From Pyrinomonadaceae bacterium (GTDB taxonomy: Bacteria; Acidobacteriota; Blastocatellia; Pyrinomonadales; Pyrinomonadaceae), in contig JACMJZ010000026.1 in the NCBI GenBank assembly GCA_014380365.1, forward strand, positions 1-64,000: a stretch of 64,000 bases of DNA. Reading direction: 5' to 3'. The stretch's first letter is position 1. Every line of letters begins with the position of its first letter. The notes below the pieces were generated by a model. It saw nothing but the letters and a program-made list of their open reading frames with translations, searched no databases and was not told where the DNA came from. Positions 1 through 64,000 of the stretch are shown piece by piece. The position numbers and the translations under genes are program-made.

Positions 1-33
1 AGGGCGTAAACGGCGGTCGAGGAGCGCCCTCCC

Positions 34-1482
34 TTACGGGCGGGCCACTGCCCCAGTCGCGGGGTTAGTTGTTGCACGCGTTGCTGGAATCTTCGCCGGC
101 GCGGGGTCACCTTTTGGCGCAACCCGACCGTTTCGAGTAAGGGCGATGCGCTTATCGCGGCTTGAGCCATCTTCGACCGCCACTTTGATCGCGCGGTACG
201 AACCATCCCGCGCTTTGTTCGTGGGGTTGTAGGTAACCACGTATTGGGTGCGGAGGTCGCGCACTATCTCATTCGCTATTTGCGGCAGTTCCGCAAGGGA
301 TTGCGGGAAGAAGGCGCGCCCGCCGGTTTCGGTGGCGAGTTTGTTAATAAGGTTGACAGCTTTTTGCTGTTCGCTCTTGCGAATAAAGCCCTTGTCTTTC
401 TCGAGCTCGTTGACAAAACCAATTACGTAGATCTGCACGTCCTCCTCGCGCAATCGCGCAAAGAGTTTGTCCTGGGAATAGTAACTGGCCCGATCTTCCC
501 CGTCGGTAATGACAATCAAAGCGCGCCGGCGCCGGTCGTTGTCGTCGCCCTTTTTGTATTGCGCAACATGCTCGGCCGTCAGGTAAACAGCGTCGATTAT
601 GGCGGTCTGTCCGCCTTCAACGTACAGGTTATCAAGCCCATCGATGAGTAAGTCGTTGTTTGAGGTGAAGTCCTGAAGCGTTTCGATTTTATCGCTGCTG
701 ATGAACCGGACCAGGAAAGTTTCATCCCCAGGCTTGTTGCTGTTGACGATGCTTTTCCCGGCGTCGATTACGCTCTGAAGTTGGAAGCGCAGGGATTGGG
801 AAGTGTCTACCGCCAGCCCGTAACTGATGGGCACTTCCTCGCGTGAGAACGTCTCGATCGGCTGCACCACGCCGTTTTCAAAAACGCGAAATTCGCTTTG
901 CCGCACGTTGTCGATGGGTCGATTGTTACGATCAATCACGCGCACGTTGAGCGTCACCAGTTCCGTGTTTACGCGCACGATGCTGCCTTCGTCAATGTCA
1001 TCTTCCGCCGGCGTCGGTGTGGGCTTCGGTATCAGCACGGGCGGCGGCGGAGGCTCTGTCAGTATGGGGATGATTTGACCAGGTAGGCGACGCGCGGCGG
1101 GAGTCGGGGTTGGCGACGGTGGCGGCGCCGTGCGGCTCGTAGTAGTTCGTGTATTAGTTTGCGCAGGCGTTTGAAGCGGCGCTGATGTTGTACGTCGAAC
1201 AGGAGTTGGTGTCGGCGTGGGTGTGGCGCGCGGGTTTGTGGTTGTGCTGCGACGGGGTCGCGAGTCTTGACCGCCCGTTTCAAACGCCGCAAAGGCGAGA
1301 GTTGACTTTAAGGGGCCCGTCACGGCCACAACGCAGGCCATTGCCAGTACCAGACCGGCCACGATCAAAGTTCTTCGTTGTTTGAGGCTGCGTTTCAAGC
1401 TGTTCATACCACCCAGGAAAGCACTCATCATTAAACTCAATCCACTTAAGAGATAAAGCCCTAATATCACTCGATCCCACAA
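34..1482 (-). CDS. VWFA-related domain protein with Pro/Thr-rich linker, Acidobacteria type
   Basis: 482 aa ORF; N-terminal TM; VNTELVTLNVRVIDRNNRPI... and DTSQSL MIDAS-like DxSxS motif, ALIVITDGEDRAS. Confidence 0.85.
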   Translation of the reverse strand: MWDRVILGLYLLSGLSLMMSAFLGGMNSLKRSLKQRRTLIVAGLVLAMACVVAVTGPLKSTLAFAAFETGGQDSRPRRSTTTNPRATPTPTPTPVRRTTSAPLQTPAQTNTRTTTSRTAPPPSPTPTPAARRLPGQIIPILTEPPPPPVLIPKPTPTPAEDDIDEGSIVRVNTELVTLNVRVIDRNNRPIDNVRQSEFRVFENGVVQPIETFSREEVPISYGLAVDTSQSLRFQLQSVIDAGKSIVNSNKPGDETFLVRFISSDKIETLQDFTSNNDLLIDGLDNLYVEGGQTAIIDAVYLTAEHVAQYKKGDDNDRRRRALIVITDGEDRASYYSQDKLFARLREEDVQIYVIGFVNELEKDKGFIRKSEQQKAVNLINKLATETGGRAFFPQSLAELPQIANEIVRDLRTQYVVTYNPTNKARDGSYRAIKVAVEDGSSRDKRIALTRNGRVAPKGDPAPAKIPATRATTNPATGAVARP

Positions 1483-1843
1483 TGTTTCGACTAATCTTAT
1501 CTAAGTCTAACCCTTCAAGGTCCGGGATGCTAAACGCAATCTGCCCCGGTTGGGTAAGACCCTTGTGAAGATGCGCGAGGAGCGTGAATGCGTTGCCGGT
1601 TAAGTCAGAACCCGGCTAGTCTGGTAGGCCGGGGTTCTTCTCAAAACCGCGTGCAGTAGCGGGCGGCCATTCCGTCGCTGCTCTTTTGCTGTTGAAGAAG
1701 CGGGCCAGCCAAGTTGATGGCTTAGTTTGAAGTAGTCTCTGTGCGTCCACAGAGGATGCACAGAGAAAACTGAAACAGGACGCCATGGAAAGGGACTGCG
1801 CTGGAAGTCGTAGGAGAGAGAGAAGGACCGGCTCGAGGCTACC

Positions 1844-2923
1844 TCAACGAGAACTCGCCACCGCGTAGTAGCCCTCTTTCGATCGGACAAACAATCTCGG
1901 CAAGCCTCTGGGCGGAGTTACTTTCACTTTGACTTTATGCCAGCGACCGTCGGTCACGAAATTCGCCGGTTTGTAACCAATCGAATATTGGTGGCGCAGC
2001 TCGAGGGCGATCTGCTCAAAGATGTCGTCCATCTCGGCGGCGCTTCGCGGGAAGAAAGCTTTGCCGCCGGAAACGTTGGCGAGTTCGTCCAGAATCCCTT
2101 GGCCCTCCATGCCCATTGAACTGCCCGCATCGCTGCCGCCCAGAATCCCCACGCCGTAAAGCGTGACGTCTGATTCTTTCAGCAGCCGGCGCAATTCATT
2201 AAACGTATAGCGTGAATTGTTGTCCTGGCCATCGCTGATCAAAAGCAGAGCCCGTTTGGGATGACTGCCGCGCTGCACCTTCTCGACTCCGAGATAACAA
2301 GCATCGTATAACGCCGTCTGGCTGCGAGTTTGGACAAACATGAGTTTGTCGAGCACGCCGTTTCCATCGCGAGTTTTATCCAGCAGCAACTGCGCCCGTG
2401 AATTGAAGGCGATCAGGAAATACTCGTCAGAGTTGTGACTGGTTTGAATAAACTTGGCCAGCGCCTCGCGCGCTCGTTTCACCTTCTCCCCGCTCATTGA
2501 TCCAGAGAGATCGAAAAGCACACCAACGGAAACAGGCGAGTCATCGTCGCTGAAGTAAGTAATTTCCTGGGGCTTCTTGTCGTCTAACACGGTAAAAGCG
2601 CTCTTGCCCAGACCGGAAACATATCGTCCGTAGGTATCCGTAACCGTAACGGTCAGAGTGATCAGATCGGTATTGACCAGGACCGGCCCGTCGACTTCAG
2701 GCGGCGGCGGCTTTTGCTGATCAGGCGGGGTCGCCTCAGGCTTTGCTGGGACTGCTTCGATTTTTGCTGGAACTGCATCAGTCGGCGTCTGCTGCGGAGT
2801 CTTATCCTGCGCGAGGGCCGCATTTATCGGAAGGGTGTCCGAAAAAGTGGAAACTGTTACAACGATTGCCAGGCAGATGGAGAGCGAGGCTATTCCCACA
2901 GCGCGTCTTGTCGGCAGGTGCAT
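1844..2923 (-). CDS. VWFA domain-containing secreted protein
   Basis: VLFDLSGSMSGEKVKRAREAL (DxSGS MIDAS), LLISDGQDNNS; paralogous to the 34..1482 protein. Confidence 0.87.
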   Translation of the reverse strand: MHLPTRRAVGIASLSICLAIVVTVSTFSDTLPINAALAQDKTPQQTPTDAVPAKIEAVPAKPEATPPDQQKPPPPEVDGPVLVNTDLITLTVTVTDTYGRYVSGLGKSAFTVLDDKKPQEITYFSDDDSPVSVGVLFDLSGSMSGEKVKRAREALAKFIQTSHNSDEYFLIAFNSRAQLLLDKTRDGNGVLDKLMFVQTRSQTALYDACYLGVEKVQRGSHPKRALLLISDGQDNNSRYTFNELRRLLKESDVTLYGVGILGGSDAGSSMGMEGQGILDELANVSGGKAFFPRSAAEMDDIFEQIALELRHQYSIGYKPANFVTDGRWHKVKVKVTPPRGLPRLFVRSKEGYYAVASSR

Positions 2924-3251
2924 GTTATCTCGCGTTCCGAGTAAGCGTAATCTTTGTTACTGACTAGAAGGGACTATCAACACAGATGCTGGCGAGACAA
3001 CGCCTGATGTCTGAAGATCTGCAATTTTGTAGATCTAATTCAGGAAAGGCTGACGCGGGAGACGCAACGCATTAATTCCTATCCAGATTGTGTCGACTGT
3101 CCGCATTGTAGGGCAGGGTGTCAGGCGGCGCAAGAAATAAGTTGGTCGCAACTTTAGCCGCTGTTGCGCGTGTAGGGTGGGGGCTTCAGAAAGGATAGCG
3201 TATGCTGCATGTTATACTCTCGCGCTGATCTGAACCGAGAAATCATAAGCA

Positions 3252-4493
3252 ATGGCTGAGTTTATTTGCCGATTAGGAACGCCCGCGGGCGAGGTGGTGA
3301 CCCGGACGATTGAGGCCGTGGGCGTGAATGAAGCGCGCGCGCGTCTGGAGCGTGAGGGTTTCCGCGTCTTCAATGTCACGCCGCCTAAGATGACTGGCGT
3401 TACCGGCCTGACTCGCCTGGGCGGACGCGGCGGTCAGCCCAAAGTTAAGGCCAGCGACTTTCTTCTGTTCAATCAGCAGCTCGCGGCACTCTTTCGAGCC
3501 GGCATTCCAATACTTCAGGCCATCACGATGTTGCGTAAGCGTGCAGCTTCGGCGCGTTTGCGCGTGGTGCTCGGGGAAGTTGAGGAACAGATCAAGGGCG
3601 GCGCGGCGCTGTCCGCAGCTTTTGCTTCGCAGGGAAGTCTGTTCCCGAGAATTTACACCGCCTCAATTTTGGCGGGCGAACGCTCCGGGGCCCTCGATGA
3701 AGTTCTCAATCGTTACGTGACCTACATGCGTCGGAACGTCGCGCTGCGGCGCAAGATTCGCGGCGCCCTCGCATATCCGCTCTTCCTGCTTTTCGCTTCC
3801 GGCATCATGGTGACGTTTCTGACGGTGTACGTTGTGCCGCGAATGTCGGATCTTTTTTCCGGGTTTGGCACCGAGCTTCCCATCGTCACTCAGATCGTGG
3901 TGGGACTATCGACCTGGCTATCGTCAAACGTGCTTTGGTTCGGACCACTGTTCATCGGTGGCAGCGTGGCCCTATTTCTCTGGTCGCGCACCGCCGGCGG
4001 GCGCATGAAAGTGGACGCATTCATTTTGAAAATTCCATTGGCGGGCAGCCTGGTGGTTCAACTCTCGGTCGCGCAAGCGACGCGTTCCCTGGCTACCTTG
4101 CTTGCCGGCGGAATCACGTTAGTCGAGTCATGGGAAATTGCGGCGGAGTCGATCACTAACCGGGAACTGCGCCGTCGTAGTTCAGACATACTGCCCATGA
4201 TTCGCGAGGGACGTACGTTTACCGAAAGCCTTGAACATGCGAACTGGGTGCCGCCCCTGGCAATTGACATGGTGGGAATTGGCGAGCGATCAGGCAGTTT
4301 GCGGGAGATGCTGGACGAGGTGGCGGTCTTCTACGACGCCGAGTCGGAGGTGCGGCTGGAACAGTTGACGACCACCCTTGAGCCTGCGATTCTGGTGGTG
4401 ATGGGAGGGATCGTGGTTACGATTTTGTTGGCTATCTACTTGCCGATCATTTCATCGATCTCAGGCGGCGCAGGCGTGACTGGCAACCGCTAA
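3252..4493 (+). CDS. gspF: Type II secretion system F family inner-membrane protein
   Basis: 413 aa; FNQQLAALFRAGIPILQAITML, three TM segments, C-terminal LPIISSISGGAG; followed by gspE. Confidence 0.92.
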   Translation: MAEFICRLGTPAGEVVTRTIEAVGVNEARARLEREGFRVFNVTPPKMTGVTGLTRLGGRGGQPKVKASDFLLFNQQLAALFRAGIPILQAITMLRKRAASARLRVVLGEVEEQIKGGAALSAAFASQGSLFPRIYTASILAGERSGALDEVLNRYVTYMRRNVALRRKIRGALAYPLFLLFASGIMVTFLTVYVVPRMSDLFSGFGTELPIVTQIVVGLSTWLSSNVLWFGPLFIGGSVALFLWSRTAGGRMKVDAFILKIPLAGSLVVQLSVAQATRSLATLLAGGITLVESWEIAAESITNRELRRRSSDILPMIREGRTFTESLEHANWVPPLAIDMVGIGERSGSLREMLDEVAVFYDAESEVRLEQLTTTLEPAILVVMGGIVVTILLAIYLPIISSISGGAGVTGNR

Positions 4494-4601
4494 CCGACGT
4501 TAGTTCGGCGGAGTTTAGAGTACAAGCTTTAGCTTGCGTCTGACCGAAGAGCAACGTAAATGTTGTACTCTGAACGCCTGGTCTTAAAGTGAACAATTCG
4601 A

Positions 4602-6269
4602 ATGAAAGAATTAATAGAAACCCCTATCCCCGAGCAAACGGACGATAGCCACGACCCTCCCGAGGTGCGAAAGGCAAAGGAGTTGGCGCGTCGATATCGC
4701 CTGACATTTGTTGAGCTCCTTCCTGCCGATCAGGAATCCCCGGTCAATTACGAACTCTTTAACGAAATCCCCGTGGATCTGATGGTGCGCCACCAGTTTC
4801 TTCCGCTCAAGCGCGATGAAAAGGGACTGCATATCGCGATGGCGGATCCGGCAGACCTCGACCGGCTTGACGAACTTGCCGGCGCTCTTCGCGCTCGCAT
4901 CGTCCCTTACGTGGCGACGGCGGGCACAATTGAACTCATCCTGCGCCGGGGCGATGCAACGCAGCGCGTGTTGCAGGAAGCGGCGTCCGGCTTTCGTATC
5001 TCATTAGTCAGGGAGACGGAAACCGGCGAGGAAGTACTCGATCTCGATCGATTGGCGACCGACTCCGACATGTCGCCGATTATCAAGCTGGTCGATACGA
5101 TTATTTACAACGCAATGGAGTCGCGCGCGTCGGACATTCACATTGAAACGCGCGACACGGAAGTGCAGGTCAAGTATCGAATCGATGGCGCGCTCTACGC
5201 CAAAGTAGACCCGATTGATCTCTCGTTTCATCAGACATTGATCTCGCGTATCAAGGTCATGTCGGAGTTGGACATTGCCGAGCGCCGCGTGCCGCAGGAT
5301 GGCCGCTTCCGCGTTCGCTACAAGGGACGCAATGTCGATTTCCGCGTCTCAATCATGCCGACCATCCACGGCGAAGACGCAGTGATTCGTATTCTCGACA
5401 AAGAACAGATCAACGAAGAGTTTAAGAATCTGAATCTGGATGTCGTGGGCTTTGACGCTGACGACTTGCGGAAGTTTCGCCACTACATCGCCGAACCTTA
5501 CGGCATGGTGCTGGTGACTGGCCCCACCGGCTCAGGCAAGACGACCACTCTCTATGCGGCGCTCAACGAGATTCGAAATGAAGAAGACAAGATAGTCACG
5601 ATCGAAGACCCGGTTGAGTATCAGTTGCACGGCATCACTCAAATTCCCGTCAACGAAAAGAAGGGGCTGACCTTTGATCGCGGGCTCCGTTCAATTCTGC
5701 GTCATGACCCGGACAAGATCATGGTCGGGGAAATACGCGACACCGAAACAGCCCAGATTGCTATCCAGTCTGCGCTGACCGGCCATCTTGTGTTTACAAC
5801 CGTTCACGCCAATAACGTCATCGATGTTATCGGTCGCTTTTTGAATATGGGCGTCGAGCCTTACAACTTCGTCTCCTCGCTAAACTGCGTGTTGGCCCAG
5901 CGACTGATTCGTATCCTGTGCCCTTATTGCAAGCGGGAGTACCGCGCGAAAGATGAGGAGTTGGTCGATTCGGGACTGCGCCTCGAGGAGCACCGCGATA
6001 CGCCATTCTTTATGAACACCGGGTGCGACTCGTGCAACCATACGGGCTACCGTGGCCGAACGGCGATTCATGAGTTGCTGGACCTTTCCGACAATATTCG
6101 CGAGATGATAGTCGAACGCCGGCCTGGTTCAGAGGTTCGCCGGGCGGCCGAGGCCGAAGGGCTCAGGAGCCTAAGGGAATCAGCGCTCAAGAAGGTATTT
6201 GCCGGAATTTCCACGCTGCATGAGATTAATCGCGTTACGTTCGTACATGAGATCAGCGCCGGCAAGTGA
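4602..6269 (+). CDS. gspE: Type II secretion/type IV pilus assembly ATPase GspE/PilB family
   Basis: Walker A GPTGSGKTTTLY, DPDKIMVGEIRDTETA, tetracysteine CPYCKREY...CDSCNHTGYRGR. Confidence 0.95.
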   Translation: MKELIETPIPEQTDDSHDPPEVRKAKELARRYRLTFVELLPADQESPVNYELFNEIPVDLMVRHQFLPLKRDEKGLHIAMADPADLDRLDELAGALRARIVPYVATAGTIELILRRGDATQRVLQEAASGFRISLVRETETGEEVLDLDRLATDSDMSPIIKLVDTIIYNAMESRASDIHIETRDTEVQVKYRIDGALYAKVDPIDLSFHQTLISRIKVMSELDIAERRVPQDGRFRVRYKGRNVDFRVSIMPTIHGEDAVIRILDKEQINEEFKNLNLDVVGFDADDLRKFRHYIAEPYGMVLVTGPTGSGKTTTLYAALNEIRNEEDKIVTIEDPVEYQLHGITQIPVNEKKGLTFDRGLRSILRHDPDKIMVGEIRDTETAQIAIQSALTGHLVFTTVHANNVIDVIGRFLNMGVEPYNFVSSLNCVLAQRLIRILCPYCKREYRAKDEELVDSGLRLEEHRDTPFFMNTGCDSCNHTGYRGRTAIHELLDLSDNIREMIVERRPGSEVRRAAEAEGLRSLRESALKKVFAGISTLHEINRVTFVHEISAGK

Positions 6270-6300
6270 CCGGCAAGTGACCGGCAAGGTGACCGGCAAG
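6259..6300 (+). repeat. 11-bp tandem repeat ccggcaagtga (about 3.7 copies) spanning the gspE stop codon
   Basis: ccggcaagtga ccggcaagtga ccggcaaggtga ccggcaag. Confidence 0.95.
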
Positions 6301-6499
6301 CAAAACATACGATAAACTTCAGCTTGCCGTAACGACGAACGGCCCTGTTCAAGGAGAAACTAAAGCATTACCGGCCAGTCGATTTGGGGAACGAAACTCT
6401 CTACTTTACGTGTAACAGTAAGTTTCCGGCAGAGTTGCATCCTGGCTTCCACAACGGCATTATTAGGCCACTAACCGTCCAGTCCTACTGAGAGACACT

Positions 6500-9202
6500 A
6501 TGAAATATAAGATACACACCCGAACCCCGATTTCCCTGTTGCTTGCCGTTTGCATTTTGATGATGCCGATCGTCGCGCTGGCCAAGAAAGGCGAGAAAAA
6601 CTTCAAACAGGGAATGCGTTATGAGGCAGCCCAGCAATGGGAAAAAGCGGCGCAGGAGTTTACGCTCGCGCTCGCCGCCGATCCCTCCAACGTGGACTAC
6701 CAGCTGCATTTTCGGCGCGCCAGCTTTAACGCCTCGCAGTCGTTTATGCAGCAGGGACGCGCCCTCGCGGAGCAGCGAGATTTCGTAGGAGCGTATAACG
6801 CCTTCAGGCAAGCGTTTGGGTACGATCCAGTTAACGAGTTAGCGGTATCAGAGATGGAGCGAATGCTTCACCTCCAGCGCGTCAAAGAATCACAGAATGG
6901 CAATGGCGGCCCGGCCAAGACGGGAGAACCTCAGCAGGGAAATCTGGGTGCGCCCGCACAGCCTCAGGAAGCCCCCCCGCCTGCCCCAAGGGCGCCGGAA
7001 GTGTTACGCGTCGTCACTTTCAGCGGAGACCTCAAGTCGTATATCCGCACCCTGGCTGAGCAACTGAACCTGAATGTTATTTTCGACCGGCAGTCGTTCG
7101 TGCAGCCGAAGACAATTGATATAAACTTGCGCGACGTCACCACTTCGCAAGCTCTCGACTACATCTTTCTTCAGGAAGGCCTATTTTTCCAGAAGCTGAG
7201 CCGTCGCACCATCGTGGTCGCTGATCAAACACGACGGCCTCAATATCAGCAACTCGTCTTGCGTACTTTCTTTCTCGCTAATTCCGAACCTGAAAAGGCG
7301 AAGATCCTGATCGGCCAGGCGATTCCTCCGTCCGTGGGCCGCCCGCAGACAATCGTGGTTGCCGACAAAGACACCAACAGTTTGACCGTGCGCGATACGG
7401 CGGAAAACGTGCGGCTAATCGGGGAACTACTCCAGAGCATCGATAAGGATCGCGCCGAAGTTGTGATGGACGTGAACATCTACGAAGTTTCAAAAAGCGA
7501 TCTGATGCAGTTTGGAAACCAACTTGGAGATTCAACCTCGCTGACTACTCTCGGGGGACTGCGGTCGTCGGGTACCACGTTCGGTGGGTTGGCGCGAGCT
7601 CTGGCGCCAGGGGCGGCGACGGCGACGTCATTGCCGGTAGCCTTTGGCGCGGCCCTCATTCTCCCTGCATCGCAGTTCCAAGCTTTGCAGAGCAGGAGCA
7701 ATACGAAGCTGATTGCTTCAACTCAGGTCCACGCTTTCAATGGTGAAGAATCAACCGCACGCATCGGACAGCGCGTGCCGGTGCAAACCGCCCAGGCTTT
7801 TCCGTTTGGCGTTCAGACGGGAACGACCACACCCACGCCGGGAAATCCTTTTGGCGGTGGCGGCGGCTTTCCGGTGATTAACTATGAACCAACCGGGCTA
7901 ACCCTGAAGTTTACACCGCAGGTATTTCCCAATCATGACGTGCAGGTCAAGATGTCGATTGAATCCAAAGACGTGCTGGGCGCAAGCACTCTGACACCGA
8001 CATTTACCGAAAGAACAATAACCGGAACCGCACGCGTGCAGAACAACCGCACCATGATGCTGGCCAGCGTTTCTCAGGATGTGCACACCACCGGCCGGCG
8101 GGGATTGCCGATTCTGGGGCTGATTCCTGTGTTGGGTCGGTTGTTCACCGCGCCCACGCGGGACGAGCGGCGGATTGATATTGTGATTGCGGTCACGCCG
8201 CGCGTGTTGCGCGCGCCGGCGATTACGCCGCGTGATGAAGAGATGCGGCCTAGCGGAACGCTACAGTCGCCCACGACGGGCACACTCGAAGCGATGCTCC
8301 GCGAGTCTGATCGCGAAGAACAGTTGGCGGAATGGCGTCTGCAACAGCAGAACGCAGCGACCGCCAGAACTGCTGCGGCCCAGTCGTCGCCTGTGGTGCC
8401 GGCAACAGCTTTGGTGATTCCTGCGCCGGCGCCGGTGCAAACCAGTGCGGCTGAGACTGTAGTCGCGAAAGACGCCGCAAGAGAGATGACTAGTCCGGCG
8501 GCGGCCACTACGGTCGCGCAACTGTCGCCCGGATCGTCCTTGGCGAGTGACGCGTCGGGCTCTGTCGAAGAGTTACCGGCTTTTGTGCCCGCCCCCAAAT
8601 CGCTGGTTAGCAATCGTTCGGCGGCGGAAGTTGCGGCGGTGAACACGAATGCGAATCTCAATGGAGAGGCGCGGGCGGTGCTGACAAGCCTGACGAACTC
8701 GAATAAGACGGTGCCAGTTGAGGCAGTAGTTAGTCCGCGCAGCGGTAGAACTGCCCAGCTAAGGCTGACACCTGGCGGCGACCAGATCACGCAGGTAATG
8801 AAGGTTGGCGAGAAACGGCGGTTTGCGGTCGAACTCAACTCGGATGTGTCGCTGGCGATGGCGGTATTGGCGCTGCGGTTTGATCCGAAAGTCGTGAAGA
8901 TCAATTCCGTCTTGGCTGGGAAGCTCCTGAGTGGCGTTGATGCCCAGGGGGCGGCCACAGGTGCAGTGCCGACTGTTACACAGTCCACGGATCCGACTGG
9001 TCTCTGTCTGATCTCGATATCGACTCTGAATGGCGCACCCGCCATGAAGGGTGCGGGAACGCTCGTCTTCATAGAGATCGAAGGTGTCGGGGTGGGCGAT
9101 GCCGCGTTCGCATTTGAAAAAGGCGCCATGCACTTGGTGGCGACAGACGCGCGTGATGTGACGCTGGTTGCGATCACGGCTCGCGCAGTTGTGAATCAGT
9201 AA
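6500..9202 (+). CDS. gspD: Secretin GspD with C-terminal cohesin-like domain
   Basis: Secretin core (VPVQTA..., TGLTLKFTPQVFPNHDVQVKMSIES, GLPILGLIPVLGRLF); C-terminal VGEKRRFAVELNSDVSLAMAVLALRFDPKVVKINSV resembles cohesin. Confidence 0.92.
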   Translation: MKYKIHTRTPISLLLAVCILMMPIVALAKKGEKNFKQGMRYEAAQQWEKAAQEFTLALAADPSNVDYQLHFRRASFNASQSFMQQGRALAEQRDFVGAYNAFRQAFGYDPVNELAVSEMERMLHLQRVKESQNGNGGPAKTGEPQQGNLGAPAQPQEAPPPAPRAPEVLRVVTFSGDLKSYIRTLAEQLNLNVIFDRQSFVQPKTIDINLRDVTTSQALDYIFLQEGLFFQKLSRRTIVVADQTRRPQYQQLVLRTFFLANSEPEKAKILIGQAIPPSVGRPQTIVVADKDTNSLTVRDTAENVRLIGELLQSIDKDRAEVVMDVNIYEVSKSDLMQFGNQLGDSTSLTTLGGLRSSGTTFGGLARALAPGAATATSLPVAFGAALILPASQFQALQSRSNTKLIASTQVHAFNGEESTARIGQRVPVQTAQAFPFGVQTGTTTPTPGNPFGGGGGFPVINYEPTGLTLKFTPQVFPNHDVQVKMSIESKDVLGASTLTPTFTERTITGTARVQNNRTMMLASVSQDVHTTGRRGLPILGLIPVLGRLFTAPTRDERRIDIVIAVTPRVLRAPAITPRDEEMRPSGTLQSPTTGTLEAMLRESDREEQLAEWRLQQQNAATARTAAAQSSPVVPATALVIPAPAPVQTSAAETVVAKDAAREMTSPAAATTVAQLSPGSSLASDASGSVEELPAFVPAPKSLVSNRSAAEVAAVNTNANLNGEARAVLTSLTNSNKTVPVEAVVSPRSGRTAQLRLTPGGDQITQVMKVGEKRRFAVELNSDVSLAMAVLALRFDPKVVKINSVLAGKLLSGVDAQGAATGAVPTVTQSTDPTGLCLISISTLNGAPAMKGAGTLVFIEIEGVGVGDAAFAFEKGAMHLVATDARDVTLVAITARAVVNQ

Positions 9203-9206
9203 GAAA

Positions 9207-9872
9207 GTGATTTACCTCCAAGCACAAGGTAAGAGTCAGTCAAAACGCGGCGACACGGTGAAAGCGGTTGAGTTTCCGGGTCGCCGCGTCACTCTGTCGC
9301 GACTGTCGGCGCGTGGAGGCCGCGACCTGCGCGGGTTCACGCTGATTGAACTCGTCATCACGGTTACGGTGCTCTCGATTCTGACGCTCGGGGTAGTGCC
9401 GTTGATGAAGCTTTCAGTAAAGCGTCAAAAAGAAGAGCAGCTCAGGTCTGCTTTGCGAGAGATGCGTTCGGCGATCGACGAGTTTCACCGCGACACTGCA
9501 CAAATGGAATGCGGAGGGACTGGTGGTCAGAACCAATATGTCGATCCACGCAGCCGGGTAAAAATATCGGAATGCACCATATTTGGCGTCGATAATATTG
9601 ATCGGTATCCGCCGGATCTGGACATATTGGTAAGCGGCGTGAATGTCGTCCCGCGAATTACGGGCCCTGTAGTCGGTTCGCAGTTGTCCACCAAAAAGAA
9701 GGTGTATCTTCGGTCGATTCCAATTGATCCGATGACCGGCGAAGCCGAATGGGATTTTCGTTCCTGTTACGACGAGGCTGATTCAGGATCGTGGGGCGGC
9801 GAAAATGTTTTTGATGTACGTTCGAAGTCGAAGGACAAAGCTCTGAATGGAGAGAAGTATAGTGACTGGTAA
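9207..9872 (+). CDS. Type II secretion pseudopilin-like protein (prepilin N-terminus)
   Basis: GFTLIELVITVTVLSILTLGVVPLMKLSVKRQKEEQLRSALREMRSAIDEFHRD; start codon uncertain (track start is a non-ATG/GTG alternative). Confidence 0.85.
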   Translation: MIYLQAQGKSQSKRGDTVKAVEFPGRRVTLSRLSARGGRDLRGFTLIELVITVTVLSILTLGVVPLMKLSVKRQKEEQLRSALREMRSAIDEFHRDTAQMECGGTGGQNQYVDPRSRVKISECTIFGVDNIDRYPPDLDILVSGVNVVPRITGPVVGSQLSTKKKVYLRSIPIDPMTGEAEWDFRSCYDEADSGSWGGENVFDVRSKSKDKALNGEKYSDW

Positions 9873-10341
9873 AACGCAGAAGGCAGCAAGCAGAAGGCAG
9901 AAGGCAGGCAATCATGAGCGTGTTGGCCGCTCTCTGCCTACTGCCCACTGCCGTCTGCCTACTGCTTTCACTGGCTTCACGCTGCTTGAGTTGATGATTG
10001 TGATCACCATCATCATCATTCTGGCGGCCATTGTACTCCCGCAGTATCAGAAGACCATTCTTGCCACGCGCGAGGCGGTGCTGCGTGACGATCTCCACAA
10101 GCTGCGCACCTTGCTCGATCAATTTGCGACCGACAAGCAAAAGTTGCCAGACTCACTCGCGGAGTTGGTTTCCGAGGGCTACATCCGTGAGGTGCCAAAG
10201 GATCCGATGACTGGGGCGGCGGATTGGAGAGAGGACAGGGGCGACGATCCAAACTCGACCAAGGACGGAGACGGCGTTATTGATGTTCATAGCTCATCCC
10301 CCGATATGTCATCGGAAGGAACGCCGTACAACGAATGGTAA
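9847..10341 (+). CDS. gspG: GspG-like pseudopilin with unusually long leader
   Basis: GFTLLELMIVITIIIILAAIVLPQYQ prepilin motif, PKDPMTGAADWRE; overlaps preceding ORF. Confidence 0.85.
   Translation: MERSIVTGKTQKAASRRQKAGNHERVGRSLPTAHCRLPTAFTGFTLLELMIVITIIIILAAIVLPQYQKTILATREAVLRDDLHKLRTLLDQFATDKQKLPDSLAELVSEGYIREVPKDPMTGAADWREDRGDDPNSTKDGDGVIDVHSSSPDMSSEGTPYNEW
9877..9968. repeat. Inverted heptanucleotide array, unit cagaagg
   Basis: cagaagg cagcaag cagaagg cagaagg cagg... / ...tctgcct actgccc actgccg tctgcct actgctt. Confidence 0.9.
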
Positions 10342-10344
10342 GCT

Positions 10345-10456
10345 GAATTTCGGATTTCGGATTGCGAATATAGAATTGGTTTCCTGATTTCAAGCTCTTA
10401 AACACGATGTCTCACGACGATAAATTCGCAATCCGAAATTCGAAATTCGAAATTCA
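10345..10456. repeat. Inverted heptanucleotide array, unit tttcgga/ttcgaaa
   Basis: aatttcggatttcggattgcgaat ... attcgcaatccgaaattcgaaattcgaaattc. Confidence 0.9.
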
Positions 10457-10458
10457 CA

Positions 10459-11409
10459 ATGCCTAATCCTCTTACAAAGCTAATAAATCCACGTTACCCA
10501 TCGACGGCAGTCGGTTTCGAAAAGGGACTGGCGACGATGGTTCAACTCGAACGCGGGCGCAGCGGCTCCAGCAGTCTGCGGCGGGCGGCTACCGTTGCTT
10601 TGCCCGAATCCCTGATTCGCCCCAGCTTCGACGAGCCAAACATTGCCGACCCTGCCGAGCTCCGCGCGGCCCTTTCCGAACTGGCGACGAGCGCCGGGCT
10701 GCTGCAAACCAAGCGTTGGTCTGTGGCTTTGCCGGATGGCGTTAGTCGGACTCTGATTTTGTCTCTGGAGTCTCAGCCCAGTTCAAAAAGTGAACTCGAG
10801 GAAGTGCTGAGGTGGAAAGCGGAGCGCGGCTTTAGCGCTTCGCTCGAGGAGCTTTCAATTTCGCGGGAGCGCCTGTCGCCGGACAATCAGGGCAGAGATC
10901 GCTATCTGGTAGTCGCGGCCCGCGCCGCCATCCTTAGCGAGTATCAGGATGTCTTGCATTCTCTTGGCTGGCGCCCGGGGCTGATTCTTCCGCGCCACAT
11001 GGGCGAGGGGCAATGGTTAACTACTAACGGATCCAAAGGCGACGCGCTGTTGCTTAGTTCGTCTGACGGTGGATTTACTGCCGTGGTGTTTCGCGGCAAA
11101 CAGCCGCTGATCATCCGGACTGTTTCGTGCGACCCGCTGGAATGCGAAGACGAATTGTATCGCCTGCTCCTTTTCTATCGCGATCGTCGTGGGGGTGAAG
11201 CCGAGAAGATGGGACAGGCGCTCGGGCGCGTGCTCACCATTGGTGAGATGATGAGCAAAGATCGCTCGTGCGAGATAGTGAATGAAACGCTGGGAACAGA
11301 TCTGCGCCCGCTAAACGCCGCTGATCTAGGTCTGCAACTTTCCACCCAAGAGTTGAGTTTTGACGCCATTGCCGCGCCGGCAGGATTGGCGACGTTATCG
11401 TGGCAGTAG
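10459..11409 (+). CDS. PilM-like/type IV pilus biogenesis-associated protein
   Basis: 316 aa; VALPDGVSRTLILSLESQPSSKSELEEVLRWKAER pattern; operon position after pseudopilins. Confidence 0.6.
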   Translation: MPNPLTKLINPRYPSTAVGFEKGLATMVQLERGRSGSSSLRRAATVALPESLIRPSFDEPNIADPAELRAALSELATSAGLLQTKRWSVALPDGVSRTLILSLESQPSSKSELEEVLRWKAERGFSASLEELSISRERLSPDNQGRDRYLVVAARAAILSEYQDVLHSLGWRPGLILPRHMGEGQWLTTNGSKGDALLLSSSDGGFTAVVFRGKQPLIIRTVSCDPLECEDELYRLLLFYRDRRGGEAEKMGQALGRVLTIGEMMSKDRSCEIVNETLGTDLRPLNAADLGLQLSTQELSFDAIAAPAGLATLSWQ

Positions 11410-11411
11410 AA

Positions 11412-11489
11412 CAGTTGTCAGTCGGCAGTCGGGAGTCTCGAGTCAAGAAATCGAAGACTCTAGACTCACGACTTAAGACTCCAGACTGC
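11412..11489. repeat. Inverted heptanucleotide array, unit cagtcgg/gagtctc
   Basis: cagttgt cagtcgg cagtcgg gagtctc gagtcaa ... aagactc tagactc acgactt aagactc cagactg. Confidence 0.85.
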
Positions 11490-11532
11490 ATTTGAAACAT
11501 GTTTGATTTTCCTTTCGTACCACCTAGGCACC

Positions 11533-12141
11533 ATGAGTACTTCTGCATCTCCTAATATCTTGAGTCTGAGCGCAGCAAACGATCGTGAGCTTGTGGCCAG
11601 TGCGGTTACCGGCCTGGAGGGCGGCTTTGAAGAGCTCGTCAGGCGTTACCAGCGGCCAATCTCTGCTTATGTCTACCGAATGGTGGGCAATTACGAGACA
11701 GCACTGGATCTGACTCAGGAGATTTTCATCAAGATCTATGGCTCGCTTGCGCGTTATCGTCCGGAGTTTAAATTTTCGACCTGGATTTACAAGATTGCTC
11801 ATAACGCCGCCATCGATCATCTGCGTCGCAGTTCAGGACGCGAACGGTCGCTTATCGTCGGCAGTGAGAACGATCAGTATGATCTGCCGATTGAGAGCGA
11901 GGGTTTGACTCCGGAACAGCAAACAGAGCGGGAAGAGCGCCGAGTTGAGATTGAGTCGGTAGTGCGCGCGCTTCCGACCGCTTATCGTGAGTTGATCGTC
12001 CTGCGCCACTCGCAGGATCTTACCTATGAAGAAATTGTCGAGGTCACGGGGTTGCCGCTGGGAACGGTCAAAAATCGGCTGTTTCGCGCCCGCGACTTAA
12101 TGCGTCAGCAGTTTCTGAATCGAGGCATCACGGGAATCTGA
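11533..12141 (+). CDS. RNA polymerase sigma factor, ECF sigma-70 family
   Basis: YRMVGNYETALDLTQEIFIKIYGSLARYRPEFKFSTWIYKIAHNAAIDHLRR; TYEEIVEVTGLPLGTVKNRLFRARDLMRQ; start chosen at MSTSASP. Confidence 0.93.
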   Translation: MSTSASPNILSLSAANDRELVASAVTGLEGGFEELVRRYQRPISAYVYRMVGNYETALDLTQEIFIKIYGSLARYRPEFKFSTWIYKIAHNAAIDHLRRSSGRERSLIVGSENDQYDLPIESEGLTPEQQTEREERRVEIESVVRALPTAYRELIVLRHSQDLTYEEIVEVTGLPLGTVKNRLFRARDLMRQQFLNRGITGI

Positions 12142-12150
12142 ATTAAGACT

Positions 12151-12729
12151 GTGCCCCACCACGATCACATTTGCGAACCCGAGCATATCGCCGCCTATAT
12201 TGAGGGCGACCTCGAGTCCTCCGCGCGCATCGCTCTCGAAGAACATATCCAGCAGTGTGATCGTTGCGTTTTGGAATTGCAGGAACAGCGTCGCTTTATG
12301 TGTGAGTTGGATTCTGCGTTTCGGAATCCATTCGAACTTGCGGTGCCAACCAACTTCGCCCAGGTGGTGGCGGTTCATGCCGCGAGCGACATGCGCGGAG
12401 TGCGTAACACAGCGGAGCACAAGCGCGCTCTTCAATTCTGCATTCTTCTGGGTCTGGCGGCTTTCATTCTCCTGGGCGCCGCAGCCAGCAAAGCCGAGAT
12501 CGCCGGCGCGGCCTCGGTAGTTAACAAGGCGGCTGGGGTTTTTGGTCTGATCGCGAGGACTATTTACGAAATCGGTGATGGTGCTGCTTCGATGGCCCGC
12601 CTGCTGAGCAGGAGTCTGATCACTGCGTCACCCATCACAGGCCTCGTCGGCGTTGTCTTCATCGCGGTAGCTATAGGTTTGCTTTCGCTTCTCATCGTCC
12701 GCTATCACCGCACGCGCGTGGTCGACTAA
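12151..12729 (+). CDS. Anti-sigma factor with zinc-finger (ZAS-like) N-terminus and TM segments
   Basis: GTG start; HICEPEHIAAYIEGDLESSARIALEEHIQQCDRC (HxxxCxxC); directly after sigma factor. Confidence 0.8.
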   Translation: MPHHDHICEPEHIAAYIEGDLESSARIALEEHIQQCDRCVLELQEQRRFMCELDSAFRNPFELAVPTNFAQVVAVHAASDMRGVRNTAEHKRALQFCILLGLAAFILLGAAASKAEIAGAASVVNKAAGVFGLIARTIYEIGDGAASMARLLSRSLITASPITGLVGVVFIAVAIGLLSLLIVRYHRTRVVD

Positions 12730-12740
12730 GGCGCCGCGCG

Positions 12741-13766
12741 ATGTACACCGTTACTGCATCAATGGTGAATGAAAGTGTTCTTGCCATCCCGCACCAGCTC
12801 CTTCGTCTGGAAGTCGTGTTCAAAGCCAGTTTGTCGGTGATAGCTATTCTGTTTTTCCTAAGCTTCGCTAACGCGCAGGAAGCCCCGCAGGCAAAACCCA
12901 CTGAAAGTCCCACTGTCGTAGAAGGCGTAAGCGACACCACCGCTTACAGTCTGGGCGGTTCATTGAGAATTAATGGGACGGTCAAGGGAGCAATTGCTCT
13001 GGGTGGCGACGTGATCGTGCAGGGCATTGTCGAAGGAGACGTGGCTACGATTGGCGGGTCGGTTATTCAGCTCGAAGGTTCACGTATTGACGGCGACGTG
13101 ATGGTTCTGGGAGGTACCTATCATCACGGCAATCGCGCCCCGGGTCGAAATCCTGCCAGCACGACCGTGATGTACGCCGGATACGAACATGAGCTGCGCC
13201 ACATGATGCGTTACCCGTCCGGTCTTTTGAAACCAAACTGGTCGGCCGGCTACATTGGACTGCGGCTGGTTGCCATACTCTTTTGGTTCATAGTTTCGCT
13301 GGCCTTAACCGCGGCGACGCCGGGAACAATCAGCCGCGGCATTGCACGGTTACAGTTAGGCCTTGGTCGCGTAGCTATCATCGGGTTTATTGCGGCAATT
13401 GTGATAGGCGCCGGGGTGCCATTTGCCTTGCGCTACCTACCATTCACTATTGGCGTGCTGGTTGGGCTGATGGCTTTGCTATTGATTCTGATTGCCGGGC
13501 TATTCGGGCGCGTAATCATTTACGCCGCGACCGGACGCTGGCTGCAGCGTAAGTTTTTCAGGGTCGGTAAGAACTCCGAGTCGGTGGCCCTGTTAATGGG
13601 TACGACCTTCTGGATTGCACTCTCCTCGCTGCCATATGTTTGGCCAATCGTGGTCGCGGTCGTCCTGGTTACCAGCCTGGGTCTGGCATTGACTGCAAAA
13701 TACCGGGTTGGGTGGGGTCCTCGTCAGGGAACTCGCCAGGAATCTCGTCGCGAAGCCAAAGCCTGA
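12741..13766 (+). CDS. Membrane protein with bactofilin-like beta-repeat segment
   Basis: LRINGTVKGAIALGGDVIVQGIVEGDVATIGGSVIQLEGSRIDGDVMVLGG then 4+ TM segments. Confidence 0.7.
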   Translation: MYTVTASMVNESVLAIPHQLLRLEVVFKASLSVIAILFFLSFANAQEAPQAKPTESPTVVEGVSDTTAYSLGGSLRINGTVKGAIALGGDVIVQGIVEGDVATIGGSVIQLEGSRIDGDVMVLGGTYHHGNRAPGRNPASTTVMYAGYEHELRHMMRYPSGLLKPNWSAGYIGLRLVAILFWFIVSLALTAATPGTISRGIARLQLGLGRVAIIGFIAAIVIGAGVPFALRYLPFTIGVLVGLMALLLILIAGLFGRVIIYAATGRWLQRKFFRVGKNSESVALLMGTTFWIALSSLPYVWPIVVAVVLVTSLGLALTAKYRVGWGPRQGTRQESRREAKA

Positions 13767-14052
13767 TTCTCGTCAAAAATCTCGCTAAAAATTCAGACGA
13801 AAAGCGGGCCTGGCGCATCATAAGCCTTTCCGTTTGGAACTCGGTGCCGAATTGTGCAACTTTTCCGAACACGAGGCGTGAAACCCGGTGGCTGGGCACG
13901 TTCGTAAGCTTCTGACAAGACGCAACTACCAGAACATTGAGACACCTCTTCGCGTAACACACAGGGATATCCAATGCGCTGCCGGAGTTTGCGCCGCAAT
14001 AATCAGTTTTCATAACCGTACCTTTAGCATGTTTTCATAGCAAGGAGGCCGA

Positions 14053-15303
14053 ATGAAGTCATTTCTTTTCATAGCTGCTCTGGGGTTGGTTTTAGTGCTT
14101 TCCAGCACTGCTGCTGCGCAAGGCACTCCGAGCGCGCCGCAGGCTGCTGATCCGGCCATTACACCTAATGGAGCGGTAGGCGAAGTTAAGGTCATCGACG
14201 CCGCAGGAAAGCAGATGATCGTCAAGACGGACGCTGGATCGCTGGTCACTGTCGTCTTAAACGACGCCACCACCTACATGCGGGTCGCGCCCGGCGAAAC
14301 GACATTGAGTAAAGCTACCAAGATTGTTTTCACAGACGTGGGCGAGGGCGACCGCGTGTTCGCGCGCGGCCTGGTCTCAGATGACCGAAAGACTGTGCCG
14401 GCGCGAGTCGTAATCGTAATGAACAAGGTGGACATTGCGAAGAAACAGGAGATGGAACGAGAGGAATGGAAGAAGCGCGGACTTCTCGGGGTGATCACTG
14501 CTCTCAAGCCGGAGACTAAAGAGATTACGGTTTCCAGCCGCACGATGGCGGGTCAGCAGTCCATCGTTATTCCAGTTTCAGAGAAAGTCGAGATGCGCCG
14601 GTATGCGCCCGACTCGATTAAGTTTGCCGATGCGAAAACAGCGAAGTTCGAGGAACTGAAAGTCGGGGATCAAGTCCGGGCTCTTGGGGACCGAAACGCA
14701 GAAGCCACGCAGTTCACCGCTGAAAAAGTTGTCACCGGAACTTTTCGTAACGCGGCTGGTGTCGTCACCGCTATTGATGCAGCCACCGGCGAGATAAAGA
14801 TCAACGATATGCAGACGAAGCAGCCGCTGACGATCGTAGTCAAGTCGGATGCAGTACTACGAAAGTTTTTACCGCCCGAGCAGATGGGGGCCATGAGGAC
14901 GGCGCGCGGCGGCGAAGGACCGGCGGGAGGCCAGCAAGGTCCGCGGCCAGCGCAGGAGACGCTCAGGCCGGGTAACGATCCGAGGAACCAGGCCCCGACT
15001 GTCGGTACGGGTGGCCCGCCGGGAGGGCCGACCGGTCGCATGGGCGGCGGCGTGAACATGCAGGACGTGCTCGAACGCCTGCCTACAATCTCGGTTGCTG
15101 ACTTAAAAGTGGGGGACACAATTATCGTCTCCAGCACCCAGGGCGCTGACCCGAGCCGTCTAACCGCGATTAGTCTGGTTTCCGGCGCTGATGCGCTGCT
15201 AAATATGATTGCAGCCAGACAGCCGCAACCAGCCGGCCCGCGTGCTGCTCCAAATCCTTCAGCTGGATTGGGTGGAGTTCAATTTGGCATCGGCCTACCA
15301 TAA
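14053..15303 (+). CDS. Secreted protein with DUF5666-like repeats
   Basis: Signal peptide; repeated V(I/T)AIDAATGEIKI...V-type OB-like repeats; Gly/Pro-rich segment. Confidence 0.55.
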   Translation: MKSFLFIAALGLVLVLSSTAAAQGTPSAPQAADPAITPNGAVGEVKVIDAAGKQMIVKTDAGSLVTVVLNDATTYMRVAPGETTLSKATKIVFTDVGEGDRVFARGLVSDDRKTVPARVVIVMNKVDIAKKQEMEREEWKKRGLLGVITALKPETKEITVSSRTMAGQQSIVIPVSEKVEMRRYAPDSIKFADAKTAKFEELKVGDQVRALGDRNAEATQFTAEKVVTGTFRNAAGVVTAIDAATGEIKINDMQTKQPLTIVVKSDAVLRKFLPPEQMGAMRTARGGEGPAGGQQGPRPAQETLRPGNDPRNQAPTVGTGGPPGGPTGRMGGGVNMQDVLERLPTISVADLKVGDTIIVSSTQGADPSRLTAISLVSGADALLNMIAARQPQPAGPRAAPNPSAGLGGVQFGIGLP

Positions 15304-15458
15304 CCAGTTCTTGTCAGGTCCACCTGCTGGCGGGTGGGCAGCGATGTGTCAGAACCACCTGCGGTAGCGGGCGGGCCTCGTGCTCCTGCCACAACCATCA
15401 GCAGGTAGCGACAAGGTGGGTCATCATTAATCTCTCCGAAAGCGATAGGTTTCTATTT

Positions 15459-18400
15459 ATGAACGTTTCCAGGATTATTTTGCGACCGAGTTTATTTGTC
15501 GTCTTGATTGTCATGTTTTCCTTCGTTTCCGCGCTGGCACAGCAGTCCAGAGGAACACTGCGTGGTGTCATCAAGGACGAATTTGGCGCGACGATTGTCG
15601 GCGCTACTGTCACGCTCACTGATGCCGCCGGAGTTAAGAAAGACGCCACTACCAACAATGATGGCGCCTACGTTTTCAACGGGTTAGCTCCGGGCAAGTA
15701 CTCATTGACGGCGTTTGCTGTCGGCTTTGCGATTGCCGAGGAAACTGAAGTCAATATTGCGGCGGGGCAGCGACAAACACTCGATGTTACCCTGCAAGTA
15801 ACTATTGAAGAGCAAAAGGTAACCATCGCGGCGGAGACTCCGCTAAGCACTGAAGCCAGTAACAATGCCAACCAAACGCTGATCACGGGCAAAGATCTTG
15901 ATGCTTTACCCGACGATCCGGACGAGTTAGCGGCGGCGTTGCAGGCTCTCGCCGGCCCGTCGATGGGCCCGAATGGCGGCCAGATTCTGGTCGATGGTTT
16001 TTCCGGCGGGCGTTTACCTCCGAAAGAATCGATCCGTGAGATTCGCATCAATCAGAATCCTTTCGCGGCGGAAAACGATCAAGCGTCGGGCCGAATTGAG
16101 ATTCTCACTCGGCCGGGCACCGACAAACTTCGCGGCAGCGCGTTCTTCAACTTTGAAGACGAGAGTCTCAATTCGCGCAATCCGTTCTCGAATGAGCGCA
16201 CGGCGTTTCAGGTTCGACAGTATGGCGGCAACCTGGGCGGACCCATTGTGCAAAAGAAGGCGTCCTTCTTTTTCGATTTTCAGCGTCGCGAGACGGATGA
16301 TAACGAATTGGTAAAAGGCAGACGTCTGGACGACAACTTTAATCCGATCGATTTCGGTTTTGGCATCGTCGCACCACGCCGCAACTTAAACTTCAGTCCG
16401 CGTCTTGATTATCAAATCAACACCAACAACACCTTGATTGTGCGTTACAGCTACAGCCGTTCCAGCGCGGAGAACAGCGGCGTGAGTGGGTTCTCGCTGC
16501 CGGAGCGCGCTTACGACACGGCTTCAACGCAGCAGAGTTTTACGGTTACTGAAACGGCCATCCTCAATGCGTCGATGATTAACGAGACTCGGTTTCAGTT
16601 TAATCGGAATCGCAGCGAGATTTTTGGCGACAATACCGTGCCAGTGCTAAACGTGAGCGGGGCATTTATTAGTGGTGGTTCGCAGGTGGGTCATGTCGTC
16701 AACAGCAACACGAGCTGGGAACTTCAGAATTTTCTGGCCTGGCAGAGGAACAATCACGCGTTCAAGTTTGGCGGCCGTGTACGCGGCGTGAGAATCAACG
16801 ATAACAATTCCAACAATTTCGGTGGCACTTATGTTTTTACCGGCGGGCTCGTTCCGGTGTTGGACGCCAACGACGAAATAGACTTCAGTCAACAACCGAT
16901 ATTCGCAGATAGTCTGGAACGATATCGCCGCACAGTGGCTTTGTCGCAGCCGACTCTGACGCGTGCGGCTTTTAGTCCGCTTGAGATTCGCAGACGCGGC
17001 GGCGGCGCGGCTCAGTTCAGCATCGCTACCGGCGATCCGTTAGCCAGCGTGAGCCAGGTTGATGCAGGTTTCTACGCGCAGGACGACTGGCGTGTGCGGC
17101 CGAATCTAACCCTGGGCCTCGGCATTCGTTACGAAAACCAAACGAACATCAAGAGTTCTTTCAACTTTGCTCCGCGTGTCTTCATGGCTTGGTCGCCCGG
17201 CGCGACCGATTCGGCGCGTCCGCCAAATATGGTCATCCGGGCTGGCGCCGGCATTTTCTATAATCGGTTTGGCGAAGGCAACACACTGAATGCCAATCGA
17301 TTCAATGGTGTCAATCAGCAACAGTTTTCAGCGAGTGAAGCCCCGCTTTACCGCAATGTGAATGGCGTGCTGACGTACACTGCGCCCACATTAATTGCGG
17401 TCGACGCATTCGACCCGGCCAATCCGAATAACCTACCTGCGCTCTCGGAACTAACCGCCGCGCGGCAGATCACCTGGCGTGTTTCCGACGATCTCCAAAC
17501 GCCCAGAGTTTACGTCGCCGGAGTTCAGGTTGAGCGGCAGTTACCTTATCGATTCACCATGTTTGCTGGTTTCTACTCCGTACATGTTCGTAACGTGATT
17601 CGCGCTCGCGACATCAATGCGCCTCTGCCCGGATCAATTACGAACGCTAACCGTGAGGGTACGCGTCCATTCGGGAACATCGGCGAGATTTACCAGTATG
17701 AATCGACCGGACGTTTCGATCAGAACCAGTTTTTTGTTGGATTCAATAACCGGTTGAATCGGACTATCTCATTTTCGTCGAACTACTCGATGAGCAAGAC
17801 GAAAAACGATACGGATGGGCAGGGATTTGGTGGCGGTCTTTTCCCGGTTAACCACTATGATCTCAGCGGCGAATACGGTCGCGCTGGATTCGATATTCGG
17901 CACCGTTTCAGTTTCTTTGGAACTATCAACCTGCCCTGGCAGGTGAGTCTGAACCCTTTGGTCACTTTCAGCTCGGGCCGACCGTTCAACATCATTACGG
18001 GCCAGGACACGAATCTTGACCGGTTGTTTACTGAGCGTCCTGCCTTCGCTCCCGAAGGAGCAGATTGCACCCAGTCAAACATCCGTTGCACACGATTCGG
18101 AAACTTTAATTTGACCCCAGCTCCGGGAGAGGCGCTAATCCCGCGCAACTTCGGAGAAGGTCCAGGATACTTTGCCGTCAACATGCGTATCAGCAAGACG
18201 TGGAATTTCGGCGACATGCCGTCGGCGAGGGCCGCAACTCCCGCCGGACAGCCACAACCAGGCCGGACTGATGGTCGTGGTGGGCCGGGTGGGGCCGGTG
18301 GTGTGCCGCGTATCCCCAGTGCCGGCGGCGGCGGACCTGGTGGCGGTGGTGGGCCACAGGGAGGAGGCGGTGGACGTGGCGGCGGCGGGATCCCGGGCGG

Positions 18401-18641
18401 CGGCATTCCGGGAGGTGGAGCCGGCGGCGGTGAGGCTAAACGCTACAGCATGGTGTTTTCACTGAATTTCAACAACCTGCTTAACAAGGTCAATCTAGGG
18501 AATCCGGTGAGTAACCTTTCATCGCCTTCCTTCGGCGAGAGCCAGTCGCTGGGCGGCAGCTTTGGCGGCTTTGGTGGGTTTGGAGGTAGCACTGGCGCCG
18601 GAAACCGCAGGGTCACCGCGCAGGTTCGCTTTAATTTCTAA
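15459..18641 (+). CDS. TonB-dependent receptor-like outer membrane protein with carboxypeptidase-regulatory-like N-domain
   Basis: GTLRGVIKDEFGATIVGATVTLTDAAG; beta-barrel pattern to C-terminal VRFNF; Gly-rich insertion. Confidence 0.85.
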   Translation: MNVSRIILRPSLFVVLIVMFSFVSALAQQSRGTLRGVIKDEFGATIVGATVTLTDAAGVKKDATTNNDGAYVFNGLAPGKYSLTAFAVGFAIAEETEVNIAAGQRQTLDVTLQVTIEEQKVTIAAETPLSTEASNNANQTLITGKDLDALPDDPDELAAALQALAGPSMGPNGGQILVDGFSGGRLPPKESIREIRINQNPFAAENDQASGRIEILTRPGTDKLRGSAFFNFEDESLNSRNPFSNERTAFQVRQYGGNLGGPIVQKKASFFFDFQRRETDDNELVKGRRLDDNFNPIDFGFGIVAPRRNLNFSPRLDYQINTNNTLIVRYSYSRSSAENSGVSGFSLPERAYDTASTQQSFTVTETAILNASMINETRFQFNRNRSEIFGDNTVPVLNVSGAFISGGSQVGHVVNSNTSWELQNFLAWQRNNHAFKFGGRVRGVRINDNNSNNFGGTYVFTGGLVPVLDANDEIDFSQQPIFADSLERYRRTVALSQPTLTRAAFSPLEIRRRGGGAAQFSIATGDPLASVSQVDAGFYAQDDWRVRPNLTLGLGIRYENQTNIKSSFNFAPRVFMAWSPGATDSARPPNMVIRAGAGIFYNRFGEGNTLNANRFNGVNQQQFSASEAPLYRNVNGVLTYTAPTLIAVDAFDPANPNNLPALSELTAARQITWRVSDDLQTPRVYVAGVQVERQLPYRFTMFAGFYSVHVRNVIRARDINAPLPGSITNANREGTRPFGNIGEIYQYESTGRFDQNQFFVGFNNRLNRTISFSSNYSMSKTKNDTDGQGFGGGLFPVNHYDLSGEYGRAGFDIRHRFSFFGTINLPWQVSLNPLVTFSSGRPFNIITGQDTNLDRLFTERPAFAPEGADCTQSNIRCTRFGNFNLTPAPGEALIPRNFGEGPGYFAVNMRISKTWNFGDMPSARAATPAGQPQPGRTDGRGGPGGAGGVPRIPSAGGGGPGGGGGPQGGGGGRGGGGIPGGGIPGGGAGGGEAKRYSMVFSLNFNNLLNKVNLGNPVSNLSSPSFGESQSLGGSFGGFGGFGGSTGAGNRRVTAQVRFNF

Positions 18642-18719
18642 TTAACGTACGCTTGTTGGTTCGCATCTTGTACCAGGGTCGGACCGGCAATCGCAGTCAC
18701 AAGGAAGAGGAATGTAGCC

Positions 18720-19484
18720 ATGAAGAAGCGTATTTTCCAGTCTTCAGTTTTGTTTACTCTGGCATTGTGTTTTTCGGCGACCACCTACTCCCAGGGCGGC
18801 GCAAGTGCAAAGGCGGTGACTGATGGCGTCAAGGATCCCACGCCTGCGACGGCTATCACGGCCACCACTGCCCCGGTGGATCTTGCGCGTGCAGCCCTGG
18901 CGGCGCAGGGCGGCGAAAAGTTGAAGGCCGTCAAGAACATGATCTTAAGAGGGTCGGTTGATCTTTACCCGCCAAATTCAACGCAGGCCATCCCCGGTGG
19001 GTTCGTCATCGTCACCGCGGGTGACAAGCTGCGAAGCGAAGTTGACGCGCGGCCGGCTATTAGTTTCAAGCAAATCTATGACGGGCAGCAGTCGTACAGT
19101 TCGCTGCCGGGAGTTGATCTGCCGCCGCTTACCAAGTTTGGCATGAACCTGTTAATGAGGTACGACCAGGTTGGTTACACTGTCTCGGCTATTCCCGACA
19201 AGAAAAAGCTGCGCGGGTTTCGCATCTCCGATGCGGCGGGAAACGTGACTGACTTTTACCTTGACGCAACCACCGGTCGCGTGATGTCATTCTCGATTCC
19301 TTACTCCGGCTATACGTTCGCGACGGAGATTAAGAAGTTCAAAGAAGTCGATGGGGTGCTGGTTCCCGTTAACTTTACCCAGCGGCTCGAGATGCCGCAG
19401 GGCGCCTTCTTCGCCGACTACAGCGTGAAAGACGTGAAACTTAACACTCCGATGGGCGACGACGTCTTCGCAATTCCCAATTAG
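18720..19484 (+). CDS. Secreted outer-membrane lipoprotein-sorting-like protein
   Basis: Signal peptide; LAAQGGEKLKAVKNMILRGSVDLYPPNS...LDATTGRVMSFSIPYSGYTFATEIKKFKEVDGVLVPV. Confidence 0.6.
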   Translation: MKKRIFQSSVLFTLALCFSATTYSQGGASAKAVTDGVKDPTPATAITATTAPVDLARAALAAQGGEKLKAVKNMILRGSVDLYPPNSTQAIPGGFVIVTAGDKLRSEVDARPAISFKQIYDGQQSYSSLPGVDLPPLTKFGMNLLMRYDQVGYTVSAIPDKKKLRGFRISDAAGNVTDFYLDATTGRVMSFSIPYSGYTFATEIKKFKEVDGVLVPVNFTQRLEMPQGAFFADYSVKDVKLNTPMGDDVFAIPN

Positions 19485-19549
19485 TAAACTTATGACTTAG
19501 GAGCGAAGACCTCGATGTCCCTTTGCCCCGTTTTGACAAAAGAGGAACA

Positions 19550-19580
19550 GGGTCGCCCTCAATGAGGACGGCCCCTTCTT
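19550..19580 (+). terminator. Probable rho-independent terminator
   Basis: gggtcgccctcaatgaggacggccccttctt stem-loop after the 18720..19484 gene. Confidence 0.5.
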
Positions 19581-19659
19581 AGTCAGCTAGGCCAGGAAGA
19601 TGAACCGTAATAGGCCAATGTCACGCGCAGTAACTTGATGCCCGTTGCGAGAGGAGTCG

Positions 19660-20697
19660 CTATCTCGCCCATCCCCCAAGCAAAGGCTTCAGTCTTTGAA
19701 AACTCAGCCGTTCGCCACGCCAACTATACTCTCGCAAGCCGTCGATTCCGGTCCACGTGGAATGGAACCGCTCGTATATGTCTTCCGCGTCCGCGTCGCC
19801 CCAACTACCATCACCGTTCTGAGACGAGAGAAGATAGTTCATGCCTTTTCTGATTAGCGGATGAGACTCAACGAGTCCGAACGACTTAAGGGAATCCAAA
19901 AACTCGCCCAGGGCCTCAGGGTCTGCCATTTTGATCGCTTCAGTGAGATTCCGCTTTAGGAATGCGTATTCATCGGGCAACCAGCTTGGAGAGAGCTTGT
20001 AAGCGCTGTAATCATTCAGCGTATAGACAACGTGGGTCACGGCATAGATCGCCCAGTAAAAGTCAGAGCTGTCCCCATGTTTCGGAGGGTTGGGATAAGG
20101 ACGCATGACGGGTAGCCAGTTCAGGACGTCGGTGTACGACGCGCCTAGTCTGACGCCATATTGCTGTCCGGTGTAGCTGGTGGTTAGCGCGCTAGACCAC
20201 ACCTCATAAGCACTCATCATGGTTAACGAGGTCCGGCACCGTTGGCAAATCTTTCGGCCCCGGGGATTGTGTTCGCCACAGCCACATTCCATTGGCATAT
20301 CTTTAGGTGGCGGCTCGGTACTGGGGTCAAAAAACAAAAAATCCCGGCTGCTGAAACGTGCTGCGATCCTTTGCAACCGCTTTTTCAAGACATCGTCGCG
20401 CACGCCCATTCGGTCGGCAGCATCACTACCGAAGACGAGATCGGCTACATCCTCGGCTTCGGCGTTACGCGAAACTTCGCCGTACTCCCGCCGCCACAGA
20501 CGCGCGCGCTCTCGTCCCATCGCACGCGCCACCCGGCGCAACTCAGAGTCCCTCGAAGTAGCAGAAATACAGTAGAAGCAGCATAAGTAGGCTGACCCGT
20601 ATGAATAGAAGTTCGCTGGTTCGCAGGCAGTGTTGTAAATGAAGGCTAGACCGCGCCGAATCGCGGAATCACGTTGTGAGGCGGTAAATTGGCGCAT
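19660..20697 (-). CDS. Uncharacterised protein with zinc-ribbon-like CxCG...CxxC and prenyltransferase/terpenoid-cyclase-like repeat
   Basis: CGCGEHNPRGRKICQRC; LIRKGMNYLLSSQNGDGSWGD. Confidence 0.55.
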   Translation of the reverse strand: MRQFTASQRDSAIRRGLAFIYNTACEPANFYSYGSAYLCCFYCISATSRDSELRRVARAMGRERARLWRREYGEVSRNAEAEDVADLVFGSDAADRMGVRDDVLKKRLQRIAARFSSRDFLFFDPSTEPPPKDMPMECGCGEHNPRGRKICQRCRTSLTMMSAYEVWSSALTTSYTGQQYGVRLGASYTDVLNWLPVMRPYPNPPKHGDSSDFYWAIYAVTHVVYTLNDYSAYKLSPSWLPDEYAFLKRNLTEAIKMADPEALGEFLDSLKSFGLVESHPLIRKGMNYLLSSQNGDGSWGDADAEDIYERFHSTWTGIDGLREYSWRGERLSFQRLKPLLGGWAR

Positions 20698-20766
20698 GAG
20701 GAATCAACCTTTCAAAAATTACAGGGGGGGATCACCGGCGCGAAGGTCCGGGGCGCCCACTGGTTT

Positions 20767-21624
20767 TCACTCTTGTTTGAGGGTTTTCCAATCAAAGTCC
20801 TTATCGTATTTCCGCAACAAGTTTTCCACGTATTGGCCCATATATTCATCGGCATAACTAAGGACTCGATACTTGTATTTAGCCGCCAGTTTCCCATTAG
20901 GGCCGAGCAGGTATATCCAGTAGCCCAGGTGCGCTTTCAGCGCATCTTTAGTGATCAAGTTCTGATCGACGTAATGGCAAAACATTACCAGACCACTTAG
21001 AAAGTCATCGAAGCATTCTCTTATGATTACCGCTCGGTCGTTGAGCCCACCCAATTTCTCTGACGTTGTAGTGAGAGCTGAATAGATTTCGTTGTTGGAA
21101 ACAAATACTCTCCGATCCTCGTACTTGTCTCCCTCCAGAAGGTCGATTTGTCTACCCGCGGGATATTGAGCCAGGGAATCAATCATCTGCTTCGCGTTCC
21201 GGACCCTCTTCGAATCATCAAACTCCTTGACCGCTGCCGCCAAGAACTTCTCTCGTTCCCATTTTTGCGTTTGGCCATATTGGTAAAGGCCAATCAGGAA
21301 GAAAAGCACGGTAGCGACTAAGCCAAACTTTGATAAGAGGTCCACCAGATCAACAACCCGATCAAGTCTTCTTGAGCTGGAAAGATCTTTCTCGGAGATA
21401 TAGAGAATCTGATCCCAAGTGAAAATCTCTTTTCCATGCTTAGCGGTTTCGACGGTTACGTACTTGTCAGTAGTGGTTACTTCTCCGTCCCTATCCCCAC
21501 CCTCTGCAACTGCCGGCTTCAAATGTACGATGGCGGGCCGAGCACTCTTGATGTCGTTAACGACATAAAACAAGAATGCGACAAAGATGAGACCCAGAGC
21601 GCCAAAGATCATAAACCGACGCAT
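20767..21624 (-). CDS. Hypothetical membrane protein with two predicted TM segments
   Basis: 285 aa ORF; N-terminal FMIFGALGLIFVAFLFYVV and internal LVATVLFFLIGLYQYG hydrophobic stretches. Confidence 0.6.
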   Translation of the reverse strand: MRRFMIFGALGLIFVAFLFYVVNDIKSARPAIVHLKPAVAEGGDRDGEVTTTDKYVTVETAKHGKEIFTWDQILYISEKDLSSSRRLDRVVDLVDLLSKFGLVATVLFFLIGLYQYGQTQKWEREKFLAAAVKEFDDSKRVRNAKQMIDSLAQYPAGRQIDLLEGDKYEDRRVFVSNNEIYSALTTTSEKLGGLNDRAVIIRECFDDFLSGLVMFCHYVDQNLITKDALKAHLGYWIYLLGPNGKLAAKYKYRVLSYADEYMGQYVENLLRKYDKDFDWKTLKQE

Positions 21625-21886
21625 AGTGAGATCCCTCCCGGGTTACAAGAAGCATGGCTGGCGCGAGAAGAGTGCGGTAGTCGCAGGCTCTGAGGGACCA
21701 GCCTGGCATTGTTTCGAAGTTTCGGGTCCCGGGTTAATCCAGAGGGGACCCAAATTCAAGTCAAGGGTAAAGCGAAGCGGGCGCATGATATGAGACTGAA
21801 GGAAGGGAGTCAACCAAGGGAAAGCGTGCGGCAAGAATCTGATATTTACCGAAGCCCAGCGCAACTGACAAGCGAACTGCTCGGGC

Positions 21887-22447
21887 CTACACGCTCATGA
21901 TCTCGTGCTCTTTTCCCTTTGCCTGTTCGTCGATTTTACCGATGTAGGTGTTGGTGAGTTTCTGCACTTCGTCGAGACCGTCGCGTTCGTTGTCTTCCGA
22001 GATCTGCTTGTCCTTGAGCATCTTCTTCAGACGGTCATTAGAGTCGCGCCGGATATTGCGTGCCGCGGTGCGGTGATCTTCGGCGATCTCGTGGACTTGT
22101 TTGGCGAGTTGCTTGCGACGCTCTTCGGTGAGCGGGGGAATGGGGATTCTTATGAGCTTGCCATCGTTTGACGGATTGAGACCGAGGTCCGCTGTGCGTA
22201 TTGCTTTTTCAACTGCGGGAAGCTGGGTCTGGTCCCAGGGCTGCACGGTGAGCATCTGCGGCTCGGGAGCGTGGACGGAAGCCATTTGGCCCAGCGGCGT
22301 CATCGTGCCGTAATAATCAACCATCACCGAATCCAGCAGAGTGACGGCGGCACGGCCCGTACGCACAGTCGCCAGTTTGCGACGAAAGTCCTCAATGACC
22401 GTGTCCATGCGCGGTCGAGTCTCTTTGATTACGTCCTTTTCGCTCAT
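21887..22447 (-). CDS. frr: Ribosome recycling factor
   Basis: [14 protein letters not shown]...[16 protein letters not shown]...[20 protein letters not shown]; downstream of pyrH. Confidence 0.97.
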
Positions 22448-22461
22448 AGCTGTCTCCGAAC

Positions 22462-22566
22462 CAGTTTCGAGTTTCGAGTTTTAAGTTTCGAGTTGGATTT
22501 CAATCGAGGAGTTCCCATTCCAAGTTCAGGCTTTCGAACTTGAAACTCGAAACTTGGAACTCAAAA
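22462..22566. repeat. Inverted heptanucleotide array, unit gtttcga
   Basis: gtttcga gtttcga gttttaa gtttcga gttggat ... ttcgaac ttgaaac tcgaaac ttggaac tcaaaac. Confidence 0.9.
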
Positions 22567-23319
22567 CTATTTACCCATCCAAACTCGGGTGCCGACCCCG
22601 ACCTCGCCAGTCACGACCTTCATGATGTTGCCGGATTGTCGCATATTAAAAACAACGATCGGCAGACTGTTGTCCATGCAGAGTGAAATCGCCGACGCAT
22701 CCATCACCTTCAACTGCTGTTCCAACACTTGCTGGTAGGTAATTGAATCGTAACGTACCGCGGTCGAGTCCAGCATCGGATCCGCGTTGTAAACGCCTTC
22801 GACTTTTGTTGCCTTGAGAATTATGTCGGCCCTGATTTCCAGCGCGCGCAGCGCGGCGGCCGAATCGGTAGTGAAATAGGGGTTGCCGGTCCCGGCGGCG
22901 AAGATCACGATGCGTCCCTTCTCGAGATGCCGCACCGCCCGCCTTCTAATGAACGGCTCGGCTAACTGCGGGATGTCGATGGCCGACATCACGCGCGTGT
23001 TGACGTCGACTTTTTCCAACGCATCCTGGAGGACGACCGCGTTCATCACGGTCGCCAGCATGCCGATATAGTCGGCTGCGGACCGATCCATGTTGCCCGC
23101 GCTTTTAGAGACGCCGCGGAAAATGTTACCGCCGCCAACCACGACGGCCACCTGGACACCCAGCTCGTGAACCGCTTTCAATTCCTCGGCGACCCCGCGA
23201 GCGACATCAACGTCGATGCCATAGTTTTGCTCGCCCATCAGGGCTTCGCCGGAAATCTTCAGCAGCACCCGCCCGTAAGTTAATCCGGGATTCTCAGGAG
23301 TGGATTCTTCAGCGGTCAT
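22567..23319 (-). CDS. pyrH: UMP kinase
   Basis: [15 protein letters not shown]...[11 protein letters not shown]...[12 protein letters not shown]. Confidence 0.97.
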
Positions 23320-23332
23320 ATGGTTTTTGGTC

Positions 23333-23442
23333 TGCTTTGCGTGCTTTGCGAAACCTTTGCGAACTTTGCGGTTTGAATGTTTTGCCTTAAAAATCCAAAC
23401 CGCAAAGCACGCGAAGTCTACGCAAAGGACCGCAAAGTTTCC
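23333..23442. repeat. Inverted CTTTGCG-type array
   Basis: gctttgcgtgctttgcgaaacctttgcgaactttgcgg ... ccgcaaagcacgcgaagtctacgcaaaggaccgcaaag. Confidence 0.85.
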
Positions 23443-23474
23443 ATATTGAAAAACGAACTCTGAACTACTGGCGC

Positions 23475-24137
23475 CTAACTAACGAGTGATGCCACTTCGC
23501 TGCCAAAGTCCTCATCTCGTCGATCGAGGCCTTCGCCCATCTTATAGCGGGTGAACCTGCGAATGGTAATCTTCTCGCCCGTCTTCGCCACCTTTTCCGT
23601 CACCATCTCAGCTACGGTCTTGGACGGATCTTTGACGAAAGGCTGGTCGAGCAAAACAGATTCTTCATAAAACTTATTCAGTCGGCCTTCGACGATCTTG
23701 TCGATCACCTGGTCCGGTTTGGTCGCATTCTTGGGATCGTTCTTCGCCTGAGCTCGGGCGATCTCCCGTTCCTTGTCGAGTTCGGCAGGATCCACGTTAT
23801 CGCGAGACACGTAGCGTGGTTCAGCGGCGGCCACATGCATGGCAATGTCCTTCACCAACTGCTGAAACTCTGCGCCGCGCGCGACGAAGTCGGTCTCGCA
23901 GTTAACCTCTACCAAAACGCCAACCTTGCCGCCCATGTGGATATAGGAACCAACAATTCCTTCGGCGGCAATGCGTCCTTCGCGCTTCTTGGCCGAAGCC
24001 ATGCCGCGCTCGCGCAAGATCTGAATGGCACGCTCCTCATTGCCTTCGGCGGCGACCAGTGCATTCTTGCATTCCATCATTGCCGCGCCGGTCTTCTCGC
24101 GAAGCTGTTTCACTGCTGCTGCTGTTACATCTGCCAT
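23475..24137 (-). CDS. tsf: Translation elongation factor Ts
   Basis: [27 protein letters not shown]...[13 protein letters not shown]; track ORF is longer, start at 24137 preferred. Confidence 0.96.
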
Positions 24138-24169
24138 GATTCTTAAAACTCTCCGATTGATATTGTTTG

Positions 24170-24298
24170 TCAGAACCGCCTGCGGTAGCGGGCGGGCCAC
24201 TCTGTAATCTTGTTGAGCCACCTGCGATAGCTGGTGGGCCTTTTGTGCCTGACTCACTGGCCCGCCCGCTACCCCGACTCGTCGGGGTTCTGACAGGA
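24170..24298. repeat. REP-like inverted pair between tsf and rpsB (cagaaccgcctgcggtagcgggcgggcc family)
   Basis: cagaaccgcctgcggtagcgggcgggcc ... ggcccgcccgctaccccgactcgtcggggttctgac; related copies at 15354, 52460, 62529. Confidence 0.85.
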
Positions 24299-24322
24299 CA
24301 AACCTCAGCTCGTCCAACCTAA

Positions 24323-24365
24323 TGAAAAACGCAGCCCGGCGGAAGTACCGCTTTTAAGGCTGCGC
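24323..24365 (-). terminator. Rho-independent terminator downstream of rpsB
   Basis: Minus strand GCAGCC TTAAAAGCGGTACTTCCGCCG GGCTGCG followed by T-run. Confidence 0.65.
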
Positions 24366-24397
24366 TCGCCGATACGTAAAAGTCGAAATGCTTAAGG

Positions 24398-25387
24398 CTA
24401 GCTCGCCGCTACAACCGATTCAGCGTCTTTGTCCGCGGTCCTGTTGGCCTCGCCAGCTTCGCCGCCGTCTGTCGCCGGCGTCGTATCACTACCCTGACGC
24501 GCCTCGCTGCCATTACTTGATTCTGCGGCTACAGGCGCTTCCGCAGTTTCCGACGTCGCCGAGGAGGGTGTCGCCGGTACCGCCGGGGCAGCCGTTGGCG
24601 TTACTTCCGCAGGGGATTCTGCCGGCTGGTCAGCCGTAGCGGTTTCTCCGCCCTTGGCCTCACCTTCTTCACCCTGGGGAATGACGCCGCCTTCGGTGGC
24701 AATATTCTGGCCGTCGAGAATTGAGTCGGCTATGCGGGAGGCGAAAAGGCGCACTGCGCGCAGAGCATCGTCATTGCCCGGAATCACATAATCAATTCCT
24801 TCGGGGGAACAATTGGTGTCAACTACAGCCACGATGGGAATGCCTAAGCGGTTCGCTTCCGCAACTGCTATCTCTTCTTTCCTGACGTCGATAATAAAAA
24901 CAACATCGGGAAGGCGAGTCATAGACTTGATTCCCGAAAGGTTCTTATTCAAGCCTTCACGCTCGCGATCAAGCTTGATACGCTCTTTCTTCGTCAACTT
25001 TTCATAGCGGCCATCGGTCTGCATGCTCTCGAGTTCCTTGAGACGCTTAATAGACTTCTGCACGGTTTGAAAGTTTGTCAGGAGACCGCCCAGCCAGCGC
25101 TGGTTAACGTAATACTGACCACAGCGTTCGGCTTCCTCGCGTACAGCATCCTGCGCCTGGCGCTTGGTGCCGACAAAGAGCACAGTCTTCCCGCGGTCTT
25201 CGGCAATTGCCTCTGTGACAAAGGCGATCGCGTCGCGAAACATCCGCTGAGTTTTTTGCAGATCGATAATGTAAATGCCATTGCGCTCGCCAAAGATGTA
25301 TTCCTTCATCTTCGGATTCCAACGCCTGACCTGGTGGCCGAAGTGCACGCCAGCCTCCAGCAATTCTTTCATCGTAACCGAAACCAA
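24398..25387 (-). CDS. rpsB: 30S ribosomal protein S2 with long Ala/Glu/Pro-rich C-terminal extension
   Basis: [41 protein letters not shown]. Confidence 0.97.
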
Positions 25388-25485
25388 AGTTAAGTCTCCT
25401 TTTCAGTGAATTGGTTTAATGTACTCGCCATAACTCACGGGCTCTTCCTGAAGAGCAACCAACCCGAGTTAAAGCAATGGTTTTT

Positions 25486-25600
25486 AGAATTTCGGAATTC
25501 GGAGTGCGGATTTCGAATTTCTGTTGTCAACGTCCAGGACTGAGAGACCAAGCAGCTCGGTGGGCGAATTCCGCAATCCGAAATTCGAAATCCGAAATTC
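25486..25600. repeat. Inverted heptanucleotide array, unit gaatttc
   Basis: gaatttc ggaattc ggagtgc ggatttc gaatttc ... gaattcc gcaatcc gaaattc gaaatcc gaaattc. Confidence 0.92.
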
Positions 25601-25996
25601 TTATCTCTTCGAGAACTGGAAGCGCTTGCGAGCGCCCTTCTGTCCATACTTCTTACGTTCTTTGATACGCGGGTCGCGCGTCACCAGCCCCGCTTCCTTC
25701 AGCGCTGGGCGAAGGTCAGCGTTGTATTCCATCAGCGCACGCGTGATGCCGTGGCGAATAGCGCCTGCCTGTCCCGCCGGACCGCCGCCGCGAACATTAA
25801 CCAACACGTCAAACTTGGTGGTCGTCTCAGTCAACTTCATCGGCTGCTGGATGATCATGCGCAAAGTTTCGTTTGGAAAATACTGATCAAATCCCTTGCG
25901 ATTAATCTTAAACTCGCCGCCACCGTTGCGCAGATAGACTCTGGCAGTGGAAGTCTTTCGTCGGCCTGTTCCGTAATATTGAATCATGTCAGCCAC
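25601..25996 (-). CDS. rpsI: 30S ribosomal protein S9
   Basis: [21 protein letters not shown]...[17 protein letters not shown]. Confidence 0.97.
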
Positions 25997-26029
25997 AGCT
26001 ATATTGTCCTCTTATCAACTCTCGGGTTA

Positions 26030-26512
26030 TTAATCTTGATTTGGTTTGGCTTGATTTGGTTTGGACTCGTATCGAGGCGTGAGTTCGTAGGCTTGCGGGC
26101 GTTGGGCACTGTGCCGGTGTTCGCCATCGGCGTAAACCTTCAGCTTTTTGGCCATGGCCTTGCCCAGTTTGTTTTTGGGCAACATCCCCTGGACGGCCAG
26201 GGTAATCACGCGGTCGGGCGTTTTCGCAAACATCTCGGCAGCCGTGGTTTCACGTAGCCCACCGGGATAAAGCGTATGGCGCCGGTACATTTTCTGTTCG
26301 GCTTTTGCGCCCTTGAGCACGGCCCGGCGAGCATTAATCACAATTACGTGATCGCCCATATCCATAAAAGGCGTCCAGGCGGGATTACGCTTCCCACTCA
26401 AGATAGACGCGACCTCAGACGCCAGGTGACCAACGGTCTGCCCTGCCGCATCCACAACGAACCACTTGCGTTTTCCAGCGAGATCTTTGCCGCTGGGAAA
26501 GTATGTTGACAT
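26030..26512 (-). CDS. rplM: 50S ribosomal protein L13
   Basis: [28 protein letters not shown]...GMLPKNKLG. Confidence 0.97.
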
Positions 26513-26762
26513 GGTTAAGTATCTCTGTTTTCAGCGAGTAAAACGCGAACGGCTAGAATAACCAACGCCTCAAAAGGTGTCAAGTTGAGGACTAGCGAGG
26601 TAGCCCGCATGAACGCTGAAGGCGTTAGTTAATTTCAGCCGAAGGTTGGAGCGCAGCGACAACCTTGTGATCGATGGTCAAAATCATACAGTGCGCAACG
26701 CTGAAAGCGTTGCGCACAACCCACCACGGTCAGGTGGTGGCTTAATTTCCATTTTGCGAGCG

Positions 26763-26803
26763 AAAAACCAAAAGGCCCCAGAGCATTGTTGCCCTGGAGC
26801 CTT
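26763..26803 (-). terminator. Rho-independent terminator downstream of M48 protease
   Basis: Minus strand GGCTCCAGGGC AACAAT GCTCTGGGGCC TTTTGGTTTTT. Confidence 0.65.
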
Positions 26804-26826
26804 GGCGCAGGTCGCTGCTTTCCTCG

Positions 26827-28047
26827 TTATGGTTGCGAGGGTTTGGGGGCCTCGTTCTTCTTGAGTTTTGGAGCGTCCTGTTTCTCAGCAGGTTTCGACT
26901 CGATGCCGTCAGGATTTGTTGGTTCGTCAGGCGTCGGCACACGGCGCTTCAGCGTCGGTCTTCCCGGCGGTTCGTCGTCGGCTCCGGGCAGCGCACCCGC
27001 GATGGAGGCTCTTGAGTTGGAAAGTCTCAGTAACCGCGACTTAACCCGTTGAAACTCCGAAGTGCTAATCACATATTCCTCATGCTCGGGGAACCTGGCG
27101 GCCAACGCGAGAGCGGCAGCACGCCTGTCCGGTGGAGCTGGGTGGGAAGCAAAAGCCCTGGCAATCAGACCGGGCTTCTTCTTGTTTTTTGCCTCTAGTT
27201 TTTCGAACATCGTAGACATCGCGCTCGGATCGTAACCAGCGGCGTACATGTATTGAACGCCGAGTTTGTCCGCTTCGCTTTCCGCGCTGCGGCTGAATTT
27301 CATGAAGGCTCCCAACAAGCCAAGTCCGGCGGTGTTCTGATAAATCATTCCGGGGATGCCGCCGAGAAAAATGGACGTGCCCATCGCGAGGTATTCCAGC
27401 AGGGAACCTTTGGTTTGATTCTCAACTGAATGGCGAGCGGCCACGTGAGCAATCTCATGAGCCATCACGCCGGCTACCTCAGCTTCGTTGTCCGCCGCCA
27501 GGAGCAATCCCTTGTTCACATAGAAAAAGCCACCGGGCAGGGCAAACGCGTTGACCTCATCTGAGTCGATCACCTTGATGGTGAAAGGAATTTTGGCGTC
27601 TGAGTGCAAAACAATATTCTGGCCAACGCGATTCACATACTCGGTAATTATCGGATCGTCTACAAATTTCGCCTGCCGATCCACTTCGGCCGCCAGTTCG
27701 CGTCCAATCTTCACTTCCTTCTCGGTCGAGCCGCTCATCTTGGCGATGATGCCTTTGTTGATGTTGCGCTTGCCGATCATGTTCGGATCTTCGTTCACCG
27801 AAAGCGGCTTATTCGAGCTGACCACCGGAGCGGGGCTCGACTGCTTGGAGTCTTTTTTGCTGTCGGCTTTGGTTTGGGACTTGGCGGCGGGTTGGGCTGG
27901 CGCTTGCGTAGGTGATGACGTTTGTGCCGGCGGCGCTTGAGTCGTTTGCGGCGGCGTCTGAGTGGATTGGGCGAGGCCCGCGACGGAACCTGCAAGCACC
28001 GAAGCCACGAGAACCAGCGCGGTGGTGATGCGGGAGAAGCTATTCAT
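26827..28047 (-). CDS. M48 family metalloprotease
   Basis: EVAGVMAHEIAHVAARH (HExxH); signal peptide from MNSFSRITTALVLVASVLAGSVAGLAQ (start moved to 28047). Confidence 0.9.
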   Translation of the reverse strand: MNSFSRITTALVLVASVLAGSVAGLAQSTQTPPQTTQAPPAQTSSPTQAPAQPAAKSQTKADSKKDSKQSSPAPVVSSNKPLSVNEDPNMIGKRNINKGIIAKMSGSTEKEVKIGRELAAEVDRQAKFVDDPIITEYVNRVGQNIVLHSDAKIPFTIKVIDSDEVNAFALPGGFFYVNKGLLLAADNEAEVAGVMAHEIAHVAARHSVENQTKGSLLEYLAMGTSIFLGGIPGMIYQNTAGLGLLGAFMKFSRSAESEADKLGVQYMYAAGYDPSAMSTMFEKLEAKNKKKPGLIARAFASHPAPPDRRAAALALAARFPEHEEYVISTSEFQRVKSRLLRLSNSRASIAGALPGADDEPPGRPTLKRRVPTPDEPTNPDGIESKPAEKQDAPKLKKNEAPKPSQP

Positions 28048-28393
28048 GTTGAAAAACCTCCAGGTACTTCGAACGATGTTGGCGGAAGAACTCTCCCAGA
28101 AAGTCTTTGCCAAACTAAGAATTGTGGTTTTGCACCGACGAAAACTTGAATCGGAGTAGCCCCGTAAGTCTAATATTGACAGGAGCCATTTTTCGCTATT
28201 TTCAAACGTGCAGTCTATGATGCCCACGAATACCCGCATGGTTGTCGCGGGTCTGGTGCTACTCAAACGACTAAAAACGCTTTTTCGGGAGCAATACGCG
28301 TTAAGCTTTTGAAATGGGGAAGCAACGGCATTATAGCCGAACGCACACCCAGGAACCTAAGAACTTATCGCGGAGCGACTGGTTGCTAGTTTC

Positions 28394-28463
28394 GGCTTTG
28401 CGATCTTTGCGGTTTCCGCTTTCTAACGCAAAGTGCGCGAAGGTTGCGCAAAGAATCGCAAGG
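28394..28463. repeat. Inverted CTTTGCG-type array
   Basis: ggctttgcgatctttgcgg ... aacgcaaagtgcgcgaaggttgcgcaaagaatcgcaagg. Confidence 0.8.
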
Positions 28464-28519
28464 GACGTAACAGTCTCTCCCGCACCTGCCAGTATCGCGC
28501 AGAGTCCCGCAGGGGCTAT

Positions 28520-29479
28520 ATGGCAAAAAAACTATCCGCCAGGAACAAGCCTAGTGTTTCCATTATCGGTATCGGTCGGGTAGGCCAGGCCCTGGCCAAT
28601 GCCCTCCAGTCCGTCGGCTACCCAGTTGTGGCTTTAGTCTTTCGCGACTCGGCGCAAGCGAAAAGGGCCCGCAAACTCTTCTCTAAGAGCACGTTTCCAG
28701 ACACCTTGCTATTGGCTTCTGATCAACTCGAGAGCCTGCCGGCAAGCGACTTACTACTGATTACGACTCCCGACGATGCCATCGAAGAGATGGCCGAAAA
28801 GGTTGCCGCCCTCCCCAATGGCGGACGGCCTAATGGCAAACCTAATGGCAAACAAAGCGCGGTACTTCATACAAGCGGCGCGCTCTCGTCTGACGCCCTG
28901 GCGCCGCTGAGCAAGGTCGGATTTTCAGTCGGTTCGATTCATCCCCTCGTGGCGATAGATCCCGCTGAGGGGGCGGCCGCTTTGCGCGGAGCGTTCTATT
29001 GCATCGAAGGGCGCAAGCTCGCCGCGTCATTTGCGAAGTCGATTGCCCTCGACCTGGGCGGCACGCCGATCCGCATCAAGACGGCAAACAAGGCGCTTTA
29101 CCACGCCGCGGCTGTGATGGCTTCGCCGCACGTGGTCGCTCTTTTCGATCTTGCGGTGAAACTGATGGTGATGAGCGGCGTGGAGTGGTCCGACGCGCGA
29201 AAGATGTTGTTGCCACTCGTGGATAGCACCGTGAAAAACCTGCGTGCCCGCGCGCCATCATCCGCCTTGACGGGAACGTTCGCACGTGGAGACATCGGCA
29301 CCGTAGAACGCCACTTGAAAGCGCTGTCGCAGGGCAGCCCCGGCGACGCACTCGAAGTCTACAAACTCCTTGGCCTCCGCTCGCTGCAACTCGCGAAAGA
29401 GAACGGTCTTGATCCCGCGAAGGTCAAGCAGATAACAAAACTCCTGAAGAGCAAACCGAAGAAACCGGCAAAGCCTTAG
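28520..29479 (+). CDS. Rossmann-like/DUF2520 domain protein
   Basis: SVSIIGIGRVGQALANALQSVGYPV; DLLLITTPDDAIEEMA; HTSGALSSDAL; start at MAKKLSARNK. Confidence 0.82.
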   Translation: MAKKLSARNKPSVSIIGIGRVGQALANALQSVGYPVVALVFRDSAQAKRARKLFSKSTFPDTLLLASDQLESLPASDLLLITTPDDAIEEMAEKVAALPNGGRPNGKPNGKQSAVLHTSGALSSDALAPLSKVGFSVGSIHPLVAIDPAEGAAALRGAFYCIEGRKLAASFAKSIALDLGGTPIRIKTANKALYHAAAVMASPHVVALFDLAVKLMVMSGVEWSDARKMLLPLVDSTVKNLRARAPSSALTGTFARGDIGTVERHLKALSQGSPGDALEVYKLLGLRSLQLAKENGLDPAKVKQITKLLKSKPKKPAKP

Positions 29480-29542
29480 GCAAGCTATTTGCTGTTTGAG
29501 TACTGGGGTAATTATGTGGTGCTACCGGGCGAGTTGCGATGA

Positions 29543-29619
29543 GGGGCACTAGCCCGACCGTTAGGGAGGGCTCAGTCCTGCACCTTGGAGCCCTACCTGA
29601 CGGTCGGGCTAATGCCCCG
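29543..29619. repeat. Second REP-like inverted pair family (agcccgaccgttagggagggctc)
   Basis: ggggcactagcccgaccgttagggagggctc ... gagccctacctgacggtcgggctaatgcccc. Confidence 0.9.
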
Positions 29620-29740
29620 GAGATTGGCATCACACTTTTGCCCCATTACCGCTGTTTGCTCCTCATTCGCCAAGCCCGCTGGCTCCCGCTATACTTTCGT
29701 CGACGCCCCTTCCAATAATTCACTTCAACAGGAGAAACCG

Positions 29741-30310
29741 ATGTTTCCACGAAAGATGTTTTCTGGATTTGCTCCGCTGTCTTTTGCGCTGCTGCTCATG
29801 TTTGTTCTTAGTGCATGTACTTCGGGCGGCGACAATCGCTCAACTAACGTGACGAACGCCAATGCCGCCTCAAGTCAGAGCGCGGCAACCACGCCCGCCG
29901 CCACCACCAACGCCACCAACGCCAGCAGCGCTCCCAAAGCGAAGCTCAATATCAACACGGCTTCGAAAGAGGAGTTTCTGGCAAGTATTCCCAACTTCGG
30001 AAATCGCATGGCGCACGAATTCGATGAGTATCGGCCTTATAAAAGTATCCAGCAGTTTCGCAAAGAGATTGGTAAGTACGTGGACCAGAACCAGGTCGCC
30101 GAGTATGAAAAGTTTATCTTCGTACCGATTGACGAGAATCAAAGCGACGCGCTCACGCTGCAACAAATTCCCGGCCTCGATGCCAACGAAGCTCAGACGT
30201 TGATTGCCGGCCGGCCCTACGCGTCGCGTGACGCCTTCCTAGCGAAGCTCGGCGAGAAAGTTTCGCCTGAAGAGTTGGCGGTCGCCAAAACTTACCTGGC
30301 CCAACAATGA
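29741..30310 (+). CDS. Lipoprotein with ComEA-like helix-hairpin-helix repeats
   Basis: Lipobox-like LLMFVLSACTSG; LNINTASKEEFLASIPNFGNRMA...LTLQQIPGLDANEAQTLIAGRPY. Confidence 0.78.
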   Translation: MFPRKMFSGFAPLSFALLLMFVLSACTSGGDNRSTNVTNANAASSQSAATTPAATTNATNASSAPKAKLNINTASKEEFLASIPNFGNRMAHEFDEYRPYKSIQQFRKEIGKYVDQNQVAEYEKFIFVPIDENQSDALTLQQIPGLDANEAQTLIAGRPYASRDAFLAKLGEKVSPEELAVAKTYLAQQ

Positions 30311-30499
30311 AAGTCCCAAATTTAACGCCGAAGGCGTCGGCTAATTCCAGCCCAGGGTTTGCTTTGAAACCCTGGGAATAAGGTTCATGTTTGTTTTGGC
30401 GCAACTCTGAAGGAGTTGCAACAGGTTTGCGGTTACCGCGGCGCGACCCCTTCGGCGGAACGGAAGGTTCAACCGCCGGCGGAGCGAAGGTTTCAAACT

Positions 30500-30952
30500 A
30501 TGAGCGCAGCAGAAGTTCCAACCACGGTCGCGGCGGAAGTGTTGAGACGTCTGCGCCGGTTCCTTTTAGTGCTTGCCCTTTTTCTTTTTGGCGGAGCGCT
30601 CGTTGAACTCTGGCTCGTTGGTCACACCAAGGACCTGATTCAGTTGCTCGCCTTTGCCTTAGCCGGCGCGGGAGCTTTGGCGGTGTTGGTTGTGGTGTTT
30701 CGTTTAAACTCCGCCACTGTACGCATCCTGCGCGTGTGCATGCTCGTGATTGCGCTTGGGAGTCTCTTTGGGATGTACGAACACTTTACCGGCAACGTCG
30801 CCTTTGCTCGCGAGATCCAACCAAATTCTGCGGCGGCCCAACTCTTTTGGCGCGGCTTGCAGGGCGGTAACCCTCTGCTCGCCCCCGGCGTCCTCGCCGT
30901 CGCCGCAGTGTTAGCACTAAGCGCAACCTATCGATACCGAGTCACGACTTAG
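30500..30952 (+). CDS. Hypothetical four-TM membrane protein
   Basis: Hydrophobic segments FLLVLALFLFGGALVEL, LLAFALAGAGALAVLVVVF; start at MSAAEVPTT. Confidence 0.65.
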   Translation: MSAAEVPTTVAAEVLRRLRRFLLVLALFLFGGALVELWLVGHTKDLIQLLAFALAGAGALAVLVVVFRLNSATVRILRVCMLVIALGSLFGMYEHFTGNVAFAREIQPNSAAAQLFWRGLQGGNPLLAPGVLAVAAVLALSATYRYRVTT

Positions 30953-31531
30953 AGTTAAGTGGTTTGGTGTCAAAGTCCTGGACTTCGTTCACTACGCGGC
31001 TTGCCGCGCACAGTGCGGAAACCCTATGGCTTTTCGATCAGCCACCCGTCCCTAATCTTTCCTGAGGCTCAGTCTCAGGAAATGGGTTTCTATTGACCCG
31101 GCATCGGTAGGGCAAGCCTTACCGCACTGTGCGGCGGCAAGCCGCAAGCGCGTGTTGATAATTAGCGCGGCTCTAAGCGCGCCAACGGCGCGAAATATAA
31201 TAGCCAGGGGCAACCGCGTTTCGCGCGCTACCCCTGGATCAAGAATCCCCCTGAACACTTTTCGCGCTGAAGGCGCGAAAGGAATCTCACATTCCGCGCC
31301 TTCAGCGCTCCAATAGAAGTTCTCGCATTGGTTCCTGCGCCGTTGGCCAGGGCGGGATCCCCAGCCGAGCATCTCGGTTGGGGTGCGAGACTATTACATC
31401 TCGCGCCTTTGGAGCTTCAGACTAACCGCGCTTTCCCCTCGATTCTCGTCCTTTTGGCTGGTATCCTCTAGCTAGATCATAGACATTAATCTGTTTGAAA
31501 CCAGAAACGTGTTTGAACGGCCGGCTTAGTT

Positions 31532-32563
31532 ATGAAACCCGAAGAGCTCGCTGCATACAAGAAGGTAACTGAGGAGTTAACCAGTCGCGAATGGCTTGGT
31601 CGGCGGCTTGCCGAAGAACAGGTGAAGGCCGACTCAAGTGTGAATAGACTGATCGCAGCCAGCATGACCAAAGAACAGGTGAAGGCCGACTCAAGCGTGA
31701 ATAGACTGATAGCAGCGAGCATGACGGGAATCCGTGAACGCGCCGCAGTAAGCGCTGTTGCGGGAATGGCTAGACACCTGGGTGCGTACGACAATTGGAC
31801 TCAAGCATTTGAGGTCCAAGCCAGAAGCCAAGTTGAAGAATTGGTTCGTAAGATGACCGTGTCAGCCTTTAACGCTGAGCGGTTTACTGCTAGGTATGCG
31901 GTAACAGAGCAGATTCGATCTCTCGCCCAAATCAGGAGAGGGATTGATGCATCCATAATCGCCAATCTTGGGAGAGCAAGTCCGCCTGAAAGCGTATTGT
32001 CACTGTCTGCCGTTCTCGAAGAGCGCCTTCGAACGCTTGAACAATTCCATTCGGTTTTTGCGCAAACGATGGCGCAAACGCTTAAGACTGCATTCGAGGG
32101 ATTAGAGGAACGCAACAAAGAGTCTCTAGCCAAACTTGAAGAATCAATCGACAACAAGATTGAAGCGTTACCCCTAAGGATGCGCGAGTCTGTTTTGGTC
32201 AGAGTCGTAAATGCGCTTATAGCTCTTGTAACGATAGCTGGCGTCGTAATAGCTTTCGCTCAATTTCTGGATTCAAAAGAACAGTCAAAGCTGCTTACTG
32301 CGTTTATGATGGAAGCAACCAAGACGTTGCAAGAGATAGCGACTAACACCGCAAAGCAACCAGACTCGTACTACGAGGCGAAGAGAGGCGTCAAACTTAA
32401 ACTGAGACCGGATAATCGGAGTACTACGCTAGCAACGATACCGCGAGGTGACGAAGTTCTCTTGATTAGCAAAAAGCACAAGTGGATTTTTGTAGCATAT
32501 ACAAATGACTCAGGCACGATATGGGGGTGGGTGAATAAGAAGTACCTTAAGAAATCCAACTAG
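31532..32563 (+). CDS. Hypothetical membrane-anchored protein with C-terminal SH3-like domain
   Basis: TM VVNALIALVTIAGVVIAFAQF; C-terminal GVKLKLRPDNRSTTLATIPRGDEVLLISKKHKWIFVAYTNDSGTIWGWVNKKYL bacterial SH3 pattern. Confidence 0.68.
   Translation: MKPEELAAYKKVTEELTSREWLGRRLAEEQVKADSSVNRLIAASMTKEQVKADSSVNRLIAASMTGIRERAAVSAVAGMARHLGAYDNWTQAFEVQARSQVEELVRKMTVSAFNAERFTARYAVTEQIRSLAQIRRGIDASIIANLGRASPPESVLSLSAVLEERLRTLEQFHSVFAQTMAQTLKTAFEGLEERNKESLAKLEESIDNKIEALPLRMRESVLVRVVNALIALVTIAGVVIAFAQFLDSKEQSKLLTAFMMEATKTLQEIATNTAKQPDSYYEAKRGVKLKLRPDNRSTTLATIPRGDEVLLISKKHKWIFVAYTNDSGTIWGWVNKKYLKKSN
31616..31729 (+). repeat. 57-bp in-frame tandem duplication (2 copies)
   Basis: gaacaggtgaaggccgactcaag(t/c)gtgaatagactgat... 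at 31616..31672 and 31673..31729; encodes EQVKADSSVNRLIAASMTK/G. Confidence 0.95.
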
Positions 32564-32662
32564 CGGCGATGCAAGCCACTGCCTCCCAAATAATTTCTAA
32601 CGTCATTACGTGAGTAATTGGTAGGCATGTCTAACCTCTTGTGGATTATTCTTCCTGCAAGG

Positions 32663-33151
32663 CTAGTTGTCGTAGTCGAGGCCTTGGCCGGAGCCGAAGT
32701 AGCTTTCCATTTTGAGCATGAAGGCGTCGAGCTTGGCGCTGTTCTTTTCGACGTTGGCGTTGGTCTCGGTGAAGGCGGCGAAGAACCTCGGAAACATTTC
32801 CAGGATGCTCTGCGCTGATTTGTTGTGCGCCTCAATTGATTCCCAACCCTGCTTCATAGCTTCGTCGAAGGCCAGCATTTGCTTGCTCAACATCTCCATC
32901 AATTCACAGATCATTTCTGCGTTGGTCTGAAACCTTTTTTGGTTCTCTGCCAAATTCACTGCCAGAGCTATTTGCTCGTCGCTGAAGTCTTCCTGCACGC
33001 GCGTGAGTCTTTCTTCCAGATACGCTCGAAAGTCTTTGATGTTGTCGTTCAGCGCATCCAGGACACCACTGGTTAGTGTAAGACCGGTGACGAACTCCTG
33101 CCGGCTTTGATTGAGGTGATTGGCTAAGGACTGTAGTTGTTGTTCGTTCAT
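32663..33151 (-). CDS. Hypothetical coiled-coil protein
   Basis: 162 aa helical, Q/E/K-rich ORF MNEQQLQSLANHLNQSRQEF. Confidence 0.55.
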   Translation of the reverse strand: MNEQQLQSLANHLNQSRQEFVTGLTLTSGVLDALNDNIKDFRAYLEERLTRVQEDFSDEQIALAVNLAENQKRFQTNAEMICELMEMLSKQMLAFDEAMKQGWESIEAHNKSAQSILEMFPRFFAAFTETNANVEKNSAKLDAFMLKMESYFGSGQGLDYDN

Positions 33152-33492
33152 CTTGTTGCTCCATTCGTCGGATGATGTGAAGAAGAGTTTTGCAAAGTCC
33201 GCGTTAGCGGACGGTTGATAGTAGCCCAGCGATTAATCGCTGGGAACAAGGGAGGGAAGGAAATGAAGTCCGTGAAGCGGACGGCTGAACAAAGCGTCAT
33301 TGTCTCCGTTCAGCCGTCCGTTACACGGGCTGCTTTTTTTTCGTTTTCAAATCCCAGCAGTGAACTGCTGGGCTATTGTCATTCGTCCGCTTCGCGGACT
33401 GGTAGTCGTTAATGTTGCCGCACTTGTCTGCGCGTCATGATTGACTCCTGGCGGTGCGACTCCTCGATAACCGCACCGCCCCGAAGGAGCCG

Positions 33493-33533
33493 GAAGACAG
33501 AGGTCAGAGATCAGAAGTCAGAGATCAGAGACC
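33493..33533. repeat. Single-arm heptanucleotide array, unit agagatc
   Basis: agaggtc agagatc agaagtc agagatc agagacc. Confidence 0.85.
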
Positions 33534-33550
33534 ACTGGTTAGGTTAATGG

Positions 33551-33961
33551 TTAAGGTGTTGAAGAACCGGAGCCGGAAGTGCCGCCGGTGCCGGAGTCGC
33601 CGGTGCCGGAGGAGCCGCCGGACTTCTTAGTTTGTTTTTTGCGGTCGCTGGTGCGGGTGCCGCCCAGCATTTCATACTCGTTGCTGTCCGGGCCGTATTG
33701 CGCCTCGCCGGCAGAAAGAATGCGCCGGCTCAGATCGGCGGTTTCGGATTCCTCTCTGTTTACTTCGTTTTGCTCCTCATCAACTTCAGAGAGCATTGTG
33801 TTATAGCCATCGAGACGGTTGCTGAGCGATTCGATCTTCGCTGTGTAGATCTCTTCGGTCAGGTTAGCGCCGAGATTTGCTTTTGGATTGATTGCCTTGA
33901 GGCCGGCGAGCCGTATGCGGGCAGCTTCAAGAACAGCGGATTTGCGCTTTATTCGCGCCAT
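33551..33961 (-). CDS. Hypothetical protein with Gly/Ser/Thr-rich C-terminus
   Basis: MARIKRKSAVLEAARIRLAGLKAINPKANLG; RBS-like ggaggt upstream; C-term GGSSGTGDSGTGGTSGSGSSTP. Confidence 0.55.
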   Translation of the reverse strand: MARIKRKSAVLEAARIRLAGLKAINPKANLGANLTEEIYTAKIESLSNRLDGYNTMLSEVDEEQNEVNREESETADLSRRILSAGEAQYGPDSNEYEMLGGTRTSDRKKQTKKSGGSSGTGDSGTGGTSGSGSSTP

Positions 33962-34143
33962 AAGGGTACCTCCTGGAGGAAAGGCCTGAGCCAAAGGGTG
34001 GTGAAATCAGGCCGGGTTTGGAAGTTTCGAGGTCGCTGACGGAGGCAGTATATGCCGTTTACTCTGGAAATCAAGAGAATATGCGTTTTACCTCAATAAA
34101 TTGCCCTATTCCCGCGCTATAGACGGGTTCGTCTGAGGCGTTA

Positions 34144-34374
34144 TTGGGTACCCGAGAATGGAATTTGGGTGCCCCGGAATTGATTCTGAGTACCAAAGAA
34201 TGGATTTTGGGTACCCGGGAAGAGAGTTTGGGTACCCGGGAAAAGAGTTTGGGTTCCCCGGAATAGAGTTTGGGTAGTCGCAAAGAGAGTTTGGGTACCC
34301 GCGAAGAGAGTTTGGGTGCGCGCGAAGAGAGTTTGGGTACCCGCAAAGAGAGTTTGGGTAGTCGGGTATTAATT
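34144..34374. repeat. 11-unit gap-free 21-bp tandem repeat array, consensus TTGGGTACCCGNGAAGAGAGT
   Basis: Units align end to end for 231 bp; core GGGTACCC palindrome recurs. Confidence 0.95.
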
Positions 34375-34563
34375 TTGTGAAGACAGAAACTACTTGCGAG
34401 CACCCAAGAGTAGTTTTCAGGGACAGCCGTCGAGCTTGCAGTGACGATTTGTTACGCCTTCGGCGTAACGGTCGAATGGAGTCCGATATCCCTTCGCTGG
34501 TCGCCGCGTCGGAGATTTGACGCGAACTGGCGGAGATCGCTTATGGATTCGTTCGCACTCTCC

Positions 34564-37356
34564 TCACAGCCCTAATTTTCGTGCGTTTTGCACAAACTTG
34601 TTCAGGCCAGGATCATTTATGGACGGTCCAGTGCCAGGTCCAGTTGCCTTGGGTTTGCAGATACTATCGATGATATGCGAGCCCAGCTTGCGGTAGCTTT
34701 CAAACTGCGTTTCGCTGAACCATTGGTCCACAGTGCTCTCGTGTGGGAATGTATCGTGGGTCATGCCGTAGTGATAGATATCGCGAGGTTCGTTGCCGTA
34801 GAAGACGGGCTTGACGTAGATGATCGTTCCGTCCTCGGCGGGAACTTGAACGGTTTTGCCGGTCGCATCAACCTGGCTCATCGTGTCCACACACGAATAT
34901 TTGATCGTACCGATCGCGCAATAACCACCCTCAGTCTTGTTGTCCTTGCGAGGGAAAATCTGCATTTTCTCAAAATCGACGGGTATGCCAAAGTCTGTGC
35001 GAATCTTCTGCACGGCGTTGCCCAGATTGTCGAATTTAAACTCTGAGTCATCACTGGCGTCGCTAATGATGATCAGCTTGTTGCGGCGCAGCACCATTTC
35101 ATATAAGCCAAGATTCTCAAAGTGTCCGCCGTCAGAAAGATAGACGTAGCTGTTGTCATCGTCCGTTAGGCCCAGCATCTCAGCCATGATCGGATAGACT
35201 GCCGACTTCGGGTAGGCTAGCTTGTAGTAGTCTTCTCCTGGAGGGCCAGGATTACCCAGCCACCATCCCAGTCTCACGTTAAAGAGAGTCATCAGAAGCG
35301 TCACCACCGGCGAAGAGTAATAGCCCATGTTCGGGCTCACCGCCGCGCCAGAGATGGCTATCGCTGTTCCCAGGGAGATGCCGCCATCGCCGCCGTATTC
35401 CTGGGTGCGGCGATACGAACCATAAACGGGTTGCGTGCGATCTTCGGCGTCGGGGACTTGAAAACTTCCACAATGAAGCGTCGATGCAGTAAACGACTCC
35501 GCCTTACGGTTCTGCCAGGCGAGACGGTCGCCGTGCACGAGATTAAGAGTCATGTTCACAATGTGAAGAGGTTTTTGTGAGGCCAATTTGCTCATGGAGA
35601 GGTTGTCGTCTGGGTCGAACCCGGTGAAGGGCTCCGGCTGCCGGTCGGCATTCTTCCGCGAGGCGCCCAGATACGCGCGAATCAAACGATTGCGGTACAT
35701 CGCATGAATGGAAAACTTGTTCGTATTAATAAGCTTGGCCATCAAAAAGCCGAAGGCCAAGGTCAGTATGATTAGGAAAACGACTTCCAGAAGGGAGGGG
35801 AAGAGCGGGTTGGTGGGCGAGATCATCTGCGACGCCACCTGGCTATACTGCCAATTAGACACCTGCGGTAGCCGCCCTCTTAAGAACGTTAGCAACGTGT
35901 CTGTTCCGAGTGCCAAAAGGACGACCAGCACACCCAGGAAAGCGACCGCACCCATCGGGAGTGCATAACTCATAATCGTGGCGACGATTCCGGTTTTTTG
36001 ACCTTTCTCGTCCTTGGCGGGCAGTTTGGCACTGCGTGCGAGAAGGGCCGTAATCAGCCCGATTATCCCGCCACCGGGCAGTACGTAAGTTCTCCAAATG
36101 TTGTCCGCCAGGTTTGGACCGAGCAAGACGAGCAAACTCGCAAGTGTCCAAAACACAATTACTATCAAAACCCAGCCGCCGAATCTGGCCCACCACTCTC
36201 GGTCTTCGTCCTCAGTCCAGCGACTTGAAATGCCGGCAAAGATCGCCAGTGCCAAAAAGGTAAGGATTAGATACGCGGGGACAGCCACGGCGGAATAAAA
36301 GGGTAATTCCTTAACCTCTATGCCGAGAAAGGGCAACGACTGAAGTGGCTGCTGAGGAAGTATTTTGGTCGCAACCAACCAGAGGATCAGACCTCCAACT
36401 AGCCCGTTGGCAATCAATGCAGCGAATTCCTTCCACGCTGTACCTTGTTTCAAACGTCGCAGTATGCCGGAGTAAACCACGCCACTAACCAGATGCAGTA
36501 GCAGGGCGAAAACAATAAAGGGCACTGCCGGATGAAGGTTATTGAGGAGATCAAATGTCAAACTCTTTTCCCATTGCCAGTCGTTGGCACGCGTGGCCCA
36601 AGTCCAATAGAGCGCCAGGAGAGTGGCGGAAAGGATCAAGGGAACAAGGCACCACATAAAAAAGTGCTCTTGATCGCGACGGGTCCTGGCAATACTGGGT
36701 CGCCTCAGCGCCATGTAGATGAGGACCACCACGCCCAAAAGAAAACCAAGCAGGAGAGTGGTCACTCTTATGAAGGGTCGAGCCTCCAACTGCGCCAATG
36801 ATAAGAAGAGTCGGGGTAGAGCCAACGCCGCGACAAAGAAGGGGATCAATACCAGCCAGTTGAGGATCAGGTTGCGCGTAATGATCGCAATCAGAGTCCA
36901 GGTGTCTGCCGACAGCAGTCCTATCTGGGGTGTAAGGTAGTTACTGTAGCTGCGCAGATGGGAGACGGGTTCGGGCTCGGGCCTGAGCAGCAGAGGAGGA
37001 TCCTCGCTCGGCAGATCTTCGACAACGCCGGCCAAACCCTTTTCATGCCGATGTATCCATGCAGAAAGCCACCCACCAACGTAACCGCCTCCGGAAACCG
37101 TCGACAGATAGGAAAACTTATCGAGCAGGTGGTTGTGGGCAAGTCCCTGAAGGATCCCCAGCCCAAAAGTCGCACTACGAATCCCGCCGCCGGAGAGGCA
37201 AATTGCAGAATGCTCCTGTTGGTGAATCTCCTTGTAAATGTTTCTGAGCCGCTCTTCGGAAGTCGTACCCTGACCGGCGGTAGGAGAAGGCTTTCCATGC
37301 AGATTTTCGTACTCTTCTTCGAGGACTTGGTAGAGATGGAGGGGGCGGTTCGACAT
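34564..37356 (-). CDS. Patatin-like phospholipase domain split by a large multi-TM insertion
   Basis: SAICLSGGGIRSATFGLGILQGL...YLSTVSGGGYVGGWLSAW (oxyanion loop and Ser), long TM region, C-terminal YLSDGGHFENLGLYEMVLRR (DGG). Confidence 0.85.
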   Translation of the reverse strand: MSNRPLHLYQVLEEEYENLHGKPSPTAGQGTTSEERLRNIYKEIHQQEHSAICLSGGGIRSATFGLGILQGLAHNHLLDKFSYLSTVSGGGYVGGWLSAWIHRHEKGLAGVVEDLPSEDPPLLLRPEPEPVSHLRSYSNYLTPQIGLLSADTWTLIAIITRNLILNWLVLIPFFVAALALPRLFLSLAQLEARPFIRVTTLLLGFLLGVVVLIYMALRRPSIARTRRDQEHFFMWCLVPLILSATLLALYWTWATRANDWQWEKSLTFDLLNNLHPAVPFIVFALLLHLVSGVVYSGILRRLKQGTAWKEFAALIANGLVGGLILWLVATKILPQQPLQSLPFLGIEVKELPFYSAVAVPAYLILTFLALAIFAGISSRWTEDEDREWWARFGGWVLIVIVFWTLASLLVLLGPNLADNIWRTYVLPGGGIIGLITALLARSAKLPAKDEKGQKTGIVATIMSYALPMGAVAFLGVLVVLLALGTDTLLTFLRGRLPQVSNWQYSQVASQMISPTNPLFPSLLEVVFLIILTLAFGFLMAKLINTNKFSIHAMYRNRLIRAYLGASRKNADRQPEPFTGFDPDDNLSMSKLASQKPLHIVNMTLNLVHGDRLAWQNRKAESFTASTLHCGSFQVPDAEDRTQPVYGSYRRTQEYGGDGGISLGTAIAISGAAVSPNMGYYSSPVVTLLMTLFNVRLGWWLGNPGPPGEDYYKLAYPKSAVYPIMAEMLGLTDDDNSYVYLSDGGHFENLGLYEMVLRRNKLIIISDASDDSEFKFDNLGNAVQKIRTDFGIPVDFEKMQIFPRKDNKTEGGYCAIGTIKYSCVDTMSQVDATGKTVQVPAEDGTIIYVKPVFYGNEPRDIYHYGMTHDTFPHESTVDQWFSETQFESYRKLGSHIIDSICKPKATGPGTGPSINDPGLNKFVQNARKLGL

Positions 37357-37803
37357 CGTTTTCTCTCAATCCTTTCAACTCAATGGGCTGCGACTTCCAA
37401 CTTGTAAGCAGTTATCGTTTCGAAGGGTCTCCCAGAAGACTTGATCATTCTCCAAGAAGTGCGAGCTGTGACAGATGTTTCATCTGCGCCTACCGTGAGA
37501 CTGGAATCGGTTCACTCATTACTAATGAATTTTGAAGCACTTTCATTTCACACGAGGTCACGGCATTAGCTTGAATATAGGCACCTAATTCAGTCTCAAA
37601 GCGAGGCGACGTCTTGACGAGAAGTTCTAAAGGCCAGCGATTTAATGAGCTTTTCGCTCCGATTCGGAAGCCGGTGCAAGGAGTTTTGCTGGCCGAACGC
37701 GCGCACCTTACTTGGTCTCGCCCTTCCATGTCAATACCGCTGAATTTGACGCGGATGGCGGGGCGTGGCATCGTCTCTCTTCCCCTTCCCCAGGACGTAC
37801 TGT

Positions 37804-38655
37804 ATGAAAAGGTTAATTCGCGAAGCGCTGAATATCTTGCTCATCGTACTGGGCATTCTCTCCGCCGGGTTGGGACTTAAAGGGTTTCTCTTGTCGAGCC
37901 GGTTCATTGACGGCGGCGTCACAGGCGTTTCCATGCTCCTGTCCAACGTGCTCGGATGGCGGCTCTCCATCCTTATCCTCGTAATCAATCTTCCTTTTAT
38001 TGTGCTCGGCTATCGGCAGATCGGCAGGACGTTTGCAATCAAAAGCATCCTCGCGATTACGGGCCTGTCCCTTTGTCTGGCTTTCGTGAAATATCCGGAC
38101 GTTACTCCCGACAAACTTCTGACTGCAGTTTTTGGTGGTTTCTTCATCGGCGCCGGCATCGGACTCGCGATTCGCGGCGGCGCAGTCTTGGATGGAACTG
38201 AAATCGCGGCATTGCTAATCAGCAAGAGCAGTCATCTGCTAAGAGTGGGAGACGTGATTCTCCTGCTGAATGTCTTTATCTTTTCCGCGGCAGCCTTCTT
38301 CCTCGGGATTGAGTCAGCGCTTTATTCGATGCTGACTTACTTTGCTGCGTCGAAGACGATCGACTTCCTGATACACGGCGTGGATGAACACACGGCAATC
38401 ACAATTATCTCCGACAAGAGCGATGAGATAAGGGAAGCCATCATTCGGGACCTAAACCGCGGCGTAACAATCTACAAAGGAGAAGGCGGACTGGATCGCG
38501 TTTCGCAGGACATTCTGTTTTGCGTGGTGACGCGCCTGGAGATAGGTGGGGTGAAAACGGCGGTGCGCGAAATAGATCCCTCGGCCTTCATTGTTGTTTA
38601 TCCCCTCGCCGACGCTGAGGGTGGGGTGCTCAAGAAGCTCGCTTCGCATCCGTAG
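37804..38655 (+). CDS. YitT family membrane protein (DUF161/DUF2179)
   Basis: GLGLKGFLLSSRFIDGGVTGVSMLL...RGGAVLDGTEIAALL...TAITIISDKSDEIREAIIRDLNRGVTIYKGEGGL. Confidence 0.9.
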   Translation: MKRLIREALNILLIVLGILSAGLGLKGFLLSSRFIDGGVTGVSMLLSNVLGWRLSILILVINLPFIVLGYRQIGRTFAIKSILAITGLSLCLAFVKYPDVTPDKLLTAVFGGFFIGAGIGLAIRGGAVLDGTEIAALLISKSSHLLRVGDVILLLNVFIFSAAAFFLGIESALYSMLTYFAASKTIDFLIHGVDEHTAITIISDKSDEIREAIIRDLNRGVTIYKGEGGLDRVSQDILFCVVTRLEIGGVKTAVREIDPSAFIVVYPLADAEGGVLKKLASHP

Positions 38656-38724
38656 CGCGAAAGCGAAGCAATCAACAGTCAGCACTAACCGCGTAGCAAT
38701 TGAGACCGGTTGGGTCGGGTCGAC

Positions 38725-38857
38725 AAATTCAGAACCGGGAGCGGTAGCGACCGGGGTCCGGATACAACGTCCAGGATCCGCACGGTGCACAAAGTTTAGA
38801 AAGGCCTAGTCCAACTTGATTGTTTTACTTGGTCGCTACCTCTCCCGGTTCTGAATT
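38725..38857. repeat. REP-like inverted pair
   Basis: aattcagaaccgggagcggtagcgacc ... ggtcgctacctctcccggttctgaatt. Confidence 0.9.
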
Positions 38858-38973
38858 ATTCTGCTCACTCAAGGAGCTTTGGTTTACCGATTCCGGTAAG
38901 GCAACAGCTTAGCTAATTGTTCTTGGCTTTTGGTGTAAAGCCATATTCATACGAACAGAAGGAGAGAATACTG

Positions 38974-39993
38974 ATGGCAATCCAAATGGCGGCAACGCCG
39001 GAGCGTCTCATGCAGATTGGTCTGGGGTTTTGGGCCTCCAAGACACTCCTGAGCGCAATCGAACTCGGATTGTTCACCGTCCTGGCCGAAGCGCCGCTGG
39101 ACGCGCAGCAATTGAGGGCTCGTCTCGGTCTGCACGAACGCAGCGCGCGCGACTTCTTCGACGCTCTCGTGGCTCTCGGAATGCTTGAACGCGAAGATGG
39201 AGTCTATCGCAACACAGCGGAGACCGATCAGTTCCTGGTTCGGGGCAAACTCACCTATCTCGGCGGCATGCTTGAGATGGCCAACCAGCGCCTGTATCCG
39301 TTTTGGGGTTCGCTGACGGAAGGGTTGCGCACCGGCTTGCCGCAAAATGAAATGAAGACGGGCGGCGCAGGGCTCTTTGAGTCGATCTACGGAGACCCGG
39401 AACGCTTGCGTCTGTTTCTCGGCGCCATGACTGGGTTGAGTATGCCGGCGGCGAAGGCCATCGTCGAGAAGTTTCCCTGGAAAGATTACCAAACGGTGGT
39501 TGACGTCGGCGGTGCGCAGGGAGGTTTGTTGGTACAGCTGGCTCTTGCTCATCCACATTTGCGTGGCAGCAACTTCGATCTGCCGGTGGTAGGGCCGGTC
39601 TTTGAAGAGTATGTCGCGGCAAGCGGGCTGAGCGAGCGGCTAAAGTTTTCGCCCGGCAGCTTTTTCGAGGAACCGCTCCCGCCCGCCGAGGTAATCACGA
39701 TGGGTCACATACTGCACGACTGGGACCTGGACCAGAAGCGTATGTTGCTCCGTAAGGCTTACGAAGCGCTTCCTGAGGGTGGTGCGTTAATCGTCTTCGA
39801 GGCACTAATTGATGACGACCGAAGGCAAAACGCTTTTGGCCTGCTGATGAGCCTGAACATGCTGATTGAGACGCCGGGAGGTTTTGATTACACAGGACAG
39901 GACTGCTCGGAGTGGATGAAGGCCGCAGGCTTCAGCTCAACACGGGTGGAGCACCTTGCGGGTCCTGAGTCGATGGTGGTGGGAATCAAATAA
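38974..39993 (+). CDS. SAM-dependent O-methyltransferase family protein
   Basis: [83 protein letters not shown]. Confidence 0.87.
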
Positions 39994-40134
39994 AGTGATG
40001 AGTCATGAGTGATGAGTACTGGGTGAGGGGAAGCCCTTCTTTGCGTTCCTTTGCGAACACTTTGCGTTCTTTGCGGTAAAACGGCCAACATAACTGCAAA
40101 GACCGCAAAGGTTGCGCAAAGAGTCGCAAAGGCA
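39994..40134. repeat. Short heptamer run (gtgatga) followed by an inverted CTTTGCG array
   Basis: gtgatga gtcatga gtgatga gtactgg; ctttgcgttcctttgcgaacactttgcgttctttgcgg ... gcaaagaccgcaaaggttgcgcaaagagtcgcaaagg. Confidence 0.85.
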
Positions 40135-40136
40135 AA

Positions 40137-41156
40137 TCAATCGGCGACGCTGGCGCGCAAGCTCTGTGCAATCAAAGGCACGATGCGGCGGGGGATGTCG
40201 ATAGCTGCTTTGATATGGCGGGCGTGGGTGAAGTGGCCGGCGACGTAAACGCCGCGCACGCTTGTTTCAAATGTTACCGGGTCGTAAGCGGGAACTTCGG
40301 TTAACTTTCCGGGCTCAGTCTGCACGCCGAGTTTTTTCAGCATAGTCAAATCAGCGTCGCTCCCAATCAGAACAAACACCACATCGTTGGCAATCTTGAG
40401 AATCTCACCTTCCTCTGTTTTCAGGGTTACGGTCAGTTCGGTAATCTCAAGAATGTCTTTGTAAAGGATGACGCGCAGATGGCCGGCGGCAATCTGCTGC
40501 TCAAGAGGTTTGCGTACCCAGTGCTTCATCGCGCCCGCTTTGGGGTCATGGTTCTCCCAGTCGTCCCGCCAGATTGCCAGCGTCGTGCGCGCCCCCTCCT
40601 CGGCCAGGAACAAGGCTGCTTCGGCGGCGCTGTTGCCACCGCCAACTACGAGGGCATCTTTGCGAACATAAGCGTAAGGCTCAACGAACAGATGGTGAGT
40701 CTTGGGGAGGTCTTCGCCGGGAATGTTCAGCCGCCTCGGATGGGCCATCGCACCAATGGCAAACAATATCCGCGACGCCTGGTAGCGGTTCTTGTCAGTG
40801 TGAACGAGGAACTCCGGGCCGCCTTTCTCAATATCGTTCTCAATGAGATTCTCAAGGTCGACAACTCGCTCCCCGGCATTGATCCGCAGATCATGTTCGA
40901 GGACAAAGTGTATGTAATGGGAAAGCAACTCCTCACGCGTCGGCTTGTCGCGACAGGGTTTCAATGCGCCTGCATCCATCTCCAACTCGTTAGGAGTAGA
41001 AAAAAGAGTTCGGCCCACGGGATAGCGACGAATGGTGTCGGCAATCGTTCCTTTCTCGATTACGAGATAGCTCAGTCCTTCCTGCGCGGCCGCGCGCGCG
41101 GCGGAAAGTCCGGCTGGGCCAGCGCCGATGATTAGTAAGTCGAGTTGATTGCTCAT
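40137..41156 (-). CDS. ypdA: YpdA family FAD/NAD(P) oxidoreductase (putative bacillithiol disulfide reductase)
   Basis: LDLLIIGAGPAGLSAARAAAQEGLSYLVIEKG; RRYPVGRTLFSTPNELEM; DALVVGGGNSAAEAALFLAEEG. Confidence 0.85.
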   Translation of the reverse strand: MSNQLDLLIIGAGPAGLSAARAAAQEGLSYLVIEKGTIADTIRRYPVGRTLFSTPNELEMDAGALKPCRDKPTREELLSHYIHFVLEHDLRINAGERVVDLENLIENDIEKGGPEFLVHTDKNRYQASRILFAIGAMAHPRRLNIPGEDLPKTHHLFVEPYAYVRKDALVVGGGNSAAEAALFLAEEGARTTLAIWRDDWENHDPKAGAMKHWVRKPLEQQIAAGHLRVILYKDILEITELTVTLKTEEGEILKIANDVVFVLIGSDADLTMLKKLGVQTEPGKLTEVPAYDPVTFETSVRGVYVAGHFTHARHIKAAIDIPRRIVPLIAQSLRASVAD

Positions 41157-41170
41157 CTGATCAGGTTAGG

Positions 41171-41272
41171 AAAGTCCAAAGTCCAAAGTCCAAAGTTAGC
41201 AGCCCGCATCGCTATCAAGGGGTTGCCTGGGTTTTCTGACTTTGGACTTTGGACATTGGACATTGGACTTTC
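41171..41272. repeat. Inverted heptanucleotide array, unit aaagtcc
   Basis: aaagtcc x3 aaagtta ... gactttg gactttg gacattg gacattg gactttc. Confidence 0.92.
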
Positions 41273-42376
41273 TTAGACGAACACCTCGCCGTGCGCGACA
41301 ATCACTGAAGGCCCACCCACGCGAACTTCAGTAACCGCACCGGGTTTGCCTGTGACTTCAATATTGATTCTGCTCGGGCGATGCATGAAATCACCTTGCT
41401 CTATTACGAAGCGGAACTGCCCATCAATCGGTTCAATACTCTGCGCGCCGTGATGAACCAGGTAAGCGCCCAAGGCGCCGGCGGCGCTGCCGGTCGCCGG
41501 ATCTTCCGGAATGTTGTCGCCCGGCGCGAACATGCGTGTGTGTACACGCGCCGCGCCAATCTCGATCGTTTCACGACTAAAGACGGAGCAGCCGGTGGCA
41601 CCCGTCCCGTCATAGATTTCCGCGAGCAATGCAGCGTTTACCCTGCATCTGCGCAAGTCTGCTAGTGATCGAATCGGAACCGCCAGGAACGGCAAGCCGG
41701 TGGAAATCACCTGGATCGGCAGAGTCTCGTCAAGGTCTTCGATCGCCAGGCCCAACGCGCGTGTAAGGTCCTCCTGTTCGCCCCGGTCATCCAGCACGTT
41801 CCCCATTTTAGGATTGCCCTGCGTCATCACCACTTGTACGGGGACGCCAGCTTCGAACTCGATGTCGACCGGCAAGACACCGATGCCGACTTCTTGATAA
41901 ATCCGCGTCCAGCCATTGTTATTCTCCGGCAACGGCACAACACCTTCATGCGCCAGCGCGTTCCACGTGCCAACAACCGGATGACCGGCAAAAGGGATTT
42001 CCCGCGCTGGTGTGAAGATGCGAAGGCGACGTAGGACTTTGGGGGAATCAGAGTTCGCTTGCAAATTCCTCTGGGCTACTTCCCCCGCGTTACGATTCTC
42101 TGTCCCTGCGGTTTGTGCGCTCGGTTCGCTGACATCCGTCGACGTCGGATCGCTTGCAGCTTTCGGTTCACTCTTCGCTGACTGTTGATTGCTTTCTGCT
42201 GATTGCTCCCTAACCGGCCTGAGCACAAACACCGTTTCTGAAAGATTCATCTCGCGAGCAATCTTCATCATCTGTTCGTCAGTGAGTCCTTCAGCCTCAG
42301 GAAACACTGCGAGGGGATTCCCGGCAAAAGGTTCGCGCGTAAACACGTCGAGTTGTATGAAACGGTGGCTGCTCAA
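41273..42376 (-). CDS. PhzF family phenazine biosynthesis-like isomerase with internal low-complexity insertion
   Basis: FIQLDVFTREPFAGNPLAVFPEAEGL; RLRIFTPAREIPFAGHPVVGTWNAL; DPATGSAAGALGAYLVHHG. Confidence 0.92.
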   Translation of the reverse strand: MSSHRFIQLDVFTREPFAGNPLAVFPEAEGLTDEQMMKIAREMNLSETVFVLRPVREQSAESNQQSAKSEPKAASDPTSTDVSEPSAQTAGTENRNAGEVAQRNLQANSDSPKVLRRLRIFTPAREIPFAGHPVVGTWNALAHEGVVPLPENNNGWTRIYQEVGIGVLPVDIEFEAGVPVQVVMTQGNPKMGNVLDDRGEQEDLTRALGLAIEDLDETLPIQVISTGLPFLAVPIRSLADLRRCRVNAALLAEIYDGTGATGCSVFSRETIEIGAARVHTRMFAPGDNIPEDPATGSAAGALGAYLVHHGAQSIEPIDGQFRFVIEQGDFMHRPSRINIEVTGKPGAVTEVRVGGPSVIVAHGEVFV

Positions 42377-42771
42377 GGTTTAATAATCCAGTATTTTTGA
42401 AATGCTTCTCCACATCATCCGGGCGTTGTAAGGTTTGGGTCAAGCACAGAAATTTTACTATTGCATGAAAGGTGTTGGCAGTGATCGTCATCATTATTGA
42501 ACCATGGAGTTGGTTGGTCCCAAAACGAATTAGCCTGACACCCGTCAGAGGGAACGGGAAAGAGCCTGAGACGAGCGAGCGTCTTGTTTGGAGCTTGCGG
42601 CTACTCAAGCATTCTCACGTCGTTGGAATCTTGTAAAAAGTTCATTGACTTTCCCGTCCCTGTTGGAATATCGTCGGCCCGCTTTTTACGCATTCCTCCC
42701 AAACTGACACAAGTAATGGGAAGCTGGCCCCTGGCTTTACCCGTTTGTCTGGCCGATAGGCGGAACCCGAA

Positions 42772-43128
42772 ATGACAAGACTAATAATGTTTGCTCGATA
42801 TGAAGTTGTGTTCTTGTTGGCGGCACTTGCCGCAATAGTGCTATTTCAGATCTTCACGGGAAGAATCATCACCAGGGGGCTGCTCAGTGAGAAAGGTAAG
42901 GAGGGTGTCGCAGCCTTCAGCCCGACGCGTTTGCAGTTACTTCTATTCACCCTCGGCGTCGGGTTTTATGTTCTCGGGCAGGTCATGAACTCTATCGCCG
43001 CGGGCAAGCCCGCCTTTCCCGAAATAGACCTCAACGTGATGTTGATCCTGGGGGGCAGCCATGCGCTTTTCCTGGGCGCCAAGGCATTGCCTCAATCCGG
43101 ATCGAAACCAGATGTCTCAAACCAATAG
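42772..43128 (+). CDS. Small membrane protein, paralogous to 43147..43593
   Basis: SPTRLQLLLFTLGVGFYVLGQ...PAFPEIDLNVMLILGGSHALFLGAKAL. Confidence 0.65.
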   Translation: MTRLIMFARYEVVFLLAALAAIVLFQIFTGRIITRGLLSEKGKEGVAAFSPTRLQLLLFTLGVGFYVLGQVMNSIAAGKPAFPEIDLNVMLILGGSHALFLGAKALPQSGSKPDVSNQ

Positions 43129-43146
43129 AAATCAAAGGAGCCCAAG

Positions 43147-43593
43147 ATGTATTTTGAAAATACCAGCTTCGCATTTGCTTTTGAGTTTCACAACCTTGCC
43201 TTGTTCATGGGTTGGACACTTGCGATTCTCATAGCGGTATTCGCCCTGGCGATCATCTATAAGATGTGGAAAGGGCACATTGACCTCTCCTATCTAATCG
43301 CAGGAGACGATGGCGCCGCGAGCCTCTCGCGGTTCCAATTTCTTATTTTCACGTTTGTGATTGCGCTGAGTTTGTTTTTGATCATTGTCAACACGCCAAC
43401 TGGACCAGCATTCCCAGATATCCCCAATAGCATTCTCGCATTGTTAGGGATCAGCGGAGGCTCCTACGTGGCGTCGAAGGGTGTTGACGTTAGTGCACCG
43501 GCGAAAACGACGACCACAATAGTATCGCCGAATGACCCGCCAAAGGACCCTACTGTCATAACCGAGAAAGTCGAACCGAAATCGGTGGAATAG
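43147..43593 (+). CDS. Small membrane protein, paralogous to 42772..43128
   Basis: SLSRFQFLIFTFVIALSLFLIIV...PAFPDIPNSILALLGISGGSYVASKGV. Confidence 0.68.
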   Translation: MYFENTSFAFAFEFHNLALFMGWTLAILIAVFALAIIYKMWKGHIDLSYLIAGDDGAASLSRFQFLIFTFVIALSLFLIIVNTPTGPAFPDIPNSILALLGISGGSYVASKGVDVSAPAKTTTTIVSPNDPPKDPTVITEKVEPKSVE

Positions 43594-43859
43594 AGCAAGT
43601 GTTTTTAGCAGCTCACTTGCCGGTCATCTGGTCTAGTTTGGCGAACGGAGACGACGCGAGCAGGTTGTGGGGTGGGAGTGCGCTGCGATTCCTTCGCGGC
43701 GCCCCCCGCGTTACGATTTTCCGTAACCGAGGCCTAGCTGGTAGTTCAGAGTTCAGCCGTGAGGCTGCGGATTTTGCTACCTATTGGAACGCAAACTAAG
43801 TTTTGAACTCCGAACTGCATCAGTACTTAACGAATCGTTTGCTTGGTGTTTACTGTCTA

Positions 43860-44025
43860 TTCGCGCTGACTGTTCCTCAGTCGGCTTGAGCGCAAAAGTT
43901 TTCTTTGAGAGATTCATCTCGCACCAATCTCATCGTTTGCCATCGCTCAACCCTTCCGTCTCCGGAAACATTGCCAGCGGATCACCAGACTTGGCCAGGT
44001 TCGTCGTTGAAACGTTTTCGCACCT
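43860..44025 (-). pseudogene. Degraded second copy of phzF 5' region
   Basis: Minus strand GDPLAMFPETEGLSDGK then, after a frameshift, MNLSKKTFALKPTEEQSA versus GNPLAVFPEAEGLTDEQ...MNLSETVFVLRPVREQSA in the intact gene. Confidence 0.8.
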
Positions 44026-44316
44026 TGTGACATATCGGGTAGATGCAAGAGTATTGGCAGTACGCATGCCAGTAAGTTCTGAATTGAGTACGGCACTGGT
44101 GAGGTCGACGATCTTCCGGTCTCTTATCGTGGGGCTTTCTTCTAAGAGCACCTTTGAAAGGCCACGTCGAGCGCACTCTTTAGTTCAATTGCTCCGTCAG
44201 GTGAACCGCCAATGGGATGGTTTTCACATGCAAGTTCTCTCACACTTAGTCAAGCAGCTAAGATTCATACGGCCCGCCAGAGCAGCAATGGCGGACGGTT
44301 GGAAAAGGAGACGTCA

Positions 44317-44727
44317 ATGGCAAACAAGAAGACCGTTGTCAGCAAGCTCTGCAAGAAAACGAGGAGAGTATTGATTGGGAGTGTCCGAGTTAATGAAGGG
44401 CAGCATCTTCATTACTTTGTGACGGTCAAGGGTTCAAGGCCGCTATTTACTCTGGCCTGTGAACACAAACCGCATTTCGATTCCAAAGAACTTGGCCCTT
44501 CCCGACAAGACTACGACATCGTGTGGCCGAGGAGTTCCGCAGATGCGGGAGGTCCGGATACTTACACTTTCGCGATGTCATTCGCCGGCGCCGACAAATA
44601 CACGCTCCGCGTGGAACTACACGATGCGAGCCATCAGCGGGTTGATGACGGAGTGATAGTGGATGCCGACTACGACGGCAACCCCGCCTCAATCTTGTGT
44701 AACGAATCTTTCGTTGTTCGCACCTAG
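44317..44727 (+). CDS. Hypothetical protein
   Basis: MANKKTVVSKLCKKTRRVLIGSVRVNEGQHLHYFVTVKG; ggag RBS upstream. Confidence 0.6.
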   Translation: MANKKTVVSKLCKKTRRVLIGSVRVNEGQHLHYFVTVKGSRPLFTLACEHKPHFDSKELGPSRQDYDIVWPRSSADAGGPDTYTFAMSFAGADKYTLRVELHDASHQRVDDGVIVDADYDGNPASILCNESFVVRT

Positions 44728-44745
44728 CCCATGGAGATTAATCCA

Positions 44746-46053
44746 ATGAAAAACAGACTCACTATCCAAACCATCTTAATCTTCATCATTCTGTGTATTC
44801 CAGGCATGGTCTTCGCACAGGATGAGTGCATAAGTCCGACTCAGCCTCGCACGGTAACCGAATACTTAGAGGAACGCATCTGTGTGAATTTGATGGGGCG
44901 TGTCGATCAGACCGATCCCACCAAGCAGGCGGGAGCCCCGGCTGCGGCCGCAAACTCCACCTCGCTGGTGGAAAAAAGCTCGGCCCCAGACCTCTTGGGT
45001 TTTGGGCTGGATCTCCTGAAACTTTCGGACAACGGTGGAGCTGACAAAAAGTCTGCCACCCCCAAGACGCTGACGTTTTCGGCGTACGCACTGAAATCTG
45101 CTATGTCGGGTCAGGATCCGCTCGACCCTGAAATCTACAACCAGAACCGGCGGGCGCGCAGTGTCTCTTTTACGGTGGGCTACGAGGTGCCCGAGAACGC
45201 TGATGATAGGGACCCTATTATTGGGATTAAGTGGCTCGCGATCAACGGCCGAGATCTCAGCCAAAAAAAGAATCAGGACGAACTGGACAAAGTCCTGCCT
45301 GCGTTGCAAAAGTCGGCAGTAGGTTTTAGTGTGATTCGCGCTAAGGCCGTGGACTACATTTTCTCTCTCTTAGTGCTAAGGGCCAATCTGCCTACTGGAG
45401 TAAAGCTAACGGATCGGGAAGACTTTGATAAGAAAACTGTCGTTAATGGAGCGATCTTTGAGAGCATCCTGAGCTCTCTGAGTGACGATGAGAAGAAACG
45501 AATTGATGTAATAGTTGCGACCAGGATCAGTGACTTCGCCAGTTTAGACACCGTGACGAAGAACGCTGTAGAGGCCATTCGCAGCCAACCCCAGCTCGCG
45601 TTGGCGTTCTCTACTACACAACGCAAGGGTGGCCGGCCTGACGAGTACAATGGCACTTTGACGTTCGACAAGGGAATGGGAACGAACAGCATCTCGATGA
45701 ACGGCTCCTTCATCTTCAAAAAGAACGGGCTCGGTGAGGACACAAGCGGGGGCAAGTTTGCGGCCGCGTTCCACCTGCCCCTCAGCGGCTTCAAGCCCCT
45801 TGATTACAAAGACCCAATGCTCCTCAGTATCGAAGGTGATGCCACGGCGATGACGAAAACCGCGCCAATTTACAAGGCGCAAGCGAAGTTGACCATTCCG
45901 ATAATGGCCGGCATGGAGATTCCTATCTCCGTCTCAGTCGCCAACCGAACGGAGTTTGTGAAAGAGAAAGAGGTCAAAGGTAAGTTCGGCTTCACCTTCG
46001 ACGTCAGCAAAGCCTTGAAGGCGTTCCGTGACAGCTTCCTAAGGATACAATAA
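44746..46053 (+). CDS. Hypothetical secreted protein
   Basis: Signal peptide MKNRLTIQTILIFIILCIPGMVFAQ; no confident family; start may be 44731. Confidence 0.6.
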   Translation: MKNRLTIQTILIFIILCIPGMVFAQDECISPTQPRTVTEYLEERICVNLMGRVDQTDPTKQAGAPAAAANSTSLVEKSSAPDLLGFGLDLLKLSDNGGADKKSATPKTLTFSAYALKSAMSGQDPLDPEIYNQNRRARSVSFTVGYEVPENADDRDPIIGIKWLAINGRDLSQKKNQDELDKVLPALQKSAVGFSVIRAKAVDYIFSLLVLRANLPTGVKLTDREDFDKKTVVNGAIFESILSSLSDDEKKRIDVIVATRISDFASLDTVTKNAVEAIRSQPQLALAFSTTQRKGGRPDEYNGTLTFDKGMGTNSISMNGSFIFKKNGLGEDTSGGKFAAAFHLPLSGFKPLDYKDPMLLSIEGDATAMTKTAPIYKAQAKLTIPIMAGMEIPISVSVANRTEFVKEKEVKGKFGFTFDVSKALKAFRDSFLRIQ

Positions 46054-46192
46054 TCAACATCCCCTAGACGCTGCGGACGGAAGCCGAACCTGTGATTAAG
46101 CCCGGTTTCTGAACTCAACCCAAATGCCAGGAAAACCGCCATGTGTTTGAAACAATCGTTCCCCATCAAACCTGGACTAAAGGAGAAGAATC

Positions 46193-47074
46193 ATGCCAGT
46201 TCTAAAACAAGGGTCATCCGGACCAGAAGTAACGGCACTACAAACGAAACTAAAACAGCTTGGCTTTGCGCCCCAGGGAGTGGACGGAAATTTTGGCCCG
46301 GGCACTGAGGCTGCGGTTATCGCCTTCCAAAAGAGCAAGGGTCTGACCGCCGATGGTAAGGCCGGGCCGGCGACACTTGCCGCGCTGGAATCCAGCGGCG
46401 GCGCATCGGACGCAGCTTCGACAAGCTCGCCCACGAGCAACGCGAGCTCCGCCGCTACCAGCAGCGGAGGGTTAAACTTGGCCGCTCTCTCGGGCCTTAT
46501 TCCTGCTGCTGTTATTGCGCAGATTCCTGAGACTGCCGAGAAATTTGGCATCACGAGCAACCTTAGATTGGCTCATTTCCTGGCCCAGTGCGCTCTTGAG
46601 TCGATGGAATTCAAGGCTACGGTCGAGAAGCTGGGCTACAGCAGTGCCGAGCGCATACTCAAAATATTCAAGAAGTATTTCAAAACCGTCGATCCCGCTC
46701 CGTATGTCAACAATCCTGAAAAACTTGCCAACCGCGTATATGCCAACCGGATGGGAAATGGCGATGAGGCTTCGGGCGACGGATTCAAATTCCGTGGCCG
46801 GGGTTACATCCAGCTGACCGGCAGAAACAACTACACCAGCTTTAGCAGCTTCATTGGTGAAGATTGCGTTGCCAACCCCGACCTGGTCGCCACAACCTAT
46901 CCTCTCGCTTCGGCCGGATTCTTTTTCAACTCAAACAGGATATGGGGGCTGTGCGATCGAGGATCGAGCGACGCCGCGGTGTATGCCGTCTCGAAGGCAG
47001 TTAACGGCGATCCGCCGCATGCTGTTCCGGAGAGAACGCAGTACTTCAAGAAATTCTATAACGCATTGACCTAG
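46193..47074 (+). CDS. Peptidoglycan-binding domain plus GH19 chitinase/endolysin-like protein
   Basis: GSSGPEVTALQTKLKQLGFAPQGVDGNFGPGTEAAVIAFQKSKGL; FLAQCALESMEFKATVEKLGYSSAERILKIFKKYF...FRGRGYIQLTGRNNY. Confidence 0.85.
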   Translation: MPVLKQGSSGPEVTALQTKLKQLGFAPQGVDGNFGPGTEAAVIAFQKSKGLTADGKAGPATLAALESSGGASDAASTSSPTSNASSAATSSGGLNLAALSGLIPAAVIAQIPETAEKFGITSNLRLAHFLAQCALESMEFKATVEKLGYSSAERILKIFKKYFKTVDPAPYVNNPEKLANRVYANRMGNGDEASGDGFKFRGRGYIQLTGRNNYTSFSSFIGEDCVANPDLVATTYPLASAGFFFNSNRIWGLCDRGSSDAAVYAVSKAVNGDPPHAVPERTQYFKKFYNALT

Positions 47075-47215
47075 CGCGCGTATTCTTCAAGTTTTGTAGT
47101 TGGCGGTAGGGATCGGTACAGCCGATCACAACCGACTACTCCAGCCTTGAACCGACTGTTCACGCGTGTGATCTGACACGCGACTTACCAACCAAACTAC
47201 TCAGCGGAGGCTACT

Positions 47216-47851
47216 ATGAAAATCGAAACACAACTTCCCGAAAGCGGGGTCGGCTTTGGTACGAACAACCGGGGGGCCAGCGGCGAATTTCAGTTTGGAC
47301 AGCAATCAACAATCGACGCGGCTCTCGCCGTCGGCACTGCGTGGAATGCTGCTCATCCTGACCATCCTTTCTCGATCGGACAGATTTCCCTTAAGGGCGG
47401 CGGGCCAATGCCGCCACATCTTTCGCACCGGCTGGGCGTGGATGTTGATGTGAGGCCGGTGCGAAAGGATGGAAAAAACGCGAGGGTACTCATCACCGAT
47501 CCTGAATACGATCGAGCCCGAACCACGGCGTTGATCGACCTATGGTGGCGGAAAGCTCCAGTCCAGTTGGTGTTGTTCAACGACACCACCGTCATCGGCG
47601 CGGGGTTAAGTAGACCTTCGCCGGGCCATGCCAACCACTTCCATGTCCGCCTGAGGATGCGAGGCGCGACCATCAAAATCAAAGACCGTGGCTCTGACGT
47701 GGCGGAGTTGCAGACGAAATTGGGGATCGAGTCGGATGGCCGTTTTGGTCCGGGCACGGCGCAAGCGGTCGAAGACTTCCAGGCTGGACATGGTCTCATT
47801 CCCGACGGCGTTGTCGGCCGCGACACATGGAAGGCCCTGGGAATTACCTAA
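47216..47851 (+). CDS. Penicillin-insensitive murein endopeptidase-like (M74/M15) protein with C-terminal peptidoglycan-binding domain
   Basis: PMPPHLSHRLGVDVDVRPVRKDG; GHANHFHVRLRMRG; GSDVAELQTKLGIESDGRFGPGTAQAVEDFQAGHGL. Confidence 0.82.
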   Translation: MKIETQLPESGVGFGTNNRGASGEFQFGQQSTIDAALAVGTAWNAAHPDHPFSIGQISLKGGGPMPPHLSHRLGVDVDVRPVRKDGKNARVLITDPEYDRARTTALIDLWWRKAPVQLVLFNDTTVIGAGLSRPSPGHANHFHVRLRMRGATIKIKDRGSDVAELQTKLGIESDGRFGPGTAQAVEDFQAGHGLIPDGVVGRDTWKALGIT

Positions 47852-47995
47852 ACAAACCGGGCTCACCGGTGTCGACTCACCCTTATGTCCGATAAGCTTT
47901 GGCTTGTCGTTGCGATGCGACAAACTGAAGTTTGTCGGACATCTTTTTAGACCGCTTTGCCTGCGCCTTAACTGGCCCGTTATAATCGCCTCACC

Positions 47996-48982
47996 TTGGC
48001 GCCCGACAACCAGAATGATTCTCAATCTCGCCGCTCCGCATCCCTTTCTCGCAAAGACTTGTGCGGGCTTTTTCTTCCCATCACCACGCCATTTCTAAGC
48101 GACGGAAGTCTTGATGTGGAGGGCTTGTCTACGAACATCCGGAAATGGAATCAGACGGGAGTCTCTGGCTATGTTGTCCTGGGGTCAACCGGCGAACGCG
48201 TACATCTGGACGAACGTGAGTACGTCGATGTAATCGAGGCGGCTCGCCGCGAGTCGCCGAGTAGTCTTCCTTTCATCGTCGGCGCTGGTCAGCAAAGCAC
48301 GCGCGGGACTATCGCTGAAATCAAGCGTGCCGCGTCGGCAGGTGCGGATGCTGTGTTAGTGCTCACTCCACATTTTTACCGCGCTGCCATTACCTCTGAA
48401 GTCCTTATCAGGCATTATCACGAAATTGCGGGTGCTTCGACACTGCCGGTAATTCTTTACAGCATGCCGGCTCTGACGGGGATAAAAATCGATGCAGAAA
48501 CCGCGGCGCGCTTGAGTGAACATGAAAACATCATCGGCATCAAGGATAGCTCTGCTGAAATAGACGGACTACAAAAAACCATCAACCTTGCCGGCGACGA
48601 TTTTGCCGTACTCACCGGAAACGGAACGGTGTTTTACGAAGGACTGCGAGCAGGCGCATGTGGCGGGATCCTCGCGGTGGGTTGCGCGGCTCCGGCTCTC
48701 TGCCTGGCGATCTTTACCGCAGTGCAATCGGGAGAAATGGAGCGTGCGGCGCGATTGCAAGCGACTCTCTCTCCGCTGGCGGCTGCGGTAACCACCAGGT
48801 TCGGAATCGGCGGCCTCAAGGCTGCCCTTGAAATCAGGGGCTACGCCGGCGGCTTCCCGCGCGCACCACTGCAAGCGCCGGAGCAAACGGCCCGCGAAGA
48901 GATCCGACGATACCTGGAAGAATCTGATAACGCCCTCCGTAACCTTTCCGATCCCACAGATTCAAATCAAGGCAACCTCTAA
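47996..48982 (+). CDS. Dihydrodipicolinate synthase/N-acetylneuraminate lyase family protein
   Basis: GLFLPITTPFLSDGSLDVEGLSTNIRKWNQTGVSGYVVLGSTGE; VILYSMPALTGIKID; NIIGIKDSS. Confidence 0.88.
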   Translation: MAPDNQNDSQSRRSASLSRKDLCGLFLPITTPFLSDGSLDVEGLSTNIRKWNQTGVSGYVVLGSTGERVHLDEREYVDVIEAARRESPSSLPFIVGAGQQSTRGTIAEIKRAASAGADAVLVLTPHFYRAAITSEVLIRHYHEIAGASTLPVILYSMPALTGIKIDAETAARLSEHENIIGIKDSSAEIDGLQKTINLAGDDFAVLTGNGTVFYEGLRAGACGGILAVGCAAPALCLAIFTAVQSGEMERAARLQATLSPLAAAVTTRFGIGGLKAALEIRGYAGGFPRAPLQAPEQTAREEIRRYLEESDNALRNLSDPTDSNQGNL

Positions 48983-49138
48983 CACGACTCCATTCCCACC
49001 CTTTTTCTTAATCGGTGTAATCCGCGTAATCTGTAGATGGGAGTTTTCAGCGGCTCTCGGCGCCAAGTCGCCACTGGTACAAGACGGGTATCCTGCGTAG
49101 AATGCGTTTAAGATGACGGTCGTCAGGAGTACCATAAA

Positions 49139-50824
49139 TTGAGCACCGCGGAACCTGCGTGTTACAGCACCCCTGAAGAATCAGGCTTGCGAGTCGAACC
49201 ACTTTCTTTCGATCGCATTCCCCACCAAACCCGCCTGTTCCTCGATTACTTACGTGACCCCACCGCGTTGCGCGAGTTCTATCCCGGAGCCGTACGTTTC
49301 CATCACGAACTCCCGGCCCGCGCTCCCGAAGTTTTAGCCGCCCACAGGACCGATCGAAATCTGTTGTGCGACGCGCTGCTCGATCTGAACACCTCATGGG
49401 GCGCAGGCGAAGAGACTCTCAAGAACATCCAGTTGCTGCGCGACGAAGATTCGGTGGCTGTCGTTTCTGGTCAGCAGGCCGGCTTGTTTTCCGGTCCGCT
49501 GTACACAATCTACAAAGCTCTCTCCGCCGTGAAGCTGGCGGGTTGTTTGACTCAACGCAAGACGAAGGCGGTCCCGGTGTTTTGGATCGCAACTGAAGAT
49601 CACGATTTCCCCGAGGTTGCGAAGGCGGAATTCATCGGACGCGATTGCAGACTGGCAAGCGTGGAGGTCTCTTCCGCCCTCCACCAAGAAGCTCAGCCGG
49701 TGGGCCGTGTTGTGATCGACGATTCCATTAATGGAGTCCTGGACAAGTTGTTCGAACTACTTCCGAGTTCTGAATTTACTCCGGATCTCGAAGTTTTGTT
49801 GCGCGACGCGTGGCGTCCCGGTCGCGGCTACGGCGAAGCATTCGCACGCATGATGACTTCATTGTTGGGTGGGCACGGCCTCGTCCTCCTCGATCCTCTC
49901 GATGCGAGACTTAAGGCCCTGGCCGCTCCCCTGTATGCGAGTGCGGCACTCCGCGCTCATGAAATCGCTACGGCTATCGAAGCGCGCAGCCGCAGGCTGG
50001 TGGAGGCTGGTTACCACGCCCAAGTGACGGCTTCCGAGAATTCGTTTCCATTATTCCTGCACGACGGCGATGGAGCACGTCATGCGGTAACTCGCACACC
50101 CGATGGGAAGTACTCGACGAAGCGCGACGAGCAGGCGTATACGGTTGAGGAATTGTCAGAAATGGCTCTGGCCCAGCCGGAGCGGTTCAGCCCGAACGTG
50201 ACGCTGCGTGCTGTAGTCCAGGATTATCTGTTGCCGACGATTGCTTACTATGGCGGCGCCGCCGAGGTCGCATATTTCGCGCAGACAGGCGAAGTCTATC
50301 GATTGCTTGAGAGGCCCATCACGCCGATTCTTCCGCGGTCCAGCCTGACGATGATTGAATCGCATACTGGTCGCGTGCTGGAGCGTTACGGTCTCTCGTT
50401 GGTGGACTTGTTTGCTGGTCAGGAGAATGTTCTCAAACGCGTAGTCGAAGAACATCTCGGAGCAGACACGGCAAAGTCTTTCGTAAGTACGGAGGAGACT
50501 GTGAATACTCAGCTCGACGCGCTACGTGAAAAACTGCGGAGCGTCGATCCCACCCTGGCTGATGCTCTGGAAACCGGCCGGCGGAAAATCAACCACCAAC
50601 TCGAGGGATTGCGCACGCGGTTTCATCGCGCGCAGATGGCGCGAGACGAAGCCGCTCAGCGGCAGCTGCAGCGTGCGTTTGAACAACTCTGTCCGAATAA
50701 GAACCTGCAGGAGCGCCACATCAACGTAACCTCTTTGCTGGCTCGTCACGGCCGCTACGTTATCGATTGGATCTACAACGCCATCAATATCGGCTCAGAT
50801 GAGCATCAGATCGTCTACCTCTAG
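49139..50824 (+). CDS. bshC: Bacillithiol biosynthesis cysteine-adding enzyme BshC
   Basis: VVSGQQAGLFSGPLYTIYKALSAVKLA; FWIATEDHDFPEVAKAEFI; TTG start. Confidence 0.92.
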   Translation: MSTAEPACYSTPEESGLRVEPLSFDRIPHQTRLFLDYLRDPTALREFYPGAVRFHHELPARAPEVLAAHRTDRNLLCDALLDLNTSWGAGEETLKNIQLLRDEDSVAVVSGQQAGLFSGPLYTIYKALSAVKLAGCLTQRKTKAVPVFWIATEDHDFPEVAKAEFIGRDCRLASVEVSSALHQEAQPVGRVVIDDSINGVLDKLFELLPSSEFTPDLEVLLRDAWRPGRGYGEAFARMMTSLLGGHGLVLLDPLDARLKALAAPLYASAALRAHEIATAIEARSRRLVEAGYHAQVTASENSFPLFLHDGDGARHAVTRTPDGKYSTKRDEQAYTVEELSEMALAQPERFSPNVTLRAVVQDYLLPTIAYYGGAAEVAYFAQTGEVYRLLERPITPILPRSSLTMIESHTGRVLERYGLSLVDLFAGQENVLKRVVEEHLGADTAKSFVSTEETVNTQLDALREKLRSVDPTLADALETGRRKINHQLEGLRTRFHRAQMARDEAAQRQLQRAFEQLCPNKNLQERHINVTSLLARHGRYVIDWIYNAINIGSDEHQIVYL

Positions 50825-50825
50825 A

Positions 50826-50873
50826 AGATGCCAGATGCTGGATGCCAGATGCTGGATGTTAGATGTCAGAAGG
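50826..50873. repeat. Left arm of heptanucleotide array flanking the S23-like gene
   Basis: agatgcc agatgct ggatgcc agatgct ggatgtt agatgtc agaagg. Confidence 0.9.
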
Positions 50874-51279
50874 AACCGTGTCAGCAAAAGCACCGATTCG
50901 AAGCCATCGCGACCTGATCGTGTGGCAGAAGGCGATGGATCTGGTTGTAAACGTCTACGGCGCCACCGAAAGTTTTCCCAAAGCGGAAATGTACGGTTTG
51001 ACGAGTCAGATACGACGTGCGGTCACCTCAATACCGGCCAACATTGCTGAGGGACAAGGCAGACGGTTGTCGAAGGAATTTATTTACTTCCTTGCTAATT
51101 CCAGAGGATCGCTTCTGGAGCTTGATACACATTTAGAAGTGGCAACTCGACTCGGATTCCTCGAAGCGCCCAAACATGCCGAACTGCAGGGTCAACTGGA
51201 TGAGGTGGGACGCTTGCTCAACGGTCTCATGCGCTCAATAACCAATTCTAGCAGCCAGCATCTAACATCTAACAACTAG
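50863..51279 (+). CDS. Four helix bundle protein (23S rRNA intervening-sequence/S23-like)
   Basis: RSHRDLIVWQKAMDLVVNVYGATESFPKAEMYGLTSQIRRAVTSIPANIAEGQGR. Confidence 0.92.
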   Translation: MSEGTVSAKAPIRSHRDLIVWQKAMDLVVNVYGATESFPKAEMYGLTSQIRRAVTSIPANIAEGQGRRLSKEFIYFLANSRGSLLELDTHLEVATRLGFLEAPKHAELQGQLDEVGRLLNGLMRSITNSSSQHLTSNN

Positions 51280-51293
51280 TATCTAGCATCTCT
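51250..51293. repeat. Right arm of heptanucleotide array flanking the S23-like gene
   Basis: tagcagc cagcatc taacatc taacaac tagtatc tagcatc. Confidence 0.9.
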
Positions 51294-51298
51294 TTCCA

Positions 51299-53314
51299 AT
51301 GTCTAAAATCCGACTCCTTCCCGATCACGTCGCCAACCAGATTGCCGCCGGGGAAGTTGTAGAACGTCCGGCTTCGGTTGCTAAGGAGCTTGTCGAAAAC
51401 GCGATCGACGCGGGCGCGACGCGCATTGCGATTGACGTTGAGGCGGGCGGGCGCAGACTTTTGAAAGTCTCTGACGATGGTGACGGCATGGTCAGGGACG
51501 ACGCCGTTATGGCCTTCGAGCGACATGCCACTTCCAAGATAGCCAAATCGGAGGACCTCAGTTCCATCAGCACGCTCGGCTTTCGCGGTGAAGCCCTGGC
51601 CTCAATTGCGTCGGTTGCGCGCGTCGAACTCACCACGAACACAGAAGAGGGTCCGGCAACTCGCGTCGTCATCGACGGCGGCAAGATGCGCGACGTGAAA
51701 GACGCGGCCCACCCGCGCGGAACCACGCTCATCATCCGCGATCTTTTTTTCAACGTCCCGGCGCGCCGAAAGTTCTTGCGCTCGGAGGCAACCGAAAGTT
51801 TTCACCTGACCAATCTGGTAACTCACTACGCGCTCGCCCACCCCGAAATCGCTTTCACACTCACTAACAATGGTCGCGAAGTCCTGCGCGTCGCCTCAGC
51901 TAAAGACTTGCGCGAACGTGCCTATCAAATCTTTGGTGCGGAGTTCCTGGATAATCTGCTCGAAGTCAGCGGCGGACACCAGAAGATTGCGCGCGTGAGC
52001 GGTTTTGTTTCCGCGCCGCGCGACCGGCGCACGTCGCGCGACGCGCAGTATCTGTTCGTCAATGGTCGCTTCGTCCGCGACCGTCTGATTTCGCGCGCGC
52101 TTTCCGAGGGCTATCGTGCCGTATTGCCGCACGGCGTTTATCCGGCAGCGCTGCTGTTCATCGAGACGCCGCTGGAGGAGGTGGATGTAAACGTCCATCC
52201 GGCCAAGACGGAAGTCAGGTTTCGCCGCGCCGCGGCAGTCGCCGACGCAGTGCGCGAATCGGTGCGTGCAGCCTTGGCCAGCGCGGGCCACGTTCGGCGT
52301 GAGACGAACGAACAGTCACCGGTTGCGGTTCTGGTAGATGAATCCGATTCTGCTGTTTTGGCCAACGCCGTGCCGGCCGCAATCGAGGCGCCGCTTAGCG
52401 CCATTCAACCCCGCATCGAATTCACCGCTTCGCCCATCGACGACGCTCCGCTCCAGTCGTCAGAACGGCCCGGGGTAGCGGGCGGGCCAGTATATGTCCA
52501 AAGTCCAAAATCCAAAGTCCAAAGTCCAACCTCCAATCTACGGGTTCAACCTCCTGCTGGGACCGCGGGCGTCCCGCCCGCAACGAGCGCGCAGCGCGAG
52601 AACGTACCTGCCCTCTCCCCGGACATCACCGAGGAAATATCAAGCGCGTCTGCGTCACCCGGCAGCCCATCCATGCAACTCCCGCCGCTCAACTCGGCTG
52701 ACAAGTACGCGCGCGAAGTCTCGGTCGAGTCTCTTTCCACCGACATCAGACCCCTCGGCCAGCTTGACGAAAGTTTCATCATCGCCACCGACAATGAAGG
52801 CCTGTTGCTAATCGATCAGCACGTAGCCCACGAACGCATCCTGTTCGACAAGTATCGCGCGCTCGAGTCCACTCGAATTGCCGAGTCGCAACATCTATTA
52901 ATTCCCGAGACTTTTGATCTCACACCCGCGCAGGCATCAGTATTCGATTCGGTTGCGAAGGAACTCGAAAACTACGGCTTCGAGCTTATGCGTTTGTCCG
53001 GCCGGACAGTGGCGATTAAGGCGACCCCGGCAGACTTGCCCCCCGGTGAAGCGCGCAACATGCTCGCCGAGATACTCGATACCGTTGATGCAGAGAAGAA
53101 GGGAAGTGCGCGAGAAACGTTGCGGGATGACATTGCCGCCTCGCTCGCCTGCCACGCGGCCATCAAAGTGAATATGCCGCTGACGCCCGAGAAGATGCGC
53201 TGGCTAATAGATCGTTTATTGCAGACTTCGTCGCCGACCACCTGTCCGCACGGCCGCCCCGTCATCCTCCGTCTCGCCACCCGCGACATTCTCAAAGGCT
53301 TCCACCGGATCTAG
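51299..53314 (+). CDS. mutL: DNA mismatch repair protein MutL
   Basis: IRLLPDHVANQIAAGEVVERPASVAKELVENAIDAGATRI; TLGFRGEALASIASV; C-terminal TCPHGRPVILRL. Confidence 0.97.
   Translation: MSKIRLLPDHVANQIAAGEVVERPASVAKELVENAIDAGATRIAIDVEAGGRRLLKVSDDGDGMVRDDAVMAFERHATSKIAKSEDLSSISTLGFRGEALASIASVARVELTTNTEEGPATRVVIDGGKMRDVKDAAHPRGTTLIIRDLFFNVPARRKFLRSEATESFHLTNLVTHYALAHPEIAFTLTNNGREVLRVASAKDLRERAYQIFGAEFLDNLLEVSGGHQKIARVSGFVSAPRDRRTSRDAQYLFVNGRFVRDRLISRALSEGYRAVLPHGVYPAALLFIETPLEEVDVNVHPAKTEVRFRRAAAVADAVRESVRAALASAGHVRRETNEQSPVAVLVDESDSAVLANAVPAAIEAPLSAIQPRIEFTASPIDDAPLQSSERPGVAGGPVYVQSPKSKVQSPTSNLRVQPPAGTAGVPPATSAQRENVPALSPDITEEISSASASPGSPSMQLPPLNSADKYAREVSVESLSTDIRPLGQLDESFIIATDNEGLLLIDQHVAHERILFDKYRALESTRIAESQHLLIPETFDLTPAQASVFDSVAKELENYGFELMRLSGRTVAIKATPADLPPGEARNMLAEILDTVDAEKKGSARETLRDDIAASLACHAAIKVNMPLTPEKMRWLIDRLLQTSSPTTCPHGRPVILRLATRDILKGFHRI
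52494..52538. repeat. Single-arm heptanucleotide array inside mutL, unit gtccaaa
   Basis: gtccaaa gtccaaa atccaaa gtccaaa gtccaac ctccaat. Confidence 0.92.
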
Positions 53315-53393
53315 TTGCTGATGGCTTCTCCCGCGGTACCGTGCGCAAGCCATTTAGCTTATGATTGCGTATTGCCGCAAGGAGACCAAAACC

Positions 53394-54062
53394 ATGTATA
53401 CCGCGTTAATTCTTGGCTCAGCCGTTCTGCTTATCGGGTTCACGATGTCCTGCCAGATAGCGGGTGCTTCCGCTACCAGGATTCCTGATCCGTTGGTCGA
53501 CGCGCCGCTCGCAACCAGCAAAGGTGAACAGACTGCCGTGCTGGCGGGTGGATGCTTTTGGGGTATCGAAGCTGTCTTTGAACACGTCAAAGGAGTTTCG
53601 AATGCGAAGTCAGGATATTCAGGTGGTTCAGCCGCCACGGCTACTTATGACAAGGTCAGCATGGGGCGAACTGATCATGCTGAGGCAGTCGAAGTAACTT
53701 ACGATCCGTCGCAGGTGTCTTATGGTCAACTGCTGAAGGTTTTCTTTTCAGTAGCCCACGATCCCACGGAACTCAACCGGCAGGGGCCCGATACGGGAAG
53801 GCAGTATCGCTCGGCGATCTTCTATGCTAACGAAGAGCAAAAGAAGATTGCCGTCGCCTACATCGAACAGCTTAACAAAGCGAAAGTGTTTGGACGGAAG
53901 ATCGCAACGCAAGTGGCCGCGCTCGATTCCTTTCATGAAGCCGAGGCGTATCACCAGGACTACCTGGTCAATCATCCTGATCAGCCTTACATCGTGATCA
54001 ATGATTTGCCCAAGGTGGAGAACCTGCGGAAGCAACTGCCTGGGCTGTACAAAGAGAAGTAA
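53394..54062 (+). CDS. msrA: Peptide-methionine (S)-S-oxide reductase
   Basis: AVLAGGCFWGIEAVFEHVKGVSNAKSGYSGG; AEAYHQDYL; N-terminal hydrophobic segment. Confidence 0.95.
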   Translation: MYTALILGSAVLLIGFTMSCQIAGASATRIPDPLVDAPLATSKGEQTAVLAGGCFWGIEAVFEHVKGVSNAKSGYSGGSAATATYDKVSMGRTDHAEAVEVTYDPSQVSYGQLLKVFFSVAHDPTELNRQGPDTGRQYRSAIFYANEEQKKIAVAYIEQLNKAKVFGRKIATQVAALDSFHEAEAYHQDYLVNHPDQPYIVINDLPKVENLRKQLPGLYKEK

Positions 54063-54072
54063 GCACGCTTTT

Positions 54073-54158
54073 CCCTTTGCGGCCCTTTGCGACTACTCTG
54101 CGTTCTTTGCGGTTATGGCTTTTTACCGCAGAATACGCAAAGTGTCGCAGAGAAAGGC
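54073..54158. repeat. Inverted CTTTGCG-type array
   Basis: cctttgcggccctttgcgactactctgcgttctttgcgg ... ccgcagaatacgcaaagtgtcgcagagaaagg. Confidence 0.8.
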
Positions 54159-54205
54159 AGGCGCATTCAGCTCTCCAGCAACTCTGCTCGTCTTGAAGTA
54201 ATGAC

Positions 54206-55021
54206 TCAGAGGCGGGCCAGCGTATCCATCGTTAACTTCAGATCCGTGAAATCCGGCAGCAGGGCATCGGGGTTGTGAGCGAGAAGTTCCTCCCGCGAGT
54301 AGAAGCGACCCGTACCTACAATCAGCGTGCGCGCGCCGAAGTGTTTGGCGCAATCAATGTCGTTGGTAGTGTCGCCGATGACGATGAATTGGTCGGGCGC
54401 GAGGTCGAGTTGCAGCGACTCACGAATGCGATCAGCGGCAAGTGTGGGCAGGTCGCGACGATCGTGTGATTCATCGCCGAAGGCGCCGGGCAAATCGAAG
54501 AAATCTGAGAGACCCACCATCTTCATCTTCAGATGCGCCGCGGGTTCGATGTTGCCGGTGAGCAGCGCAGAGTGATAACGAGGATGCTCGGTGACCGCCT
54601 GGAGAACTTCACGCACGCCCGGCAGCAATTCAAAAACTTCCTCGCCATTGCCGGTGAATTTATGCATCGCCTTCATGTAGCTTTCACGCAACTCGTGCAC
54701 GCGCTCGCGTATGTGCTCATGCGTGAAGCCTTCGTGCTTCAAAGCTTCGCCTACAATTTGCAGGTCAGTCATTCCCGACACTTTCATTTGCGGCAATTGC
54801 CCGGCAGTACCGAAAACTTCTTCCAGCATTGGTATCGTGTAGTCTTTGAACCCGCCGGCGCGCTTGGTGCGCATGAGCGTGCCGTCGATGTCCCAGAGGA
54901 GGATGCGGAGGGATGAAGGATGAGGGATGAAGGATGAATGAGAGTTTTCTTTGGTCAGCGGCACGTTAGTTTGTTTCCGGGGATCTGGAGTGTCGGTAGC
55001 CGGCTCAGTTTCATCCCTCAT
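54206..55021 (-). CDS. HAD family hydrolase
   Basis: LLWDIDGTLMRTKRAGG; VIGDTTNDIDCAKHFGARTLIVGTG. Confidence 0.9.
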   Translation of the reverse strand: MRDETEPATDTPDPRKQTNVPLTKENSHSSFIPHPSSLRILLWDIDGTLMRTKRAGGFKDYTIPMLEEVFGTAGQLPQMKVSGMTDLQIVGEALKHEGFTHEHIRERVHELRESYMKAMHKFTGNGEEVFELLPGVREVLQAVTEHPRYHSALLTGNIEPAAHLKMKMVGLSDFFDLPGAFGDESHDRRDLPTLAADRIRESLQLDLAPDQFIVIGDTTNDIDCAKHFGARTLIVGTGRFYSREELLAHNPDALLPDFTDLKLTMDTLARL

Positions 55022-55024
55022 CCC
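54908..55024. repeat. Inverted heptanucleotide array, unit ggatgaa
   Basis: gagggatgaaggatgagggatgaaggatgaatgag ... tttcatccctcatccc. Confidence 0.88.
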
Positions 55025-55546
55025 TTATTCGATCACTGCCAGCACGTCGCCCGCGCTTACGGTGGCGCCCACTTCAGCATTGATGGAAACAACAGTTCCC
55101 GCCTTCGGTGCCTTCATTTCGTTTTGCATCTTCATTGCTTCCACCACCACCACACCTTCCCCTGCTTCAACCTGCGCGCCGGGTTCCACCAAAACTCGCA
55201 CTATCTTTCCTGGCATCGGCGAAATGATTTGAGCCGCACCCCTGCTGTGGGCGGTGGTGGTTTCCCCGGTTCGCAGACGCTTAGGATCAACTATCGTTAT
55301 CTCATGCGTATGTCCACCTACTGCGACGTCAAACAAACCGTTCGCGCCGCGTGAGCCTGGCCTGCTGTCGACTCGTGCTTTATAAACACGCCCGTCCACT
55401 AGCAGCAAATACTGTCCTTTGGCCAACTCGCGAACTACGACTTCATACGGGCGTCCATCAACTTCGGCGGAGGCCCCCACCGTCCCGGCATTGAGCTCAA
55501 TCGAGACGTCGTGCTCCAGACCTGCCAATTGTGCTTTCAGCTTCAT
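55025..55546 (-). CDS. Biotin carboxyl carrier-like protein (biotinyl domain)
   Basis: ISPMPGKIVRVLVEPGAQVEAGEGVVVVEAMKMQNEMKAPKAGTV. Confidence 0.92.
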   Translation of the reverse strand: MKLKAQLAGLEHDVSIELNAGTVGASAEVDGRPYEVVVRELAKGQYLLLVDGRVYKARVDSRPGSRGANGLFDVAVGGHTHEITIVDPKRLRTGETTTAHSRGAAQIISPMPGKIVRVLVEPGAQVEAGEGVVVVEAMKMQNEMKAPKAGTVVSINAEVGATVSAGDVLAVIE

Positions 55547-55547
55547 C

Positions 55548-57113
55548 TTATTTGTCGCGCGAGGCCTTGTTACCGCTTCTGACTATGCTTCTCGCCTCAT
55601 GTAATGCCGCGCGGCCAGACGTTTTCCAGCGAGATTGGTTATCTCCGGAGGCAGCGTTTCCCCGGGAGCGTCTTTGCAGCCTTGCGTAATGAATAGCTGC
55701 CGCTATCAGCGCGAGGTCTTCTTGCACCTCGCCTGTGTGATTCAGGTTCTCGGCCTCTATAGCGCGGCGCGTGTTAAAACGGGAGATGAATCCGGTATCC
55801 AGCCGTCCGGATCTGAACTCTTCATCTCGAACGATCTCGCGGAAGAAGGGAAGTGTGGTCTTTATGCCGCCAACTTCGTATTCGTCGAGCGCGCGCCGCA
55901 ATCGATCGATGGCTTCCTCGCGCGTCCGTCCCCAGGCTGAAAGTTTTGAAACCAGCGGATCGTAGTGAATGGAAACTTCAGAGTTTGCTTCGACGCCGCT
56001 GTCATCGCGGATTCCAGGGCCGGACGGAACTCGCAAGTGGGAGATCGTCCCAGGGGAAGGAAAGAAACTGTTGTCCGGATCTTCGGCGTAAACACGGCAT
56101 TCGATCGCATGGCCGTGCCAGGCAATTTCTTCCTGAGAAAACGAGAGCCGCGCGCCACTGGCAACCGTAATCTGTTCACGCACGAGGTCGACGCCAGTGA
56201 CAAGCTCCGTTACCGGATGCTCAACCTGGAGCCGCGTATTCATTTCCAGGAAGTAAAACTCCCGCGTCGCGTCCGCCACCAGAAATTCAACTGTGCCGGC
56301 GCCAACGTAGTTCACAGCGCGCGCGAGTTTAACTGCGGCCGCGCCCATGCTTTCTCTCAGCCCGGACTCGTTGATGGGCGATGGACACTCTTCGATTACT
56401 TTTTGATGGCGGCGTTGAATAGAACATTCCCGCTCGCCCAGATGCACGACGCTGTCATGGCTGTCGCCGAAAATCTGTATTTCAATATGCCGCGGACGGT
56501 CGACGGCCTTTTCGAGATAGAGCGAATCGTCACCAAACGCCGCAGCCGCCTCGGATTTCGCGTTGTCGAAAGCTGAGCGCAGCTCGTCAGACCCTGCGAC
56601 CAGTCGCATGCCCTTGCCACCGCCGCCGGCCGAAGCCTTCAGCATTACCGGATAACCAAACTGTTGCGCGGTGCGCTCGGCTTCGGCAAGCGACTTCAGC
56701 GGTTCAACCGTTCCAGGAACAATCGGCACCCCTGCTTCGACGGCAGCGCGCCGCGCGCTCGTCTTGGAACCCATGATCCGCATCGCCCCCGGACTTGGGC
56801 CGATGAAGGTCAAACCCGCGTCCGCAACAGCCTGAGCAAAGTCTGCGTTCTCGGCGAGAAAGCCGTAGCCCGGGTGAACCGCCTGAGCGCCAGTGGTTCT
56901 GGCCGCCTCGATAACCCGATCGATGCTGAGGTAACTATGAACTGAAGCGGCTGGACCGATGCAAACTGCTTCGTCGCTGAGACCGACATGAACTGCCGCG
57001 GCATCCGCTTCGGAGTAAACAGCAACCGGCGAGATGCCCAAATCGCGACAGGCCCGAGTTATTCGAACGGCGATCTCACCGCGATTGGCAATTAGGATTT
57101 TGCTGAACATCAA
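55548..57113 (-). CDS. accC: Acetyl-CoA carboxylase biotin carboxylase subunit-like
   Basis: MFSKILIANRGEIAVRITRACRDLGI; KASAGGGGKGMRLV; FLEMNTRLQVEHPVTELVTG. Confidence 0.95.
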   Translation of the reverse strand: MMFSKILIANRGEIAVRITRACRDLGISPVAVYSEADAAAVHVGLSDEAVCIGPAASVHSYLSIDRVIEAARTTGAQAVHPGYGFLAENADFAQAVADAGLTFIGPSPGAMRIMGSKTSARRAAVEAGVPIVPGTVEPLKSLAEAERTAQQFGYPVMLKASAGGGGKGMRLVAGSDELRSAFDNAKSEAAAAFGDDSLYLEKAVDRPRHIEIQIFGDSHDSVVHLGERECSIQRRHQKVIEECPSPINESGLRESMGAAAVKLARAVNYVGAGTVEFLVADATREFYFLEMNTRLQVEHPVTELVTGVDLVREQITVASGARLSFSQEEIAWHGHAIECRVYAEDPDNSFFPSPGTISHLRVPSGPGIRDDSGVEANSEVSIHYDPLVSKLSAWGRTREEAIDRLRRALDEYEVGGIKTTLPFFREIVRDEEFRSGRLDTGFISRFNTRRAIEAENLNHTGEVQEDLALIAAAIHYARLQRRSRGNAASGDNQSRWKTSGRAALHEARSIVRSGNKASRDK

Positions 57114-57250
57114 ATGGGCAGACGGTGGTCGTCGTCAGGATTAGTCGGCTATCGCAGTTGGCATTAGCGACTTAAGTACCCTCAATAATTGACGACGGAA
57201 GGGCTACAGTCAACCAACCACTCCCGGCGCCCGGTCATACTCGACATAAT

Positions 57251-57280
57251 AAACCCTCTCCGCCGGCGAAGAGGGTTTTA
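57251..57280 (-). terminator. Rho-independent terminator (symmetric)
   Basis: aaaccctctccgccggcgaagagggtttta. Confidence 0.75.
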
Positions 57281-57309
57281 TGGCTTGGTCGATGAATTCT
57301 GATGCTGAC

Positions 57310-58272
57310 TTATCGCTGGGCTGCTTCAGTTGAGGCTGCGGTGCTTCCCAGTCGCCGCGTAGACTCTGAGGGTTTGGTGATCACGCCGTCGCGAACCATC
57401 AAATCGTCGTCCGTGCCCATTAACTTGTCTGGCCCCGGCAGCCGCAGGTCATAGCCCGTGAATGACAGCCCTTCCCCAATTGCGTCCTCAGAGGCAGCGC
57501 CTAGTGAAGCCTTGCTAATAACTGCACCACGCAAAGTTTGCGGATTCTGTTTTGCGGCAAGTTCGGCATAAGGGCGATAGGCGTTTGGATAAATTGAGGG
57601 GTTTAGCGTGTTTAGTGCTGCGGCAATTGATCCATCTGCGTCGGGAAGTTGGCGAAGGTCGATGAGTTCATTCGGCACCCGCTGAAACTTTAGTTTGTAC
57701 TCGAGGACGGCGCGGTCAACGGTCCGGCGGGTAATTTGTACACCCGCATCAATCCCATCTTGTCGATGGCGCAGGCGCTCCGGCACCGTGACTCCAATCA
57801 AAATCAGGATCAGTAAGGGCACTGTCGCTGACGCGAGAAGTCCCGCGCGAGCGCAACGCGCCCCACAGAAATCCGCCGGCGATTTACGGATTGAGCGATA
57901 AAGTCTTCGACCCCCGAAAGCAATAAGAAGTGTGACGGGGAGCATCACCCATTTGAGCCGCCAGGCTGCGGTTTCCGCAGCGGCAATCCAGGACCAAATA
58001 TCGAGAGGGACCATCGAAAGGAACGCCAGGTTTGACTTGGCGCCACGTGACGAACGTTCGGTCAGGGCCATGAACGTCTGGGTCAGAAACGTAAGTGACA
58101 TTACCGTCCCCGTCACGACCAACAAGAGCGATCGACCGTAGGAGGGAAGCTCGTGTGTGGGTCGGGGAAGGGGCTCGCCAACGGCGCGTGCGCCGCAGGA
58201 CTGGCAGCCGTCACTCAAAGTGGCATTAAAAGTGGCGGCGGATTTATGACCACAGCAGGGGCAGATTGTCAC
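57310..58272 (-). CDS. Hypothetical membrane protein with N-terminal zinc ribbon
   Basis: CPCCGHKSAATFNATLSDGCQSCGA followed by TM segments. Confidence 0.65.
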   Translation of the reverse strand: MTICPCCGHKSAATFNATLSDGCQSCGARAVGEPLPRPTHELPSYGRSLLLVVTGTVMSLTFLTQTFMALTERSSRGAKSNLAFLSMVPLDIWSWIAAAETAAWRLKWVMLPVTLLIAFGGRRLYRSIRKSPADFCGARCARAGLLASATVPLLILILIGVTVPERLRHRQDGIDAGVQITRRTVDRAVLEYKLKFQRVPNELIDLRQLPDADGSIAAALNTLNPSIYPNAYRPYAELAAKQNPQTLRGAVISKASLGAASEDAIGEGLSFTGYDLRLPGPDKLMGTDDDLMVRDGVITKPSESTRRLGSTAASTEAAQR

Positions 58273-58326
58273 GTTGTCAGTACCTCAATACTAAAAGCAG
58301 AATCAATTGAAAGTCGCCGGGTGTGC

Positions 58327-59046
58327 CTAGCCAGCCTTGTGCACTAATGGCTGTTCAGCTCGTCGTTCGGACCCGGGGTTGGATGCGGAAAGAGCGGTTA
58401 GCGTCTCTTCGTCACTTCGTTCGGTAGTTCTTTTGTTCAACTCATACCACGTGTGATACATGCGATGAGCGAAGGTCCAGTAAGAACCCACCGCAAGTAC
58501 CCACAGCACTGCCGGCATTCGGTTAGCGAAGAAATTTGTCGAACCCGGATGGGTGCTCAAGGCGCCGATAATCAAAAGAACGACTCGCTCGGGGCGGCGC
58601 AGAAACCCTACATCACACTTGGGAATTAAACTCTCGGCCCGGGCGCTCGCGTAGCTTACCATAACTGACCCCATTAGTCCTGCGCCCGCGAGGAAAACAT
58701 TCAGGGTCGAGTGAAACTGCGTGTCGCGGGCATAAAAGACCATTAACCCGACGAATATCACCATGTCAGAGAGGCGATCCAGCGAGGAATCCAGGAACCC
58801 GCCAAAGCGTGTAACCCGGCCTGACAAGCGCGCCACCTGTCCGTCCAACATGTCAAAGAGATTGGCGACGAGCAGCACAATCCCCGCCCAGAAGAAATAG
58901 CCGAAGCCGAAAAGGAGTCCCGAGCCGACGTTGATGGCCACGCCGATGACGGTAAGAAAGTTTGGGTTGATATGGCCGTAGGCGAGCCAGCGCACCATCC
59001 CATCGATGATTCTTTGCGCCCCGCGGCCAATAGCACCTACAAACAT
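58327..59046 (-). CDS. CDP-alcohol phosphatidyltransferase family protein
   Basis: DMLDGQVARLSGRVTRFGGFLDSSLDRLSD (DG-x2-AR-x8-G-x3-D-x3-D). Confidence 0.93.
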   Translation of the reverse strand: MFVGAIGRGAQRIIDGMVRWLAYGHINPNFLTVIGVAINVGSGLLFGFGYFFWAGIVLLVANLFDMLDGQVARLSGRVTRFGGFLDSSLDRLSDMVIFVGLMVFYARDTQFHSTLNVFLAGAGLMGSVMVSYASARAESLIPKCDVGFLRRPERVVLLIIGALSTHPGSTNFFANRMPAVLWVLAVGSYWTFAHRMYHTWYELNKRTTERSDEETLTALSASNPGSERRAEQPLVHKAG

Positions 59047-59505
59047 TGTCTGGTTGGATTCTCCTCTACGCCATTATGCCCAAAACTGTTCGCACATGAC
59101 AGCTTTTGGAGATTAGCGGCGAATTTTAGGGAGGAGCTGTGACGCTGTCAAGGTAAGGAGCTTTGCGGGTAGTGTCCAAATTAAAAAGGGCGTCACCGCC
59201 TCATGAACGATCACGACCCTAACCGTAGCATCCTGCGTCTGGTTCAACGAACGTGTCCGTGATGCTCCCGCCAAGTAGCACGTCGTAAGTAAAGAAGGTG
59301 GATGCACAAGCAATGAGGACTACAAGCAAAACTGCCACGATCCGAATTGTGCGGCGGCTCATCATGGGCAGGATTGTATAACCCACGCAGCCATAATCCA
59401 AAGGTCTAAAGTCCAGATTAGGACGCTACCAGGTTTGCGTGCTGTGTGGGAATGTAGCGAGAGCCTCCTTATGCCCGGCGACACTCCCCGGGTCATGTGG
59501 AGTTC

Positions 59506-60099
59506 TTATTTCCGTTCCGACCCGCTCAGGTGCCTGGTTGTTTGTTCCGTCACGCTGAACGGTGAATCGATGAATTCGCTCGTATCGGCGGAGCGCAGGG
59601 CCGGAGGTTTTGCGTCTTCGTCCGGGTGGTTCGGTCCCTTTTGCGACGCCCGATTTGCAATCTCCACCAGTCTCTTGCTCACGACGGCGCCATTCACGAT
59701 GAGCGCTAACCCCAGGAAGAAGGGAATCACTCCAGCAATCCATATTCGACTGAGTATCTCCGCCTCGTCAGGCGAAACATTGGCGACGATCCCCTGCATC
59801 AAGACATACAGAAAGATTGACAACGCTATTCCCAAGCTGCTCACGATTACCCCGGCCTTGATTTCCCTGTAACGCTTGATCTCCGGCGTGATGCCTAGCC
59901 GCCGTTCCATTTCTTCCTTGCGTCGCTTCTGAGCCTGGCCGGAAAGAAAAATGTCGGCGACCCAGGTGTCGCTCCAATCGAATTTCTCGGCCGGCTCTTG
60001 AGTGTCAACAACCTGACGTACGGCGTGGAGATTCGCTCCACACATCGTGCAAAACTTTACCTCGTCGCTCTGTTTGGATGAACATCGCGGACAGAACAT
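59506..60099 (-). CDS. Zinc-ribbon hypothetical membrane protein
   Basis: MFCPRCSSKQSDEVKFCTMCGANL; two TM segments. Confidence 0.75.
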   Translation of the reverse strand: MFCPRCSSKQSDEVKFCTMCGANLHAVRQVVDTQEPAEKFDWSDTWVADIFLSGQAQKRRKEEMERRLGITPEIKRYREIKAGVIVSSLGIALSIFLYVLMQGIVANVSPDEAEILSRIWIAGVIPFFLGLALIVNGAVVSKRLVEIANRASQKGPNHPDEDAKPPALRSADTSEFIDSPFSVTEQTTRHLSGSERK

Positions 60100-60144
60100 G
60101 AGCCACTCCTATCCTGGGTGTTGCGGCAATATACTACTTACGCG

Positions 60145-60666
60145 TTAAGACTGGCTTTGGTTCGCGTCGTCGTGAATGGTGGTCAACCGCCTAATCTCGA
60201 AGTTGCGCGCGCCGGCGGGGGTTCGCACCACGACTTCGTCGCCTTCTTCCTTGCCCATCAAACTCCGGCCCACCGGTGAAGTGGTAGAGATCAAGCCTCC
60301 TTGCGGATCGCTCTCTTCGGGCGTGACCAGCCGGTAAGTGACTTCTTCATCGCGTTCGGCGTCAAACAAAACCAGGGTGGAGCCGTAAGCCGCTTTGTGG
60401 CGGGATATTTTCGAGACGTCAATGGTCGCGACCTCGCTGATTCGTTGGCGCAACTCCATAATCCGCGCTTTCACAATGCTCTGCCGGGCCAACGCCGCAT
60501 GGTATTCAGAGTTTTCGCGCAGGTCGCCAAACTCAAGCGCGCGTTTGATCTCTTTGGGAAGGTGAACGCGCAACTCGGATTCGAGTTCGTCGAGTTCCGC
60601 CTGCAACCTTGCTTTGATGGCTTGTGACAATTCGTTCCTCTCTTTTGGTAATAACTGCTGCGGCAC
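60145..60666 (-). CDS. greA: GreA/GreB family transcript cleavage factor
   Basis: DELESELRVHLPKEIKRALEFGDLRENSEYHAALARQSIVKARI; SPVGRSLMGKEEGDEVVVRTPAG. Confidence 0.9.
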   Translation of the reverse strand: MPQQLLPKERNELSQAIKARLQAELDELESELRVHLPKEIKRALEFGDLRENSEYHAALARQSIVKARIMELRQRISEVATIDVSKISRHKAAYGSTLVLFDAERDEEVTYRLVTPEESDPQGGLISTTSPVGRSLMGKEEGDEVVVRTPAGARNFEIRRLTTIHDDANQSQS

Positions 60667-60721
60667 AGCTGAACGGGACGGGCCCCGTCGCTATCCCGAC
60701 GCGTCGGGATTCCGACAAGAG

Positions 60722-61840
60722 CTAGGGTTGGCGGTGATACCTGGCTTCGTCAGGCGCGCCAAAGGATATCCCCGTATCGCGCGCCGTGCGCACTAGCTGA
60801 CCATCTGCCGGGACTGTCTTGACATTTGCGATTGCCAGGCTGATGGGAACTGTGATTACGTCGCCCGCCTGGAGCGCCACCATCATACCTCGTTTTCCGT
60901 CGACCAACGCACGCACCGCACAGGAACCGTAGTTTGTCGCCAGCATGCGATCGAAGGCATTGGGCCGTCCGCCGCGCTGCAAGTGGCCCAGAACCACGCA
61001 ACGAGCCTCTTTTCCAGTGAGCGTTTCAAGTTCTCTTTGGCAATACGAGCCGATGCCGCCCAGCCGCGGGGCGTGCTGCCTGTCGCCCTTGTCCTGGTAA
61101 ATCAGTTCGCGGCCAGTTTCGAGCGCACCTTCGGCGGCCACTACGATGCTGAAATTCGATCCAGCTTCGTCACGCGCACGTATTCTGTCAGCCACGGATT
61201 TCATAGTGAAGGGAATTTCCGGAATCAGGATTACGTCGGCGCCACCTGCGAGGCCGGAATGCAGGGCTATCCATCCGGTATTCCGGCCCATCACTTCCAG
61301 GATCATCACGCGGTCGTGCGACTCGGCGGTGGTGTGCAGCCGGTCAAGCGCGTCGGTTGCGATATCGAGCGCAGTGATAAAACCGAAGGTAAGTTCGGTA
61401 CAGGCAAGGTCGTTGTCGATCGTTTTGGGAACCCCGACGACCGGCACTCCCAGCCGATCAAATTCCACGGAGATCGCCAGCGTCCCTTCACCGCCTAACA
61501 CTACGAGCGCGTCGATGCCCAGGCGGCGAATATTCTCCACCGCCTCCTTGTAAACGGCGTCCGGTTTGGAGTCGACTCCTTCGGCACTCCGCTCAACAAA
61601 CTTCCCGCGGTTGCGCGTGCCCAGGATCGTTCCGCCGCGCGGCAACAAACCCCTGACGTCGGCGGCGGTAAGCGGGCGGGTTTGGGTTTCGCCCAACAAA
61701 CCCTCGAAGCCGTCTTCGATGCCGATGACATTCAGGCCGTATTGGCCGGTAGCTGTGGTTACCACCGCGCGAATCACCGCATTGAGGCCTGGAGCATCGC
61801 CGCCGCCCGTCAATATTCCAATGGTTTTATACATAAACAA
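60722..61840 (-). CDS. pfkA: 6-phosphofructokinase
   Basis: GILTGGGDAPGLNAVIRAVV; PKTIDNDLACTELTFGFITAL; VVLGHLQRGGRP; start may be internal Met at 61834. Confidence 0.95.
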   Translation of the reverse strand: MFMYKTIGILTGGGDAPGLNAVIRAVVTTATGQYGLNVIGIEDGFEGLLGETQTRPLTAADVRGLLPRGGTILGTRNRGKFVERSAEGVDSKPDAVYKEAVENIRRLGIDALVVLGGEGTLAISVEFDRLGVPVVGVPKTIDNDLACTELTFGFITALDIATDALDRLHTTAESHDRVMILEVMGRNTGWIALHSGLAGGADVILIPEIPFTMKSVADRIRARDEAGSNFSIVVAAEGALETGRELIYQDKGDRQHAPRLGGIGSYCQRELETLTGKEARCVVLGHLQRGGRPNAFDRMLATNYGSCAVRALVDGKRGMMVALQAGDVITVPISLAIANVKTVPADGQLVRTARDTGISFGAPDEARYHRQP

Positions 61841-61847
61841 TTACCAA

Positions 61848-61927
61848 GGCAGTAGCCCCGACCGTTAGGAAAGGCGCTCAAAGTTACCTTGGACACAGGC
61901 CCTCGCTAACGGTCGGGCTACTGCCCC
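61848..61927. repeat. Second REP-like family, inverted pair
   Basis: ggcagtagccccgaccgttagg ... cgctaacggtcgggctactgcccc. Confidence 0.88.
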
Positions 61928-62014
61928 ATACTGTGAATAGCGTATGACCAAGAGTAATTGAAGAGGGGGTGAGAGTCCAACCATCGAGGGTTCACAGTAT
62001 CGGGCTAAAACGAG

Positions 62015-62389
62015 ATGGTTGACCCTCCACTTGCTGCTCGCGTAGCATGTGCCGGGACGGGCGTGGATTGCTTCGAGTTTATCGGGTTCAATTTCATCAA
62101 GAGGGGCAGCTCAAGGTTGGAAATAGACGACGACGCAAAAGAGATCGTGAGAGACATTGGAACGGCGATCAACGAGTCGGTTGAAAACTCATCGAAGGTT
62201 GCCGAGGCCATCGAACGGCTGCGCGATGCAGGCTATGAGATGGAGTTGACCTTGCGGCTGGAAATCGGCTTGCGTCCACACGCCGGCGAGGATGGCGAGG
62301 AACGCGACACAACTCTCGACCTGACTGACGAGGATGTGGAAGTGCTGCAACGGATGAAGATTAGGATCGACCCGGAAGAAAAAGACTAA
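62015..62389 (+). CDS. Hypothetical protein
   Basis: IDDDAKEIVRDIGTAINESVENSSKVAEAIERLRDAGYEMELTLRLEIG; start uncertain. Confidence 0.55.
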   Translation: MVDPPLAARVACAGTGVDCFEFIGFNFIKRGSSRLEIDDDAKEIVRDIGTAINESVENSSKVAEAIERLRDAGYEMELTLRLEIGLRPHAGEDGEERDTTLDLTDEDVEVLQRMKIRIDPEEKD

Positions 62390-62390
62390 A

Positions 62391-62522
62391 GCAGAAGCCC
62401 GACCGTCAGGGAGGGCTCAAGTTTCAAGGCCGCAGCCACTTTTGAGAAAGCCCCAGCGCCTTATGAGAGCGATGGGGCTTTTGATTACTGAAGAACCCTC
62501 CCTGACGGTCGGGCTTTTGCCA
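62391..62522. repeat. Second REP-like family, inverted pair enclosing a terminator
   Basis: agcagaagcccgaccgtcagggagggctc ... ccctccctgacggtcgggcttttgcc. Confidence 0.88.
62447..62482. terminator. Bidirectional rho-independent terminator between convergent genes
   Basis: aaagccccagcgccttatgagagcgatggggctttt. Confidence 0.75.
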
Positions 62523-62588
62523 TGATCCCGGCCCGCCCGCACCGACAAGGCAGGCCCGCCCGCTAACGCAGGCGGTTCCGACAGATCA

Positions 62589-63983
62589 TCAAGGGCCGAA
62601 GCGCTGTCGATATTCGCCCGACACGATGAAGGACCTGACCATTTCAGCACCAATGTAGTCGCCATTGGCCTGATTCAACTTGTTCAACCAGAAATTATAG
62701 CCACCGAAATCAAGGCCAAACTCCGGCGGGTCATTTGGATTGCGACGCAGGTAGCCAAAATACTGCATCAGCACAAACGCCTTGTTGAACTCCTGGCTCG
62801 TGAGCGTGGCGTTTTCAGCCACCAGCCGCAACACATGGGCACGCGCCGGCGTGCTCGCGGTGTTACTTGCGCTGCCAAACGCGTTAATAGCTGCTGTCCG
62901 CGCCTCGGCCGTTGGGGTCACGCCGCCATTAGCAAAAAGAGCGTCAACAAACTGCGCCGGGGTCAGGGTTGTAGGATGTTTTGTTATGAAGGGTGCACGC
63001 GAGACGAAGTCCAGTGCGAAGAAGATCTTGTTATTGTTCAGCCGGGTCTGCCAGTCGCCGACTCCAACCTCCACCCCGTTGCCGATCTGCTGTGTGTCGG
63101 GTAGGAATTCAGCAAGCCTGACCGGCACCGGCGCGCCGGGCAGATTTCCGTAGCCGGCCTTGTACATGCGGTAGACGAGATAACCCGTCTCCTGAAATTC
63201 AATGGAAAGGTAGAAGGCCGCGGACACGTTGGCGCGCTTCACATCGATGCAGGCCGCGTCGGCGCCGCACGAAGTAATCTGATTCACCCAAAACCCCAGA
63301 CCACCCGTATCGGGCGCGCGGTTAAAAAAGTCAAGATAATGCTGGCGCACAAAGAACTCAGCGTTTGAAAAGGGATTTGGCGCATTCGGGGCATCATCGC
63401 TGGTAATGGTAACGGTGACAGTAGTGGTCGAGCCGAGTGTGCAGGCTACCGGGCTACTCAAGGTGACGTTGAACGTTTCCGCGCTTTCGTTGAAAGAGTC
63501 ATCCACGATGAAGACTGTAATGGTCTTCGAAGTTTCCCCACCGTCGAACCGTAGTGTGCCGGCAGTGGCCTCATAGTCAGATCTGTCCGTGGCCGTCTGC
63601 GGGGTGGCATCGTTCGTCGCATATTTAACGCTCGCCGCCCCGGCGGTATCGCCGGTGCGGGTCACCGCTAAATCAACCTTGATCGTCGCGTTGGGAGCTT
63701 CGTTGACGTTCGCCGTGCTGGCACTAAACTGCACTGTGTTGGGTCCGGGGCCGCCTGGCAAGTTCCAATTGAAGGTGACGCTGCCATCTGCGCTGCCATA
63801 TCCGTCGACCGCGATCTGGTATGTCGTGCCCGCGACTGCGGAAAACTGAACGCGACTGGTTAAAATGCCGCCCGGGTTATTCTCGTCGTCGTTTCGCTCG
63901 ATGAGGGTTAGGCCGTTGACAGCCGAGCCAGTGTAAACCGCTAGCAACGTGTCATATGTGCTGCCCACGGTTGTCATCGTCAC
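62589..63983 (-). CDS. Calx-beta plus DUF4214-like extracellular protein, 5' end possibly beyond window
   Basis: VSVKYATNDATPQTATDRSDYEATAGTLRFDGGETSKTITVFIVDDSFNESAETFNVTLS; FVRQHYLDFFNRAPDTGGLGFWVNQI. Confidence 0.82.
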   Translation of the reverse strand: MTMTTVGSTYDTLLAVYTGSAVNGLTLIERNDDENNPGGILTSRVQFSAVAGTTYQIAVDGYGSADGSVTFNWNLPGGPGPNTVQFSASTANVNEAPNATIKVDLAVTRTGDTAGAASVKYATNDATPQTATDRSDYEATAGTLRFDGGETSKTITVFIVDDSFNESAETFNVTLSSPVACTLGSTTTVTVTITSDDAPNAPNPFSNAEFFVRQHYLDFFNRAPDTGGLGFWVNQITSCGADAACIDVKRANVSAAFYLSIEFQETGYLVYRMYKAGYGNLPGAPVPVRLAEFLPDTQQIGNGVEVGVGDWQTRLNNNKIFFALDFVSRAPFITKHPTTLTPAQFVDALFANGGVTPTAEARTAAINAFGSASNTASTPARAHVLRLVAENATLTSQEFNKAFVLMQYFGYLRRNPNDPPEFGLDFGGYNFWLNKLNQANGDYIGAEMVRSFIVSGEYRQRFGP

Positions 63984-64000
63984 TGTGCCGCTGGTTGGCG

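Follow-up and report, generated by a model that had tools for sequence, protein, structure and literature searches.

The window, by which we refer to the entire 64,000-nucleotide stretch of soil-bacterium DNA analyzed here, contains a type II secretion/type IV pilus-like operon in which the gene for an upstream pseudopilin is directly followed by a second prepilin gene (Table 1). The closest relatives by name were Pyrinomonadaceae and other Acidobacteriota MAGs. The encoded protein displays the G↓F[TS]LLE motif with Glu5 together with the N-methylation domain, preceded by a hydrophilic basic leader that ends in Gly-1 at 9973–9975. Profile searches matched TIGR02532 with 17.6 bits, above its cut-off of 16.3, and PF07963 at 43–64 with 20.4 bits in one search (cut-off 21.2) and 22.9 bits, above cut-off, in another. 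The TIGR01710 profile yielded 41.9 bits, below its cut-off of 88.85, and the Pfam T2SSG profile (PF08334) missed this prepilin, matching another gene only; we therefore refer to the gene as GspG-like. A prepilin peptidase gene is present in the same genome (PF06750, E 7e-37).

Table 1 Features of the prepilin locus and of the comparison element in the window.
Feature	Position	Strand	Remarks
GspE/PilB ATPase	4602–6269		Operon member
Secretin	6500–9202		Operon member
Upstream pseudopilin	9207–9872	+	Operon member
Shine–Dalgarno-like GGAGAG	9849–9854	+	9 nt between GGAG and GTG 9862
GspG-like prepilin CDS, proposed start GTG 9862 (longer alternative ATG 9847)	9862–10341	+	NTG conservation, Ser codon bias
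11-nt overlap of the gene start with the upstream pseudopilin end (SDW-stop)	9862–9872	+	Overlap also in array-free L016, L019
Putative leader peptide, 38 codons including Gly-1, MTGKTQKAASRRQKAGNHERVGRSLPTAHCRLPTAFTG	9862–9975	+	Net charge +7
Left arm of the inverted heptamer array	about 9876–9908	+	GCAGAAG units
Right arm of the inverted heptamer array	about 9934–9967	+	CTGCCTA units
Prepilin peptidase site G↓FTLLE and hydrophobic N-terminal stretch	9973–10038	+	PF07963 match there
Second inverted heptamer array	10345–10460	+	Junction of GspG-like gene and PilM-like ORF; right arm runs into PilM-like ATG
PilM-like ORF	10459–11409		Operon member
Inverted heptamer array with S23/IVP gene (50863–51279) between its arms	50826–51291	+	Comparison element

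Within the leader of the GspG-like gene we observed an inverted period-7 array at 9876–9967, built of GCAGAAG/CTGCCTA units, whose arms are 75–90% complementary and which accounts for 92 of the 114 nt of the leader (81% of its codons). This array is not a chance pattern. The lag-7 score of the leader exceeded those of all 200 shuffles, and at one identity threshold the window yielded 12 period-7 arrays and none at lags of 5, 6, 8, 10 and 12. The RNA fold predicted for 9840–9985 amounted to −64 kcal/mol, corresponding to a z of −3.9 against dinucleotide shuffles; Rfam matches over the array were sub-threshold hits to plant and animal microRNA models, indicating generic hairpins. The array sits in a protein-coding operon, not in 23S rRNA, and no ORF was found between its arms, such as the S23 ORF of the S23-bearing intervening-sequence elements. 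Pattern searches, from which all genome-wide array counts were obtained, returned 194 hits of GCAGNNGGCAGNNGGCAG in the genome versus 22 for the control, with the many copies being mostly intergenic and most other arrays of the window located at ORF junctions. Among the ten prepilins listed for this genome, only the GspG-like gene carries an array at its leader. As regards MITEs and REPINs, no common terminal sequence is apparent among the arrays, as their units differ from locus to locus. Thus, the original prediction of an inverted heptamer array in the prepilin leader is borne out by the arms, the lag-7 statistics and the fold, and its description of the leader as largely translated repeat from both arms agrees with the extent of the array. 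Its naming of the gene as GspG stands as far as the resemblance is concerned, but not in terms of the GspG cut-offs. Likewise, the leader of about 42 residues that it had given is indeed longer than the class III (type IV prepilin) leaders of 6–26 aa described previously (PMC4471445), a described range and no strict requirement, but comprises 38 residues if counted from GTG 9862, or 43 if counted from ATG 9847.

The corresponding gene was retrieved from about 110 genomes belonging to the family and the class, most of which are drafts, where repeats can be distorted by short reads; leaders were scored at 102 loci, counting that of the window. ATG 9847 and GTG 9862 had been named as the only in-frame starts, both upstream of the array, and the sequence agrees, as they are the sole in-frame ATG, GTG or TTG codons before GFTLLEL. 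Comparing N-termini across related genomes, which had been suggested along with the prediction, revealed a start-capable NTG (GTG or ATG) at the overlap with the upstream stop at 84 of the 102 loci, with an ATG at this position in L024, a member of another genus. The NTG arises where the upstream gene has a T-ending codon just ahead of its terminal D/E-W-stop, and the upstream-gene residue overlapping it varies between Ser, Arg, Asn and Gly while the NTG stays. For the overlapping Ser codon we counted AGT 73 times and AGC 11 times (n = 84; nominal p 3e-31), with AGT making up 26% of the AGT/AGC codons elsewhere in the same gene pair. Furthermore, GGAGAG or GGGGAG occupies the Shine–Dalgarno-like site in most relatives, where it also codes for part of the upstream protein. 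Judged from these sequence comparisons, the start is almost certainly GTG 9862 and not ATG 9847. The upstream pseudopilin stop, TAA 9870–9872, does lie inside the prepilin ORF as had been stated, but the overlap is also found in array-free relatives. Array-free members of the genus share the start and have short basic leaders (MTGKVKQA↓G in L016, MIGRVKTA↓G in L019), and some array-free relatives possess leaders of only 8–18 codons from the conserved start. Because both the start and the overlap are present without an array, the suggestion that the array displaced the original start has to be given up; the array appears to have filled the leader and left the start in place.

An array of heptamers or octamers was present in the leader at 53 of the 102 loci and lacking at the other 49. 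The distance from the NTG to the cleavage site was a multiple of three at 81 of the 84 loci with an NTG versus 7 of the 18 without (Fisher p 5e-8, a value that overstates the case since species counts are not independent, so that tree counts are the safer measure), the latter proportion being near the chance expectation of one third. Where NTG and array occurred together, 50 of 52 loci were in frame, comprising 25 different leader lengths. The array leaders extended over 16–64 codons with a median of 35, the array-free ones having a median of 15. The coding frame was open in 50/50 array leaders, compared with 20 and 21 for the other two forward frames, whose openness was scored after the first 12 nt. 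In addition, G exceeded C in the first half of 49 of the 50 array leaders and C exceeded G in the second half of 45, and the net charge was positive in 47. This profile points to selection that visibly keeps the reading frame of the leader while leaving its sequence free.

The predicted fold could also mean that the array acts as a functional RNA or DNA hairpin, serving as an mRNA processing or stability element or as a translational regulator, with its coding being incidental. Besides the z of −3.9 for the window region, such a role would fit the 29 of 47 array leaders of at least 60 nt that have arms with at least 12/14 complementary positions, reaching z values down to −13. The remaining 18 of the 47 lack such arms, however, which weakened the requirement for a hairpin that we had considered, and several leaders join two different heptamers and show a weak folding excess or none (L079, L095). 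Moreover, half of the relatives have no array, and the feature that is constant across the array leaders is the open frame, not the stem. We consider a hairpin function with incidental coding unlikely.

On the tree we counted at least 20 changes in array presence, 8 of which are required by well supported branches, and at least 31 changes in array type. The leaders fell into GCAG-type heptamers (22), ATCC-type heptamers (9), other heptamers (18), octamers (4) and leaders with none (49). Close relatives could differ completely: L006 and L014, whose mature pilins are 98% identical, carry GCAG heptamers in one leader and unrelated octamers in the other, and L053 and L057 (93% identical) carry GCAGAAG-type and GTCAGGA-type arrays, respectively. 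The leaders of L083 and L093 (90% identical) comprise 19 versus 42 codons, those of L061 and L062 (80% identical) 8 versus 45 codons. Genomes with a GCAG-type leader contained a median of 82.5 GCAG array hits versus 4 in the others (p 1e-9, to be read with the same caution as to species counts), and within the genus of the window the five array-free members had 0–14 hits versus 33–197 in members with a GCAG leader. Thus, the sequence of the array turns over while its place and frame are kept, and the array type at the leader follows the genome-wide repeat content. A single inheritance from the family ancestor followed by drift, in which presence would reflect constraint at the locus and not recurrent arrival, is in line with the clustering of arrays on the tree beyond that of shuffled labels. 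It does not account for near-identical pilins with unrelated units (L006/L014; L053/L057), for the at least 8 well supported changes in presence or for an array type that tracks genome-wide repeat content, rendering it rather improbable. We also observed that in L079 and L095 the two leader arms consist of different, non-complementary heptamers, and that in L011, L014, L023, L064 and L220 period-8 inverted arrays replace period-7 arrays at pilin leaders and S23 flanks.

Initiation at ATG 9847 would extend the leader to 43 residues and would make use of an in-frame ATG, the stronger start codon. This position is not conserved, with many relatives reading T-G-R or T-E-R and Thr codons standing there in L010, L020 and L022–L025, for example, in contrast to the conserved NTG at 9862; the Shine–Dalgarno-like GGAG precedes 9862 by 9 nt and shares nucleotides with ATG 9847 itself, so that we regard initiation at the latter as very unlikely. 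Hardly credible is a non-canonical start just before GFTLLEL (e.g., a right-arm CTG) or a sequencing frameshift, either of which would place the array truly upstream of the gene: L125 and L129, whose arrays are not in phase with the conserved NTG and which have later, possibly used in-frame starts, would agree with it, but elsewhere reading from the NTG across the array stays in frame for all 25 lengths and meets no stop, and no ATG, GTG or TTG lies between the array and the cleavage site. A sequencing frameshift in particular is very unlikely in view of the 50 of 52 loci in frame and the uniformly open frame. In L125 and L129 the array may have displaced the start, which is not the case in the window.

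Arrays also occur at other coding positions. In the upstream pseudopilin, 18 of 71 relatives have a period-7 array at the leader and 8 more a period-8 array, the latter type being clear in L007, L011 and L014; the corresponding stretch of the window, 9240–9330, resembles an inverted array that has decayed (CGGCGACACGG ... GTCGCCGCGTCACTCTGTCGCG). Within the MutL gene (51299–53314), a period-7 array at 52493–52541 is in frame and codes for VQSPKSKVQSP, located in the linker from the N-terminal domains to MutL_C. An inverted heptamer array at 54907–55026 spans the first ~38 codons of a HAD hydrolase ORF on the reverse strand (54206–55021, −), with the HAD domain following directly, which points either to a further N-terminus encoded by an array or to a misassigned start. 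The window further contains a 21-nt tandem repeat of ten copies (TTGGGTACCCGGGAAGAGAGT) at 34144–34360 and a nearly identical 57-bp tandem pair at 31614–31725.

The S23/IVP gene of the window (PF05635, bAvd-like) is enclosed by an inverted heptamer array with arms at 50826–50870 and 51247–51291. We scored 37 S23 genes in 12 acidobacterial genomes, nine in the genome of the window and 28 in eleven relatives, and found 25 of them enclosed by complementary period-7/period-8 arrays, with a first flank test having given 20/37 and a wider one, which also accepts octamers and shorter arrays, 25/37. The enclosing arrays usually lie within about 100 nt of the domain, their unit differs at almost every locus, and several non-enclosed S23 loci keep degenerate period-7 inverted repeats. 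As a control, 3 of 1254 same-size slots taken every 50 nt across the window qualified, all of them on the S23 gene. On plasmids, 8 of 12 S23 genes (eleven cyanobacterial, one from Gemmatirosa) were enclosed, sitting, for example, between cas6 and cas4 or between two ribonucleotide reductase subunits, and none of the 1948 control slots in two cyanobacterial plasmid stretches qualified. Array-poor genomes have few S23 genes, with one weak match each in G015 and G003, and G004 has 17; the relation is loose, as G132 combines 1358 GCAG hits with 4 S23 genes. No S23 relatives were found in the viral contigs searched, and a search of the open-licence literature turned up no paper that connects S23 genes to heptamer arrays, except for the heptamers of the Coxiella element.

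As the leader array contains no S23 gene, its link to S23 is based on resemblance and co-occurrence, from which we infer that it is an ORF-less member of the S23-associated element class. Tentatively, and as a possibility that we would not bet on, the inverted heptamer and octamer arrays of many bacteria could be traces of one selfish element class, whose full form has an S23/IVP gene between its arms and which includes the 23S rRNA intervening sequences. The S23 protein would then act in trans, seeding or rewriting arrays of varying unit at gene junctions, of which prepilin leaders would be one translated instance. Both the mobility of the arrays and the part of S23 in it are deduced from their distribution, and S23 might move the arrays or write them.

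Taken together, we are fairly confident of an account that combines junction-like leader DNA, a start at GTG 9862, a translated ORF-less array, a removed leader and recurrent arrival of arrays under selection for frame. The stretch from the upstream pseudopilin stop to the prepilin cleavage site, nearly all of which is taken up by the array, would in effect be a translated gene junction. Ribosomes would initiate at GTG 9862, probably by coupling to the stop of the upstream gene at 9872, and read through the inverted heptamer array, giving rise to a long, mostly basic leader. Prepilin peptidase would cut after Gly-1 and the leader would be discarded, so that its sequence should hardly matter. 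The array itself would be an ORF-less copy of the dispersed inverted heptamer, sometimes octamer, class that also encloses S23/IVP genes; such arrays would repeatedly arrive at the junction and be replaced or decay there, with selection keeping the frame, the absence of stops, and the start and end of the leader. The reason why the leader is the place affected is argued from its anatomy: since the genes overlap, there is no untranslated junction, and since prepilin peptidase is expected to remove the leader, this leader would behave like a junction with the added demand for an open frame. The length of 38 residues, exceeding the described range, counts against this account, as does the strong hairpin predicted just after the start, which could hinder initiation. 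Repeat arrays would here have been turned into coding sequence over and over at a tolerant place, with dozens of relatives serving as replicates. The array leaders thereby provide a natural experiment on the minimum requirements of a prepilin leader. Furthermore, the heptamer arrays of bacteria are tied together with the S23/IVP proteins, which opens the origin of the two to testing.

A class III leader that consists of a dispersed inverted heptamer array and recurs across a bacterial family represents a new variation on known kinds, of which the S23 link is the newest and least firmly tested part. With the class III leaders described previously (PMC4471445) it shares the hydrophilic basic leader ending in Gly, the G↓FTLLE site, Glu5 and the hydrophobic stretch, whereas its 38 codons compare with 6–26 residues and it is coded by a repeat array that is swapped between species. 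Close counterparts of the arrays themselves come from Xanthomonas (GGGAATC) and Nostoc, whose G-rich convergent heptamer arrays (PMC4692102) are likewise dispersed, of period 7 and often arranged in convergent inverted pairs, most of them at gene junctions and no farther than 50 bp from a start or stop. The leader array has the 7-nt period and the convergent inverted arms of this type, but not the G-quadruplex type consensus (GGGAATC or GGGGAYT), its units being GCAGAAG and others. In addition, the arrays described here comprise many different heptamers as well as octamers, form the translated prepilin leader in about half the family and show a link to S23; PMC4692102, which makes no mention of S23, reports no general association of arrays with mobile elements. 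The cyanobacterial heptanucleotide repeats (STRR, Calothrix), as far as they are outlined where PMC4692102 cites them, are also tandem heptanucleotide arrays and come from the lineage of the array-enclosed plasmid S23 genes, but their genomic setting differs and the likeness is one of description. The intergenic TAACTGA heptanucleotide repeats of Beggiatoaceae (PMC4679880) are abundant and lie next to start codons, as here, yet they are direct repeats of one sequence and not convergent arms. Finally, the 23S rRNA intervening sequence of Coxiella burnetii (PMC4990558) holds an S23p ORF inside an inverted-repeat stem, in the same manner as the S23-enclosing arrays, and has tandem heptamers (GACAGAT) before that ORF; according to the citations given there, intervening sequences with an S23p ORF also occur in Leptospira and Brucella. 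In contrast to these rRNA insertions, the arrays described here reside at gene junctions and in coding sequence, where the leader array represents a form without an ORF.
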